The notes under the pieces are model-generated. The model saw only the letters and a program-made list of their open reading frames with translations. It had not been told where the DNA came from and did not search any database. Position numbers and translations under genes: made by a program. DNA of 64,000 nt from Plumapathes pennacea (lineage: Eukaryota; Cnidaria; Anthozoa; Antipatharia; Myriopathidae): the NCBI GenBank assembly GCA_964036295.1, contig OZ038463.1, positions 27,577,069-27,641,068 on the forward strand, given 5' to 3'. The number at the start of each line of letters is the position of its first letter. Position 1 is the stretch's first letter. This document shows positions 1 to 64,000 of this stretch, piece by piece.

Positions 1-118
1 CGTGAAGCTAGAGTTGCTCTCGGCTACGCCTCGAGCACCTCTTACGCTTCTCTCGTGCTCTCCCAACTTCCCGCGTGCATCCATAACTCGATAGACGCAC
101 GCTAGGCATGAACCAATT
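1..118. repeat. Foldback element, right arm only (family FB-A)
   Basis: This is one arm of a foldback element whose other arm lies before the window. The same arm, ending in the words for 'cgatagacgcacgc' and a 'catgaacc' edge, recurs at 46936-47110 and 51277-51463. In those copies both arms are present and pair with each other. Confidence 0.75.
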
Positions 119-123
119 CTTAA

Positions 124-462
124 ATGGAGAACTTGGCGGAGACGACACAGAGAAAGTCGAATGACGATGAAAAAGTAGTCAAGAAAAAATCAAGAAGATC
201 TGGATCGAATACGATTGAGTACCTGAAAGAAAGATTTGAACTGGACCAAAATTTGAAAAAACAGCAAATGGAAGCGGAAAGTACCAAAAATGAGGCAGCG
301 GTCAGAAGGCATGAAGAAATGATGCAAATTGTGGTGCAGCAGCAGCATCAGATGCAACAGCAAATGCAGTAGCAGCAACAACAAATGGGAGCTTTTCAGC
401 TGATGATTTCACAACAAAATCAAATGCTTATGGGAGTCATTAAGAAATTTGCCCCAAAATAG
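124..462 (+). pseudogene. Q-rich C-terminal fragment of a probable transposon-linked protein
   Basis: The frame opens at ATG 124, reads through a charged stretch (KKKSRRSG) and a coiled-coil-like part (YLKERFELDQNLKKQQ) into a glutamine/methionine-rich tail. It meets an in-frame TAG at 370-372 where CAG repeats surround it, so a CAG-to-TAG change is likely. After that stop the same frame continues to 462 and ends QNQMLMGVIKKFAPK. A basic KKKRR-like patch, an 'IEYL..' helix and a Q-rich tail occur at the C-terminus of Myb/SANT-type proteins linked to DNA transposons in cnidarians; that match is from memory and unproven. It sits right against the foldback arm at 1-118. No N-terminal DNA-binding domain is visible here. 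Best read as a broken 3' end. Confidence 0.45.
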
Positions 463-609
463 CTAATTTTAAGCACAAATGTTACTGCAGCATTTGTTTA
501 CACCTATTTCAGCTTTCAGATAGCCTTTGTATTCAAATTCTGCAGGTGTAATAGCCCATTAGTTCAATTTGTTGAGTATCCCTGTTCGGTTATGGTTGAG
601 AATTTCTTA
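463..609. other. No gene seen
   Basis: Short AT-rich spacer between the Q-rich relic and the first large repeat copy. Nothing recognisable. Confidence 0.4.
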
Positions 610-3254
610 TTGCTTGTGACGTCACAAGCTTTAAAATGGAGCGATTTTTTTTTTTTTCTGGGTTAGACAGATGCATGCGGTGATTGGTTCATATTATCAT
701 GTGATTTGTGATGACGTTGTGATCAAGTGACTTGGCGGGCGAGCAGTTTCGCCATTTTGAAGACAGCAAGTTGCTTGCCTTAGTTGGCTCTGTGGATTAT
801 TTTATGGACCGCTCATCTTACTTACAAACGCATACCCCGGCTGCGGTAGACCCATACTAAATTTCATTGAGCGGTTTTGGCTTGGGTCGGTCCGTTCAGC
901 CTCAAAAGCCATATTGAAAGCCATGAAAGCAAATGCAATGAACTTATCAATGAACTGCATAACTATGCACAACTGTACAGAAATGTACAAAGAATCTGAC
1001 ATCCAGAACCTTGAGAACTTGAAGGAACCAGCTGAACGAAGCCGCTCGACATACAAAGACGAGAACCTGTGTAAAGACGGCGATTCTTGACAAGCGCTTG
1101 ATAGCAGATTATATGGAACTGTTTAGTATGAGGGTGAACTTGAAGGTACTTTGTATTCTTTTACTTTGTATTATTCTTGCTGATACAAGTAAAGCGTCAG
1201 AAAATCTGACTTTTGTTTGGGATCAAAATTTCACTCTGCTGTGCATTTATGTTGTTGCGACATTTTGGCTCGGTGCCATGAAGGTCAAACAATCAGTGGA
1301 ACAGATGGCGTTGTTATTTGAAAATTGGGAAATGGCTGAGGAAAAAGTGACCGTTGGTAGATCTCGCTTCGCTCAGTTTTATTGTATTCCCACAAATGTT
1401 TATGTGAAAGAAAACCGAAGTCCTCCAAGACGAAGTCGTGAGCCAAGCCACGTACCCTTGAATAACCTTTCACGCATTTTGAACAAGAGTAGAAAAAGCA
1501 GGCGACTAATACAAGAATACATTTCAAAGAATGTCCCAAAGTCGTCAAAAGTCCATGGTTATACCCGAGCTTACGTACTTCACAATGCTAATGCGTTCCG
1601 AGAACGTGCATGTAAACAACATGAAAACAATAAAAAGCCACAGATGGAAATGGAAAGAGAAAATTAGGATCAATAAACCATCGCTGCGAGAAAGCTAGAA
1701 GCTCAAAAAGAAGATTGCCAAAAGTAACCGAGGTGCTAAGATACGTTTGTATTTTAAAATGTGTTAAAAAACAGGCATTGCAAGATCAGACGTACTCAGA
1801 GATCAAAATCATAGAACCAAGTACAATGGGTTTTCTCTGTCAAGGGATATAGAAAAAAACTCCGGTCCTTCAGTTGTTGATTCAAACAAAACGATCATCG
1901 GTTGGCTTTCTGGATGCACGGAAGCCATACTTTAAGAGCGATTTTGGCTTGCATTGTTTTTAAGCGTCGGAAGACTTGAAAATAGCCGTGCACAAATGCT
2001 TGATGTGTTACCAGCGGGACCCCCGTAAAGTACAAAGGGTTGTGTTTTGCAAATGCTCGATTATAGATACCACTTCAAACAATGTATCTGTGTTGTGAGC
2101 AATATTTGTGTGAAAGAACATCGAATAAGTAGTAGAAGACGAGTCGAAACTTGATAGAACTTGAACTTTTCCCTGCGGGCAGAGCGTCTCCCTTTGTCGG
2201 AAACTCTGCGGCTTTGTGTAACGCGCGGCGTATACGAACAGTCGGCGTTTAACTTCGTTTTGCGTGCAGTAAAGGTTCTTTGTTTATTGTCTGAGGATAT
2301 TGAATTACTAATAGGTTTGAGGCAAATATCACGCGAGATTAAGATACAAGATCTGTCAATGAAATGTCACGAGCATAATATCATAGAACGGGGAATCCCG
2401 AATCATCAGCTACTTAGCTTTCAATCACGCCGCTTTAACAAAAGCAGGAAAGACCGGCAGGCGATTACATCGAGAATATTTGTCACTGAATACCTCGAAG
2501 TCTTCAAAAGCTCAAGGTTGATATCCGACTATCCGAGCCGTAATGTTCGCTCCACAAGCCCGTGATGCACGCCTTTGTTGTCACGGTATTCAAACGTCTG
2601 CAGCTTCCGATAGAGATTAATTTCGTATCGACCCAGAATTTTGCGTTAAAGCTTAATGCATAGCAATCTTGCACATATTAGTGATCAGACTTGTACATGT
2701 AGGATGAGTAACGTCTGAGATGGCTTTTTCATACGAAGTAATTTCATCATGGGAAGTGTCATGTTTTAATGTGCTACAGAGATAAGTCTGAAAGCTTTCA
2801 ATTACAGCTACTTAAGATGTCGGGTATTCCCCAGTCAATCCCATTACAAAATGACAACACAGTTCCTCCACAAAACATGTCAGCTTGAAAATTCACTCAA
2901 CAAGGTTGCCAGGTTGTATAGCAAGCGTCACACAAGTACTGTCACGTGCATCGGAAAGCAATGAAAACTGGGTTGTTGCAAACGAAGAATATTCCTACGG
3001 GGCCTTCGATAATTGTTTTCTCTCAATTATTATAATACACTTTTTCGTGAATATCTGTTTGACTGAAATTAGAAGAAAAGAGGGCAAGAAAAATAAAGGG
3101 AGCTCTTGGATCCGTCATGTGCAAAAACTGACTCGGCTATAATATCTTTTGCATATAAACGCACGACAAAAGTTCCTCTCCCGGGACCCCGCGTGTCTCT
3201 ATTCATTGTACTAATGACGTCACAAGCGCAATGGCCACGGGCCTGTCTTGTTTA
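610..3254 (+). repeat. Large repeat family LR, copy 1 (no nested MITE)
   Basis: This 2.6-kb unit is repeated at 18569-21576 and 26898-29918 with very high identity, and in part at 31180-31863. It starts with TTGCTTGTGACGTCACAAGC, a palindrome centred on a perfect CRE (TGACGTCA), and ends after TGACGTCACAAGCGC and GGGCCTGTCTTGTTTA. A poly-T tract, an inverted CCAAT box, an E-box-like word and CGCCATTTT follow the start. This copy lacks 22 bases present in copy 3 (ATG TGGGAGGTGG...), so its first frame has no start codon. It has the empty site TTA 2766-2768 where copies 2 and 3 carry a MITE. No clear target duplication or transposase was found. Confidence 0.85.
1113..1667 (+). CDS. Hypothetical secreted or membrane protein, second frame of repeat LR (copy 1)
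   Basis: From ATG 1113 the frame reads MELFSMRVNLKVLCILLLC, a good signal-peptide-like hydrophobic run ending near DTSKA, then a second hydrophobic run (LCIYVVATFWLGAM). A basic tail follows, rich in R, K and S (SPPRRSREPSH, ILNKSRKSRR). It is 185 residues long and intact only in this copy. Copy 2 has a stop where this copy has a Trp (NWEMAEE), and copies 2 and 3 differ by small indels near residue 40. In partial copy 4 the first and second frames are fused in phase, so this may be the second half of one ancestral protein. The family is not recognised. It may be a non-functional repeat frame. Confidence 0.35.
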   Translation: MELFSMRVNLKVLCILLLCIILADTSKASENLTFVWDQNFTLLCIYVVATFWLGAMKVKQSVEQMALLFENWEMAEEKVTVGRSRFAQFYCIPTNVYVKENRSPPRRSREPSHVPLNNLSRILNKSRKSRRLIQEYISKNVPKSSKVHGYTRAYVLHNANAFRERACKQHENNKKPQMEMEREN

Positions 3255-3658
3255 ATATATTTTAAAAGTATATTCAAAGTATAACATTGTTCAGTTTATA
3301 AATTGAAGACACTGCTTTAATGTAAATATGGTTTCAAATAGTAAAAATATTTCATACATAACATTAATTGCTATGTTCTAAATACTTTTTCCAAATTCTC
3401 AAATGCAAACAGTCAGCACAAAACTAGTTAAGAATGGAAATGTTACAAAATCAGTGAGTTTGCAAACTAAGACTATGTACAGTTGTGTTTTCTAATGTTA
3501 ATAAATCCTTGAAACTTTGATCAATATTGCATTGCTTTGCTGCAGTCTGATGTTAGAGGGATGAATTTTGACAGAAATTTGAAGACAAAATTTAAAAAAG
3601 AGGGTAGCTTCACCCAATAAATTATGAAAAATATTGCTGCAATGTTGGTGGTTGTAAG

Positions 3659-4721
3659 TCAAAGAAACTTGAAGTTTGATTGCCATATAGACAGGTTGAT
3701 TGCATTCTGCAGCAGGGCATACACGACATACTTCTTCCCAACAGAGCTCAACCTTATTTTTAGATTTTTCTTAAAATCCAAGAACTTGAATGAGTTTATA
3801 ATGTCACCAAAGATCCACTCAACAGAAACCCTTACTGCCCTCATAGACTCGTTGAATGCCTGCATATCTGGGTAAGCCTGGCATTTACAAAGGGACTTTG
3901 CAAATGCATTCGTAGGGGGTATGCAGGGTCACCATACAAGCACATGGGCTGGCCGTTCTGGGAGAATGCATGCTGCTCAAGGTTTTGCAGCAGCCCAGAG
4001 TCACCAAGCATGCCTGGATCATGCCTTCTTGCCTCTGAAAAATAATAAGCCCTTCTTTTATATCAAGAAGCTAATATCATGTACTTGTTTGTAACTATAC
4101 AATCAATCATGTGCAGTGAGAAGGATTAGATTAATATGTTAGGGTTTTTACAACTACTCTTCATTTTATCATACAAAAAAATTAGTTTTATCAAGTTTAA
4201 CAAGTAAAAGTTCACTATATATATATGGAAATGATGTAGTTCTACTAAAGCATACCATTTGAAATATACCTAAGCAAGCAAAGTATAAGTATGTAATGAC
4301 AAAAACATGTACAAATCAAAATATTGTACAGTAAAAACTGACCTACAGGACCAAACAGGTTTCCAGTCAGACCATTAGGCAAATTAACGGACTGGAACTT
4401 CAAGGAATGCACCCTCTTGTGCCCATTGTAGGCCAACCTCTGGTTTTCACCTGGCCGACATATTGGGCGAACGGTACCATCAATGAAACCGAAGCAGTTG
4501 TGGAGAGCAGCTCCCTTTTCATGAATGGCATCTGCATGCATTAACGGTGCAGAAAACTTTATGCAAATTCGGACTGTAGTGGCAAGACCGAAGGCATTGG
4601 AACTCTTCACGAAATTCGCGCAAACCGCCCCGTCAGTAATCAACAAACAAACGCATGGCCGATTCATCCGGCCTGGCTTTGGTTTCCTGTCGGCTGTCAG
4701 ATTTGACGTGTGAAGGGACAA
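3659..4721 (-). pseudogene. PIF/Harbinger transposase (DDE_Tnp_4 type), broken
   Basis: On the minus strand the first exon (4721 to 4343) holds HEKGAALHNCFGFIDGTVRP, with the first catalytic Asp in FIDGT, then GENQRLAYNGHKRVHSLKFQ. A 308-bp intron (4342-4035) has clean borders (G|GTCAGT and CAG|AGG) and restores the frame to EARRHDPGML. The second exon shows CLYGDPAYP (second Asp) and VEWIFGDI (Glu), so all three DDE positions are present. Between LTQ and MQAFN a single base is missing (CAGAT where CAGGAT is expected), which breaks the frame near 3867. The N-terminal part is poorly preserved and has no ATG start. It is a dead transposase, possibly the source family for the TTA-flanked MITEs elsewhere in the window. 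Confidence 0.85.
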
Positions 4722-4751
4722 TGTTTGGAGGTGTCGAAGATATGTGATTGG

Positions 4752-4988
4752 TAGGTTGGTTGTGATCGTCCGGGTTAGAGTAGTCTACAGAAAGACTGTT
4801 GTTGGTGACTGACGTTTCGACTACCTGAGCGGAAGTCATCTTCAGAGTCAACTGACTCTGAAGATGACTTCCGCTCAGGTAGTCGAAACGTCAGTCACCA
4901 ACAACAGTCTTTCTGGAGACTACTCTAACCCGGACGATCACAACCAACCTACTGTTCACACTCCTGGGTTCAAACCATTTGCCACGAC
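4752..4988. mobile_element. Foldback element FB-B copy 1 with target duplication and hammerhead-like cores
   Basis: Two arms of about 100 bp (4752-4850 and 4853-4951) are near-perfect inverted copies. A 37-bp tail follows, ending at GCCACGAC and containing GGGTTCAAACC, which fits a tRNA B-box. The 10-base direct repeat ATGTGATTGG lies on both sides (4742-4751 and 4989-4998), consistent with a target-site duplication. Each arm carries CTGAAGA, then GACT...AGTC able to pair, then GAAAC and GTCAGTC, which matches the core order of a type I hammerhead ribozyme as found in Penelope-like elements. A second copy in the other orientation lies at 42921-43190. Confidence 0.75.
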
Positions 4989-4998
4989 ATGTGATTGG

Positions 4999-5554
4999 CT
5001 GATCACAGCATCCAAAGTTCAATAAACTGAATAATCACGTGCAACGAGAGTGAAGTCCACGCCGCCAAAGGGTGCTGTGAGTTGCATTTTGAGAGTAAGG
5101 AACGGCGAAGCATATTTTTCAAATGGCAACGAATGGTATAAACACAAGCGAGTTAAGATGGGCCTGACGATCATGAGACTGAGAAGATGACCGACCAAGA
5201 TGTCGTCCAAACAATTGAGCTGGATGGCTTTGAAACGCAAGCGGCAGTTTCCATCACATCGTCGGTTGAAAGTCTATGGCAACTGGCAACCGGACAAAAA
5301 CAGTGTAATAGAGCGATATAAATGAGAAGAAGAAGGTATATAATATTTACAGTTGTGTACTTTGCTCTGATGTGTCGTGAAATGAAGGCCAAATGTTAGT
5401 GGATTGAGACCCTTTCGCCAAGTTTCGAAGCTGATTTGTGACTCAGTTTGATTTTGTTTTACTCTAAATTTTTAGCAGTGTAATTTAACATGTTTTGGGA
5501 AGAAAAACTTTATAATTCAGACCACAAGCATCGACTTTAGGCGGCCACGAAGCG
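4999..5554. other. No gene seen
   Basis: Probably upstream sequence of the broken Harbinger element. Short frames on the minus strand (5019-5240, 5171-5392) have no recognisable motif. Confidence 0.4.
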
Positions 5555-5730
5555 TGACACACGGCTTTGTTGTCACGGTGTTCAAACGTGTCCATAGTTC
5601 CCGATAGAAACTTTGTATCGACCCAGATTTTTGCAGTGATACTTAACTCATTACATGTTTGAAAATGTCAATGTATCAGGCTTGTGGGGTGCGTAACTTC
5701 TGAGATAGCTTTTTGATGACGTCAGGGGAA
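5555..5730 (+). repeat. Diverged fragment of repeat LR
   Basis: The stretch running through 'ggctttgttgtcacggtgtt' and 'tatcgacccag' to 'gagatagctttttgatgac' aligns with 2566-2735 of LR copy 1, with many substitutions. It is an older fragment of the same family. Confidence 0.7.
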
Positions 5731-5918
5731 AACACTCTAGTTTGACGTTTGGATTTAATTAAGTTCGTCAGATTTGTATAAAGTTCGACGGCGTCGTTTT
5801 GTGCGCCTGGGCCAGTTGGGTAAAATGACTGAAGTTCTACCTTGTTTCATACGTCGTATTAGCTTACATGCAGAATACCTTGCCACTTCTGACCACTATT
5901 GTTTGAATGCCTCGTTCT

Positions 5919-6127
5919 TTAACCCTTTCACTCCCAAGCTCAAAATGTAGATTCTCTCAACCTTTTAAAAAGAAAATGTATGAGTGATGTAGTGAGAATT
6001 GATAATTTAATCACCTTTCATCTTAGCAAACTATCAAAAGCCAAGTTCTCCCTACTGTATCATGTTTCTGGTGAGAAACTGAAGGAGAAAATCGAAGTTG
6101 GTCACTCTTGGGAGTGAAAAGGGTTAA
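5919..6127. mobile_element. MITE with TTAACCC ends
   Basis: The left end TTAACCCTTTCACTCCCAAG is matched in reverse by CTTGGGAGTGAAAAGGGTTAA at the right. The interior has a short conserved run ('caaaagccaagttctc', 'ggtgagaaactgaa'). Related but end-less fragments occur near 40020-40160, 44930-45180, 51600-51790, 56940-57180 and 57410-57650. Confidence 0.75.
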
Positions 6128-6433
6128 AAGAATATATTAATAAGACAAAAGAATATATAAAAATTCCTGAAGTGGCAGGGCATTCTGCAGTTGCTCTGAA
6201 TCCTGTTTAATGTAATATATTACGATTTCATCATATTGTTTGCAATAAAATAAGTGCCTTTGCTACACTACAATCATGTTTCCCTAATGGGTTGTCTATA
6301 AAACGAAGACCGAAGACCGAAGACCCAAAAACGAAGACCCCCCTTTTTTTCTGTTGTATCATCACGAAAAGTCACAACATGTCGTAAAACATAACTTATA
6401 CAACGAAAAGACCATTCAGCGTTGAAATAACCA

Positions 6434-7360
6434 GGGTCTTCGTTTTATAGTTTACCCCCACCAAAACTACAAAACGAAGACCCCCTTAAATTCGGCTCAA
6501 AGTTTTGTAAACAACACTAAATGCGCTCGAAAACTACATTTCAGCAACTAAAAACACTAAAAACGCGCATATCTTAGAAATTGATCAGGGTCTTCGTTTT
6601 ATAGTTTACCCCCACCAAAACTACAAAACGAAGACCCCCTTAAATTCGGCTCAAAGTTTCGTAAACAACCTCAAATGCGCTCGAAAACTACATTTCAGCA
6701 ACTAAAAACACTAAAAACGCGCATATCTTAGAAATTGATCAGGGTCTTCGTTTTATAGTTTACCCCCACCAAAACTACAAAACGAAGACCCCCTTAAATT
6801 CGGCTCAAAGTTTTGTAAACAACACTAAATGCGCTCGAAAACTACATTTCAGCAACTAAAAACACTAAAAACGCGCATATCTTAGAAATTGATCAGGGTC
6901 TTCGTTTTATAGTTTACCCCCACCAAAACTACAAAACGAAGACCCCCTTAAATTCGGCTCAAAGTTTCGTAAACAACCTCAAATGCGCTCGAAAACTACA
7001 TTTCAGCAACTAAAAACACTAAAAACGCGCATATCTTAGAAATTGATCAGGGTCTTCGTTTTATAGTTTACCCCCACCAAAACTACAAAACGAAGACCCC
7101 CTTCAATTTGGCTCAAAGTTTCGTAAACAACACTAAATGCTCTCGAAAACTACATTTCAGCAACTAAAAACACAAGGAACGCGCATAGTCTTAGAAACTT
7201 GTCAGGGTCTTCGTTTTATAGTTTACCCCCACCAAAACTACAAAACGAAGACCCCCTTCAATTCGGCTCGGGACTTGTAAGACAATGTTCAATGCATTCG
7301 AAAACTACATTTGAGCAACCGAAATCACTAGTAACGCGTATATCTTAAAAATTGATCGGG
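6434..7360 (+). repeat. 154-bp tandem array in the left inverted end
   Basis: The word GGGTCTTCGTTTTATAG recurs at 6434, 6588, 6742, 6896, 7050 and 7205, with a decayed seventh at 7359, giving a period of 154 (once 155). Units 1 and 3 share 'ttttgtaaacaacact' while units 2 and 4 share 'tttcgtaaacaacctc', so the array grew as a 308-bp dimer. Later units are more diverged. The right end of the element has only about two units. Confidence 0.95.
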
Positions 7361-7860
7361 GTCTTCGTTCACCATAGTTGCCCCCACCAAAACTATACAA
7401 ACAAAGACACCTTAAAATGCGCACGGCTAAAAATACGCACACATTTAAGTGCTTGCTGTATTTGCGGAGAACACTGAGCAAGTAACATGTTATGCTATCA
7501 TTTCCGGAAGCTCGTTTGGACAATAGACAATGAATAAATAAACCGGCAAATGAATAAGTCGATAAATCGACGCTGTGAGTGGAAGAACTAAAAAGGAAAA
7601 ACACCGTATCTGAGGATATTAGTATAATTTTCGTCCTTGTCGCATTGAATCAGCATTGAATCAGCACGCTCACACCTTTATTTAACGTTTCTCGCTGCAA
7701 AATTACTGCATATTAAAGAATGTGACACATCTGCTAAGCGTCATGTATTAGCTGACACCCGGCTTTGTTCAAAAAATGTATCGACCCCATGTAGCAGCAG
7801 GCATCATCATATTAGCGGAAGCCTCGTGTTATCGAGGTTTCCTCAGGCAGTCCATTTAAT
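7361..7860. other. Element interior upstream of the kinase frame
   Basis: This is unique sequence between the left tandem array and the kinase frame. It should contain any promoter for the cargo, but no clear box was identified. A minus-strand frame at 7305-7604 has no recognisable features. Confidence 0.4.
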
Positions 7861-9890
7861 ATGGCTTCAAAACTACCGTGCATCATACCTAAAAGTATTG
7901 ACTGTTCGGGCATTTTTGTCTACGATTATCGAAAATTCTTTCACAAAGAAGAAATCGGTAAAGGCAGCTTCGGTTCCGTATACACGGCCAATGTTCCGAG
8001 TGATGATGGTGGGCGAGGTGAGAAAGTTGTGATCAAGAAATTGCTCAGCCAAGACTTGGAAGTTAAGAAGAACTTCGTCAAGGAGGCAAGAATCTTACAG
8101 AATCTAAAACATGCAAACATTGTAAGTTTAAAGGGAATTTGCAATGCACCATTCGCCCTGGTCATGGAATTTGTCTTCTTTGACTTTGAGCCCTTTGGCG
8201 GCAAGACCAAAGTCAGCTCCCTCGAGGATTTTGTATCTTATGTGGACTGCTTTGATTGTAAAGGTTTCGACAGTGCGCATTTGTACAAGAAAGTCTGCAA
8301 GACATTGCCTTGGCCCTGGAGTACCTGCACGGCAAAATGGTCGCTCACAGAGACATGAAACCTGCGAACGTCTTGGTGGACAACAGTCACTATCGTTATT
8401 TAAGTGGAGCTGCTATTGAGACGGCCTGGCTGGAGTGTCCCTTAGTCTGTAAGCTCGCCGATTTCGGAGAAAGCCGCTCCAGAGAAATTCATACAAGGAC
8501 TGCATTCAGTTCAAAGACCAGCAACGTTCAGCGAGGTACGCCTGTGTACATGGCTCCAGAGCTACTGGTAGACGAAATACGACTGACTGTTGCGACATTT
8601 GAAGACCTAAAAAGGGCGGATGTTTGGGCTTTCGGAATGACTTTGTTGGTTTTTCTGAATCCTTCCAGCAAATATCCGTACAGCGAAGAACTGCAAGATG
8701 CTACATCTAAGGGCCAGGGCAGTAAACTGCAACACCTTCAAGCTCTAATGAAAAAGAAGCAACTGCCACTTCAACCACTCAAATACCAGCACAAGCACGC
8801 AAATGAATGGTACACGGTACAAAAGATCTACAAAGCTTGCACCGCATTTGAGCCAAAGAATAGACCTAGTGTCACTGAAGTTCTCACTATGATCGACCAG
8901 GAAGCTTGTGTCTCCTCTATGGACCTACATTTGAAGGTCAGCCAAGCCACCGCACTCGAAGATCATGATGGTCACGTGGCCCAGGTTGTTCAGCAACGGG
9001 GGCAAGTACCTCATTTGCCCCACCCGGAGAATGATGGCACGAATGCATGTGCCTTTCTAAGTGTGCAAATAGCGCATGCCATTCATCAGCTACACAGGGA
9101 CAATAAATGGAGCAAGGAGAGCGTATGGTTGGACATCGCTAGAGCCGCAGAACAACTGATCATAGAATTGCCCCTTGCCATCACCAGCACAGAAACAAGG
9201 AGCAAATGTACGATGCACTCTATGCGTACACCCTTTTAAGAAAGACTGGGTGTATTCCTGTAGATTATAATCTGTCAGAAGAATTTTTAACACCTGACCC
9301 TGTCTTCTCCGAGAAAGGAAGAAATGAACTCCTTCGCATCTTGAATAGAATGGCATTGATGGAGGGACTAAGCATTGCCGTCTACACCTGCGAGCCTGTT
9401 GTTTTCAATGTTGGCTGCTTCAACGGTGTCATTTTCATCCTAGACACCCACCCTATCCCGGAGGCAATAGGCGGACGAGGAAAGGGACTACTTAAAGTGT
9501 TCTCGCATGTAGAGGAAGAGTCTTGTGAAGGAATTTGTCAGTGGATTTGGCAACCATCCATTCACACTGCAGATGTTGTCGGAGGTGCACAGGTCGTGCA
9601 AATCGTGTAACCGCGATTTCTGCCACAAAAGAAGGATAATACCATTTGATTTGGTTTTATCACATCCGGAACGGTGGTACTATCCAGTAAATGGAGATTG
9701 GTCCAACAAGAGGGTGACAACAAAGGAAACAACGCGATACTACCACGCTTCAAAAGCCTGCATTTTGAAGCGTTTCCCTTATTTTAGTGCAGCGGACTAC
9801 CTTCAAATCCCAGCCAATACTGCCGCTCTTTTGAAGGACTCGCACAAAGCATATTTGTATGATGAATTTGGTCTGACAGTAGACCCCTGA
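7861..9890 (+). pseudogene. Protein kinase fused to a cysteine-peptidase-like C-terminal region, three frameshifts
   Basis: From ATG 7861 the frame shows a complete kinase domain: Gly loop IGKGSFGSVY, the Lys in VVIKKLL, the Glu in FVKEARIL, HRDMKPANVLV, LADFGES, VYMAPELL and ADVWAFGM. All catalytic residues are kept, in the style of TKL kinases. After about residue 350 comes a second region with GTNACAFLS, VYTCEPVVFNVGCFNG and ILDTHPIPEAIGG; the Cys in NACAF and His in DTHP look like a papain-fold peptidase pair, which is inference. A final part has CKSCNRDFC and HPERWYYPVNGDW and ends FGLTVDP. Three indels break the frame, near 8295 (one base lost in V-L-Q-D-I), 9190-9200 and 9520. Restored length would be about 675 residues with no introns. 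It lies wholly inside the Mutator-like element. Either a dead cargo gene or a consensus with indel errors. Confidence 0.7.
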
Positions 9891-10566
9891 CTTTCCTTGG
9901 TCTTCTGGCTGCAGTTTTGTGTTTCATATATGTTAACATTGACATTGATGACAATTTTTTGGGAGAATGTGTTTGTTACACTCGTATAATCCAAAATGGA
10001 TTATTTGATGGCCACTGAGATAGACTCCCGACAAGCTGGGCTGCAGCAGTATATGGCTGCATATGAAATCAAATTACATGCAGCGGTAGTACGACCGCAT
10101 GTTCGTTTTGTTTCGTTTAGAAAAACCAGGTCTAATTTTTTCACATCAGAAGATAGGGTATGATATTCAAAAGTTCGGGTTCTCGAAAAAAATCATTTTC
10201 ATTTGTTGTCACGGGGCAGAGACAGGAATGCCATAGCCTCCGTTCCAAGTGTATTAGATTATTTTTGACCAGTAATCCTTTTATAAAATTTTTATAAAGG
10301 GCTTATTTTTTGTTGGTGCGAGCAAGCATATGTATCGTACTTACTGTGTAGTACGGCTCTCCATTTTATAGAGGCCAAACGAGAGCACGTGATCGTTAGA
10401 CCTTAATGACTCTACACCGGCATTTCTGGTTCATGTTCATATTTCTGGTTCATGTTTATTTCAGTAATACAACGCCAAAGATTTCACTCACTTGCGGTTT
10501 ACACCACCTTTTATAGTGCGCCGCCGCGTTTAATAAAAAAAGTTTGAGTGCATTGTCTCATAAGTT
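9891..10566. other. Element interior downstream of the kinase frame
   Basis: Non-coding AT-rich sequence between the kinase frame and the right inverted end. Nothing further seen. Confidence 0.4.
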
Positions 10567-10931
10567 TTAAGCCGAATTTAAGGGGGTCTTCGTTTTGTAG
10601 TTTTGGTGGGGGTAAACTATAAAACGAAGACCCTGATCAATTTCTAAGATATGCGCGTTCCTAGTGTTTTTAGTTGCTGAAATATAGTTTTCGAGCGCAT
10701 TTGAGGTTGTTTACGAAACTTTGAGCCGAATTTAAGGGGGTGTTCGTTTTGTAGTTTTGGTGGGGGTAAACTATAAAACGAAGACCCTGGTTATTTCAAC
10801 GCTGAATGGTCTTTTCGTTGTATAAGTTATGTTTTACGACATGTTGTGACTTTTTGTGATGATACAACAGAAAAAAAGGGGGGTCTTCGTTTTTGGGTCT
10901 TCGGTCTTCGGTCTTCGTTTTATAGACACCC
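10567..10931 (-). repeat. Right inverted end of the Mutator-like element
   Basis: Reading in reverse, this matches 6289-6750 in order: short GAAGACC repeats, the T tract, 'ctgttgtatcatcac', 'ccattcagcgttgaaataac', then about two 154-bp units of the type with 'tttcgtaaacaacctc'. The two ends therefore share a head but differ in unit number. Confidence 0.9.
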
Positions 10932-10984
10932 TTCCCTAATGTATTTGTGTACCTGTGTACTGGCATACCCATTTTCTTTGTAGT

Positions 10985-11405
10985 GTTCCAGCTTGAGGCT
11001 GCAGAATTTCTGCACCTGTATTCCAGCCTGAGGTCGCAGAATTTCTGCGACCATTGTTTTAGCTTGAGGCTGCAGAATTTCTGCGGCCTATGTTCCAGCT
11101 TCAGGTCGCAGAATTTCTGCGACCAGTGATCTAGCCTGAGGCTGCAGAATTTCTGCGGCCTATGTTCCAGCCTGAGGCTGCAGAATTTCTGCAGCCTATG
11201 TTCCGGCCTGAGGTCGCAGAATTTCTGCGACCAGTGTTCTAGCCTGAGGCTGCAGAATTTCTGTGGCCTATGTTCCAGCCTGAGGCTGCAGAATTTCTGC
11301 AGCCTATGTTCCAGCCTGAGGCTGCAGAATTTCTGCAGTCTGTGTTCCAGCCTGAGGCTGCAGAATGTCTGCGGCCTGTGTTCCAGCCTGAGGCTGCAGC
11401 CTGAT
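10985..11405. repeat. 36-bp minisatellite with near-palindromic core
   Basis: About twelve units of 35-36 bp, each with GCTGCAGAATTTCTGC or GGTCGCAGAATTTCTGC, and spacer 'ctatgttccagcctgag'. The core is almost its own reverse complement. Because 36 is a multiple of three the array leaves a long open minus-strand frame (10796-11467), which I treat as an artefact. It starts about 45 bp after the Mutator-like element's right target duplication. Confidence 0.9.
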
Positions 11406-12126
11406 TTTGCTAGCCAAGGCTTGCAGAATTTAGCGGACATAGGATTGTACTTAGTGAGATTCATCAATTTTAAGAAACTTCCCAGGAGAAAGTTCGAAAT
11501 CTCCTTGCAAAGAAGTTGAAGAGATGTCGTCAGGTAAAAATGTGGTGCTGATCAGAACCTTTTGCGATATTTGAAAGCTATTCTATTCACCCCTTCAGTA
11601 TTCAATATATGTCATACTAGTTTTGCAGTCAGCTTCATTAACCCAGGATTCTATTAGCAACAGTGCAGTTCGGATTCTACTAGCAACAGTGCAGTTCGAT
11701 ATTCTTTTGCCTCCAAAATCCAAAGTAGTGGATAATTGGATATGTATACAGCAGCTTGCAGAAATGTTGAGCTTTGAAATAATATATCAGTATATACGAA
11801 TATTTAGAGTGCATTTTGGGATAGACTTTGATTCTAATTGCACACAAAAGCACACTAGTCCAGAAAGATACATCAGTGTAAAAATGTGAGGATTGTTGCA
11901 TATTTCTTTAATATGTTATTTGGCATGAAAAGGTAATGTGAAACGAAACTTTTCCCATATTGCAATTGATATCTCCACATTATGTTAAAGAAATACCTAT
12001 AATATGTGGCTAAATTTTCAACGCACAGTTTGAACTGCCGTACGCGTATAGTCACTGCTATCCTGCACAACTTAAAGAGGAGTATCTCCCAGTAGTAAAC
12101 CTCTCTAGTCTATGTTCTAAATTTTC
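11406..12126. other. Spacer upstream of the ROC-COR gene
   Basis: No gene seen. It probably includes promoter, 5' UTR or an upstream intron of the gene at 12127. There is a small tandem duplication near 11650-11700 ('ttctactagcaacagtgcagttcg'). Confidence 0.4.
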
Positions 12127-15100
12127 ATGACAATTCTTTCATCAGTCCCAGCGGAAATCCTCGCTCGAGGACCAAAGGCGGTTGAAGCTTTTCATAAAGC
12201 GCTCCGGGAAGGCAAAACCCGCGTCCGACGAGTCCCCATTATGATTATTGGTCAAGAAAGAGCAGGGAAAACAAGCCTTTTGAAATCCTTAAAAGGCGAG
12301 AAGTTTGACCCACAAGAAGAGAGTTCCAGAGGAATTGCAATTGATCCTTGTCACTGTAAAGTCACTCAAGAAGTCTGGAAGGCGGGAAAAAGTGACGACC
12401 AAGATGTCACAGCTGCAGTTTCGTTTGAACACCACGCTGCTGTGCTTACTTGTAAGTACTTGGTTGGATCGCAGGAATCTAGGAGCACTGACACGCTCGA
12501 CAGAGAAGAAAAACATGTTGCAGAATTGGAGAGCGATTTTGTTTTGAAACATGATTCTCAAGATGACAGTAATACTGGACAAGGATCAGGACCTGCTAGT
12601 CCTGATAGAGGAAGCTCTCCATTCGAGTCGGGGCTGAAAGATGTAAAAGAAGAAACGCAGGTGTATCCAGAGCAGCCGGATCTACTAGTGGATACTAGAG
12701 ATAACCCAGAAGTGCTGGAAGCAGCTGGAACTATGGCGACAAACAATGACACATCGACCAACCACAAATCAGATGTTCCTGAAGAGATCATTGCCTTGAT
12801 CGAAAAATTAATGCAAAAGAAAGAACTAGAAGATGACAGTGACATCTACTGCACACTATGGGACTTTGCCGGCCAGTCCGTGTTTTATACTACTCACTCT
12901 TTATTCCTGGCCCACGGAGCGATCTACCTTCTCGTCAACGACCTCAGTAAAAGTCCAGACCAAGAGGCAGATCCCCTGAGAAAGCAAGGCTTGTTCCGAA
13001 AGCCTTATGACGACTTTAACTTTGCGAAGACCAACTTAGATTTCCTTCACTACTGGATGACGTCCATCGCATCATTTGGCAGCAACGAGAACACTGCCAA
13101 CAAAGAGTCCTCTGTAAGCCTGCCGCCAGTAATTTTTGTTTCCACCCACGCCGATACATCTTTCGGCGACGCTTCACCAAGAGATTTGGCCAGAGACGTT
13201 TTTGGTAGTCTGCAGAAGAAACCATACAAATCTCACTTGGTGGATGATTTCTTTGTTGTAGACAACACTCGGTCGGGAAGCGGTGAAGAAGATAAGGAGG
13301 TCCCTCGACTTCGCGAGAAAATCCTAGAGTTATGCCGCGAGCTGCAGAAGTTGCAAAAGGACATTCCACTGAAATGGCTGAAGTTTGAAAAAACCCTGAA
13401 AGCTACTGTGCGCGAGGGTTTCCACAGCTTGAAGTTTTCCGAGGCAGAGAAAGTTGCTCTTGATGTGTGCGGCATCACTGACGAGAATGAATTCCGTGCG
13501 GTGTTGGACTTCCTCCATGACCACAGAATCTTGGTTCATTTTGACGACTCTGCTGAACTTGATGATCTGGTTGTGTTAGACCCCCAGTGGTTGATTGACA
13601 TCCTGAAGGAAGTGATAACAGTCAAGCCGTTTGAGTCGGAGCAGGGCGATTTTGTGGAGCATTGGAAAGAGCTTGAAGATTCTGGGATTTTGAAGAAAGA
13701 TCTCCTTGAGCATGTGTGGAGGGACTTGTTAAACCGACGGAACACCATCGAAGCACTTGTCTCTATCATGGAGAAATTCAACCTCATCTGCAGATGGTCT
13801 TCATCTACTTCGACGAAAGAGTATCTGGTTCCACACATGTTGAAGTCGCAGCCAGTCAACAAGGAACTAACAGAGCTTCTGTCATCAGCTGTGGTGCCTT
13901 CACTTTTTATCAAATTCCCCTGTGTTGAATACCCACAAGTTTGTTTTTCCTATCTCATGGTTTGCCTCATTAATGAGTGGAAGAAGGAACAGCCGTGCTT
14001 CCAGCGACCGAAGCTCTTCAGGAACTTTGTTAGACTCTTCCTAAATCCATTGGACAGCTCTTCTATTGTTTTGTTTTGCCACTCGTCTGTGATAGAAATT
14101 GCGCTTTGCGCACCCACCACCCCCTCAGCCTATTTTGTCGAGACGACGTGTGGCAGGGTAGTCGGAGTCTTGCGCCGGGTTCTAAACCACATGCGCCGAG
14201 AATGCCGCTGGCTGAAATCCATGTCGTATGAGCTGTGTTTCCGCTGCCCAGTATGCTGTGAAGGCGCGCTGCAGCTGTCGAATTGCGGTACTCATCACGT
14301 GATGGACTGCATCAAAGAAGATTGTGCGCACTTCTACTCCGAGAAAGAGCTGCAGAATGCTCAAGAGTCAATCAGATGTGAGAAGTCTGAAGTTGCCGTG
14401 AACACAAAGGTGTCACTCGAAAAATTTTCGCCTTGGCTTGAGGCAAGTACCTCCTCATAGAGTATCTTGATTGTTTTAAAAACATCATTAAGTCAAAACA
14501 TAGGCAATCCTTCACACAGTAATGAAGACCACTTTGTTCTACAGTCTCTAAATTGTTGATGAGCTTAACTCTTTAGCTACTGCTCAGCATCTTCCATCTG
14601 GAATCATCGAGAATGTTCGTTTAATAACCTACCTAGCTACCCATGAACCGAGTTTCCCCACCTGCATTACTTCTACATTAAACTGAGTTCCTGCCCAATT
14701 ACAGAGGACATTTTTTCTTTTATGTGGAATTTTCTGCCTGTTTATTTTACTCTTGTTATTTCTGCAGGGCAACAGTGAACACAAGAAAAACAGAACACAG
14801 GGTATGACCATAAATTTCACGTGTTATTTCCGGTATTAGCTTTCACTTTTGTCGTTTTATCATGATCAAAACAGTTACTCTCATTATAGCAATTTCGCTA
14901 TCCATTCTTTATACAACAGCCAAAATGGCTTTTTCCCTCCCAACTGACGTCTTACCTATGATGCAATCCGCTGACAAGGTCAATGTCGTACAGAGGGCGA
15001 CAGAACGTATTAAGTTTCTTTCGGTGCAAGACAACAGTGAACACAAAGGAAACGGAGCATAGGGTATAAACACGAAATTCATTTGTTACTTGGTTCCTTC

Positions 15101-17185
15101 TTCTGTTGTCCTTTTATCAAAACAGTTGCGTCCATCTTGTTTCAAAGCCGAGGTGTGCCTTGGTGATGTGGTGGTGGCATGTATTTTCTAGCCAACCCTA
15201 TTTTTTTATACAGCAGGAGAAATGGCTGTCTGCCTTCCAGATGACATCATGTCCGTTATGCAATCTGCTGACAAAGTAACAGTCGTACAGAGGGCGACAG
15301 AGCATCTACAGCTGGACGAAGCAGCACTTATAGAGCCAACTGCTGACACAAGACAGAAAGTCCGTGGTCTCGCTAACCTGATGAAGATGAGCAACAGAGC
15401 GGATGCTGTGCGACATCTGAGGACACTGGTACCAAGCGGAACCACAGGTCTGGAATTCAGATTTATTTTAGGTTTTCGGAATTTATGTTTAGGGAGTATT
15501 TTAAAGTTAGCAACATGGATAAACTCCTTAAGGCTAGCGATAATGTCTGTCGTTCATTTTATGTCATGAATTTCATTTAGACTTTTAGCATTTACTATAG
15601 GTATGATAACCCTACATAACGACTGTAGACCATTCTTTTTGGCATTGATTGTGTTTAACCAGACCGACTTTATTTAGTCCGTTTTGTCGTACAGATTGGA
15701 GTAGGTTGAGGCGGAATTAACAGAGCAGTAATGGAAAGAGCGGCACAAACTCTGGTCAAGAATACTCATAACATAAACAAAAAGGAAATCTGAAAATGGA
15801 AAAGACGCGTTTTTGGGCACTTCAGTTTGTCAGCTCTTTGCATGACACCGCTGTCATAAACATGTATTAAATTGTGTGGTACCACTAGAATTCAAAATTT
15901 TAAAATCACTGACATACCAATGGTTGGTGTTTTTCTTTTCTTTTTATCAACAAAAACTGTCATTGTTGGGGGCATCTTAGGGAGGCTATTGCCTTCCCAG
16001 GTCTCGCTTGGGTGAAGCTCTTTTCTGTGACGCTCTACTAACGTTTTACCATTTTACTTAGTTCTTATTGCAGACTATTAGCTGTATTTATGCCAAGGTT
16101 ATTCAAACGCTAACAACAATAGTTCATTATGTCGATCTAACAAGAAAATGGTTATTCAAAGAAAAGGACATAAACTCTGTTTGTCGATATATCACTTGCA
16201 GTAAAACGAAAGTCTCGTTTTTGAAGTGTGTTGTTGCTAAATATTTAATTGACTATCCAGACTTCTTTATTTTTTCCATCCCCTCTCAATTGCACGCTCG
16301 TGAATCCATTTCCATTCGCTTTGTAACCAGGCCCCTTGTTAGACGAGCGGTTATCAGTATGCATGATGCCTCACGAGGAAAGGAGAGAGCTTACAGTATT
16401 CCTGAGTGGTATGTAACTATTTCTACCTTTTGGAACTTTGTAAGAACTTTGCAGCGTTCGGTGAAAGTGTTCGTTCCAGTGAGAGGAAGTTCTGACTTTG
16501 TTCTTTATCAATTTTCTCTCAGCTCTGTCTCTTCCACCCCTATTCTCCTGTTTCAAGTTTTCGTAAGAATTTTTTAAATTAATGTCCCGACTCTATTTCA
16601 AGTTTTGGTCCTTAGTATGATAAATGATAAGAATATGTTAAACCAACACTTGCTAGTATTCAGGAGGTTTAATTGATACAGTTGCGAATTCGAATTTTTA
16701 GAGTAATCCTTTTGGCTTAGTCTTGTTATCGTATCTTATCGTACTTTGTGACGTTTTTCTTAAACTTGAACTTACATGCGACTGACTTCATCTAATATTT
16801 AAGAAATATAAAACGCTTGCCGTGTTTGCATAGTCTGAGGCAAACGCGAGAGGGAGTTTGGAAGAATGAGAAAGTTTGTGTAAACCCTAGCCATTTAATC
16901 CACGCTTTTGTGTAATCGTTTTGTGCTGCTGAAGGGCTTAAAGATCAAAAGTAGAATTTCCAACTTTGTTGTACTATTTATGTTTTAGCGGGAGAAGAAT
17001 GGAAAGACGTGGCTTCAAAACTGGGTCTGTCAAATGTTAAAATCCGTTTTCTCGACCGCCGAACTCGCAATCCTGCTGACGCAATGATGGACGAGTTGGA
17101 AGAGAGAAATCCGAACTGCACTGTGGGACACTTGTATGACGTGTTGGTGGAAAATGACATGGCCGTTGCGGCGGACATAATGTAG
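12127..17185 (+). CDS. ROC-COR GTPase with C-terminal death domain (multi-exon)
   Basis: A 777-codon exon opens at ATG 12127. It shows a P-loop (IGQERAGKTSLLKSL, residues ~41-55), the ROC switch motif LWDFAGQ (~244), a G4-like STHAD (~340), then a COR domain with VLDPQWLIDILKEVITV (~480). A low-complexity acidic insert sits between P-loop and switch, and the end has a Cys pattern CFRCPVCC. The frame runs to TAG 14460, but GAG|GCAAGT at 14443 is a textbook GC-AG donor. It joins in phase to exon 14768-14801, then to 15217-15447 (or its duplicate at 14920), then to a death-domain exon 16989-17185; each later junction is phase 1. Such ROCO proteins signal through GTP-dependent dimers, often in immunity or cell death. 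Upstream exons (LRR, ankyrin) could be missing. AATAAA at 17301 follows. Confidence 0.75.
14768..15447 (+). repeat. Tandemly duplicated small exons inside the ROC-COR gene
   Basis: A unit holding a 34-bp exon (GNSEHKKNRTQ) and the start of a helical exon (MAFSLPTDVLPMMQSADKV) is repeated about 270 bp downstream as DNSEHKGNGA and MAVCLPDDIMSVMQSADKV. The first copy of the helical exon is cut short after VVQRATER by the duplication join and runs into a stop. The second copy continues to VPSGTTG and a donor at 15448. In the second copy the small exon has an in-frame TAG, so splicing probably goes from 14801 straight to 15217. Confidence 0.65.
15448..16988. other. Intron of the ROC-COR/death-domain gene
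   Basis: The donor is CAG|GTCTGG and the acceptor TTTTAG|CGGG, both phase 1. It holds a ~95-bp sequence (15778-15870, 'ggaaatctgaaaatggaaaa' to 'gacaccgctgt') that recurs at 33253-33340 just before the other death-domain gene. An open stretch at 16068-16577 has no recognisable protein features. Confidence 0.55.
16989..17185 (+). CDS. Death-domain final exon of the ROC-COR gene
   Basis: The exon reads AGEEWKDVASKLGLSNVKIR, then AMMDELEERNP, CTVGHLYDVLVE and DMAVAADIM before TAG. The spacing of W, LGLS, the central Ala-Met helix, the T-[IV]-x-x-L helix and the closing VA-x-x-I matches helices 2-6 of a death domain. It should mediate homotypic binding to other death domains, presumably in an oligomeric signalling complex. 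Confidence 0.75.
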
Positions 17186-17300
17186 AGCTTGGTCTTCTCT
17201 ACTACGGTCACAAGGTCTGGGACCGAGATAAACTGACTGCGCTAACCCTTTTTGGTGGTAGCCTTGGCGGGTTTCGGTATAGATTCTTTGGACGGTTTTT

Positions 17301-17306
17301 AATAAA
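17301..17306 (+). terminator. Poly(A) signal AATAAA
   Basis: A consensus AATAAA lies 115 bp after the death-domain stop codon, in the expected place for 3' end formation of the ROC-COR gene. Confidence 0.5.
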
Positions 17307-17602
17307 AGAACAACTACATATGCAATTGAGATGTTTTCGAATGATTGCCAAAAGTAATCGTGTGACTGCTTTGGTAAATCAGGAACAAAAGCAAACCTGA
17401 TAGCAATCTTCTCACACGAGGAAACAGGCTGACGTCAGCGTTTTCTCGCACTGCCGATTGGTCTCTTCAAATTGAAACAGAACACAAAATAACTTCATTG
17501 ACTCCTGATTGGTTGAAAGTGTTTCTGAGAACCTTTGAGACTGGCAGTGAACTTGCTTTGGTTTTTGGTTTTACGAAGTCATCCACGCTAATGTGTCCAG
17601 CT

Positions 17603-18062
17603 TTAAAGTGCACATAAGCCCAAAAATGATATCTTTACAATCGAATCTACATGACGGAAATATGTTGACTATTAGAATAAGTCTGCGTTTTAACGCTGCG
17701 CCTTTGAGTTATAAAGGTTTATATTTTGAATATGGTAATGACGTCAAAGAAGGAACAATTTATTATACAAAATCTTGTTGGCAGAGATAATTGACATTTT
17801 ATCAACGTCCATTTTATATTTGAATTCTGTGTAAATGATTTTACCAAATACTTTGTATGAATCTGGAAACAGTTCCAATCACGAAGAGAAAGAAATAACA
17901 TTGAATTACTCCTTTGACGTCACGTCATTACCATATTCGAAATATAAACCTCTATAACTTATAGGCGCAATGTTGAAACACAGAAATAATCTAATAGTCA
18001 ACTATTCACTTTATGTAGAATCGATTGTGAAGATATCATTTTTGGGCTTATGTGCACTTTAA
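17603..18062. mobile_element. Foldback/MITE with ~150-bp arms
   Basis: TTAAAGTGCACATAAGCCC at the left is matched in reverse at the right end, and the arms stay similar for about 150 bp (17603-17752 and 17912-18062), including 'atattcgaaatataaacc' against 'ggtttatattttgaatat'. No coding potential. Confidence 0.8.
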
Positions 18063-18568
18063 TAGACATGCAATAGAACACCAGTTTTGGGGTATTGTAG
18101 GAACCCGTACATAGCGAAGCATATTGGTGTATTTTTATGTAATTTCCAGTGCCCTTTGGCTTGCTGGCTGTGTGAATCGAAGTTTCCAAGTAAATTTTAT
18201 TTTTTAGTACCTATTTCAACATATTGTTTATGCGCCTGGTCCTGCATGCTGGGGTTTTTTGTGGTTAATAGTTTAGCTGGTTATAATGCGGGATATTGCA
18301 GCTTTACTGACTCTACTGCCAGAATGAAATTTTCTCTTACTTTTGGTTGATTCTAGTAACTTTCACCAAAACTTTACTGATGATGAAAACTAGGTATCTT
18401 GATCAACACCTGCCAGTTTTGAAGTTATACAGAGTAGCAGTGTGTATACTTGTGTCTACACGGTGTACAATTGTGTTTACGCAGTGTGAGCTGTAAGTAA
18501 ATCATGATTTACATACATTTCTTCTCTATTTACACAGCATGTTAAATAATACTTCATATAACATTTTA
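18063..18568. other. No gene seen; TTTACA-rich flank
   Basis: AT-rich DNA. Around 18430-18560 it has a passage ('gtgtgtatacttgtgtct', 'tttacacag') that recurs on the other side of LR copy 2 at 21720-21800, so copy 2 sits between two related flanks. Confidence 0.4.
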
Positions 18569-21500
18569 TTGCTTGTGACGTCACAAGCTATAAAATGCAG
18601 CGATTTTTTTTTTTTTTCTGGGTTAGAGATCTGCATGCGATGATTGGTTGATATTATCATGTGATTTGTGATGACGTTGTGATCACGTGACTTGTCGAGC
18701 AAGCAGTTTCGCCATTTTGAAGACAGCAAGTTGCTTGCCTTAGTTGGCTCTGTGGATTATTTTATGGACCGCTCATCTTACTTACAAACGCATACGCCGG
18801 CTGCGGTACACCCATACTAAATTTCATTGAGCGGTTTTGGCTTGGGTCGGTCCGTTCAGCCTCAAAAGCCACATTGAAAGCCATGAAAGCAAATGCAATG
18901 AATTTATCAATGAACTGCATAACTATGCACAACTGTACAGAAATGTACGAAGAATCTAATATCCAGAACCTTGAGAACTTGAAGGAACAAGCTGAACGAA
19001 GGCGCTCGAGATACAAAGACGAGAACCTGTGTAAAGACGGCGATTCTTGACAAGCGCTTGATAGCGGATTATATGGAACTCTTTAGTATGAGGGTGAACT
19101 TGAAGGTACTTTGTATTCTTTTACTTTGTATTATTCTTGCTGATACAAGTAAAGCGTCAGAAAATCTGACTTTTGTTTGGAATCAAAATTTCACTCTGCG
19201 TGCATTTATGTTGTTGTTGCGAGATTTTGGCTCGGTGCCATGAAGGTCAAACAATCAGTGGAACAGATGGCGTTATTATTTGAAAATTAGGAAATGGCTG
19301 AGGAAAAAGTGACCGTTGGTAGATCTTGCTTCGCTCAGTTTTATTGTATTCCCATAAATGTTTATGTGAAAGAAAACCGAAGTCCTCCAAGACGAAGTCG
19401 TGAGCCAAGCCACGTACCATTGAATTACCTTTCACGCATTTTGAACAAGAGTAGAAAAAGCAGGCGACTAATACAAGAATACATTTCAAAGAATGTCCCA
19501 AAGTCGTCAAAAGTTCATGATTATACCCGAGCTTACGTACTTCACAATGCTAATACGTTCCGTGAACGTGCATGTAAACAACATGGAAACAATAAAAAGC
19601 CACAGATGGAAATGGAAAGAGAAAATTAGGATCAATAAACCATCGCTGCGAGAAAGCTAGAAGCTCAAAAAGAAGATTGCCAAAAGTAACCGAGGTGCTA
19701 AGATACGTTTGTATTTTAAAATGTGTTAAAACACAGGCATTGCAAGATCAGACGTATTCAGAGATCAAAATCACAGAACCAAGTACAATGGGTTTTCTCT
19801 GTCAAGGGATATAGAAAAAAATTCCGGTCCTTTAGTTGTTGATCCAAACAAAACGATCATCGGTTGGCTTTCTGGATGCACGGAAGCCATACTTTAGGAG
19901 CGATTTTGGCTTGCATTGTTTTTAAGCGTCGGAAGACTTGAAAATAGCCGTACCCAAATGTTTCATGTGTTACCAGCGGGACCCCCGTAAAGTACGAAGG
20001 GTTGTGTTTTGCAAATGCTCGATTATAGATACCGCTTCAACCAATGTATCTGTGTTCTGAGCAATATTTGTGTGAAAGAACATCGAATAAGTAGTAGAAG
20101 ACGTGTCGAAACTTGATAGAACTTGAACTTTTCCCTGCGGGCAGAGCGTCTCCCTTTGTCGGAAACTCTGCGGCTTTGTGTAACGCGCGGCGTATACGAA
20201 CAGTCGGCGTTTAACTTCGTTTTGCGTGCAATAAAGGTTCTTTGTTTATTGTCTGAGGATATTGAATTACTAATAGGATTGAGGCAAATATCACGCGAGA
20301 TTAAGATACAAGATCTGTCAATGAAATGTCACGAGCATAATATCATAGAACGGGGAATCCCGAATCATCAGCTACTTAGCTTTCACTCACGCCGCTTTAA
20401 CAAAAGCAGGAAAGACCGGCAGGCGATTACATCAAGAATATTTGTCACTGAATACCTCGAAGTCTTCAAGGTTGATATCCGACTATCCGAGCCGTAATGT
20501 TCGCTCCACAAGCCCGTGATGCACGCCTTTGTTGTCACGGTATTCAAACGTCTGCAGCTTCCGATAGAGATTAATTTCGTATCGACCCAGAATTTTGCGT
20601 TAAAGCTTAATGCATAGCAGTCTTGAACATATTAGTGATCAGACTTGTACATGTAGGATGCGTAACGTCTGAGATGGCTTTTTCATACGAAGTAATTTCA
20701 TCATGGGAAGTGTCATGTTTTAGGCCCCGTCCACACTACGCCGGATAAATTTGAAAACGCAACTTTATTCTTACGGTTAGGAAAACGCTCTTCAAAGTGG
20801 ATAAATTTGAAAGCGCCGGCTTTGCGTTTTGGTGTGGACGAAAAACATTTTGAAAACGGAACTTTTCGAAAACCCTGACTCACGTGGCCACGTCAAGTGG
20901 TTTCAAAGATTGTCAGGGACGTTTGTAGAGCAATAACAATACATTTGGGCCCGGAAACATTTTATCCGTTTTCCAGTGTGGACGGAAAACATTTCTTGCG
21001 TTTTCAGAGTGAAAGTTGCGTTTTCAAATTTATCCGGCGTAGTGTGGACGGGGCCTTAATGTGCTACAGCTACTTGAACATGATGCACACGCTGGGAAGA
21101 TGAGATAAGGCTATTACGCTGTCTTACAGCTACTTAAGATGTCGGGTATTCCCCAGTCAATCCCATTACAAAATGACAACACAGTTCCTCCACAAAACAT
21201 GTCAGCTTGAAAATTCACTCAACAAGGTTGCCAGGTTGTATAGAAAGCGTCACACAAGTACTGTCACGTGCATCGGAAAGCAATGAAAACTGGGTTGTTG
21301 CAAACGAAGAATATTCCTACGGGGCCTTCGATAATTGTTTTCTCTCAATTATTATAATACACTTTTTCGTGAATATCTGTTTGACCAAAATTAGAAGAAA
21401 AGAGGGCAAGAAAAATAAAGGGAGCTCTTGGATCCGTCATTTGCAAAAACTGACTCGGCTATAATATCTTTTGCATATAAACGCACGACAAAAGTTCCTC

Positions 21501-21576
21501 TCCCGGGACCCCGCGTGTCTCTATTCATTGTACTAATGACGTCACAAGCGCACTGGCCACGGGCCTGTCTTGTTTA
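18569..21576 (+). repeat. Large repeat family LR, copy 2 (with nested MITE)
   Basis: This is the same unit as 610-3254, from the CRE palindrome to GGGCCTGTCTTGTTTA. It shares with copy 1 the 22-base loss that removes the first start codon, but shares with copy 3 the nested MITE at 20723-21055 and most point differences. Its second frame (from ATG 19073) has a TAG at 19287 (AATTAG where copies 1 and 3 read AATTGG), so it is dead. The third frame, ending FKVDIRLSEP, is open but has no early ATG. Confidence 0.85.
20723..21055. mobile_element. Harbinger-type MITE inside LR copy 2
   Basis: Ends GGCCCCGTCCACACTACGCC are inverted and extend about 40 bp (through 'ggataaatttgaaaacgcaac'). TTA flanks both sides (20720-20722, 21056-21058). 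LR copy 1 has the empty site with one TTA at 2766-2768. A 3-bp TTA duplication is the mark of PIF/Harbinger elements. Confidence 0.9.
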
Positions 21577-22709
<1,133 letters not shown>

Positions 22710-22711
22710 TT

Positions 22712-22846
22712 ATTCGATGGTTTAGCGCGTAATACGGGCCGGTATTTTACGAGTTGCTCGTATTTTTCCGAGCCCCGCCGCGGGGCGAGGAAAAATGCGA
22801 GTAACGAGTAAAATGCCGGCCCGTATGACGCGCTAAACCATCGAAT
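22712..22846. repeat. GC-rich hairpin, ~66-bp arms
   Basis: ATTCGATGGTTTAGCGCGT on the left pairs with ACGCGCTAAACCATCGAAT on the right, and pairing continues with few breaks through 'acgggccgg' to a GC-rich centre at 'gccccgccgcggggc'. It directly follows the TA run. Confidence 0.85.
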
Positions 22847-22853
22847 GAGGGAT

Positions 22854-23830
22854 TTATTATATGACTGTGACGTAGTTTTACCTTTATATAAAATATATTT
22901 CAGCAAACATAAAACAGACTTCGAGCAAAACTGTTTTCCATTCAATCCCAGGCAAAATGTACGCACACTCAATTACATAAAGATTCACTTACAGCTTCCA
23001 ATCCGGTCATCGATTTAAAAATCTTGACAGAGAAAATTAAAGAAGTTATGCCACCAAATGATCGAAGTTCAATTCAGATTAAATGTGCTGAGATAAATGC
23101 GCTGGAGATGAAAATGCTTGCTTCGACAGAATAAATATTCAGCGAACAAACGTGCTTCGAGCGGTTGAAATCGATCACTTCGCTTAAACTTTTAACCATT
23201 TTTGTTCTTCAATAGCAAGCAGCTTTGTACTCAAAACAGGGTTTTTATTTCCTCGGAGTAGTTAAGGAATAAACACAAGAACAGAGCCAGCGAATGTGTA
23301 CGTTGAAGAATCTGAAACTTTCATAACACAACTAGGATTTTTACCGCCGACACGTTGTCAAATTATAGACTATTAACAACTCACCGATTTCCTGCCTGGT
23401 TGTAGAAAGTTTAAGACCCCTTCCAGCAAAGGAACCACTCAAAACAGTGTTCGTACACGGCGAAAATCATTTTGCAGTGTTTACAGTGACGGCATCGTGC
23501 GGAAAACTTTACGGAGTCAGAACTGCCGTTTGTCCATGACGATTGTTCGCTTTCCACCAACTGAACTGTGCTTTCTCTTCCTTGACAAATTATCCAGTAA
23601 CAGTTTCTTTCGATGGAAGGGTCTTGTATCTGAAAAGTCATAGACTTTCGTTGCACCGTTTTACCTTGCACTCAGAAAAATCTTTGATTCATTTGTGATA
23701 TACGCGCGCGTCTAAACCGGTCAAACCGGTTTTCTACAGTGTAATACGGATTTGAAGTGTGTAATACGCTCCCGTACCGGCACTCTGTTGCGACCTTATA
23801 TGGTAAAACTACGTCACAGTCATATAATAA
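22854..23830. mobile_element. Non-autonomous element with perfect 29-bp inverted ends
   Basis: TTATTATATGACTGTGACGT plus 'agttttacc' (22854-22882) is repeated exactly in reverse at 23802-23830. The interior is about 0.98 kb without a recognised transposase; a minus-strand frame at 23411-23671 has a Cys/His run (CRHCKHCK) but no known domain. It may form one unit with the adjacent hairpin. Confidence 0.7.
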
Positions 23831-24430
23831 ATATATATATATATATTTCATCATTCGTGAGTAAATTCCAATCCCTATTATTCCTGACTCAGGAGGTTTG
23901 ACTTGTGCATTTGCCGAAAGTTACGAAAAGTCAGATTTATTCAATGGCCACACACAGATATCTGTTTGTAGAACAACACTCTGTTATCCTTTGACTCATA
24001 AGCTCGAGATGCAAGTTAATTATCCGTTTTTGCGAAGTGCCAGGCTCCTGATCTCATGACTGTCCAAACTTCTGAGGGAAGATTTTGAAATAATTAATTA
24101 TCTTGATAGTATGTTTAGGAGTTAATACTTGATTCTTATTTACATTTAACATCCATCAGACGGTGCAGGGCAGAACGGTCAGAATAGTTTATCTTAATTT
24201 CACCTTTTTAATGTGCTCTTTGTGCTTTGACTGCAGCGCTGTACTATTTGCTGATAAAATTGGTTCCTGTAAACTATAAAGTCAGCAACACACTAATGAA
24301 ACAAGTTACTCGTCCTGGGCAGCAGGACAAAACTTGAGTGTCTTAGCATACAGAGACACTGTAAACCAAACTGTATACACACCGAGTGCTGGTGTAGTGA
24401 TCTTGGCATCTGTTTTGTATGACATGTCGT
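23831..24430. other. No gene seen
   Basis: Mostly AT-rich intergenic or intronic DNA before the TPR relic. A Trp/Tyr-rich TPR exon upstream was not identified. Confidence 0.35.
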
Positions 24431-24432
24431 CT

Positions 24433-24790
24433 CTAGAATATTATCAAACAAAAAACAAAAAAACTCGACATTGCAAAACAAAGTGGAGACAAAGAACGTG
24501 AAGGAACAGCTTATGATAGGCTTGGGAACTGCCATTGCTCTCTCGGGCAGTACGACAAGGCTGTACAGTATTACGAACTAAAGCTCAACATTGCAAAACA
24601 GACTGGAGACAAAGAAGGCGAAGGAGTAGCTACGACAAGGCTGTACAGTATTACGAACTAAAGCTCAACATTGCAAAACAGACTGGAGACAAAGCAGACG
24701 AAGGAGTAGCTTATGGTGGGCTTGGGAACTGTCATTACACTGTCGGGCAGTACGGCAGGGCTGTACAGTTTTACGAACTTGTATATAATG
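24433..24790 (+). pseudogene. Tetratricopeptide-repeat fragment
   Basis: The plus strand shows LEYYQTKNK, then KLDIAKQSGDKEREGTAYDR, LGNCHCSLGQYDKAVQYYEL and further 40-residue units of the same kind (GDKEGEGVA, GDKADEGVAYGGLGNCHYTV, GQYGRAVQFYEL). This is the TPR subtype of LGN/GPSM2-like and kinesin-light-chain-like proteins, which in corals often sits in immune-type multidomain proteins. There is a one-base break near 24460. In the middle unit about 40 bp between GVA and YDKAV are missing, which shifts the frame. The piece ends abruptly in repeat DNA at 24783. It is a truncated relic, not a working gene. Confidence 0.75.
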
Positions 24791-25310
24791 GATTTTCGGG
24801 AAGCGGGATTCTCGTCTAATTTTCGCTTGGAGATTATTAATCGTTTTTACAAACCATGGTAGTATAGCCACGTCACGTCACCACGTCACTAAAAATAATA
24901 TTTGTCACACGGCAGTCTGGTTTAGGCTACGTTTACACTATACCGGATAGGACTTTGAGCCGTTGCGAAAACATATCGGCACATGTAAACACAAAAAGAT
25001 CGGTCCGGAGCGACTTTGGCCGAAAAACCTATCTGGTACAGTTTAAACACAAGGCCAGTCCGGAGCGGCTTTGTCACAAGCAATCAATGTAATCGGAGCG
25101 TTTTCCTCCGAAACGGGTCCGTACCACTTTCAGAAGCGGAGCGGAGCAGCAGCGCTCCGTTCTAAAAATAGCTCCGAAAACAGCGTATCCAATGTAAACG
25201 GAAGGCCTATCCAGTATGTTTTTGCGACGCTACGGAAAGCTATCCGGTATAGTGTAAACGTAGCCTTAGTTTAGACAAAGTGCACAGTCAGATGCGTCCA
25301 AAATTCGTTG
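24783..25310 (+). repeat. Repeat fragment matching 37900-38060 in reverse, with nested MITE
   Basis: 'gattttcggg' and 'aagcgggattctcg' through 'cacggcagtctggttta' match the reverse strand of 38060-37918, and after the MITE the match resumes at 'gtttagacaaagtgcacag'. The piece cuts off the TPR relic. Confidence 0.7.
24925..25265. mobile_element. Harbinger-type MITE with TTA duplication
   Basis: GGCTACGTTTACACTATACC at the left is inverted at the right ('ggtatagtgtaaacgtagcc'). TTA lies on both sides (24922-24924 and 25266-25268). The reverse-strand sister copy near 37920 reads straight through 'ctggtttagttcagac' and is the empty site. Confidence 0.9.
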
Positions 25311-26897
25311 AGGCGACTTTTCGCAAGCACCTACAAAATACATCCAAGATTAGAATCGTTACTCACCGATTTTTTATTTGTATATATTTTTCAATTTTAA
25401 CAGAAGCCGCGATTGCTCCAGCCAACGTACGCTGCATCCTAACCAAATACGTGTGTGTTTTTTTACTTCATAAATTACGTTTCTTTGAGTGTAACCAATT
25501 TAAAACTGAAAGCGAGGGTTGCTTCGGGTGTGTTCATTTTTAGGAATCCAAATTCGGATCACAAATCCAAAAATAGATTATCTGTTTCTTTACTGAAATT
25601 CAAATCCGGATAATGAATCCATGTCAGATCCACACTTAGAACGGATTCACTGGATCATATCCAAAATTGGATACTTTGGATCATGGATCTAAAGAAACGC
25701 ACGGAGCATCTGTCTAACTAATTATCTATGTATTTGGCTGAAAACCCACATCGCAGCTGTATCATGTGAACATTTGTAGTGTTTCTAGTGTCTTAAAGTT
25801 CACGTAGCCAGCGACTCCGTGCCTTCTTCTCTAAGGTCAGCGTATAAGTGTAAAGAGAGCTATTTTTTGTATGATAAGTGCATGAACGATTTCCAACCGT
25901 TTCCTTTGGACATGTGCCTTAAACGGCTCATATGTACAGAAGCACCAGCTGTCCGCTGCATGTATTTGGTACCTCGAGCAGGACGGCGATAGCAACGTCA
26001 CTAGGCGGTAAGAATAGACCGTTGTAAGAAAAAGGAAATCAGTGCCAAACTTTGTCACCAAACTAATCATGCGTCGTCTCATACTAGGCCGATGTCGGTC
26101 TTGTTCTTGTCGTCAACGTCTTACTCATTATGTTTACACGAAATAATTATTTGGATATGCACAGTGCCAGTTTGGAGACGAAATGTGCTGTATTTTTGTT
26201 TTCTTGTCACGCATGGTAGATAGTGTGATTGAATATGCGCTGGTTCCCTTTCATTTGAAAAATGTTTAAATTATCCACACTACTTGCGCGGGTCACGCGC
26301 GGTTTCACTGCAACCAAGAGTTTGCGTCACAAAATGTTTTCTCGTTACATCAGAAAAAACAAATTTTGCTCACTGCAGAATACTTTGCGACTTTGTCACA
26401 TTACATGTTATATTTTGAAAGTTCTCCGTTTCCTTGACAGGGAGTCCCTGACCAGATGCCTGTATACTTCCGGAACAGAGCTGGTACCATGACGAGCTTT
26501 ATGCAACTTTAAAGCGCGCGTAAGGAGCCTGTTCAAGTTCCGGTGTTTGCATAGAAACGCGGTTTAAGTCAATCAGCGCACACAGCTTTGGCTTTGAAGT
26601 GTTGACATGACTTGAAACTAGAGCTTATTTGCCGACATCCGTATACCATTACGCGGTTTTGCGCCGACATTCAAAGTGCTGCTCTAAATTCTTAAAATTC
26701 CCGTGAAATCATGGTCTGAAAGTTATTCGTCTTCGTCCTCGTCTTCGGTCAACCTATTGATCCTTCAATCAATTTGTATGCCATTCAACCTCGCGGTATT
26801 ATTGGCAGCGAACTGTATATTTTTCCCCAATGATATTCTGGAAGGCTGTGACTCTGTAAGACATATTTTGTTTCTGTAGATGCTTTCTGGCTACTAA
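25311..26897. other. No gene seen; one small foldback
   Basis: Around 25545-25700 words such as 'aatccaaattcggatc' and 'gatcatatccaaaattgg' form a weak inverted pair, probably a small decayed MITE. The remainder shows no coding or RNA feature I can support. Confidence 0.4.
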
Positions 26898-26977
26898 TTG
26901 CTTGTGACGTCACAAGCTATAAAATGCAGCGATTTTTTTTTTTTTTTTATTTTTCTGGGTTAGAGATCTGCATGCGA

Positions 26978-27067
26978 TGATTGGTTGATATTATCATGTG
27001 ATTTGTGATGACGTTGCGATCACGTGACTTGTCGAGCAAGCAGTTTCGCCATTTTGAAGACAGCAAG
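26978..27067 (+). promoter_or_regulatory. Promoter-like head of repeat LR
   Basis: Within 90 bp before ATG 27068 lie an inverted CCAAT box (GATTGGTT, 26978), a CRE half (TGACGTT), an E-box CACGTG (27021-27026) and CGCCATTTT (27047-27055), a YY1-like word typical just before start codons. The block is kept in copies 1, 2 and 4, and its CCAAT and CACGTGA parts also in the more distant copies near 39580 and 43970. Promoter activity is inferred. Confidence 0.4.
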
Positions 27068-27409
27068 ATGTGGGAGGTGGACTTGTGTGTTGCTTGCCTT
27101 AGTTGGCTCTGTGGATTATTTTATGGACCGCTCATCTTACTTACAAACGCATACGCCAGCTGCGGTAGACCCATACTAAATTTCATTGAGCGGTTTTGGC
27201 TTGGGTCGGTCCGTTCAGCCTCAAAAGCCATATTGAAAGCCATGAAAGCAAATGCAATGAACTTATCAATGAACTGCATAACTATGCACAACTGTACAGA
27301 AATGTACGAAGAATCTGATATCCAGAACCTGGAGAACTTGAAGGAACAAGCTGAACGAAGGCGCTCGAGATACAAAGACGAGAACCTGTGTAAAGACGGC
27401 GATTCTTGA
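27068..27409 (+). CDS. Hypothetical membrane protein, first frame of repeat LR (copy 3)
   Basis: ATG 27068 opens a 113-residue frame: MWEVDLCVACLSWLCGLFYG and PLILLT give a strong hydrophobic N-terminal segment, followed by FIERFWLGSVRSASKA, a Met/Asn-rich part with MHNCTEMYEESD, and a charged end. Partial copy 4 keeps the same order with many conservative changes (MWAMELCVACLGWLCGFFYG), and its frame runs on into the second frame. The start codon sits just behind the promoter-like block. Copies 1 and 2 lost this start by a shared deletion. The family is unknown to me; conservation suggests a protein was once selected, but this could still be a dead repeat. Confidence 0.4.
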   Translation: MWEVDLCVACLSWLCGLFYGPLILLTNAYASCGRPILNFIERFWLGSVRSASKAILKAMKANAMNLSMNCITMHNCTEMYEESDIQNLENLKEQAERRRSRYKDENLCKDGDS

Positions 27410-29064
27410 CAAGCGCTTGATAGCGGATTATATGGAACTGTTTAGTATGAGGGTGAACTTGAAGGTACTTTGTATTCTTTTACTTTGTATTATTCTTGCT
27501 GATACAAGTAAAGCGTCAGAAAATCTGACTTTTGTTTGGAATCAAAATTTCACTCTGCGTGCATTTATGTTGTTGTTGCGACATTTTGGCTCGGTGCCAT
27601 GAAGGTCAAACAATCAGTGGAACAGATGGCGTTATTATTTGAAAATTGGGAAATGGCTGAGGAAAAAGTGACCGTTGGTAGATCTTGCTTCGCTCAGTTT
27701 TATTGTATCCCCACAAATGTTTATGTGAAAGAAAACCGAAGTCCTCCAAGACGAAGTCGTGAGCCAAGCCACGTACCATTGAATTACCTTTCACGCATTT
27801 TGAACAAGAGTAGAAAAGCAGGCGACTAATACAAGAATACATTTCAAAGAATGTTCCAAAGTCGTCAAAAGTTCATGATTATACCCGAGCTTACGTACTT
27901 CACAATGCTAATGCGTTCCGTGAACGTGCATGTAAACAACATGGAAACAATAAAAAAGCCACAGATGGAAATGGAAAGAGAAAATTAGGATCACTAAACC
28001 ATCGCTGCGAGAAAGCTAGAAGCTCAAAAAGAAGATTGCCAAAAGTAACCGAGGTGCTAAGATACGTTTGTATTTTAAAATGTGTTAAAACACAGGCATT
28101 GCAAGATCAGACGTATTCAGAGATCAAAATCACAGAACCAAGTACAATGGGTTTTCTCTGTCAAGGGATATAGAAAAAAATTCCGGTCCTTCAGTTGTTG
28201 ATCCAAACAAAACGATCATCGCGGAAGCCATACTTTAAGAGCGATTTTGGCTTGCATTGTTTTTAAGCGTCGGAAGACTTGAAAATAGCCGTACACAAAT
28301 GCTTGATGTGTTACCAGCGGGACCCCCGTAAAGTACGAAGGGTTGTGTTTTGCAAATGCTCGATTAAAGATACCGCTTCAACCAATGTATCTGTGTTCTG
28401 AGCAATATTTGTGTGAAAGAACATCGAATAAGTAGTAGAAGACGTGTCGAAACTTGATAGAACTTGAACTTTTTCCTGCGGGCAGAGCGTCTCCCTTTGT
28501 CGGAAACTCTGCGGCTTTGTGTAACGCGCGGCGTATACGAACATTCGGCGTTTAACTTCGTTTTGCGTGCAGTAAAGGTTCTTTGTTTATTGTCTGAGGA
28601 TATTGAATTACTAATAGGATTGAGGCAAATATCACGCGAGATTAAGATACAAGATCTGTCAATGAAATGTCACGAGCATAATATCATAGAACGGGGAATC
28701 ACGAATCATCAGCTACTTAGCTTTCACTCACGCCGCTTTAACAAAAGCAGGAAAGACCGGCAGGCGATTACATCGAGAATATTTGTCACTGAATACCTCG
28801 AAGTCTTCAAGGTTGATATCCAACTATCCGAGCCGTAATTGTTCGCTCCACAAGCCCGTGATGCACGCCTTTGTTGTCACGGTATTCAAACGTCTGCAGC
28901 TTCCGATAGAGATTAATTTCGTATCGACCCAGAATTTTGCGTTAAAGCTTAATGCATAGCAGTCTTGAACATATTAGTGATCAGACTTGTACATGTAGGA
29001 TGCGTAACGTCTGAGATGGCTTTTTCATACGAAGTAATTTCATCATGGGAAGTGTCATGTTTTA

Positions 29065-29397
29065 GGCCCCGTCCACACTACGCCGGATAAATTTGAAAAC
29101 GCAACTTTATTCTTACGGTTAGGAAAACGCTCTTCAAAGTGGATAAATTTGAAAACGACGGCTTTGCGTTTTGGTGTGGACGAAAAACATTTTGAAAACG
29201 GAACTTTTCGAAAACCCTGACTCACGTGGTCACGTCAAGTGGTTTCAAAGATTGTCAGGGACGTTTGTAGAGCAATAACAATACATTTGGGCCCGGAAAC
29301 ATTTTATCCGTTTTCCAGTGTGGACGGAAAACATTTCTTGCGTTTTCAGAGTGAAAGTTGCGTTTTCAAATTTATCCGGCGTAGTGTGGACGGGGCC
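29065..29397. mobile_element. Harbinger-type MITE inside LR copy 3
   Basis: Same 333-bp element, same position and same TTA flanks (29062-29064, 29398-29400) as in LR copy 2, with only a few base differences, so the two host copies inherited one insertion event. Confidence 0.9.
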
Positions 29398-29918
29398 TTA
29401 ATGTGCTACAGCTACTTGAACATGATGCACACGCTGGGAAGATGAGATAAGGCTATTACGCTGTCTTACAGCTACTTAAGATGTCGGGTATTCCCCAGTC
29501 AATCCCATTACAAAATGACAACACAGTTCCTCCACAAAACATGTCAGCTTGAAAATTCACTCAACAAGGTTGCCAGGTTGTATAGAAAGCGTCACACAAG
29601 TACTGTCACGTGCATCGGAAAGCAATGAAAACTGGGTTGTTGCAAACGAAGAATATTCCTACGGGGCCTTCGATAATTGTTTTCTCTCAATTATTATAAT
29701 ACACTTTTTCGTGAATATCTGTTTGACCGAAATTAGAAGAAAAGAGGGCAAGAAAAATAAAGGGAGCTCTTGGATCCGTCATTTGCAAAAACTGACTCGG
29801 CTATAATATCTTTTGCATATAAACGCACGACAAAAGTTCCTCTCCCGGGACCCCGCGTGTCTCTATTCATTGTACTAATGACGTCACAAGCGCACTGGCC
29901 ACGGGCCTGTCTTGTTTA

Positions 29919-30437
29919 CTCTAGTGTGATACGTTTTCAGGTATTTAGGTATGTTCACATTTTTCATGACTCAGTCGGCCACCTGGAAGCAGAAGGGGTC
30001 TATTTTTCAGGTAGAAAATAATGCCTTTAGTGTGTCGCAATGTAAATACGCTGTCCTAGGTTGTACAGTTGAAGGTCTGTTCAATAAACAATTTATTCCA
30101 TCCTGAGCCGGAGAAAGAAAATAAATAAATATATGAAGTCAACATAAAACTTGATACGGGTGCTGATATAGTTTGAAATTTTGCTGTGAATAACATTATG
30201 GTGAATAATTTTGAATAATGAAGTAGAAAGAATCTGAAAGTTTGCTTTTATATATTTATCAGGTTGAGTATTAATGCCACAATTTGAACAAGCTCTGGCA
30301 AACCCGGTCGCTTCAACTTATATGTTACAAAGTAACCTTCCTGAATGTTACAAGTTAAGACATGGAAGCCAAAGTGAAACGGATTACATCTTAGAGATAG
30401 CCCCCGCAAGCCCTCACACGTGGTACGAAGACAAACT
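29919..30437. other. No gene seen
   Basis: AT-rich spacer. The part close to 30437 may include decayed 5' sequence of the kinase relic that follows. Confidence 0.35.
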
Positions 30438-30715
30438 ATACTTGGGACTGGTAGTTTTGGCTCCTTGTACTGGCCCATGTGCACAATGCTGGCTACTTGC
30501 ACAGCAATCTCAACGTAAACAATGTCGTTCTAGAGAAACGCGATGGATGCCGTGCTCTGGTTGTGATTGACTTTGGGAAGAGTCGGCCAGTCACCAATTC
30601 AAAGCCACTTAAAACTCTTTCAGAGCAGGAGCAGCGCGACTACCGGAAATAATACCCCCAGAAATGGTACCCCTTCCATATACCTGCATTACAAACACTC
30701 TATCCATTTTCTGTA
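30438..30715 (+). pseudogene. Protein-kinase fragment with internal deletion
   Basis: The plus strand reads ILGTGSFGSLY, a kinase glycine loop, but within about 20 codons jumps to GYLHSNLNVNNVVLEK, a catalytic-loop-like sequence, then ALVVIDFGKSRPV (DFG) and, after a frame change, LPEIIPPEMVPLPY (APE-like). The beta-3 Lys, helix C and the rest of the N-lobe are absent, and the catalytic Asp of HxD is Asn here. Stops and the frame change show it is dead. The HSNL and DFGKS style differs from the kinase in the Mutator-like element, so it belongs to another kinase subfamily. Confidence 0.7.
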
Positions 30716-31179
30716 CCTTTAGAACTAACTTAGGGAACATTAAGTTTTACCGAAAGAGGTGTTGAAGCAAAACAATATCATTTCAGTTCATTTTATGGCG
30801 CGAGTCAAAATACTCCGGACATCAGGAATACAAAGTGAGTACACCTCCAGCCTGAAAAAGGTACCCATTCAATACACCTTCAGCCGTATGGTCCACTACT
30901 AGGAGTCCCCACCCGCATCCCCTCCTTGGTGACTATAAATTCCCAGGAACACCACATGGCTTGGCTATGTATGACAGCTCAAGACAACCTGCTGGTAAGT
31001 TCCTTCTCAACAAAGTAGTTAATGTGATAAAAATTCGGCAAACTGTACTGATTAAAAGGAGTTATTTTGACCCCAGAAATAACAAAACAAAACATTTAAA
31101 AATGGAGAGATCAAAATATAATATTTCAATTTTATTTACTTTAAAATGGCCTGAATTAGATTTGAACAGGGCTGTAATT

Positions 31180-31863
31180 GCTCGTGGCGAAGCCGACGAG
31201 CTTAGGATTGGAAAGCGTGTCTTCATCATCGTCATATTTTTATTTTTATTATTTTTATTTTTATTTTTATTTTTTTTCTGGGTTACGAATCAGCACACGG
31301 TGATTGGTTCATATTTTCACGTGATTTATGATGAGGTTTTGTCATCACATGACTTGCCGGGCGAGCAGTTTCGCCATTTTGAAGGAGATATGTGGGCGAT
31401 GGAATTGTGCGTTGCTTGCCTTGGTTGGCTCTGTGGATTCTTTTATGGACCGCTCATCCTACTTACAAACGAATACAAACGTAGACCCACACTAAATTTC
31501 ATTGAGCGGTTTTGGCTTGGGTCGGTCCGTTCAGCCTCGAAAGCTTTTAAAGAAGCCGCAAATGAAGCAATGAATATATCAGTGAACATATCAAAGAACA
31601 TATTAATGTTCTTATCAATGAACTGCATAGCTATGCACAACTGTACAGAAATGTACGAAGATCCTGACGTCCAGAACGTTGAGAACTTGAAGGAACAAGC
31701 TGAACGAAGGGGTTCCAAATGCAAAGATCAGAACCCGAATGATATTAACGGCGAAGCAACTTTGATTCTTGGCCATCGCTTGATAGTGTATATGGAACTG
31801 TTTAGTATGAAGGTGAACTTAAAGGTACTTTGTATTCTTTTACTTTGTCCCCGAACGAAGTGA
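31180..31863 (+). repeat. Repeat LR, partial diverged copy 4, with fused frame
   Basis: A hairpin word (CTCGTGGCGAAGCCGACGAG) and a poly-T tract precede the same promoter-like block. From ATG 31390 the frame gives MWAMELCVACLGWLCGFFYG and continues through MHNCTEMYEDPD, and then, without the stop seen in copies 1-3, into YMELFSMKVNLKVLCILLLC. This shows that frames 1 and 2 were once one protein. The copy is cut off at 31849 by another repeat that starts CCCCGAACGAAGTGAGGG. Confidence 0.75.
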
Positions 31864-32816
31864 GGGAAATAATCACGGCACTAATGCAGTAATACCTCTT
31901 TATACCGCCTTACTTGCTGACTCCAAGCGGGTCGCCATCTCAAAATTTAACGTTGTCTGTCAGTCTGGCGTACGACTTTAGGCGCGGTTACCCTACTAAC
32001 CAATAGCAAAGGCCGGATCGATCACGTGTGCCCTGGCCTGTAGTTTTACTCCGAATAAGAGAAATTAGATTTGAACGAAGCATTTAAACTTGAACGAAGC
32101 AACAATATATCGTAGCTGCGTTCACGAAAATGGAAAACTTAAAAACTGAAGAACTTGAAACACAACAGTCTCGCGAAGCTCGTCTTCAAATAAGAAGGGA
32201 ACAGGCACGAGAGGCGGAATCGTGAAACGAGCGAATAACGCCAAATTCGTCTCGAGAAAAGGCGACAATCCTGTTATGATCGACAGCATCATAAGCAGAA
32301 GCGTGCCGAAGAAACGAGTCCGCAAAGAAAACAGCGCATGAATGCCGATCGAAAGCGACATGAACAGAAGCGGGTAACGCAGACAACTCCGCAAAGAGAA
32401 CAGCGCTTGAAAGCAAATCGGAAACTTCAGGAGAAAAAGCGGGCCGAAGAGAAGACTCCGCAAAGACAACAGCGCATGAATGCCAACCAAAAGCGACATG
32501 AACAGAAGCGGGCAACACAGACAACTCCGCAAAAAGAACAGCGCTTGAAAGCGAATCGGGACCTACAGGAGAAAAAGCGGGCCGAAGAAAAGACTCCGCA
32601 AAGACAACAGCTCATGAATGCCGACCAAAAGCGACATGAACAGAAGCGGGTAACACAGACAACTCCGCAAAGGGAACAGCGCTTGAAAGAAAATCGGGAG
32701 CTTCAGACGCCGTTTTGTGTTAGACTCAGATACTTATTTAGAAAGGACAAGCAGCAAAGGTTAGTCTGTGGAAATCGAACAATCACCGTGACAAATATAT
32801 TCTATCCCGTATAGCT
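31849..32816 (+). pseudogene. Repeat-borne protein with KRHEQKR-type repeats, broken
   Basis: ATG 32130 opens MENLKTEELETQQSREARLQ and soon hits TGA at 32222; a one-base shift and a further TAA separate it from the long frame ending at 32814. That frame holds alternating ~24-residue units built on MNADRKRHEQKR-T-TTPQRE and LKANRKLQEKKRAEEKTPQR. Arg/Lys/Gln-rich repeats of this style stand at the N-terminus of some Helitron-type and related transposon proteins; this is only a suggestion. The same head (CCCCGAACGAAGTGAGGG) and the same tail ('gtggaaatcgaacaatca') occur at 35064-35550 without the repeats, so this is one member of a mobile family. Confidence 0.55.
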
Positions 32817-33346
32817 TGTAACTCGATCACTTCAAGAATGTATTAAAATCTGTATGCTGATTATTTTCCCTCGAAATATTGTTTTACTACGCTTCTGTCG
32901 CCAGTTTCGGCTACCGTATTCGCTCAGAGCAATCGGAACTTGGAGTCTTGAATGATTTAGTCAGATGTCTTATTTTTCTGTAATCTGACACGCGGTGATT
33001 GCAGCGAGAATCGTTCACAAGCCCTTAGAAGTATTACTGGGTCTGAAGCCCGTGCATAATTTGAAGTAAACTGTTCAAGTTTTGCTTTGATTCTGGGAGA
33101 AATCTTGCTGTTTTGAGTGGGTTCACATACAAAACAATTCGAGCCTATTAAATATGCATGCCTGAGTCTGGTGCATGCATTAAAACACAGTAAAAAGAAA
33201 TCGCACAGGAAGCCTATTTAATTGTACTGGCTATGAATTCAAAATTGGAAAATCAAAAAGGAAATCTGAAAATGGAAAAGACACGTTTTTGGGCACTTCA
33301 GTTTGTCAGCTCTTCACATGACACCGCTGTGATAGACATGTTTTAG
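32817..33346. other. Spacer with the 95-bp sequence shared with the ROC-COR gene
   Basis: 33253-33340 repeats 15778-15870 almost exactly ('ggaaatctgaaaatggaaaa' to 'gacaccgctgt'). No gene otherwise. It may be an intron or upstream region of the death-domain gene that follows. Confidence 0.55.
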
Positions 33347-34193
33347 GTTAACATGAACGTACAACCACAACTGAATCACGCCTTCACTGATGCCGAACTC
33401 GCACGGCTCAGCGGCCGGGACAATTTGGCTCAGCGCATGCCCCAAGACGCGTATTTGGAAATAGGAGAGGAACTGGGTTTGGGTCGGTTTGGTAAAGTCG
33501 ATATGTCCTTAATCCAAAACTATGATCCCAAAATTGTCACAGACCCATTTTTTCGAATAGTGATCCCATCTGCTGCAAAATCGGCTGGTTCTCAACAGTT
33601 CGTACACTTCAAGTGAGGAGATAGATATCAGATTGTGCTAAGTAGAAGCCATTGTAGAGAACCGTATAACTAAACGTTTAGGAGGCCACTGAAGTCGATA
33701 AAAGGTTACAAAACTCGCGCCTTATTTGTAAAGATAGTGACCAGCTAAATGGAAACTATTTTTTTTTTAATTTGGAAAGAGAAACATTACAGTGAAAGCG
33801 GATAAACTGCGTAACTTTCGTTTTTGTTTTTGTTTTTGTTTTTGTTTTTGTTTTTGTTTTTGTTTTTGTTTTTGTTTTTTGTTTTTGTTTTTGTTTTTTG
33901 TTTTTGTATTTTCAGGTGATAACAACAGAGACCCAAGCGACTCACCAAGTTCTGTTGAGTTAAACGACTTGTCAAAGGACATCACTGATTGCTGGTGTAG
34001 CATCGGCATTCGTCTGGGTGTTCGGGACGGAACCTTGACTGGCATTCGTTTAAACAACGTCGAGTTTCCTTCTCCCGAACAGAAAGCACTTCAAATGTTG
34101 ATGGTGTGGAAAGGAGACGAGGGAACAAGAAGTCAGCTAGCGGCAGCTCTGAGAGGAGAACAAAAGGGTCGTTTGGCAATAAAGTTTGAGTGA
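33347..34193 (+). CDS. Death-domain protein, two exons visible
   Basis: The first exon (ATG 33353, acceptor-like TTTTAG just before) reads DAELARLSGRDNLAQRMP, then YLEIGEELGLGRF and ends at a good donor (TTTG|GTAAAG, 33492). The second exon begins after TTTTCAG at 33916 in matching phase and reads LNDLSKDITDCWCSIGIRLG, then NNVEFPSPEQKALQMLMVWK, GTRSQLAAALRG and GRLAIKFE before TGA 34193. The W, the LG helix, the KAL-ML-WK helix and the RL-A end are typical of cnidarian death domains. The first exon has the LGLG helix seen in a related N-terminal module. The product should be a small adaptor of about 138 residues unless more 5' exons exist. A TTTTTG microsatellite fills the end of the intron. 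Confidence 0.65.
33821..33908. repeat. (TTTTTG)n microsatellite in a death-domain intron
   Basis: About fourteen TTTTTG units end only a few bases before the splice acceptor, so they also supply its polypyrimidine tract. Confidence 0.95.
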
Positions 34194-35063
34194 GCTGGCA
34201 AAACCAGAGTTTGCCGCTATAAACTGACATATTCTATTTAGACATTCCAGTGTGCTTGAACTTACGAACAGATGTCGATCATTTCCAACTTCGGCTGCAA
34301 GTTACTGTTTAGTCAAAACGAAAACCAACCAACTGAACAAGTTTGCATTTTGAATTCCTACAAAGTCTTTCCTGGTTTTCTAGGTTCCTACTAGTTCTCT
34401 TAATCATAGCCATTTTCAAATGCGGCAACCTCACAATACATTGTTTTGTTTGTCGGTTCCAATTGATAAGGAAGTGCTGAAGATTGTTCTTTGTTTTCTG
34501 TTTTCTCCATTTTCTTGATTTTGTTATCTACTTTGCAAGTGTTTTAGGCCAAAAAGTATCAATGGTAACACACGCAAAAGATGAAATTTTGATCAACACG
34601 AATTTTAGTCACTTGGGTCCCTTTTGTACTCAGCCCTTCAAATGTATATTTTCACTAAACTCAGCTAGATACGAAAAAACAGGCAAGAATCAACAATTAT
34701 ATACTAAAACCGTCGTTATTGTCCCGGGAACGTTTCCAGAAAATTTCATGCGATTTCGAAAGTTTCCTGAAAGTTTGGAGAGTTTTCAATTTTAGCCCCA
34801 AAATGGCCGATGTTTGAAAACAAATGGTAAGGCTATAGCCCATGCTTTTTGCCGAAAACGGCCAATTTTGACCAAATATTGAAACCTCTTTGAACTTGCA
34901 GGAAATCTTCCTGGGCCCATAACGAGACTTTTGCAATACATTTGCCTTTTTTTTTTTCTCTGACATTGATGAGATATAGCAGCAAAACCACGTAAAACTT
35001 GAGGGCATATGAGGGCATTTTACAGCGTCTGGGTTTCATACATTGACCCTTATTCGATTCATC
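34194..35063. other. No gene seen
   Basis: 3' flank of the death-domain gene and spacer. Short frames here have no support. Confidence 0.4.
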
Positions 35064-35550
35064 CCCGAACGAAGTGAGGGAAATAATCACGACGCTAATG
35101 CAGCAAAATCGTATCATTTGAAAACTCCAAACGTGTCGCCATCTCGAAATTTAATGTTCGTGTGTGTGTGGGGTACGACTCGTCCCCAGGGCCATCCGCG
35201 TTGAGCGACCACTGCGAGGTTACATCGGCAGCTTAACTGTAAACCGCCATTTTCTTAGTGACATGCGGTAGCTGTAAGAGTACGAACGGAAGTGATTTTG
35301 TACAATAAGATGCAGATACAAGGCCAAGCAGTTCGACGGACGGCTGTAATTTGCCCGGATATTTTGCCGGTTTATGGGAGGCAAGCTTACTAGCCGTGAA
35401 ACGGATTCTTAAAGGCACAACTGGTCGACCTGAACACAATCCCAGACGCCAGTACTGTGTTAAAACGCAGACACTTCTTCAGAAAGAAATAGCAAAATAC
35501 AGTTGGTGGAAATCGAACAATCATCGTGGCAAATTTCACCTTTTACAATA
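35064..35550 (+). repeat. Second member of the CCCCGAACG family
   Basis: Shares the head ('gaacgaagtgagggaaataa', 'gtcgccatctcgaaattta') with 31849-31960 and the tail 'gtggaaatcgaacaatca' with 32768-32785, but lacks the Arg/Gln repeat frame between. Confidence 0.65.
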
Positions 35551-36539
35551 ACAGGAATGTAGTTTTCAGAATCCAAGTTTGACAAGATGACGACACACAA
35601 TACAATGGAAAGTGGAATTTTCGTACTGTATAAGGACTGCTCTATACAGTGTACTTTGAAATCATTGAAGACGTAAACAATGGTGTTTTGGGTTTTGTTT
35701 CCTTTGCTGGAAAAGAGCTAAAGCTATGGCTTTCAGGAACCGGTGAGTTTTGAAAATTTACATCAATTAACGTACAACGCTTTTGTTAAATGACGGTCGT
35801 GTTATCATTATGGTATTTCAACAATTGCCGTATATTTTGTCGTTTGATGCCCCGGGAACTGTGATGAAGGCCAAGTAGGATTATACTGTGATCTTTTCGC
35901 TAGTTTTCAAAGCTATTTCAGAGTGCCTTCGTGCAAGATTGTGTCATCCGATTCCTGACATATTTGCATAATTTCACTGACAGTCTGACACATGCTGTGA
36001 AGTTTTGTCGCCGCGTTTGTTGGCACACTGTATTCAAGGATAAAATGTAACCGGGTTAAAATGCTTTTGCTTTTTGAAGGCTATTAAAGTAGAAAATATC
36101 CGGCCACTGCTTTCCAAATTAAACAATTACAGTCTATTGTATATTATTGCCTACTAGCGGGACCCCGTAAGATACTCGCTCAACACAATCGAACATTGTA
36201 TTATTTAGTGACCGGGTTTGCTCGCTCAATACAATCGGACCTTGTATTATTTAGTGACTTGATTTCTTTTTTCTGTCAAAGATTTTAAAATCGTCAAACG
36301 CAGTTTGAAAAGTTGTTGTGTTCAAAATTGAATACCTGCCAAAATTCACACGGTCCCGAGACTTCGAAAGCGTGTAAACAAGCGACTCGCTTTGACGGCT
36401 CTAAATTTTGTCACACTCGAAGAAGCGTATTAAACTTATAAAGTAAAAAAAAAAAAAAAAAAATTCGGTGTCCAAGATCGACTTTGCTTGGCTTTCAAGC
36501 CTCGGGAGTATTCTGTAGTTGCGTGTAAATGTTGTCTCA
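35551..36539. other. No gene seen; small direct repeat
   Basis: At 36178-36258 a ~47-bp passage ('cgctcaacacaatcg' to 'tattatttagtgac') is present twice in a row. The rest shows nothing I can name. Confidence 0.4.
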
Positions 36540-36594
36540 GCGAATTTTGAAGTTCAGCTTAGTGTCTACGAAAATGATAGTGACTAAAAGAACA

Positions 36595-36728
36595 CACGAG
36601 TGACCACGAGTGACCACGAATGACCACGAGTGACCACGAGTGACCACGAATGACCACGAGTGACCACAAGTGACCACGAGTGACCACGAATGACCACGAG
36701 TGACTACGAGTGACCTCGAGTGACCATG
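36595..36728. repeat. 10-bp minisatellite GAGTGACCAC
   Basis: Thirteen or so units of GAGTGACCAC / GAATGACCAC. About five units of the same array occur on the opposite strand at 37808-37862. Confidence 0.95.
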
Positions 36729-36914
36729 AGTCAAAATAAGCTCCTCGTGTGACTGTGACGTCATTTTAATATCATTTAAATATAAAATGTAAAATCACTC
36801 GCTCGTGAAGTGTAAAACAAAATCTTTGAAGAAAACGCCGACCAGAAGGCGTAAAGTATTAATAGCGTGACAGTGACGTCATTACCAACTCACTGAACAG
36901 GCTACAAACGACCA

Positions 36915-37032
36915 GGGCCCAGTTGTTCAAAGAGTGGATAGCGCTATCCACAGGAGAAATTCTTATCCAGTTGATACTATAAGGCTAAATTTTAACACTT
37001 ATCCACTATTCACACTTTGAACAACTGGCCCC
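36915..37032. mobile_element. Short MITE with GGGCCCAGTTGTTC ends
   Basis: GGGCCCAGTTGTTCAAAG at the left and CTTTGAACAACTGGCCCC at the right form inverted ends of a 118-bp element with an internal 'tggatagcgctatcca' palindrome. Confidence 0.8.
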
Positions 37033-37660
37033 AAGAGTTAAATTAAGTCCTTCGCGTGACTGTGACATCAATTTTATTTATATACTGTTTTAAACATAAG
37101 CTGTAATATGACCGGATTATCGGGTGTCCCCGAGTCTGAAAAGTTTTACTAAATACAATCGACTGCCGGGACTTTGCTGTGCAGCATTTGGTAGTGATTC
37201 AGAATCATCACTTTCGGCGTCTCACTGCAGCATCTTTCTCACGTTTCTGTTCAGTTACTGAAATTCTGTTCTTCCGCCGGTTCCCTATTTACTTTCCACG
37301 TCGCCGATAGTAATAACCTCCGCGTCCTTCACTCCAGTGTTAGGTCTTTTCGTTGTCTTAGTTTGGTCGTACTTTTTCGGAGTAAAATCTTTCCGTTTTT
37401 TTTATCCGGACTTCCATGGCAAGAGGAAATGCAAATTTTTTTGGCATCTCAGCAGCCTTATCTCTGCGATCAGCCAATCATATGTAGGTTCCCACGCCAT
37501 GTGAATTTAGTGAGCAATTCCCACGACTTAATTAAAAGAGCCAAATCTGTTCGGTAGGGTCACGAGTTTGAGTTAAATACAGGAAGCTGTGTCACGTTGT
37601 CTAGAGCCGACGCTGACACGTGATTCGTCACGCAAGGGACATATTTGTGTGTACTTTACG
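37033..37660. other. No gene seen
   Basis: Interior of the element above. A 64-codon frame at 37363-37557 has no recognisable motif. Confidence 0.35.
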
Positions 37661-38185
37661 CCTTGTGGTCGGCGTTTTCTTCAAAGTGTTTGTTTTTTAA
37701 AATGACGCTAGTGAATTTTTTACACTTTATCATGGGTGCATGATATTGCGTTTTAAATTTAAAATGACAATAAAATGACGTTACAGTCACGTGAGGAGCT
37801 TATTTTGACTCGTAGTCATTCGTGGTCACTCGTGGTCATTCGTGGTCACTCGTGGTCACTCGTGTGCTCTTTTAGTCACTATCCTACGAAAATTGCAGAC
37901 TGTGCACGTTGTCTGAACTAAACCAGACTGCCGTGCGAAAAAGATTTTTTTTAGCGGTCGACTGGTGACGTCGCTACACAGCCGTGGTTTGCAAAAAAAT
38001 TTTTAAATAATCTCCGAACCGAAAATAAACAAGAATCCCGCTTTCCGAAAACCCACTACTGAGCGAGGGGATATCTGTGATTATCGTATTTCTAGTTTTA
38101 TACATAAACTAAACCACCTGGTTTAGCTTTGTGTGAATGAAAACTAAAATTAAAAACTTGTACATGTTGTTCGCAGACTGCGGAC

Positions 38186-38850
<665 letters not shown>

Positions 38851-39500
38851 TTCACGCGACAAAACTTGTTATCCGTTGGTCCCTTTCTTGACTTTGTTTC
38901 AGCATCACGTCAGGTGCAAAAATCCTTTGATTATTTCATTGACTTTTGAGCAGAGCAGGTGAAGAAAGGCTTAAAACCAGAAAGCAGCAGAAATTTCACG
39001 AAGTTTAATAATTGAACCTCTGTTTCATTAAAAGCAGCTGCACACCACCATGTGGTGTAGCTTGAGATGAAAATATACCTCACACAAATCTTGCCAAATC
39101 TTGCCAAATCTTGCTTGGTTTTCCAGAGTGAAGTATTGCAAAGTTGTGATCGAGCATCTGTAAGTTGCACTTGAAACTATGGGACTTGTCATGGCCAGTT
39201 CGAAATGAAAATTACAGACTGGTGCAAAGAAGGAAAACTAAATCAATCTTTTTTCAGTAGTCAGCAAAGCAGATTTTCCTACTTTGTTCGGCATTATATA
39301 CTCGATCAAACCTGAACAAAGGTGAAAAACCGTAGACCTCTATTTTAATTGTTTTTTTCTTGTCACTGACCGATTATTCAAATTTCTCTTTGCAGGGTTT
39401 CTAGTCAAAAACACTAACATCAGCAATGTCATGTCATTATAAAACGGCTCGCTCCTTGTTCTGACGACCTTATTTTCTTGAAACAGAAGACACCAAACGT
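38851..39500. other. No gene seen
   Basis: Non-coding; includes 'caaatcttgcc' twice in a row near 39090-39112. Confidence 0.35.
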
Positions 39501-39504
39501 AATT

Positions 39505-40010
39505 GCTCGCGACTGAGCAGCTGCGGCGAGCTTAAAAATGGAGTTTTTTTTTTTTCTTTTTCTTGGTCGAGAATCAGCACACGGTGATTGGTTCATATTG
39601 TCACGTGATATGCGATGATGTAAATTGACTTCGCAAACAACTTGAGAGTTGGGCTATTGAATTGCTCGTTACTTGTGTGTGAAAGTTAACTGCATCTGTT
39701 ACGTTATCTGTGTTGCTCAAGCTTTACGTAGAGGCACACACAACAACGTGTATTGAACAAGAACTGTCTTTTTAATGCTCATCTGCCGAGTACATACAGT
39801 TGACTGATGTATCGGTTATTGTAGTTTGTTCATGGCATGCTGATCATTCTAAATATCACGATAGGATTATGTTGCGAATACGATACTAAACGGCTATTGT
39901 TGTAATTGAACTGCTAAATGTCAAACTGTCACAGCATCCTATCCAAACTCAACACCGTTTGGCTCTGTGGAACATGTACTGATAAACTGGATTTGGTTGC
40001 GTTGCTAAGT
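39505..40010 (+). repeat. Diverged relative of the LR head (copy 5)
   Basis: Poly-T, 'gaatcagcacacggtgattg', 'tcacgtgatatgcgatgatg' and then 'gacttcgcaaacaacttgag' match 43882-44170 (copy 6), and the first two also match LR copy 4. A later segment, 'ccaaactcaacaccgtttgg', is shared with copy 6 but is separated by an extra ~180 bp here. Confidence 0.65.
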
Positions 40011-40430
40011 TACTGAGTATTGTAATGATAAATTTATAGTTTAATCAGGTTTCATTTAAGCAAGGTGTCAAAAGCCAAGCTCTCTATACTGTGTGATATA
40101 TTTCTGGTGAGAAACTGGAAGTCTCTCGGGAGTTCCGCTCTTGTCCCTGCTTTCTAGTTTAGTTTATTCTGCTCTCGACCCAACTTACGCCGCGAGCTCA
40201 CTGGCAACGCCAGTCTAGTATTTTCTGTAAACTGGACAAGGTGAGTAAAATGCCATTATCACTACACCACTACTAGTCACAAAAGTTCGACAGTGAGTCA
40301 TTTTTTGTCAATAAACCGTACAAAAAACTATCCAAGGTATAGCTATAAAATATTTTTCACAATCCTTACTACAACTTTGTAACCAAATATTTCTTTTGTC
40401 ATATTTCTTGAGCGACTCCGATTTTTCTCC

Positions 40431-40694
40431 TTAAAGGGGCCCTCTCAGCCTTTTCATTGTTTTTGTTTACATCTGGAAAATCCAAGGCTGAATTTGGTTC
40501 CCAACACGAAAGAACGTAATTAATCAAAAGAAAAATAGGTTAGTAGCACTTTTAGATCAAAAGAAACTCATTTTCTTCTCAAACGAGTCGGATGGAAGTG
40601 GATTGCAATTCGTCTTTCGACTTTCGGGGCCCCCAAAAATGGCGGAATCATCGGATTTCAGCGCAAAGGACTGTGGTTGAGAGGGCTCCTCTAA
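40431..40694. mobile_element. MITE with AAAGGGGCCCTCTC ends
   Basis: TTAAAGGGGCCCTCTCAGCC at the left is roughly inverted at the right ('ggttgagagggctcctctaa'). It is about 264 bp with no coding. Confidence 0.65.
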
Positions 40695-41260
40695 ATTTCA
40701 AATCTTTGGTGTACTGCGCTGGTTACTAAGAAACGCCATTCCAATTCAAGTAGGATAAACATTCCCCAGCATCTCTTGACTTCAAGTTGCACAACTAAGT
40801 TTTGCACATCAAGAGATGTTCCCGGCATATCCATTACAAAAGGAGGTCAAAACAAGAACATACTAAGCAATTAACAGCATGAATTCTTCCGCTCTACTAA
40901 AAATATATCCTAAGTACAGGTTTTAAACTGCCTTTGATCGCTGCTGGGGAAAAAATAAATTACGACTCATGGTGAAGCCATAATATAATAGAAGCAATTT
41001 GAGAAAGTAATTTTCTGGAAAATATCCCCAATGATCAATATGAGAGGATACTTCAAAAACACTTCGTTCACGAATTTTTGCAGTCCCTAAGCCTTGCGTA
41101 AACGCATTGAATTTTACTGTTAAAATCGTCTAACAATGTATGAAGATAATAAGCGTTGTGCGGATAAACAACTCAACAACGTTTAACAAATGAAAGTAAT
41201 TTCAATGATCCATGCCGTCTTTAATGAACTTTCCGTTTATGGCTTTATTTTCAGACAAAT
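40695..41260. other. Upstream region of the LRR/GPCR relic
   Basis: Contains a short inverted pair ('catctcttgac' and 'gttttgcacatcaagagatg', 40769-40815). No gene seen. Confidence 0.35.
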
Positions 41261-41744
41261 TTTCGTCCAGCATGTTCCTTCTCACTCTACTGTTGGTTTG
41301 TCTGCAAACTCTACCGAGTGTACACACGGAAAAACAACATGTTCGCTGTTCTCTGGAATGTTTCTGCATTGAAACTTCCTCACGGAGACATTTACGCCAA
41401 GTGTAAGGTGTTCCATCCTCTACAACTCAACTGTTCCGCAGAAGAATTCCCGCACCATTTGGAAAGTGCGTCTGCTTTGTAAGGATATATCTTGTCATGG
41501 CTCAATTGAATTTACGTTTCTAGCAAAATGCATGTTCCTAAAACAAATATTTATTCTGTTTCAGGGACTTGTCTTACAACAACCTAACTCAAGTGCCAAC
41601 TTGGATATTTCCTTTGTGCAAGAACTTGAAATTTCTGTGAGTGCCGTTATCCTGTTCTTATCCTTATTAGAATCTAGCCTACACACACAAACATCCGCTT
41701 AGGAATTAGCGAGGCTACTGAATTCGGTACACTTCAATAAATAA

Positions 41745-41945
41745 TTATAACGTAGTCACGATATAAGCCACTTTCTGATTGGTCGAAGAGCGTGCTCCAT
41801 AACTTTATTGTGCACGCCCGGCCGTGCTCAATAATATGACGTGAGCAAATGCCGCTTCCTTTCGACTTTTTCTAGCTTTCCTCGTTTAAAAATTAACAGG
41901 CGCTTTACAGCTCAGAATAAAATAACTTTATTTTCCAGAAGGAGT
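41745..41945 (+). repeat. Repeat shared in reverse with 53045-53232
   Basis: 'cgatataagccactttctga' through 'aatatgacgtgagcaaatgc' to 'taaaataactttattttcc' is matched on the minus strand at 53045-53232. Confidence 0.75.
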
Positions 41946-41964
41946 TTGTCACACCGGCATCCAA

Positions 41965-42560
41965 AGGGCGGTATGGCGTTTCGTTGCGGACAAAATTGTA
42001 TAAAACCGTATAGAAGTCAAGATTTGCAAATCATGAGTCGAGAAGTGTAAAAAATGAGTCGATATTTACAAAAACGCAAGTCCAGATTAGTGACATTTGA
42101 GTCGAGAATTTTGCACGGTGTGTGAGTCGAGATTTTGCACGGTGCGAGTCGAGATACGCTGACCAGTTTTAACGCTGTCTCATCCGCATGCGACTGCAAA
42201 AGTAATGGCGACGCGCTGGCTGCCAAACGTGGGTGATTTCTTCTTTTCATTGACAAGATTTATAGAGACTTCGGAGAGACAGTTAAGTTCAGCATCCTAT
42301 GACACTTCAGAATTCATAATTTGTTGCCTTGATGAATACGAGAGGACGCTGTCGATATTGTTATTAAGGTTTGTGGAGACGAGGTCTCCAAAAGCCAAAA
42401 GAGAGTTTGTATGGGAAACTACGAATGACCTGAATATAGCGGCGCTCAAAGTGCTGAAATACAATTATAGAAGTGCTTACTTTAATACCCGCTTTGTGTG
42501 TGTGATTTCTTGTGTTTCTGGGTCGTTTTGGGCCTGGAGATATCACACACAAACACACAG
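41965..42560 (+). repeat. Repeat RD copy 1, with a conserved short frame
   Basis: It begins with several degenerate ~25-bp units built on GAGTCGAGATTTTGCA, then ATG 42205 opens MATRWLPNVGDFFFSLTRFI and LSSASYDTSEF...CLDEYER, VETRSPKAKREFVWETTNDL. The reverse copy at 45661-46255 is about 97% identical. The frame is kept over 95 codons in both copies, then differs. The protein is not recognised. Confidence 0.6.
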
Positions 42561-42589
42561 TTTATTACACCAATAATTTCATAAGTAAC

Positions 42590-43440
42590 AACGTCACTAT
42601 TGGTTATGTTAATACTAGAAGAGAAGGTTTACGGGGCTGTGTCAGCAGTGTATCAATGTATCAGTATGATGTCTGTAGACAGTATTTAGACACTACAGAC
42701 AGTTATTCATCAGTGCATGCATATGATGTGTCTATACACACCATCAGCGGCAACGGCATTATTTGTTTATGCATGGGTAATATGATAGTTGTACACACAA
42801 TGTAAACAGCATAGGCAAATAGACAGCATACTAGACACTATAAACAGTATAGACTGCATAGACAAGGGTGCTGTCTATACGGTTTAAAGACACTATACAC
42901 AGCATAGACAACACAGTGCCATGTGGCAAATGGTTTGAACCCATGAGTGTGAACAGTAGATTGGTTGTGATCGTCCGGGTTTAGAGTAGTCTCCAAGAAG
43001 ACTGTTGTTGGTGCCTGACATTTCTACTCTCTGAGCGCAAGTCATCTTCAGAGTCAAGTGAAAGGTTTCACCATCTGATAAATACTTTCACTTGACTCTG
43101 AAAACCACATCCGCTTAGGGAGTCGAAATACTGGTCATCAACAACAGTCTTCCTGGAGGCTACTCTAACTCAGACAATCACAACCAACCTACAGTGCCCT
43201 ATATCAGGGCTCTGTGGACAGCACAGACACTATAATCAGCATAACGAACGTGCTGTCTATATTGCGTCTATAGACACAGACAACATGATGCCCTGTATCA
43301 GGGCTCCATAGACAGAATAGATACTATAAACAGTACAGACAAGGGTTCTATACCATGTCCATAAACACTATACACTACAACATACAGTAGAAAGCAAAGT
43401 GCTGTGATGTATCAGTGTATAGCTTGTAGTTCATGGGAAC
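42590..43440. repeat. Degenerate 'agacagtat/cactata' repeat tract, split by a foldback
   Basis: Many short words of the type 'tagacactataaacagta' and 'gacagcatagacac' fill this stretch in loose tandem order. The foldback at 42921-43190 interrupts it. Confidence 0.55.
42921..43190. mobile_element. Foldback element FB-B copy 2 with 8-bp target duplication
   Basis: In the opposite orientation to 4752-4988, with the same ends (GTGGCAAATGGTTTGAACCC at the left, 'cacaaccaacct' at the right). ACAGTGCC stands on both sides (42913-42920, 43191-43198). Its hammerhead-like cores are more decayed ('ctgaaaacc', 'gaaata'). Confidence 0.8.
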
Positions 43441-43881
43441 TGCTCACAAATAAAAATTTGACAGTGTATGATTTAAACCAATATTATTATTCTGCATAAA
43501 TCTCAGATTCAAAAAATTCATTTAGCAGCAAATTTCCTGCATATTGTCATTTGGTGATTACACTAGTCATTGCAACCGAGGGATAATGATTTTCTGCAAA
43601 TTCCTAATCCCCGGAAAGGTCCTGGAAAATCCGCACCGGGGGAATGTATGGGATGGGGGATGATATCAGCTGAAATCAGTATTGATACAGCCAGATTGAG
43701 CAAGCGGCTGCAAAATTGCGGTTTATAGCCTTCATCTTGATTAAATTGAGACTACATTGAAACTGTTAGGAATTTACTGGGAAAACCAAACATCAAAGGT
43801 ATATCGATGTGTTTTGATCCGTTCTTGGCGATTTAAATCTTGACAAGCTGACGAAGTTTCCAACCTTTCCTTCTTCATTGC

Positions 43882-44260
43882 TCGTTGGGCGTAGCCCCGA
43901 CGAGCTTAGGATCGCACAGCGTGTCTTCATCGTCGTGTTATTAGTCTTTTTCTGGGTTACGAATCAGCATACGGTGATTGGTTCACATTGCCACGTGATA
44001 TGTGATGACGTAAGGTGACTTCGCGAACAACTTGAGATGTAGTCGATTGAATTGTACGTTAATGCTTGTGTATAAAGTTATCTGTATCCCATCCAAACTC
44101 AACACCGTTTGGCTTTGTGGAACATGCACGGATAAAGAAGATTTGGCTTGCGTTCTTAAGTTCACCGTCATAGCCGCAAAAAAATGTTTGATTGATTCGA
44201 TTATGTTGGCTACCGCTACAGGATTGCAAATAACTTTGTCGCCGCTAATTATTTAGTCTC
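43882..44260 (+). repeat. Diverged relative of the LR head (copy 6)
   Basis: A hairpin word (GCTCGTTGGGCGTAGCCCCG and 'acgagc'), 'cgtgtcttcatcgtcgt', 'acgaatcagcatacggtgat' and the CCAAT/CACGTG block match LR copy 4, after which the sequence follows copy 5 rather than LR. A short frame (44032-44256) ends in a hydrophobic run, product unknown. Confidence 0.6.
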
Positions 44261-44929
44261 GACAAACTTTCTGTGGCGACACGAAATACTTCTGGGAAGA
44301 TATCAGGCTGAAAACGGAACACCAAAGCCATGACGAACTTTAGCCGTAAACAATGATGATTTATGCTTTACACTGTAAATGACATCTGTTGCCTCCTACA
44401 TACCGTAGCTGTTTTTTAAAGTTTTTTCGCCGAAAGTATATCCGTTTTTGAGACGAAAATATTCATTCTCAGGGCTTAAGACTCGACTAATGCGTCTCTG
44501 TGAATATATTACATGTGTTATGCTCCGCACGAGCGTGACAGTTGTCAAAATGCTTCGGCTTATCGTACAGTGCATGTTGAAATATTTCTTCCATTCGATC
44601 AAGTAGCCTTTGTTTCGCAGTGGTATTGTACACTAGAAATGAAAAATACACCGAAATAGCCTTGAACATTGAGTTTGTTAGTCACAAATGACTGAACACG
44701 CTGTGAACAATAATATTGTAAACAAGTCTAGTGTTACATTCCTCGCTTTCAATTTATATTTGTTACAGAGCGCGGATACTCGAAAGCCTCACAAAAGAAA
44801 AGCATTCAGTAAAAAAACATAAGTATTGAAGCGAAGGCTAGGTTATTGTGGCCTCTGATTAAAGTGTTCAAAGTCAAACTGTCAAAATCGACTGTGCATG
44901 AAAAGATAAGTCACGCATTACTCTTTTCT
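44261..44929. other. No gene seen
   Basis: Intronic DNA of the LRR/GPCR relic between repeats. Minus-strand frames at 44396-44669 are not supported. Confidence 0.35.
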
Positions 44930-45180
44930 CGCTGGCTAACCTTTCCACCCCTAAGCTCAAAATGCAGAGTCGCTCAACCTTTAAGAAGCAAGTGTATGAG
45001 TGTTGTAATGACAATTTATAGTAATAGGTTTCATTTGAGTAAGGTGTCAAAAGTTAAGTTCTCTATACTGTATGATATTTTTCTGGTGAGAAACTGAAAG
45101 TCTCTTTTGCGAGTTTCGCTCTTGTCCCTACTTCTTTCCATTTTAGTTTCATCTGGTCTCGACCCCACCCAACGAGCTCA
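44930..45180. repeat. Fragment of the TTAACCC MITE family
   Basis: 'cctaagctcaaaatgcagag', 'gtgtcaaaagttaagttctc' and 'ggtgagaaactgaaagtctc' match the interior of 5919-6127, without clean ends. Confidence 0.6.
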
Positions 45181-45198
45181 CTGGCGATTCCAGTCTTG

Positions 45199-45647
45199 TT
45201 AAAGCCCTGGCCAAAAGAGATGCAAGTCGATGCAAGTTCGACATGACAAAAAAATTTGCATCGACTTGCAAAAGAGACGCAAGAGACTCCAAACGAGACG
45301 CAAGTCGATGCAAGCTCATGCAAGTTTTGTAAAAACTTTTTCTTTTTTAGACGGTTCTGAGTCAGAAACCGAGTAAAAAGTCTCTCTTGAGCTGGAACTT
45401 AATGAGGAGGCTTTTACTTTCGATTTTTTTAATTTAGACTTGCCTTTGCTAACGCGCTCTTCGCTGTTTTAGGTGAAAAACTTGCGTCGACTTGCATGAA
45501 AATTTGAACATATTCAAATTCCATGCAAGTTACTGCAAGTCGATGCAAGTCCGTGCAAGTTGGTGGCCAAACGAAACGCAAGTCCGCGCAAGTTTGAAAA
45601 CTTGCATCGACTTGCGTTGACTTGCACCTCGTTTGGCCAGGGCTTAA
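45199..45647. mobile_element. MITE with repeated TGCAAGTCG words inside both ends
   Basis: TTAAAGCCCTGGCCAAAAG at the left and 'tttggccagggcttaa' at the right are inverted ends. Both sub-terminal zones are filled with TGCAAGTCGATGCAAGT and its reverse, a dozen or more times. Confidence 0.8.
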
Positions 45648-45660
45648 CATATAAAAACAA

Positions 45661-46255
45661 CAGTGATATCTCCAGGCCCAAAACGACCCAGAAACACAAA
45701 TCACACACACAAAGCGGGTAAGTAAGCTCTTCTATAATTGTATTTCAGCACTTTGAGCGCCGCTATATTCAGGTCATTCGTAGTCTCCCATACAAACTCT
45801 CTTTTAGCTTTTGGAGACCTCGTCTCCACAAACCTTGATAACAATATCGACAGCGCCCTCTCGTATTCATCAAGGCAACAAATTAAGAATTCTGAAGTGT
45901 CATAGGATGCTGAACTTAACTGTCTCTCCGAAGTCTCTATAAATCTTGCCAATGAAAAGAAGAAATCACCCACGTTTGGTAGCCAGCGCGTCGCCATTAC
46001 TTTTGCAGTCGCATGCGGATGAGACAGCGTTAAAACTGGTCAGCGTATCTCGACTCGCACCGTGCAAAATCTCGACTCACACACCGTGCAAAATTCTCGA
46101 CTCAAATGTCACTAATCTGGACTCGCGTTTTTGTAAATCTCGACTCAAGTTTTACACATATCGACTCGTATTTTGCAAACCTGGACTAATGTTTACACTT
46201 CTCGACTCATGATTTGCAAATCTCGCCTTTTACACGGTTTTATATAATTTTGCCC
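45661..46255 (-). repeat. Repeat RD copy 2 (minus strand)
   Basis: Reverse copy of 41965-42560, with the frame MATRWLPNVGDFFFSLARFI opening at 45997 and the CTCGACTC/TTTGCA units at 46050-46230. Confidence 0.65.
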
Positions 46256-46261
46256 ACAACG

Positions 46262-46935
46262 GAAACGCCATAGGTCGGCACAGAAAATTGTATAAATCAA
46301 AACCTACCTATTTCTTGGCGGCTTAATTCTCATGGACAGTGAAATCAATCACAGCAAAGATAAATATCCATCAAGCCTCTAATGGCTTTGAAATAAAACG
46401 GCGTTCATTCATTCATTCCGAAAGCCGCCATACTTGCAGTGTTTACAGTACAGTTTGCTGACAGCTCGAATAACAAACAAGTCCGCTCGGCAAACATTTC
46501 TATCCCTTTCGTTCATGGTGATTGTTTACATTCTTCGACAGATCACTCTGCTTTCCGGACCCGCATTGTCTGTCATAGTTCAAGGTGAATTTCACGTTGT
46601 TTTGAAGCGGCGACTTGAATTTCCTGGGTTCATCTTCAACAATTGTACCGTTCAAAACATTTACATTGGCACAAATTCTAAAGTCACCGCAGGCTGCTGG
46701 CTTTCACCACGCCAGGTTAACGGTACTTTCAGTGTTTTCATTGATTATCGAAATGTTTTTCATCGATTCTCGTCGAATTTTAGATTACAGAAATGTTGGT
46801 AAGTTGTGGCGTGTTTTCAATCAGCCAATGAGAAAGTTTGTTTTTCCTTTTGCGCGTCGAAAGAGAATTTTGCAGTCAATCAGAAAATTAAATTTTTTTT
46901 TTCGCTCGTAATTTCGTGTGCCTATGTTATAAAAG
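46262..46935 (+). repeat. Repeat RE copy 1
   Basis: From 'ggtcggcacagaaaattgta' to 'gtgcctatgttataaaagaa'. The whole stretch is present in reverse at 52398-52960 plus 51464-51550, where another repeat has been inserted into it. In both places a foldback FB-A adjoins one end. Confidence 0.8.
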
Positions 46936-47110
46936 AATTGGTTCATGCTTTTAGCTGTGCGTCTATCGAGCTATGGATGCACTTGGGAAGTTGGGAGAGC
47001 ACTCGTGAAACTAGAGTTGCTCTTGGCTACGCCTCGAGCAACTCTTACGCTTCTCTCGTGCTCTCCCAACTTCCCGCGTGCATCCATAACTCGATAGACG
47101 CACGCTAAGC
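46936..47110. repeat. Foldback element FB-A, both arms
   Basis: 'tgcgtctatcgagctatgga' at the left pairs with 'tccataactcgatagacgca' at the right, with arms of about 80 bp meeting at 'cttggctacgcctcgag'. A stable hairpin would form in RNA or single-stranded DNA. Confidence 0.85.
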
Positions 47111-47503
47111 ACCAATTTAATAAATTTCCACTGGTTTGCGGTGGTGTGGGCTCTTATTTACCACGATTTGCGTCATCACATGGCCAAAATGTTGTGAACT
47201 CACGAGGCGCTTCGCATTTGCTCTGTATTTCGCTGCAAAACGTGACATGCTGGCGTCGGCGCGGCGCCTCGTTGGTTATTTATCAATCCGTATTCGGCGC
47301 GCCCTCGTAGGATAACTGTTAAATATTCCACAAGCATTTGTATGACGTTCCAAGTTTCAACATGGCGGCGAGCGGGAAATTCAAATGACGTCACAAAGTA
47401 ACAACAGTAATCTCCACGGCGTTCAGCGTATCCATAACAACCTTATGTTTATACATTCTACCCTAGTAAACAATTTAACAGGGTGATTTTTACCTATTCC
47501 CAG
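47111..47503. other. No gene seen
   Basis: Intron of the LRR/GPCR relic. A stretch near 47350-47395 ('aacatggcggcgagcgggaa') resembles a YY1-type promoter word but no gene starts there. Confidence 0.35.
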
Positions 47504-47575
47504 AAATCTCGCTGCAAACAAGATCGCAGAAATTGAACCAGGATCTTTCAACGACCTCGCAACCCTTCAACTTCT

Positions 47576-48915
47576 GTAAGTCAACAATTATGAATAATGA
47601 ATGCTCGTCTGACACTGTTCTAGTGTGATACCAGGTCTTAAGGTGGCTCGTAATAGTTTCTGGCAGTTAATAGACCAGGAAATAACTTTAGTTTAATCGG
47701 CATTTACTTTCTCAAAAGGATTTTATGTCTATGGCATCGAGTTCTTATGAAAAGTGTGTTCCCATGAATTTTGAGCAGATATCGGTTACTATGGCAACAC
47801 AACGTCACCTGTTGTGAGTGATATAAAAGCGGGAAAAAACTAGTTATAGTCATATTACTTTGGTGAATATTTTTGAAATTTTGCACAATTGTTTTGTCTA
47901 CGAAAAGCGACAAAATAAATAAGTTTGGTAAAATTCTGTCAACACGTTTTGCAGGAAATCCAATTTTCCTCTCATTTGGTTTTCTGTTGATAGAAATCCT
48001 TTAAAAAAGACCTCGGTTTTTCTCGGCTTCAGTTAAATGAATGAGGAAAAACTAGAGGCAATTCACAGACTCGGAGCGGATTTAGCGCAAAAACACGAAG
48101 GAAGCCGCAAAAATTTCGGGTGTACAAGATCAGCATTTGCGCATGTGCACGATGCCTGCGCATGGCATTATTTTTCTCCTGAGCGGGCAGTTCTTTTTCC
48201 GGTGTCTGTACCTTACGCCAAAATCGCGGCTGATTCAGTCTGAGGCTCTGTATGTTAGCTAGTTTTTCTTAGCTAAACGCTTTGGAAAACTATATCGAAG
48301 AGGAAACGGAAGTCAAGAAGCTGTCAGCAATCAGCTGTCAAAGTTTGATGTAAGGCGAGTTTGTACAAAGCCATTAGTTTCATTCATGAATTGTCACAGC
48401 GAGCCTCTCCAGCGGCTTTGAGTTTTTCAGTTTTTCAGTGAATAATCTAACCAGAACCTGTATGCCATGGGAAATATTGCACTGAAAGAAATCTTGGACG
48501 TCCAACTGAGGTTACGGACAACATCGGACAAACTCAAGGATTAGCTGGAATACAGATCGCAGTGAGGAAACCTAAAAGTTGTGTGGAAAAGTATTACTCT
48601 CGAATTAATTGTTTGACCAAGATGATGAAATTTCGACTTACACAGTGTTCGCGCGTCAAAAAATCTATTTCGAATCGAAACGCTGTGTATCAACTGAAAG
48701 TTGATCGAGGTGCTGAAACGCCTTAACAGTAGCTGACGTTTTGAGCGTCAGCCCTTTGTCAGAGCGAATGACATTGTTTTAATATGACTCCTTGTCGACA
48801 TTACGGTATACACAGGTAATACTCCGAATTACTTGTTTTCGTTTCACTGTTGCCGTTCTGCTTGACAATGTGTTTTGACGTTGTTGTCTGTTGTTGTCGT
48901 TATATTTTCTCTCAG
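47576..48915. other. Intron of the LRR/GPCR relic
   Basis: GT-AG bordered (CTTCT|GTAAGT, CTCTCAG|AAACC). It holds a hammerhead-like relic at 48732-48762 but no exon-like LRR, although an intact receptor would be expected to have several more 72-bp LRR exons. Confidence 0.5.
48732..48762 (-). ncRNA. Decayed hammerhead-like motif of Penelope type
   Basis: The minus strand reads CTGACAAAGGGCTGACGCTC followed by AAAACGTCAGC. It resembles the order CUGANGA, stem II, GAAAC, GUC known from ribozymes in Penelope-like elements, but CTGACAA and AAAAC depart from the required core, so activity is not expected. Confidence 0.3.
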
Positions 48916-50344
48916 AAACCTGTCCCATAACAACCTTCGTAAGTGGACGGTGGACTACGAGAACAAACTAAAGCTCTTGAGTGACCTCGATGTGACGGGT
49001 AACAAGGAGTGGTTATCCAGCAAGCAGTTGACAAACTTAAAGAATCTCAAGTTTGTCGTAGGTGTCACTTGGACTAAAACAATGCAAGCAGTGTTGGTTG
49101 GTGAAAACAGAACTTTACAAAGCCATTCTTAATTTAAACCCTAACTCTTCTTGTCCAAACTACGAGTTCTTGAATTCCCCAGCAGGCTGGTCGTGGCATG
49201 AAGATATCAAATATGGCCAAGCCTTAGATTTCATCAAAGTTGGTTTTTGGCCAACTTGTCTCTGTTCTCCTGATTGTTTCATTCATCAGTCTCTACTCTA
49301 ATGTACAAGCACAAGCTGAGATCGCTCTGGGGGCAATGTTCTGTTTATACGCTACAAGTTCTGTGGCAATACTCTTGAATATCGCAGTAATTTCATTTAT
49401 CGCGTTTCAAAGACAACTTAGAAACAACAACTCTCGGGACTCTCTTAATATGTAACATAGCTGTGTGTGATGTCCTTGTAGGTTTGTTTAGCGTTACTTA
49501 TGCAAGATTTAACCATCCAAGAATCCTTGTGGATGTTTTAAGTGACGTATTGGATGGAAGCTATCAAATTTCTAACGAAAAGAAGAGTCTTCATTTCAGA
49601 AATACGATGAGGACAATACTGACATGCGCAGTCACTTCACAAGTTTGTGGTGGCTTCATTTTGACTTTTGAGAAATTTCTTAAAATCGTTTTCGTTATGA
49701 AACCTCAACTGAGGATTGTCAGAAAATGTGTTATATTTTTCTTGTTTTTTGTCTTGGTCGTTTTCTGCTACCTTTGCCATTTTTCCAGTCTTCATTATCG
49801 GCAACATGACCTGCATTTCTCTAACAGTAGCAACACCGCTTCCCGTTGACCATATGACAGCTAAAGATGGCGAGATCAAGCTAAGAATGGGCGCAGCTGC
49901 TGGTACACAAATCTTCATAATTATTGTTCAATTGAAGTCTTCTTTTGTATATTGCAATCTTTGTTGCGGCCAAAAGATCCGGAGCCTCTCTGGGAATAAA
50001 GAGGGAGGCTCGCATAGCTAAGAAAATAGCGCTTTTGGTCCTCACAAATTTCATCATATTTACTATCCCGGTAGTGTTTGGCGTTTTACAAGACGATTTG
50101 TGGCAGAATGCTTCTGTCGACGCATTCCCCAGGTGGCAAAAACTCACACTTGTATCCGCTGGGTAAATGCTGTTCTGTACGCTCTCCCAGCTATCTTAGC
50201 AAGCATCAACTCCATTATCAACCCACTGATTTACGCTGTTAGACATCCGAAGTTCAAGCAACATCTGACAACTACATTTAGCAGCACAAATTAAGACAGA
50301 GTGCAGAATTAAGCTGGTTAATTTGTCGCACGCTCTTCTGCGCT

Positions 50345-50350
50345 AATAAA
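50345..50350 (+). terminator. Poly(A) signal AATAAA
   Basis: Lies 51 bp after the receptor's stop codon. It fits the 3' end of the once-functional gene. Confidence 0.45.
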
Positions 50351-51165
50351 TTTAATATCCAACTTATCCATTGAATGAACACAATTCTTTGGTGCATACG
50401 ACTACCGTTATCACAAGGGAACAACAAACTGAACACTTATATCGAATGAAAGGAATAATAGGCTTTTAGCTACGTTTATCTATCTTTAAGTGTGCCATGG
50501 AAATTTGAAGCTCCAATTTAACTCTAGGGATGAAATAGCATAAAATTTGTTCACTGAATTTGAAACGCTCTACTTGATAACTTGCAGTAAAAAGCTTTTA
50601 CTTTTATCGCACAATCAGCGCTAAGTTTTTTCTTTTCTTAAAAAAATAACCCCTGAGCACAGACTATAACCTAGTGCAGTGTATTTATTAGAGTGCTGTT
50701 CTTCGTTTGTAGTTGGTTGTAAATATTGTCTTTCTATGCAGCACTGTTTGTAGAGCGGATTGTAAATAACTCAGTATTAACACTGAATTGGAGGGGTTTT
50801 TGACAGTCTGTAGACACTTTCCTTTACTTACAATGCTTTTGGATTGGTTGATGGAAGTCAGTAAGCCAATCGGAAGCAACAGCAAGTTGCGGGCGTTCGC
50901 TCGCACAGTTCTTATAAAAGCCTCTGATCCTGTAAAAGTGTTTCAGTTCTTGTGGCTTGTGCGACCGACGATTTAGTTAATAATTTGAGTTATCTCGCGG
51001 AAATCACTTCAAAATATGCATGGAAAGCAGGATGACAGCGCATCCCGGTACGGTCGCGACGCACTGCATAGAAGTTTGTACTTTGACACTGTAAAACTAA
51101 CTGCATTTAAGATGCTTAAAATGAACTTCAAAAAGGAAAAAAAAAAAGAGAAAAGAGTTTATTAT
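50351..51165. other. No gene seen; weak promoter-like cluster
   Basis: Around 50830-50925 lie GATTGGTTG, AGCCAATCGG and CTTATAAAAG in order, which could be two CCAAT boxes and a TATA box. No convincing coding frame follows. Confidence 0.3.
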
Positions 51166-51215
51166 TGTCATTGTCATTGTTATTGTTATTATTATTATTA
51201 TTATTATATAAAGCC
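51166..51215. repeat. Imperfect (ATTGTC)/(ATT) microsatellite
   Basis: Short run of ATTGTC, ATTGTT and then ATT units. Confidence 0.85.
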
Positions 51216-51276
51216 GTTCTTCTATACCCCATATTGTAAAACAGCAGAATTTCTCGATACTCAATTTAAGAATTGG

Positions 51277-51463
51277 TTCATGCTTAGCGTGCGTCTATCG
51301 AGTTATGGATGCACGCGGGAAGTTGGGAGAGCACGAGAGAAGCGTAAGAGTTGCTCGAGGCGCAGCCGAGAGCAACTCTAGCTTCACGAGTGCTCTCCCA
51401 CTTCCCAAGTGCATCCATAACTCGATGACGCACAGCTAAAAGCATGAACCGATTCTTTTATAA
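51277..51463. repeat. Foldback element FB-A, third copy
   Basis: Both arms present ('gcgtctatcgagttatggat' and 'atccataactcgatgacgca'), edges 'aattggttcatgctta' and 'aaaagcatgaaccgattc'. It joins the reverse copy of repeat RE. Confidence 0.85.
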
Positions 51464-52960
51464 CATAGGCACACGAAATTACGAGCGAAAACAAATTTTC
51501 ATTTCTGATTGACTGCAAAATTCTCTTTCGACGCGCAAAAGGAACAAGTTTTGTCAAGATGCTGGGATTGTTGAATAAGCAATCTCTGGACTAGAGCGAG
51601 ACTCCCAAGAGTGATTAACTTTAATTTTCTCTTTCAATTTCTCACCCGAAAAAATATTATACAGTATGGGGAACTTGGCTTTTGATTTACTCAAATGAAC
51701 CTGATTAAAAAATTGTAATTACAACACTCGTACATTTGCTTCAAAAGGATGAGAGAATCTACATTTTGAGTTTGGGAGTAATTGCGTGACTTATCTCATT
51801 TTCATGCATAATTATTTTGACAGTTTGACTTCGAACATTTGTTTCTAATCACAGGCCACGATTAATCTAGCCTGCGCTTCATTACTTACCTGTTTTTCGT
51901 CTTCTAAATTGAGTTTCTTCTACCAAGCTTTCTAAATTCCAGTCGGTCTGTTTCATTTCTGAGCTATTATCACCGCGGTTTTGATGAATTCACGGTTGTT
52001 TGATGAGCGTATGTTAAAGCTGAAAAACCCAGCCGGGAGCCACTTCAGCTTGTCGAAATGGTATCGTTTGATTATGTTTGCTTTCCTTCGCTTAGTTTTA
52101 ACCAGCTGGACGAAGAAAAATGCGAAAGTGAATATAATGAACAAAAACCGCAAGAGCGCAAGTATACGTCAACAAAAATCTCACGTTACATACTTAGAAA
52201 CTCAGCCAAGAAAAGGAAGGCTTCCACGCCGCTTGCACGTGAACATTATCCAATCAAAATATAGTATTTTTGCTTGCACGTCAATCAAAATTCAAAATCC
52301 AAGAGGGGGGACTTCTTTTACCAATTGTCATGATACCTACGCTGTGGTTTTCGGGTGAAAATAATTATATGCTGGGCCCTTAGGCCCAGCATAAAAACAA
52401 AGTCTCTTATTGGCTGATTGAAAACACGCCACAGCTTACGAACATTTCTGTCATCTAAAAGTTGATGAGAGCTGATGAAAAAGATGTCGTTTAATCGACG
52501 AAAACACTGAAATACTGTTAACCTGACGTGGTGAAAGCCAGCAGCCTGCGGTGACTTTAGAATTTGTGACGATGCAAATGTCTTGAACGGTACATTGTTG
52601 AAGATGAACCCAGAAATTCAAGTCGCCGCTTTAAAACAACGTGAGATTCACCTTGAACTATGGCAGACAATGCGGGTCTGGAAAAGCAAGGTGATCCGTC
52701 GAAGGATGTGAACAATCACCATGAGCAAAAGAGATAGAAATGTTTGCCAAGCAGACTTGTTTGTTATTTGAGCTGCCTGCAAACTGTACTGTAAACACTG
52801 CAAGTATGGCGGCTTTTGGAATGAATGAACGCCGTTTCATTTCAAAACCATTGAAAGCTTGACGAATATTTATCTTTGCTGTGATGGATTTCACTGTCCA
52901 TGAGAATTAAGCCGTTGAGAAATGGGTGAGTTTTGATTCATACAATTTTCTGTGCCGACC
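51464..52960 (-). repeat. Repeat RE copy 2, split by an inserted RC element
   Basis: 51464-51550 and 52398-52960 align in reverse with 46262-46935. Between them lies 51551-52397, a member of family RC in reverse orientation ending in the same hairpin word 'gctgggcccttaggcccagc'. In the uninterrupted copy near 46840 the two halves are contiguous, which dates the RC insertion after the RE element. Confidence 0.75.
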
Positions 52961-53044
52961 GTTGAAATACAGAATTTTTCAGACTTGATTACTGATTTCC
53001 TTTGGGTGCCGGTTTGACTTCATGTAGTACAAATTTCTTCGGAA

Positions 53045-53232
53045 AATAAAACTATTTTCTTCTTAGTTGTAAAGCGTCTGTCAATTTATAAACGAGGAAA
53101 GCTAGAAAAAGTCGAAAGGAAGCGGCATTTGCTCACGTCATATTATTGAGCACGGGCGTGCACGATAAAGTTATGGAGCAAGCTCTTCGACCAATCAGAA
53201 CGTGGCTTATATCGCGACTATGTTATAATATA
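53045..53232 (-). repeat. Reverse copy of 41745-41945
   Basis: Matches in reverse, including 'gaggaaagctagaaaaagtc' and 'gtcatattattgagcacg'. Confidence 0.75.
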
Positions 53233-54254
53233 AGTTAGTTTAATGCATTTTCTATAACACAAGTTGTGTACACGAAAAACGAGGCTTGCACACGATGTGA
53301 AATTTTACCTCGAATTGTGAGAAGTTAGATAGCCATGACGACGAACGCTGACCAACAGAAGTGACGTTAAGAACGTTTTTCCGCGGTGTTTCTCGAGAAC
53401 TATTCATGTACATTTGAGGTAATCAAGGAGGTGGAAATAAAGAACTCTTTCTTTCAACAGCAGGTGTTGGTCAAATAAATATGAGTGCACCGTAACACAG
53501 TTTCACATATATTGAGTTTCAGCTCATATCTGAATTCCGAATCCTGAAAAACGTAAACTAAAATGCAAAATAACATAAGCCGAAGATATTGTTAACGAAG
53601 GACGTAAAGTCTTTCGCTTTTGACATGACAATAAACGGACCGAAAAGAAAATTAAATTGGAATTATTTACTATTTTGATTCTAAAGTTGGATGTGTCGGG
53701 CTTCTTTTGATGTACTGATAAAATTTGCAAATTTTCTTCGACAGTTCACGCTAGCACAACTGTCTAGTTCAGGCATCCGTCATGTATAATACAAAGACAT
53801 GAATGACGGAACGAGACAAACCAAAACTCATTTCGGGTCTCAGCTTGTCCACATGATTGCTCCAACGTTCATCGACAAATTTCGTTCGCCTCTGTATAAA
53901 ATTGAATAGGAAGACCGACGTTTTCCGGAAAATTCTTTTTATAACTTGTCCAAATAAAATTTTCAAGTTTCGTGAGCATAAGATAACTATACCCAGCCCC
54001 TGCCAAGTTTTTCCACAAGAAGCAAAACTTAACCCTGCCTAAAGATTACAATATGTAAAACCCATTTGCAAGTAAATGTGAAACTAAAACATTATCTGTA
54101 CCACGTTATTTTTCTTAGAATTGGTGTTTAATATCCTAAAACATTTTGCATATTCTGCAGAGCCCTTTTAAATACCAGCCTTGTAGCTAAATGGGTGACC
54201 TTGTATAAATAGAATTACCTTACCTTTTAGTCCTATAATCCTAAAAGAGACTTA
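53233..54254. other. No gene seen
   Basis: AT-rich DNA without a recognisable feature on either strand. Confidence 0.4.
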
Positions 54255-55991
54255 CAGTCGAACCCCGTTGTTTCGAACTCGGTTAATTCGAAGTCCCCGT
54301 TATTTCGAAGTCACTGGGCCGAATCCCCTTGGATTTACCGTCATTTGTTCAGTCATTTATTATCGGCTATTTCGAACTCTCCCCTATTTCGAAATAATTC
54401 TTGCTCCCCCCGGACCTAAACTAGACCCCGTTATTTCAAACTATGTCAACTTTGATGGACAAACAACAGAACACATCAGAGCACAGCTGGAAATATCGAA
54501 TTTTAATTGAACTCTTACTGATTTATTAGTCGATTACGTAATATTGCTTGACAACTTGCAGCGTCCCATCGTCTTTGCATGCTTACATACAGTTGTGGAT
54601 CGGCCTTTATTCAAATAAACAATACAAACTCCCACTCTTGATATTTAATGCTAGCTTGGATATCACGAAACCCAGCTATTTTGAACTTTTTCATGTCCCA
54701 TTGGACTTCGAAACAGAAGCAGACAGAAGGTGTTAGCACTTTTCACGGTTGGGGACCTTGGTTGCTACTCTTGAATTACAATCCAATTACAAGTTTGTCA
54801 TCAGATCAGAAACTAAAACTTGTCTCTCTCCCGTGATTTCTGTCAGTCACTCGTTCTTTCGTAATATCATTTTACATCGTATGTTGCGAATTAATTAATA
54901 CGCCGGGAAGACCGCGCCAGTGAAGAGTCCACGGGGTTTACAGTTTTGATGTTTAGACCCCGTTTTCATGTTGGACTGTTTCCGGAAGAGTTATTGATCG
55001 ATAGATTGCTGGACCAATTTGACCCACGCATTCATGGTCATGACCTTTTCTAGTAAACACGGCGTGCGGCGCGGGGGAAATGTGGCGCAAACAGGGCGCG
55101 CAAATTGCACCGATGTGCTTCAGGCGGCAGAGGGAAGAAACTGAAAACCACAATTAGGCGTTCGTCTCATCTCCAGATCTCCAGATCTCCAGATGAGGGG
55201 ACAGTATTACCGTTTTATTGCCTATTAGTTTATAGTTGTTTTTGTTGTTAGTGAACCTCAAGCTGGGAATCAGTTTACTCTGATAAATCAGCATTATGTG
55301 CGCGCATTGGAGGATACTGATTTATGATTGTTGCACTGTTTTTGCTGTTAGTGAATCTCAAGCTAGTAATCAGTCCATTCTGATAAATCAGCACAATGTA
55401 CGCGCATTGGAGGTTCACTTCGTTCGAATTTTTAGCATGCAGTTACTGATACGTTTCTCGGCTTCTTCTTTTCATAATATGCTTAGTCAAACTAGAAGTA
55501 TCTATCTCAAGAAGGCGGCTTTATTAAAATAAGTCGATGCAGATGTCAGTATTGGTCTGTGGGAACATCGTAGCTCTTCCGTTTCTATATTTTTGCTTTG
55601 TTGATAGCGAATAACAATAGTTGTAGTGATTTATCCTTCAATGTTCTGGGTTAGCTGTCGCACTGTTTGCATTTCTCTCTGGATGTCGAGTAATCGCATA
55701 TGTAACTCATAAAACTCGTACCCTCAGCAAACGGACGTTTTCAAAGCCCCGAAGGAAACTTCAGCGGCATGAAACCGCGACGAACTGAGCCTATTTGCAA
55801 CAAAGCTCTAATTTTAAAAACGCCAGTTCACCATGTTATGCTTGTCTTCATTTTGTCACCTTTATTGCTCCGTTGTGCCGAACGAGGTGTCGCCCGCGGT
55901 AATTGATGGCATCAGAAAAATGCGGCCAGTTTGGCAGCATTCCATTGGTTACTAAGGGCCTCTAGCTCGTTATGTGAGCGGGATTCGACTG
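54255..55991. mobile_element. Pogo/Tigger-type non-autonomous element
   Basis: It starts CAGTCGAACCCCGTTGTTTC and ends with the reverse of CAGTCGAATCCCGCTCAC, flanked by TA on both sides, as expected for pogo-type Tc1/mariner elements. Just inside the left end 'tatttcgaa' and 'gttatttcgaagt' recur several times. No transposase is visible in 1.74 kb. The two ends could instead belong to two separate fragments. Confidence 0.55.
55238..55430 (+). repeat. Tandem duplication, ~100-bp unit
   Basis: 'tgttagtgaacctcaagctg' to 'gcgcgcattggagg' is repeated once, with about ten substitutions, inside the pogo-type element. Confidence 0.85.
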
Positions 55992-56864
55992 TATTTTAAA
56001 GGGACTCTTTCGGATAATCCAATGGGAATGGCTTTAACACGATGGCAAAATATATAAATACAGTCAAAGCCTGGGAGGACACTCTCGTAAGTGGACAGCT
56101 CTGCTTACGGACGATTACCGAAACATTCTAATTACATGTAGTTGTTTAACATAAAGAAAATTGGTGGAATTCTGAAATTGACATTGAGCCAGTTCTAATG
56201 CCTAAGAATCCCCGTTTAAACTCCCAGCTCAGTCCCTATAGAGACATCATACGGAATCATATGGCAAAATTGGCTTGGATATTTTGGTCAGATAAAAACT
56301 GGCTTAATTATCAGTTCTCACTACATAACTCGTGTACATTTTATTTTATATTATTTACTACATAGATACATAGTGCAATGACATGTATAAATATATACCT
56401 ATACATATACATAATACGTTACGAATGAAAATGTTATAAAAGTAAGACATGCAGGGACACCACAACAGCATACGCTAAATACTGACATCTGCGAATATCT
56501 ACATTCTTTAAGCTTGGGAGTGATATAACATTGTCCTACACAGACAGCTATTTGTACTTTGAAAAGTTCCCAAACATAGAATGAAAGTGAAAAGCACTCT
56601 GCACTTTACATTTCATCGGGTGACATCCAACGGCCTCTATTAATTGCACGTAACGAGGGCTGTGATCGCTGATATAGCTCCAAAGGCTGTGCATATGGCT
56701 TTGACACAGTGTCGTTGCTTGGTCCGACTCTTTTATTTCTGCGAGTGGTCTTTTTGCTAAAGAATGAAAAGAAGAATAAAGTCATTAGTGCAGTCGACAG
56801 CACATCTCTACTCTCCTTTTTCTATCAATAGTCTAATATACTAAAAGTAGTCGGAACAAGTTTT
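55992..56864. other. No gene seen
   Basis: Near 56069 CAGTCAAAGCCTGGGAGGAC resembles another pogo-type end following TA, with no partner found. The remainder is non-coding. Confidence 0.35.
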
Positions 56865-58262
56865 GTGGGATGTTGGGATTCAAGTTTGGTGTGGCAACTA
56901 TTTGAACGCAGCATTAGAATTCTTTAATGAGAAATCTCTGGACTATAGCGATACTCCCAAGAGTGATCAACTTAAAATTTCTCTTTCAGTTTCTCACCAG
57001 AAAAAATATCATATAGTATAAGGAACCTGGTTTTTGACACCTTGCTCAAATGAAACCTGATTAAACTATAAATTATAATTACAGCACTCGTACATTTGCT
57101 CCAAAAGGCTGAGAGAATCTACATTTTGAGCTTGTAAGTGAAAAGTCGGCCAGCAAATAATAGAGTTATGTGCGTGACTTATCTCATTGTAATGCATAAT
57201 TGATTTTGACAGTTTGACTTCGAACATTTGTTTCTAATCACAGTCCACGACTAACCTAGCCTACGCTTTCTTTTTCTAAAATGCATTTCTTCTATCAGGC
57301 GTTCTCAATTTCCAGTCGGCCTGTTGTATGTCAAAGCTGTTATCACCGTGGTTTTGTAAATTCACGATTGTTTGACAAGCGTAGGTTAAAGTTGAACAAG
57401 ACTTGTGTTGCCAGTGAGCTCGTTGGGTGGGGTCGAGACCAGAAGAAACTAAAATGGAAATTAGGAACAAGAGCGAGACTCCCAAAAGGGAATTTCAGTT
57501 TCTCACTAATATAATATCATACAGAAAATAAGAGTATAGAGAACTTTTTACACCTTGCTCAAATGAAGCCTATTACTATAAATTTTCATTACAACACTCA
57601 TACACTTGCTTCTGAAAGGCTCTGCATTTTGAGCTTTGGAGTGAAAAGGTTAGCCAGCAAGAAAAGAGTAATGCGTGACTTATCTGTTCATGCTCAGTCA
57701 ATTTTAACAGTTTGACTTTGAACACTTATTTTAATCAGAGGCCACGATAATCTAGCCTTCGCTTCATTTGTTTCTGATCACAGGTCACGATTAATTTATC
57801 CTGCGCTTTATTAGTTATCTGTTTCTTCTAAACTACATTTCTTCTGCCAGGCTTTCTAAATTTCCAGTCGGCCTGTTGTATTTTAAAGCTATTTCCACCG
57901 AGGTTTTGATAAATTCACGGTTGTTTGACGAGAGTGTGATAAAGTTGAAAAACCCAGCCGGGAGCGACTTCAGCTTGTCGAAATGGTATTGATTATGTTT
58001 GTTTTGCTTCGCTGTGTTTAAACCAGCAATAATAAAGAACTGTACACAACTGGAAGAAAAAGAATGCGAAAGTGAGTATAATTAAACAAAAACCGCAAGG
58101 GCGCAATCCTCAAGTACATGTCACCACAAATCTCACGTTACATACTTGAAACTCAGCCAAGAAAAAGAAACAGGCTTCCACACCGCTTGCACGTTAACAC
58201 TACCCAATCAAATGTAGTATTTTTGCTTCCACGTCAATTAAACTTCAAACTCCACCCCTTTT
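56865..58262 (-). repeat. Repeat family RC, copy 3 (expanded)
   Basis: In reverse it follows the order of 38186-38850 and 51551-52397, but its middle contains an extra block: two tandem-like passages of the TTAACCC MITE interior (56940-57180, 57410-57650) and a repeated 'ggtcacgattaat' passage. Confidence 0.7.
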
Positions 58263-58347
58263 ATTCCAAATGGTTAAACCTCTTTCTCGGTAGAGCTGCA
58301 AAGAAATGCGCTGCAATGTAGAGTAATTGTATAATTGCTAATTCAAC

Positions 58348-61300
58348 TTACATGTAGCAAGTCACGGTTGTGATTATTACAGCAGTAACCACCGTAGCTA
58401 TTACAACGCCAATAACAATCCACTTCCAAGAAGAAGACTTTGCAGTGGCTGATGTTGGACGCGTAGTGGGCAGCATTGTCGTCTGTGGTTTAAAAACCAC
58501 CGCAGCTCCTTCGATGGTTTTGCCAATGGACCGCTCCAAGTCGTCTTTGCTGAACTTGATGACATTAAGGAGGGCGACGGCTGGTAAGACTTTAAGTGTA
58601 AAACCTAAAGGCATCTGAACGTAAAACTGGACCAGTAATGTTGAACCATTTTCCTTTGGATACCCAGGTAGCAAGTGAACTTGATCAGCTGTGAAAATTC
58701 CGCCCACTGCCCTTCTGTAAAAAACAGAATGAACCGATACACTTTGTATAATATTAAATATTAACAACGGTTGTTCCCAACCCAAAGTAAAGACCAAGGT
58801 ATTAAAAAGTGTACCGAGAAAAAAAAATTGGATAAAAAGTGTTTGCTGACATCCAATTTGACAATTGTCTAACATGAAATTATAAGTCGAGGCAGAATGT
58901 ATACAAATTAGTACCATTTGTCACTTTGGAGAAGTGCTACCTTATATATTAAATCGATGAGAAACTGTAGTGCTCCAAGAATTTAGTCATAATCAGAATT
59001 TAGTTTTATTCCCTCGCTCTTTACCCCGTGTCAACCGAATACAAACGTACGTGTTTCAATAAACTTCAACTTTTTTGGATTATTGGGCCTTTTCCTTTAC
59101 AAAAAGAGTTTAAGGCACTCATCCAGCCTATTGAGAGAGAAGATGGAATCATATAAAAAAAGGTATATTTTCGCGGTCAATCTTATCGCCCCTTTTTGTC
59201 GTGATTGGAGATAAATAACCAAGGAAATCATCCCTTCTGTGTAGTACGTGTTAAACTAATAAAATGGTCCGATAACAGTATTTAACGTTCTCCTAGCAGA
59301 CCCACCATGGGCTCTTCCATCTGCTACACGAGAGTTCATACTCAGTACGCATGTATGTACAACTTAATACCTCTTTCTTTCTGCCCGTGCTATGCCACAC
59401 AAGGTTTGGTTCCTGAAACATAATTCATCGGTGCCTTGTGCTAATGCTTTCTTGAATTGTTGATCTTTCTCGTAGCTCCACTATGCAAAACAGAAAGATG
59501 TAAACTTACCTTAACTGATACAAGGAATTTCAAGAAGTCTTTTATAGTGTGTGTGATATATGTTTCTATCGTTTACCGCTACATACTTCAAGTTTGATCT
59601 GCAAAAAGATAATCAGCACGTGAAGCATGCTGGGATCAGAGTATTTGCCAAAACATATAAATAATCTCACACCGCTCACTCGGGGTTCAAACTTCAATTT
59701 CACAGTGGTCATTATTTGCATCGAAGTTTGAACTGAGGGGCACTGAACATGTAAATGAGGTTGTAACTGGCTGGTCACACACTCTGTGGCAGCAATAACA
59801 AGTACATACCGATGTGTTGTATCTGATGATAATTAAGGATAATATAAAACTTACCTCATTTATTGTCATGTTATTGATAATGATTTGGACTGACTGGTTT
59901 TTTTCGCCTTCACTTGGAATTCGAGGGTTTTCAAGTTTTATCTCTGGTGGTTTCTCGTCTTTCTTTAAGCCTTCAAATGGATATTGACAGCGTAAGATAT
60001 ATAGTGCATTTGTTTCCATTTTTGCAAAGGTATCTTTAGTTACATGTAGTTTGTTTTGTCAAATGACTTACTACATACCTAGAATGTATATTGCAGCAGC
60101 CAAATTACGTTTGAAAAATAGGCTCTTAACCTTGCTCCAAAGAGCAAGGTTAAGAGCCTATCTGATTCCCCTAGCGCCTTGCGCCTAACGGCGCTAGGCA
60201 CCAATCTCCCTCTTTTACAATCCTCTATCTGTCCCTGCGATTACCATTTACACTCGAAACTTAATTCATTTCTCCGCATGTTGCAACCTATATAAATATT
60301 AGTTAATCAATAAACTTCAGGATCAGTGAGGCTGTATCTGCAGCTTCATGAATGAACTAACCTTTACAAAATCCATTGATCTTGTAGAGGCCTTCTTCAC
60401 ACTGGCACTTGTATGAGCCTCGAGTGTTGATGCATTCTTCAAACATATTACTGTCACAGTCGAACAAGTCCCAGTCCAAACATTCATCGATGTCTAAAAA
60501 TGGTGGCAAAATATTATTTTATCTCTAACTTATAGATGTCAAAATCTAGCATAGTTTTCTGGCAAACATTTATGCATTGGGATGACTAAAACTATTTTAC
60601 TGTATTGCAGCTTTTGAAACAAAGGTATGTTACTCTCAACGTTGTGGTTTATGAAGATCATAACAGACCAACATTGGTGACATAATCTTTTAGAAAAAGC
60701 CATCAATTTTACCATTGCAGTTGTGCTGTCAGAGAGGCACAACACAGTCTTTTTCTCAAAAGACAAAAGCTACAATCCCGCCAAAATACTTGAAACACTC
60801 CGTTTTCACTACTTTCAGTATCTCTTCCTCCCTCCCTTCCCTCCCCTCCCTTGTTAGAGTTGTTCAGCCTACAAATGCATTGGAGGATGAATTACAACGA
60901 CCAGCATCTCTAAGGGGAAAATGTATAGAAAGTGGCATATTTTTTAACGGTTCTGGTTTTAATTATTATGATATGAATTACGATGTGTTTTAACTACTTT
61001 TGGCGTGGATTATATCCCTTCAGAATCATTACCTTCACATTTGAAGCCATTAACTTCAAGATTGAAACCCTTTTCGCAGCTACATTTGTGCCCTCCAAAT
61101 GTATTTAAACAATTTTGATCGCAGCCGCCATTGTTCACTTCACATTCGTTCACATCTGAAAAAGAAGTAATGAGTAATATTAACAGATATAGCGCTGAAA
61201 TATATTTCAACAAATCTTATGCCGAAATATTTATTTCAATTATCATCATTATATTGAACGTTATCGTAAAGCCCATTGCACACGAGCGAGTTTTCTGTGA

Positions 61301-64000
61301 CAACTTTTCTGTGACAAATGACTTGCCCGTGTATACGGTCGAGCAATTTTTTTACAAGCTTTTTGACAAATATTCTTTGTTTCTTTACGCTTCTGACTAG
61401 CTGAATTCAATACGCTTTTCGCGATGTCAAAGCTTCTAGTAAGAGGCTTGTTGCATTATCTCACCAATTCACAGACTTTCTTGTCGATGTTGTGGACGCC
61501 GCCATCTTGACCGTGCGAATACGTTCGCAAATGAAGACTTGAGAACTAAAGTTTTCCGAAAATTCCGACATGTCTTAGCAAATTTCACATGTGACAAGTT
61601 TTCCTTGTCATAAAGAAAGCAGCACGCCAGCTTTTCATCAAGTGCATTTGTCATAGAAACTTTGGACAAATTTTCTCATACACAAGCAAAAAGATATAAA
61701 GAGCTTGCTCGTGTGCATGGGGCTTTAAAGTGGTAAAAAGATTGGCGGCAGGCCATCGGCGAGTCAACGAATAAACGCCTGTGTATACGACCCTTCCATT
61801 AAGTTATTGCACAATGTCACTGACGTCTATTCGACCTGTGAACAGCGTTTATGGCAACAACGTTGAATATTTTGGCTGCAGAGCATGTTAACGCAGTCTT
61901 TTTGACAAAGTAAGCTCATATTTAACAATTAGATTATTCGCTCTCAGTTTCTATGAGGTTATAGTTGATGAGGGCGAAGCCCTTGTTTTAGTAAAAAATT
62001 AACTAGTTTTCGTTCATATAAACACAAAAATCTGCAAATCTGCCTCTTTTGCGTGTTATATTTAATTTATTAATCGCTGTGACAACTTTACGCACGGAAC
62101 CAAAACTGAAGAGGTGTCACACTTTATTTATCGCTCTTCCCAAACTTTGAGTTGTTTTGGCAAAGTCAAGTCCCCGGGCAAATCATTTAGAACCATGAAC
62201 AAATCTGGACTGCAGTTAAAGATGTGGCAAAAGCAGTTGCTGACGTTAGAAAAAGTGAAATCACAAAAGGTAAACAAATCAAATTGCACAACCTCCTTCA
62301 TGAATCGCTTTCAAACGGAAACCTCTAAACTCTTGCCATTTTGCCGCTGTGAAGCTTATAAAACCGTCAGATAGCTGTTTAGTTTGTCCTTGGACTGCTA
62401 CGATGTAAACTGTAATGGTTTGTAAACAAGTGTGAAAACCACAACTTGCGAGAAAATTCAGTTTGCTGTTTTGAATTCGCGCCGGTAAGTTGTGCATGGA
62501 AATTCAATTCTCCACTTCTTACCGTTGAGAATCTTCGCTTTATATTTCGTAGCACAATTAGGTTTCTCCGGAATTGCATTCGTCTGTGAATTTTGTGAAT
62601 CCTTTTCAGAAACTTCGCGAAAACGTGAAGCGGCGGCCAGGTGAAAGCCGGTTTTTCGCTACTCGACATCTATTGGCTGATAGACATCGAGTAGCGTAGC
62701 CAATCAGATTGCAGGATCAAGGGGTAATGCCCGCTACCACCGTGGCCTTTGTGCCCTATTCTGTGGCTTCAGCTTACTAGCACATTATGCAGTATTCTGA
62801 GATTGCAGGATTAGCATTAGACCACTAGTTGATTTTTACTAATAGCTGTTAGATGGATTAATTTTTTAAATCAAACCTCTTTTGTCTTTTTTCAGTTCAA
62901 AAATTATATCTTTAGCACCCGGTCGCACTAGGGAGTTTAGTCGATAATATCAATGTTTGGTAGCAGCTTACTAACATAAATTTCTAGTGACAAGGGCTGT
63001 TTGCACTTCAAATCATGCAAATATTGATATTAATGTCGTTAATATTACGAGTGCGACCGGAGCCTTTTTTAAATTTTGTTATTCAAGTATTTATAACTTG
63101 ATATATATAGAATCAATTATAAAAACACTTGACCAAATGGGCACAAACTGAAACGGGGTTTCTTGTCAGATGTCCCGAACAATCTCGACTTTTCCTTACC
63201 GTTGCAGCTTTTCTTATCTTTATCCAATTGGTATCCTTTATTACAGAGACATTTTTGCTGTCCATTTGCCACAAAACAAATTTGCTCACAGCCGTGGGAA
63301 CCAGAACAACGCTCAGAAGCTGAAAATACCAAACACATCATGTTAAATTGCAGTAGTTCAGTTTGAGTTTTCAAAAGTTCTTAGTTACAGAGATGCAAAC
63401 GCGGCTCGGCTAAAGAGATGGCCAAAGTAGGCAAATATGTTACTTTCAAGAACACAGCTTTAAGTTTCTGAAGATAATAAGTTGCTTTTCCAGTAATGCA
63501 GAGTGGCTAAAACTATTTTTTACTTCGTAGGTGCATTGAATTTTTCTTCTAAGTTTGATTATATTTTCTTTACAATTGTATCATCACTACAGTCTACTCT
63601 TCCTACCTAATGTGATTGCCGCGCCGATCGAGTGACACGCCACTCTGAACCTCGTCAATTGTGCACGGGGTGTGAATGTGGCTTTATCAATAATTTTACA
63701 ATATTAGCAACCATAACCTCGATTAATTTACATTGCCGACACTGCCAACAGAGTTTTGGGGTAAAACATAGTGTTTTGAAATTTATTTGAGTACGTGAAA
63801 TGTCGCATCATTATTGAAGGTATCGCACTTCTTAAACCAGCACATACACATACCTTCGCATGTTTTGTTGTCCGCTTTTAGTTTAAAGTACTGTTGACAA
63901 CCACAAGTATACCCTCCTTGCTTGTTAGAGCACTTTTGCATGCACTCATCCTGATTCAGATCACATTCATTTATGTCTAGAAGAGGCAAGAAGATGTAAA
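58348..64000 (-). CDS. EGF-repeat, SEA-like, single-pass membrane protein (3' part; 5' end outside window)
   Basis: Seven exons are seen on the minus strand, all with GT-AG borders. Four are EGF modules in phase 1: 63976-63854 ([20 protein letters not shown]), 63319-63200 ([20 protein letters not shown]), 61155-61033 ([20 protein letters not shown]) and 60493-60362 ([20 protein letters not shown]); three begin with the D-[IV]-[ND]-E-C calcium-binding signature. Then come 60033-59855 (ending NNMTINE), 59480-59371 ([20 protein letters not shown] with CFRNQTLCG) and 58714-58348. The last has [19 protein letters not shown], a transmembrane helix ([20 protein letters not shown]) and ends CYM. The part before the helix looks like a SEA-type module. 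The product should be an extracellular adhesion or receptor protein with a three-residue inner tail. Phases join perfectly (0 and 2 at the last junctions), and there is no frame break. Confidence 0.85.
60120..60159. repeat. Perfect 18-bp-stem hairpin in an intron
   Basis: AGGCTCTTAACCTTGCTC, four bases, then its exact reverse complement. A second, shorter inverted pair (CTAGCGCC / GGCGCTAG) follows at 60171-60198. Confidence 0.85.
61267..61727. mobile_element. MITE with TAAAGCCC / CACACGAGC ends, in an intron
   Basis: TAAAGCCCATTGCACACGAG at the left is matched in reverse by 'ctcgtgtgcatggggcttta' at the right, giving a 461-bp element between EGF exons. Confidence 0.8.
62658..62695. repeat. 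Short hairpin
   Basis: GCTACTCGA ... TCGAGTAGC with 'catctattggctgatagaca' between. Small inverted pair in the same intron. Confidence 0.7.
62914..63064. mobile_element. Small MITE with CCGGTCGCACT ends
   Basis: AGCACCCGGTCGCACTAG at the left and 'gagtgcgaccggagcc' at the right form imperfect inverted ends of a ~150-bp element with 'aatattgatatt' inside. Confidence 0.7.

Follow-up and report, generated by a model that had tools for sequence, protein, structure and literature searches.

The locus analysed here raises the question of whether a protein kinase gene lying between the inverted ends of a Mutator-type segment is cargo taken from the host or part of the transposon's own machinery. 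The segment occupies some 4.6 kb of a 64,000-nucleotide stretch of Plumapathes pennacea DNA, referred to below as the window, and the initial annotation had taken it for a Pack-MULE whose cargo was a signalling kinase captured from the host. Its outer features are as follows:

6280..6289, plus strand: left target-site duplication TTCCCTAATG, 10 bp, or 9 bp with GGGTTGTC taken as the left tip
10932..10941, plus strand: right target-site duplication TTCCCTAATG
6290..6668, plus strand: left terminal inverted repeat (TIR), 379 nt, with 96% complementarity to its right-hand counterpart
10553..10931, minus strand: right TIR, 379 nt
6432..7416, plus strand: 154-bp subterminal tandem repeats, 6.4 copies, with AAAACGAAGACC in both orientations

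The segment is a real transposable element. The perfect direct repeat described in the initial annotation was found as TTCCCTAATG, which can be read as 10 bp or, without its last base, as 9 bp, and the inverted identity it had put at about 365 bp was borne out, although the measured length is 379 nt. The left tip of the window element is GGTTGTC, while most other ends of the family are GGGTGTC; since this is so, and since 12 of the 19 family members with two ends carry 10-bp repeats, a 10-bp duplication together with one substitution at the left tip is the simplest reading. The earlier conclusion that the segment was inserted as a unit with Mutator-type ends is thus backed by both the TIRs and the duplications.

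The family was surveyed in the same genome (290 Mb, 24 contigs; 40 of 139 candidates scored), where the first 412 bases of the window element have at least 102 matches. Around these matches 27 stretches were taken, namely 25 loci (L011-L035) and the two that together hold one long copy (L009 and L010). Two ends were recognized in 19 elements, the window copy included, which range from 0.7 to 9.7 kb, while eight of the 25 loci (L023, L024, L026, L027, L028, L030, L031 and L033) have no paired ends inside the stretch examined. Perfect duplications of 9-10 bp, all different in sequence, flank 13 of the 19 (10 bp in 12, and 9 bp in one, the longest), so that the several elements with 8-10 bp duplications that the initial annotation had named as support were indeed present. 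Two further elements (L021 and L034) have a 10-bp duplication with one mismatch, another (L025), one end of which is damaged, shows 8 bp in offset positions there, and in three (L013, L014 and L016) the script detected no duplication. At L013, inspection by eye showed that the flanks have a stretch in common, a few bases out of register.

An arrangement without any transposon, in which an unrelated host segment or satellite happens to lie between chance repeats, could draw on the tandem 154-bp repeats in the ends and on the minisatellite that adjoins on the right, but it does not account for perfect, all-different duplications in 13 of 19 two-ended copies when no duplication of 9 bp or more occurred in 342 mismatched pairings, each of which set the left flank of one element against the right flank of a different one. 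We regard this reading as refuted by the target duplications and grant it next to no probability. Target duplications in the 8-11 bp range and long terminal inverted repeats, the marks of Mutator elements, were both found, and the window element is very likely of this (MULE) type.

The interior of the window element can be described with reference to the long copy of the family:

7861..8939, plus strand: broken protein kinase part, one base short of the longer copy at about 8298; the 3' boundary is approximate
8940..9553, plus strand: peptidase-like candidate region, with NACAFLS from 9042 and ILDTHP from 9437 (by eye) and one base missing at about 9182
9553..9554, plus strand: internal deletion junction, with a 2-nt overlap at the joint
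9552..9890, plus strand: end of the transposase frame, the last 112 codons and the stop, out of frame with the peptidase-like part

That longer copy (C1:10262204-10271876) is 9,673 bp long, is flanked by the duplication ATAATATTG and is the one full-length member found in the genome. The terminal 300 nt of its two ends are 99.3% identical, which suggests a recent insertion. It contains an open kinase frame followed by the region with NACAFLS and ILDTHP (1770-3533 in L009 coordinates, used for the frames and exons of this copy) and, further on, a second frame of 899 aa (5719-8418). The window copy is collinear with it, at 99.3% identity over element positions 1174-3062 and 98.5% over 7678-8915, and relative to it lacks about 4.6 kb (approximately 4,617 bases from the aligned ends); a script counted 12 substitutions over 1,762 aligned bases, two of them at the edge of the deletion. 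Since the window copy also holds about 0.2 kb near element position 1174 that is absent from the full-length copy, and has four fewer 154-bp repeats at its right end, it descends from a sister of this copy rather than directly from it. The transposase was said to have left no visible trace in the segment, which proved wrong in detail, given that its last 112 codons are kept. In a second deletion derivative, the 3.7-kb element at L011, kinase residues 1-151 run into transposase residues 679-899. As transposase matches in the window and at L011-L035 begin no earlier than residue 679, the catalytic region is confined to one of the 19 two-ended elements, the 9.67-kb copy.

The kinase itself was correctly recognized in the window, where the frames match PF07714 (E=1.3e-14) and PF00069 (E=4.4e-21) in Pfam; the full-length copy matches PF00069 at E=1.1e-34. 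The description of an intronless 2-kb frame combining kinase and peptidase-like parts held for the kinase, whereas the single open frame is interrupted by two 1-base gaps and no family matched the peptidase-like part. At ten of the 25 other loci (L014-L021, L026 and L032) there are fragments from within kinase residues 1-160, which are 41-76% identical and contain stop codons, and because of these decayed pieces we conclude that the kinase, as judged from sequence, belongs to the element family and is no passenger of the window copy. The ten decayed copies mostly share one layout and may represent one subfamily rather than ten independent witnesses; a 20-residue kinase piece was also seen at L022. 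A match at L031 to the linker stretch described below (72%) lies isolated on the opposite strand and was dropped.

These observations bear directly on the possibility of a Pack-MULE, in which a MULE would have captured a host kinase gene. Kinase domains are common among host genes. Capture of gene fragments by MULEs is described for plants in the passages of PMC6431247 concerned, and a pack-MULE-like insertion is suggested for the sea anemone Nv1 locus in a passage of PMC9842752. Against such a capture, the full copy holds kinase and transposase in one predicted open frame, decayed kinase pieces occur at ten other loci of the family, and the window copy retains the 3' end of the transposase. 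The distinguishing mark of a Pack-MULE, a captured host gene fragment rather than the family's own gene, was not found in the window element, and we consider the reading very improbable; with a full-length relative in which the kinase-peptidase frame and the transposase occur side by side, the window copy is better described as an internal deletion than as the captured-kinase element first proposed. An old capture of the kinase, which later became part of the family, is a possible variant.

The way in which the two long frames of the full-length copy are connected was addressed by predicting its splicing. Seven exons chosen by eye (1770-3532, 3922-3959, 4167-4370, 4670-4882, 4986-5198, 5349-5413 and 5719-8418) give one frame of 1,731 aa with no internal stop, separated by six GT-AG introns with matching phases. 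The probability that the five middle exons are all open by chance is about 1.6e-8, calculated from base composition and uncorrected for the choice of splice sites by eye. Exons 4 and 5, which belong to the linker, are duplicates of equal length and phase; because their introns show no less similarity than the exons do (275 of 287 bases over both), this likeness is no sign of selection or coding. By this prediction, the kinase would be part of the transposase gene and not cargo. What is surprising in the proposal is that a single gene would combine a kinase with a MULE-type transposase, an arrangement based on one full copy and predicted splicing.

The alternative is a MULE with two genes, as in maize MuDR, in which a separate kinase-peptidase gene is followed by a transposase gene and the linker exons belong to the latter or to neither. 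In its favour, the kinase frame has its own ATG and is closed by a stop immediately after the predicted donor, and a methionine is available at residue 71 of the transposase frame, well ahead of the first catalytic Asp at residue 298; however, a strong donor, GTAAGT, overlaps the stop of the kinase frame, and from there five short exons, all open and in matching phase, lead on into the transposase. A two-gene arrangement is, in our judgement, unlikely, and a single spliced gene is the reading pursued below.

The 899-aa frame, whose first methionine is the one at residue 71, was tentatively assigned to the MULE transposases by weak profile matches together with motifs, and this copy would be the partner with a MULE-type transposase for which the initial annotation had proposed to look. 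A D-D-E layout was recognized by eye (D-66-D-141-E, with C-x2-H after the second D), an arrangement typical of MULE transposases. The match to the MULE family PF10551 is weak (E=0.11, 13.4 bits, below the cut-off of 27.6), and the bacterial IS256 model covers nearly the same residues (E=0.039, 12.9 bits, cut-off 150). The model for SWIM, the zinc-finger type of many MULE groups, reached 16.6 bits on the whole frame and 19.0 bits (E=0.001) on a 233-aa piece, against a cut-off of 19.6. The frame had no sequence match in the PDB, and a search of viral contigs for its relatives gave no pattern match. In PHROGs, one unknown family matched it at E=0.0026 over 20 residues, a match that was set aside.

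The kinase contains HRD, retained in the window copy as HRDMKPAN, which we take to be a Ser/Thr-type motif, and its best PDB sequence matches, among the best 60 of 1,603, are JAK2, then SOBIR1, PTK7 and RIPK1. Active kinases as a rule carry DFG. The window copy does so too, but the only full-length copy reads NFG at this site, so that kinase activity may not be required. The copies differ by few substitutions, which give no sign of purifying selection (N:S 6:3, 1:0 and 5:1). The peptidase-like label, for a candidate papain-like cysteine peptidase or deubiquitinase, is based on Cys and Asp-x-His motifs seen by eye: at E<=10 the region had no match in Pfam, NCBIfam or PHROGs, its two matches in the PDB (E=1.6 and 1.8, both peroxidase-type proteins) are at chance level, and its single-sequence structure model (mean pLDDT 37.1) was too poor for use. 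In viral contigs, 13 pattern matches to peptidase-like relatives yielded none confirmed, and the degenerate peptidase motif had 2 exact matches.

The left end of the window element sits inside the array of 6.4 copies of the 154-bp repeat, and with one mismatch allowed the element contains 20 occurrences of AAAACGAAGACC and the rest of the window one, against an expected 0.51 overall. The copies of AAAACGAAGACC in the 154-bp repeats are putative transposase-binding sites. A minisatellite adjoins the element on the right. The 17-base end motif had 7 exact matches in viral contigs, near a rough estimate of chance.

Taken together, the window element is probably a non-autonomous, internally deleted MULE copy whose full-length form encodes one spliced kinase/peptidase-like/transposase protein. 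From the predicted splicing of the full-length gene, this protein would comprise, in order, a Ser/Thr-type kinase, the peptidase-like region and a linker. The linker is built from repeated exons and includes an IDLTV stretch that, by eye, resembles a SUMO-interaction motif; it would be followed by a DDE transposase of the MULE type, which has a SWIM-like finger, and by a C-terminus rich in Cys. The behaviour of the family is then most likely explained by the following steps: (i) the transposase would bind the long ends at their repeated copies of AAAACGAAGACC; (ii) it would cut at GGGTGTC and insert with a 9-10 bp stagger; (iii) faulty gap repair would give rise to internal deletions; (iv) the shortened copies would remain mobile through transposase supplied in trans; and (v) the kinase and peptidase-like parts might tune the transposase itself through phosphorylation, stability and timing. 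The last of these roles is a guess, and a doubtful one. The proposition that these MULEs form a lineage whose DDE transposase is made as one polyprotein with an active kinase and a cysteine-peptidase-like domain is, on sequence grounds, one that we hold to be evenly balanced.

Transposases are regulated by host kinases and host proteolysis. If the proposal is true, a transposon with a kinase and a peptidase-like region in its transposase gene would represent a self-regulating transposition enzyme, one that carries its own signalling enzymes controlling stability, timing or host response. The locus also carries a warning: what looks like gene cargo in a copy with a deletion may in fact be a gene of the transposon itself.

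Several known systems share parts of this organization. Ovarian Tumour (OTU) motifs mark a type of peptidase. Literature searches gave no title on a kinase-transposase transposon among the matches listed, Repbase being outside their scope. The animal Phantom, Ghost and Spectre groups resemble the present family in duplication sizes and TIRs (PMC6446971): Phantom MULEs have 8-10 bp duplications, TIRs of 18-613 bp and, in some, SWIM, Spectre duplications are 8 bp, and a cnidarian Ghost has a 177-bp TIR. The difference is the kinase, which Table 1 of this 2019 survey tabulates in none of the groups and which its main text does not mention by that word. Also in Table 1 is MuDR-6_HM, a cnidarian MULE of group 14 with an extra OTU motif, whose peptidase-type addition is comparable to the candidate region seen here but which has no kinase listed; the peptidase-like part described here has no Pfam match, OTU included. 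Helentrons with an OTU-like protease combine a transposition protein with a cysteine protease, but are rolling-circle enzymes, and the passage describing them leaves kinases unmentioned (PMC6431247). Plant Pack-MULEs, as that source presents them in part, share with the window element a gene-like segment that lies between MULE ends and lacks an intact transposase; they differ in that the segment in the window is most likely a gene belonging to the family, which has lost its middle. Finally, plant MULEs with tandem TIRs (PMC3310237) resemble it in their repeated terminal sequence, while the repeats seen here are 154-bp subterminal units lying within and beside the long TIRs of a kinase-bearing family.

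When the internally deleted window copy of the Mutator-type element was compared with the 9.67-kb full-length family member of the same genome, a segment of about 0.2 kb (window 7466-7667) was found to be present in the former and missing from the latter. At L013, a genome locus matching the element end, the script found no target duplication for positions 418-2304, and a stretch common to both flanks is shifted by a few additional bases on the right. Sequences of the GGGTGTATCGAAAACGAAGACCCC type, related to the family ends, adjoin family members at two further loci of this kind, L011 and L033, and perhaps represent a sister family:

L011 4488-4509, end-like sequence
L033 1275-1295, end-like sequence
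L033 1386-1407, end-like sequence
L033 2024-2045, end-like sequence

Approximately 40 bases past the right target duplication of the window copy, a minisatellite begins (window 10984-11399; 11.6 copies of a 36-bp unit). A single long open frame of 779 amino acids (window 12121-14460) encodes a Roc domain (E=7.6e-15) together with a COR-A domain (E=7.9e-20). Elsewhere in the window, three blocks with similar open frames (1023-2565, 19291-20497 and 27814-28838) may constitute a unit duplicated inside the window, and one and the same pair of open frame and tandem repeat, occurring in opposite orientations at 42098-42576 and 45701-46104, looks like an inverted duplication.
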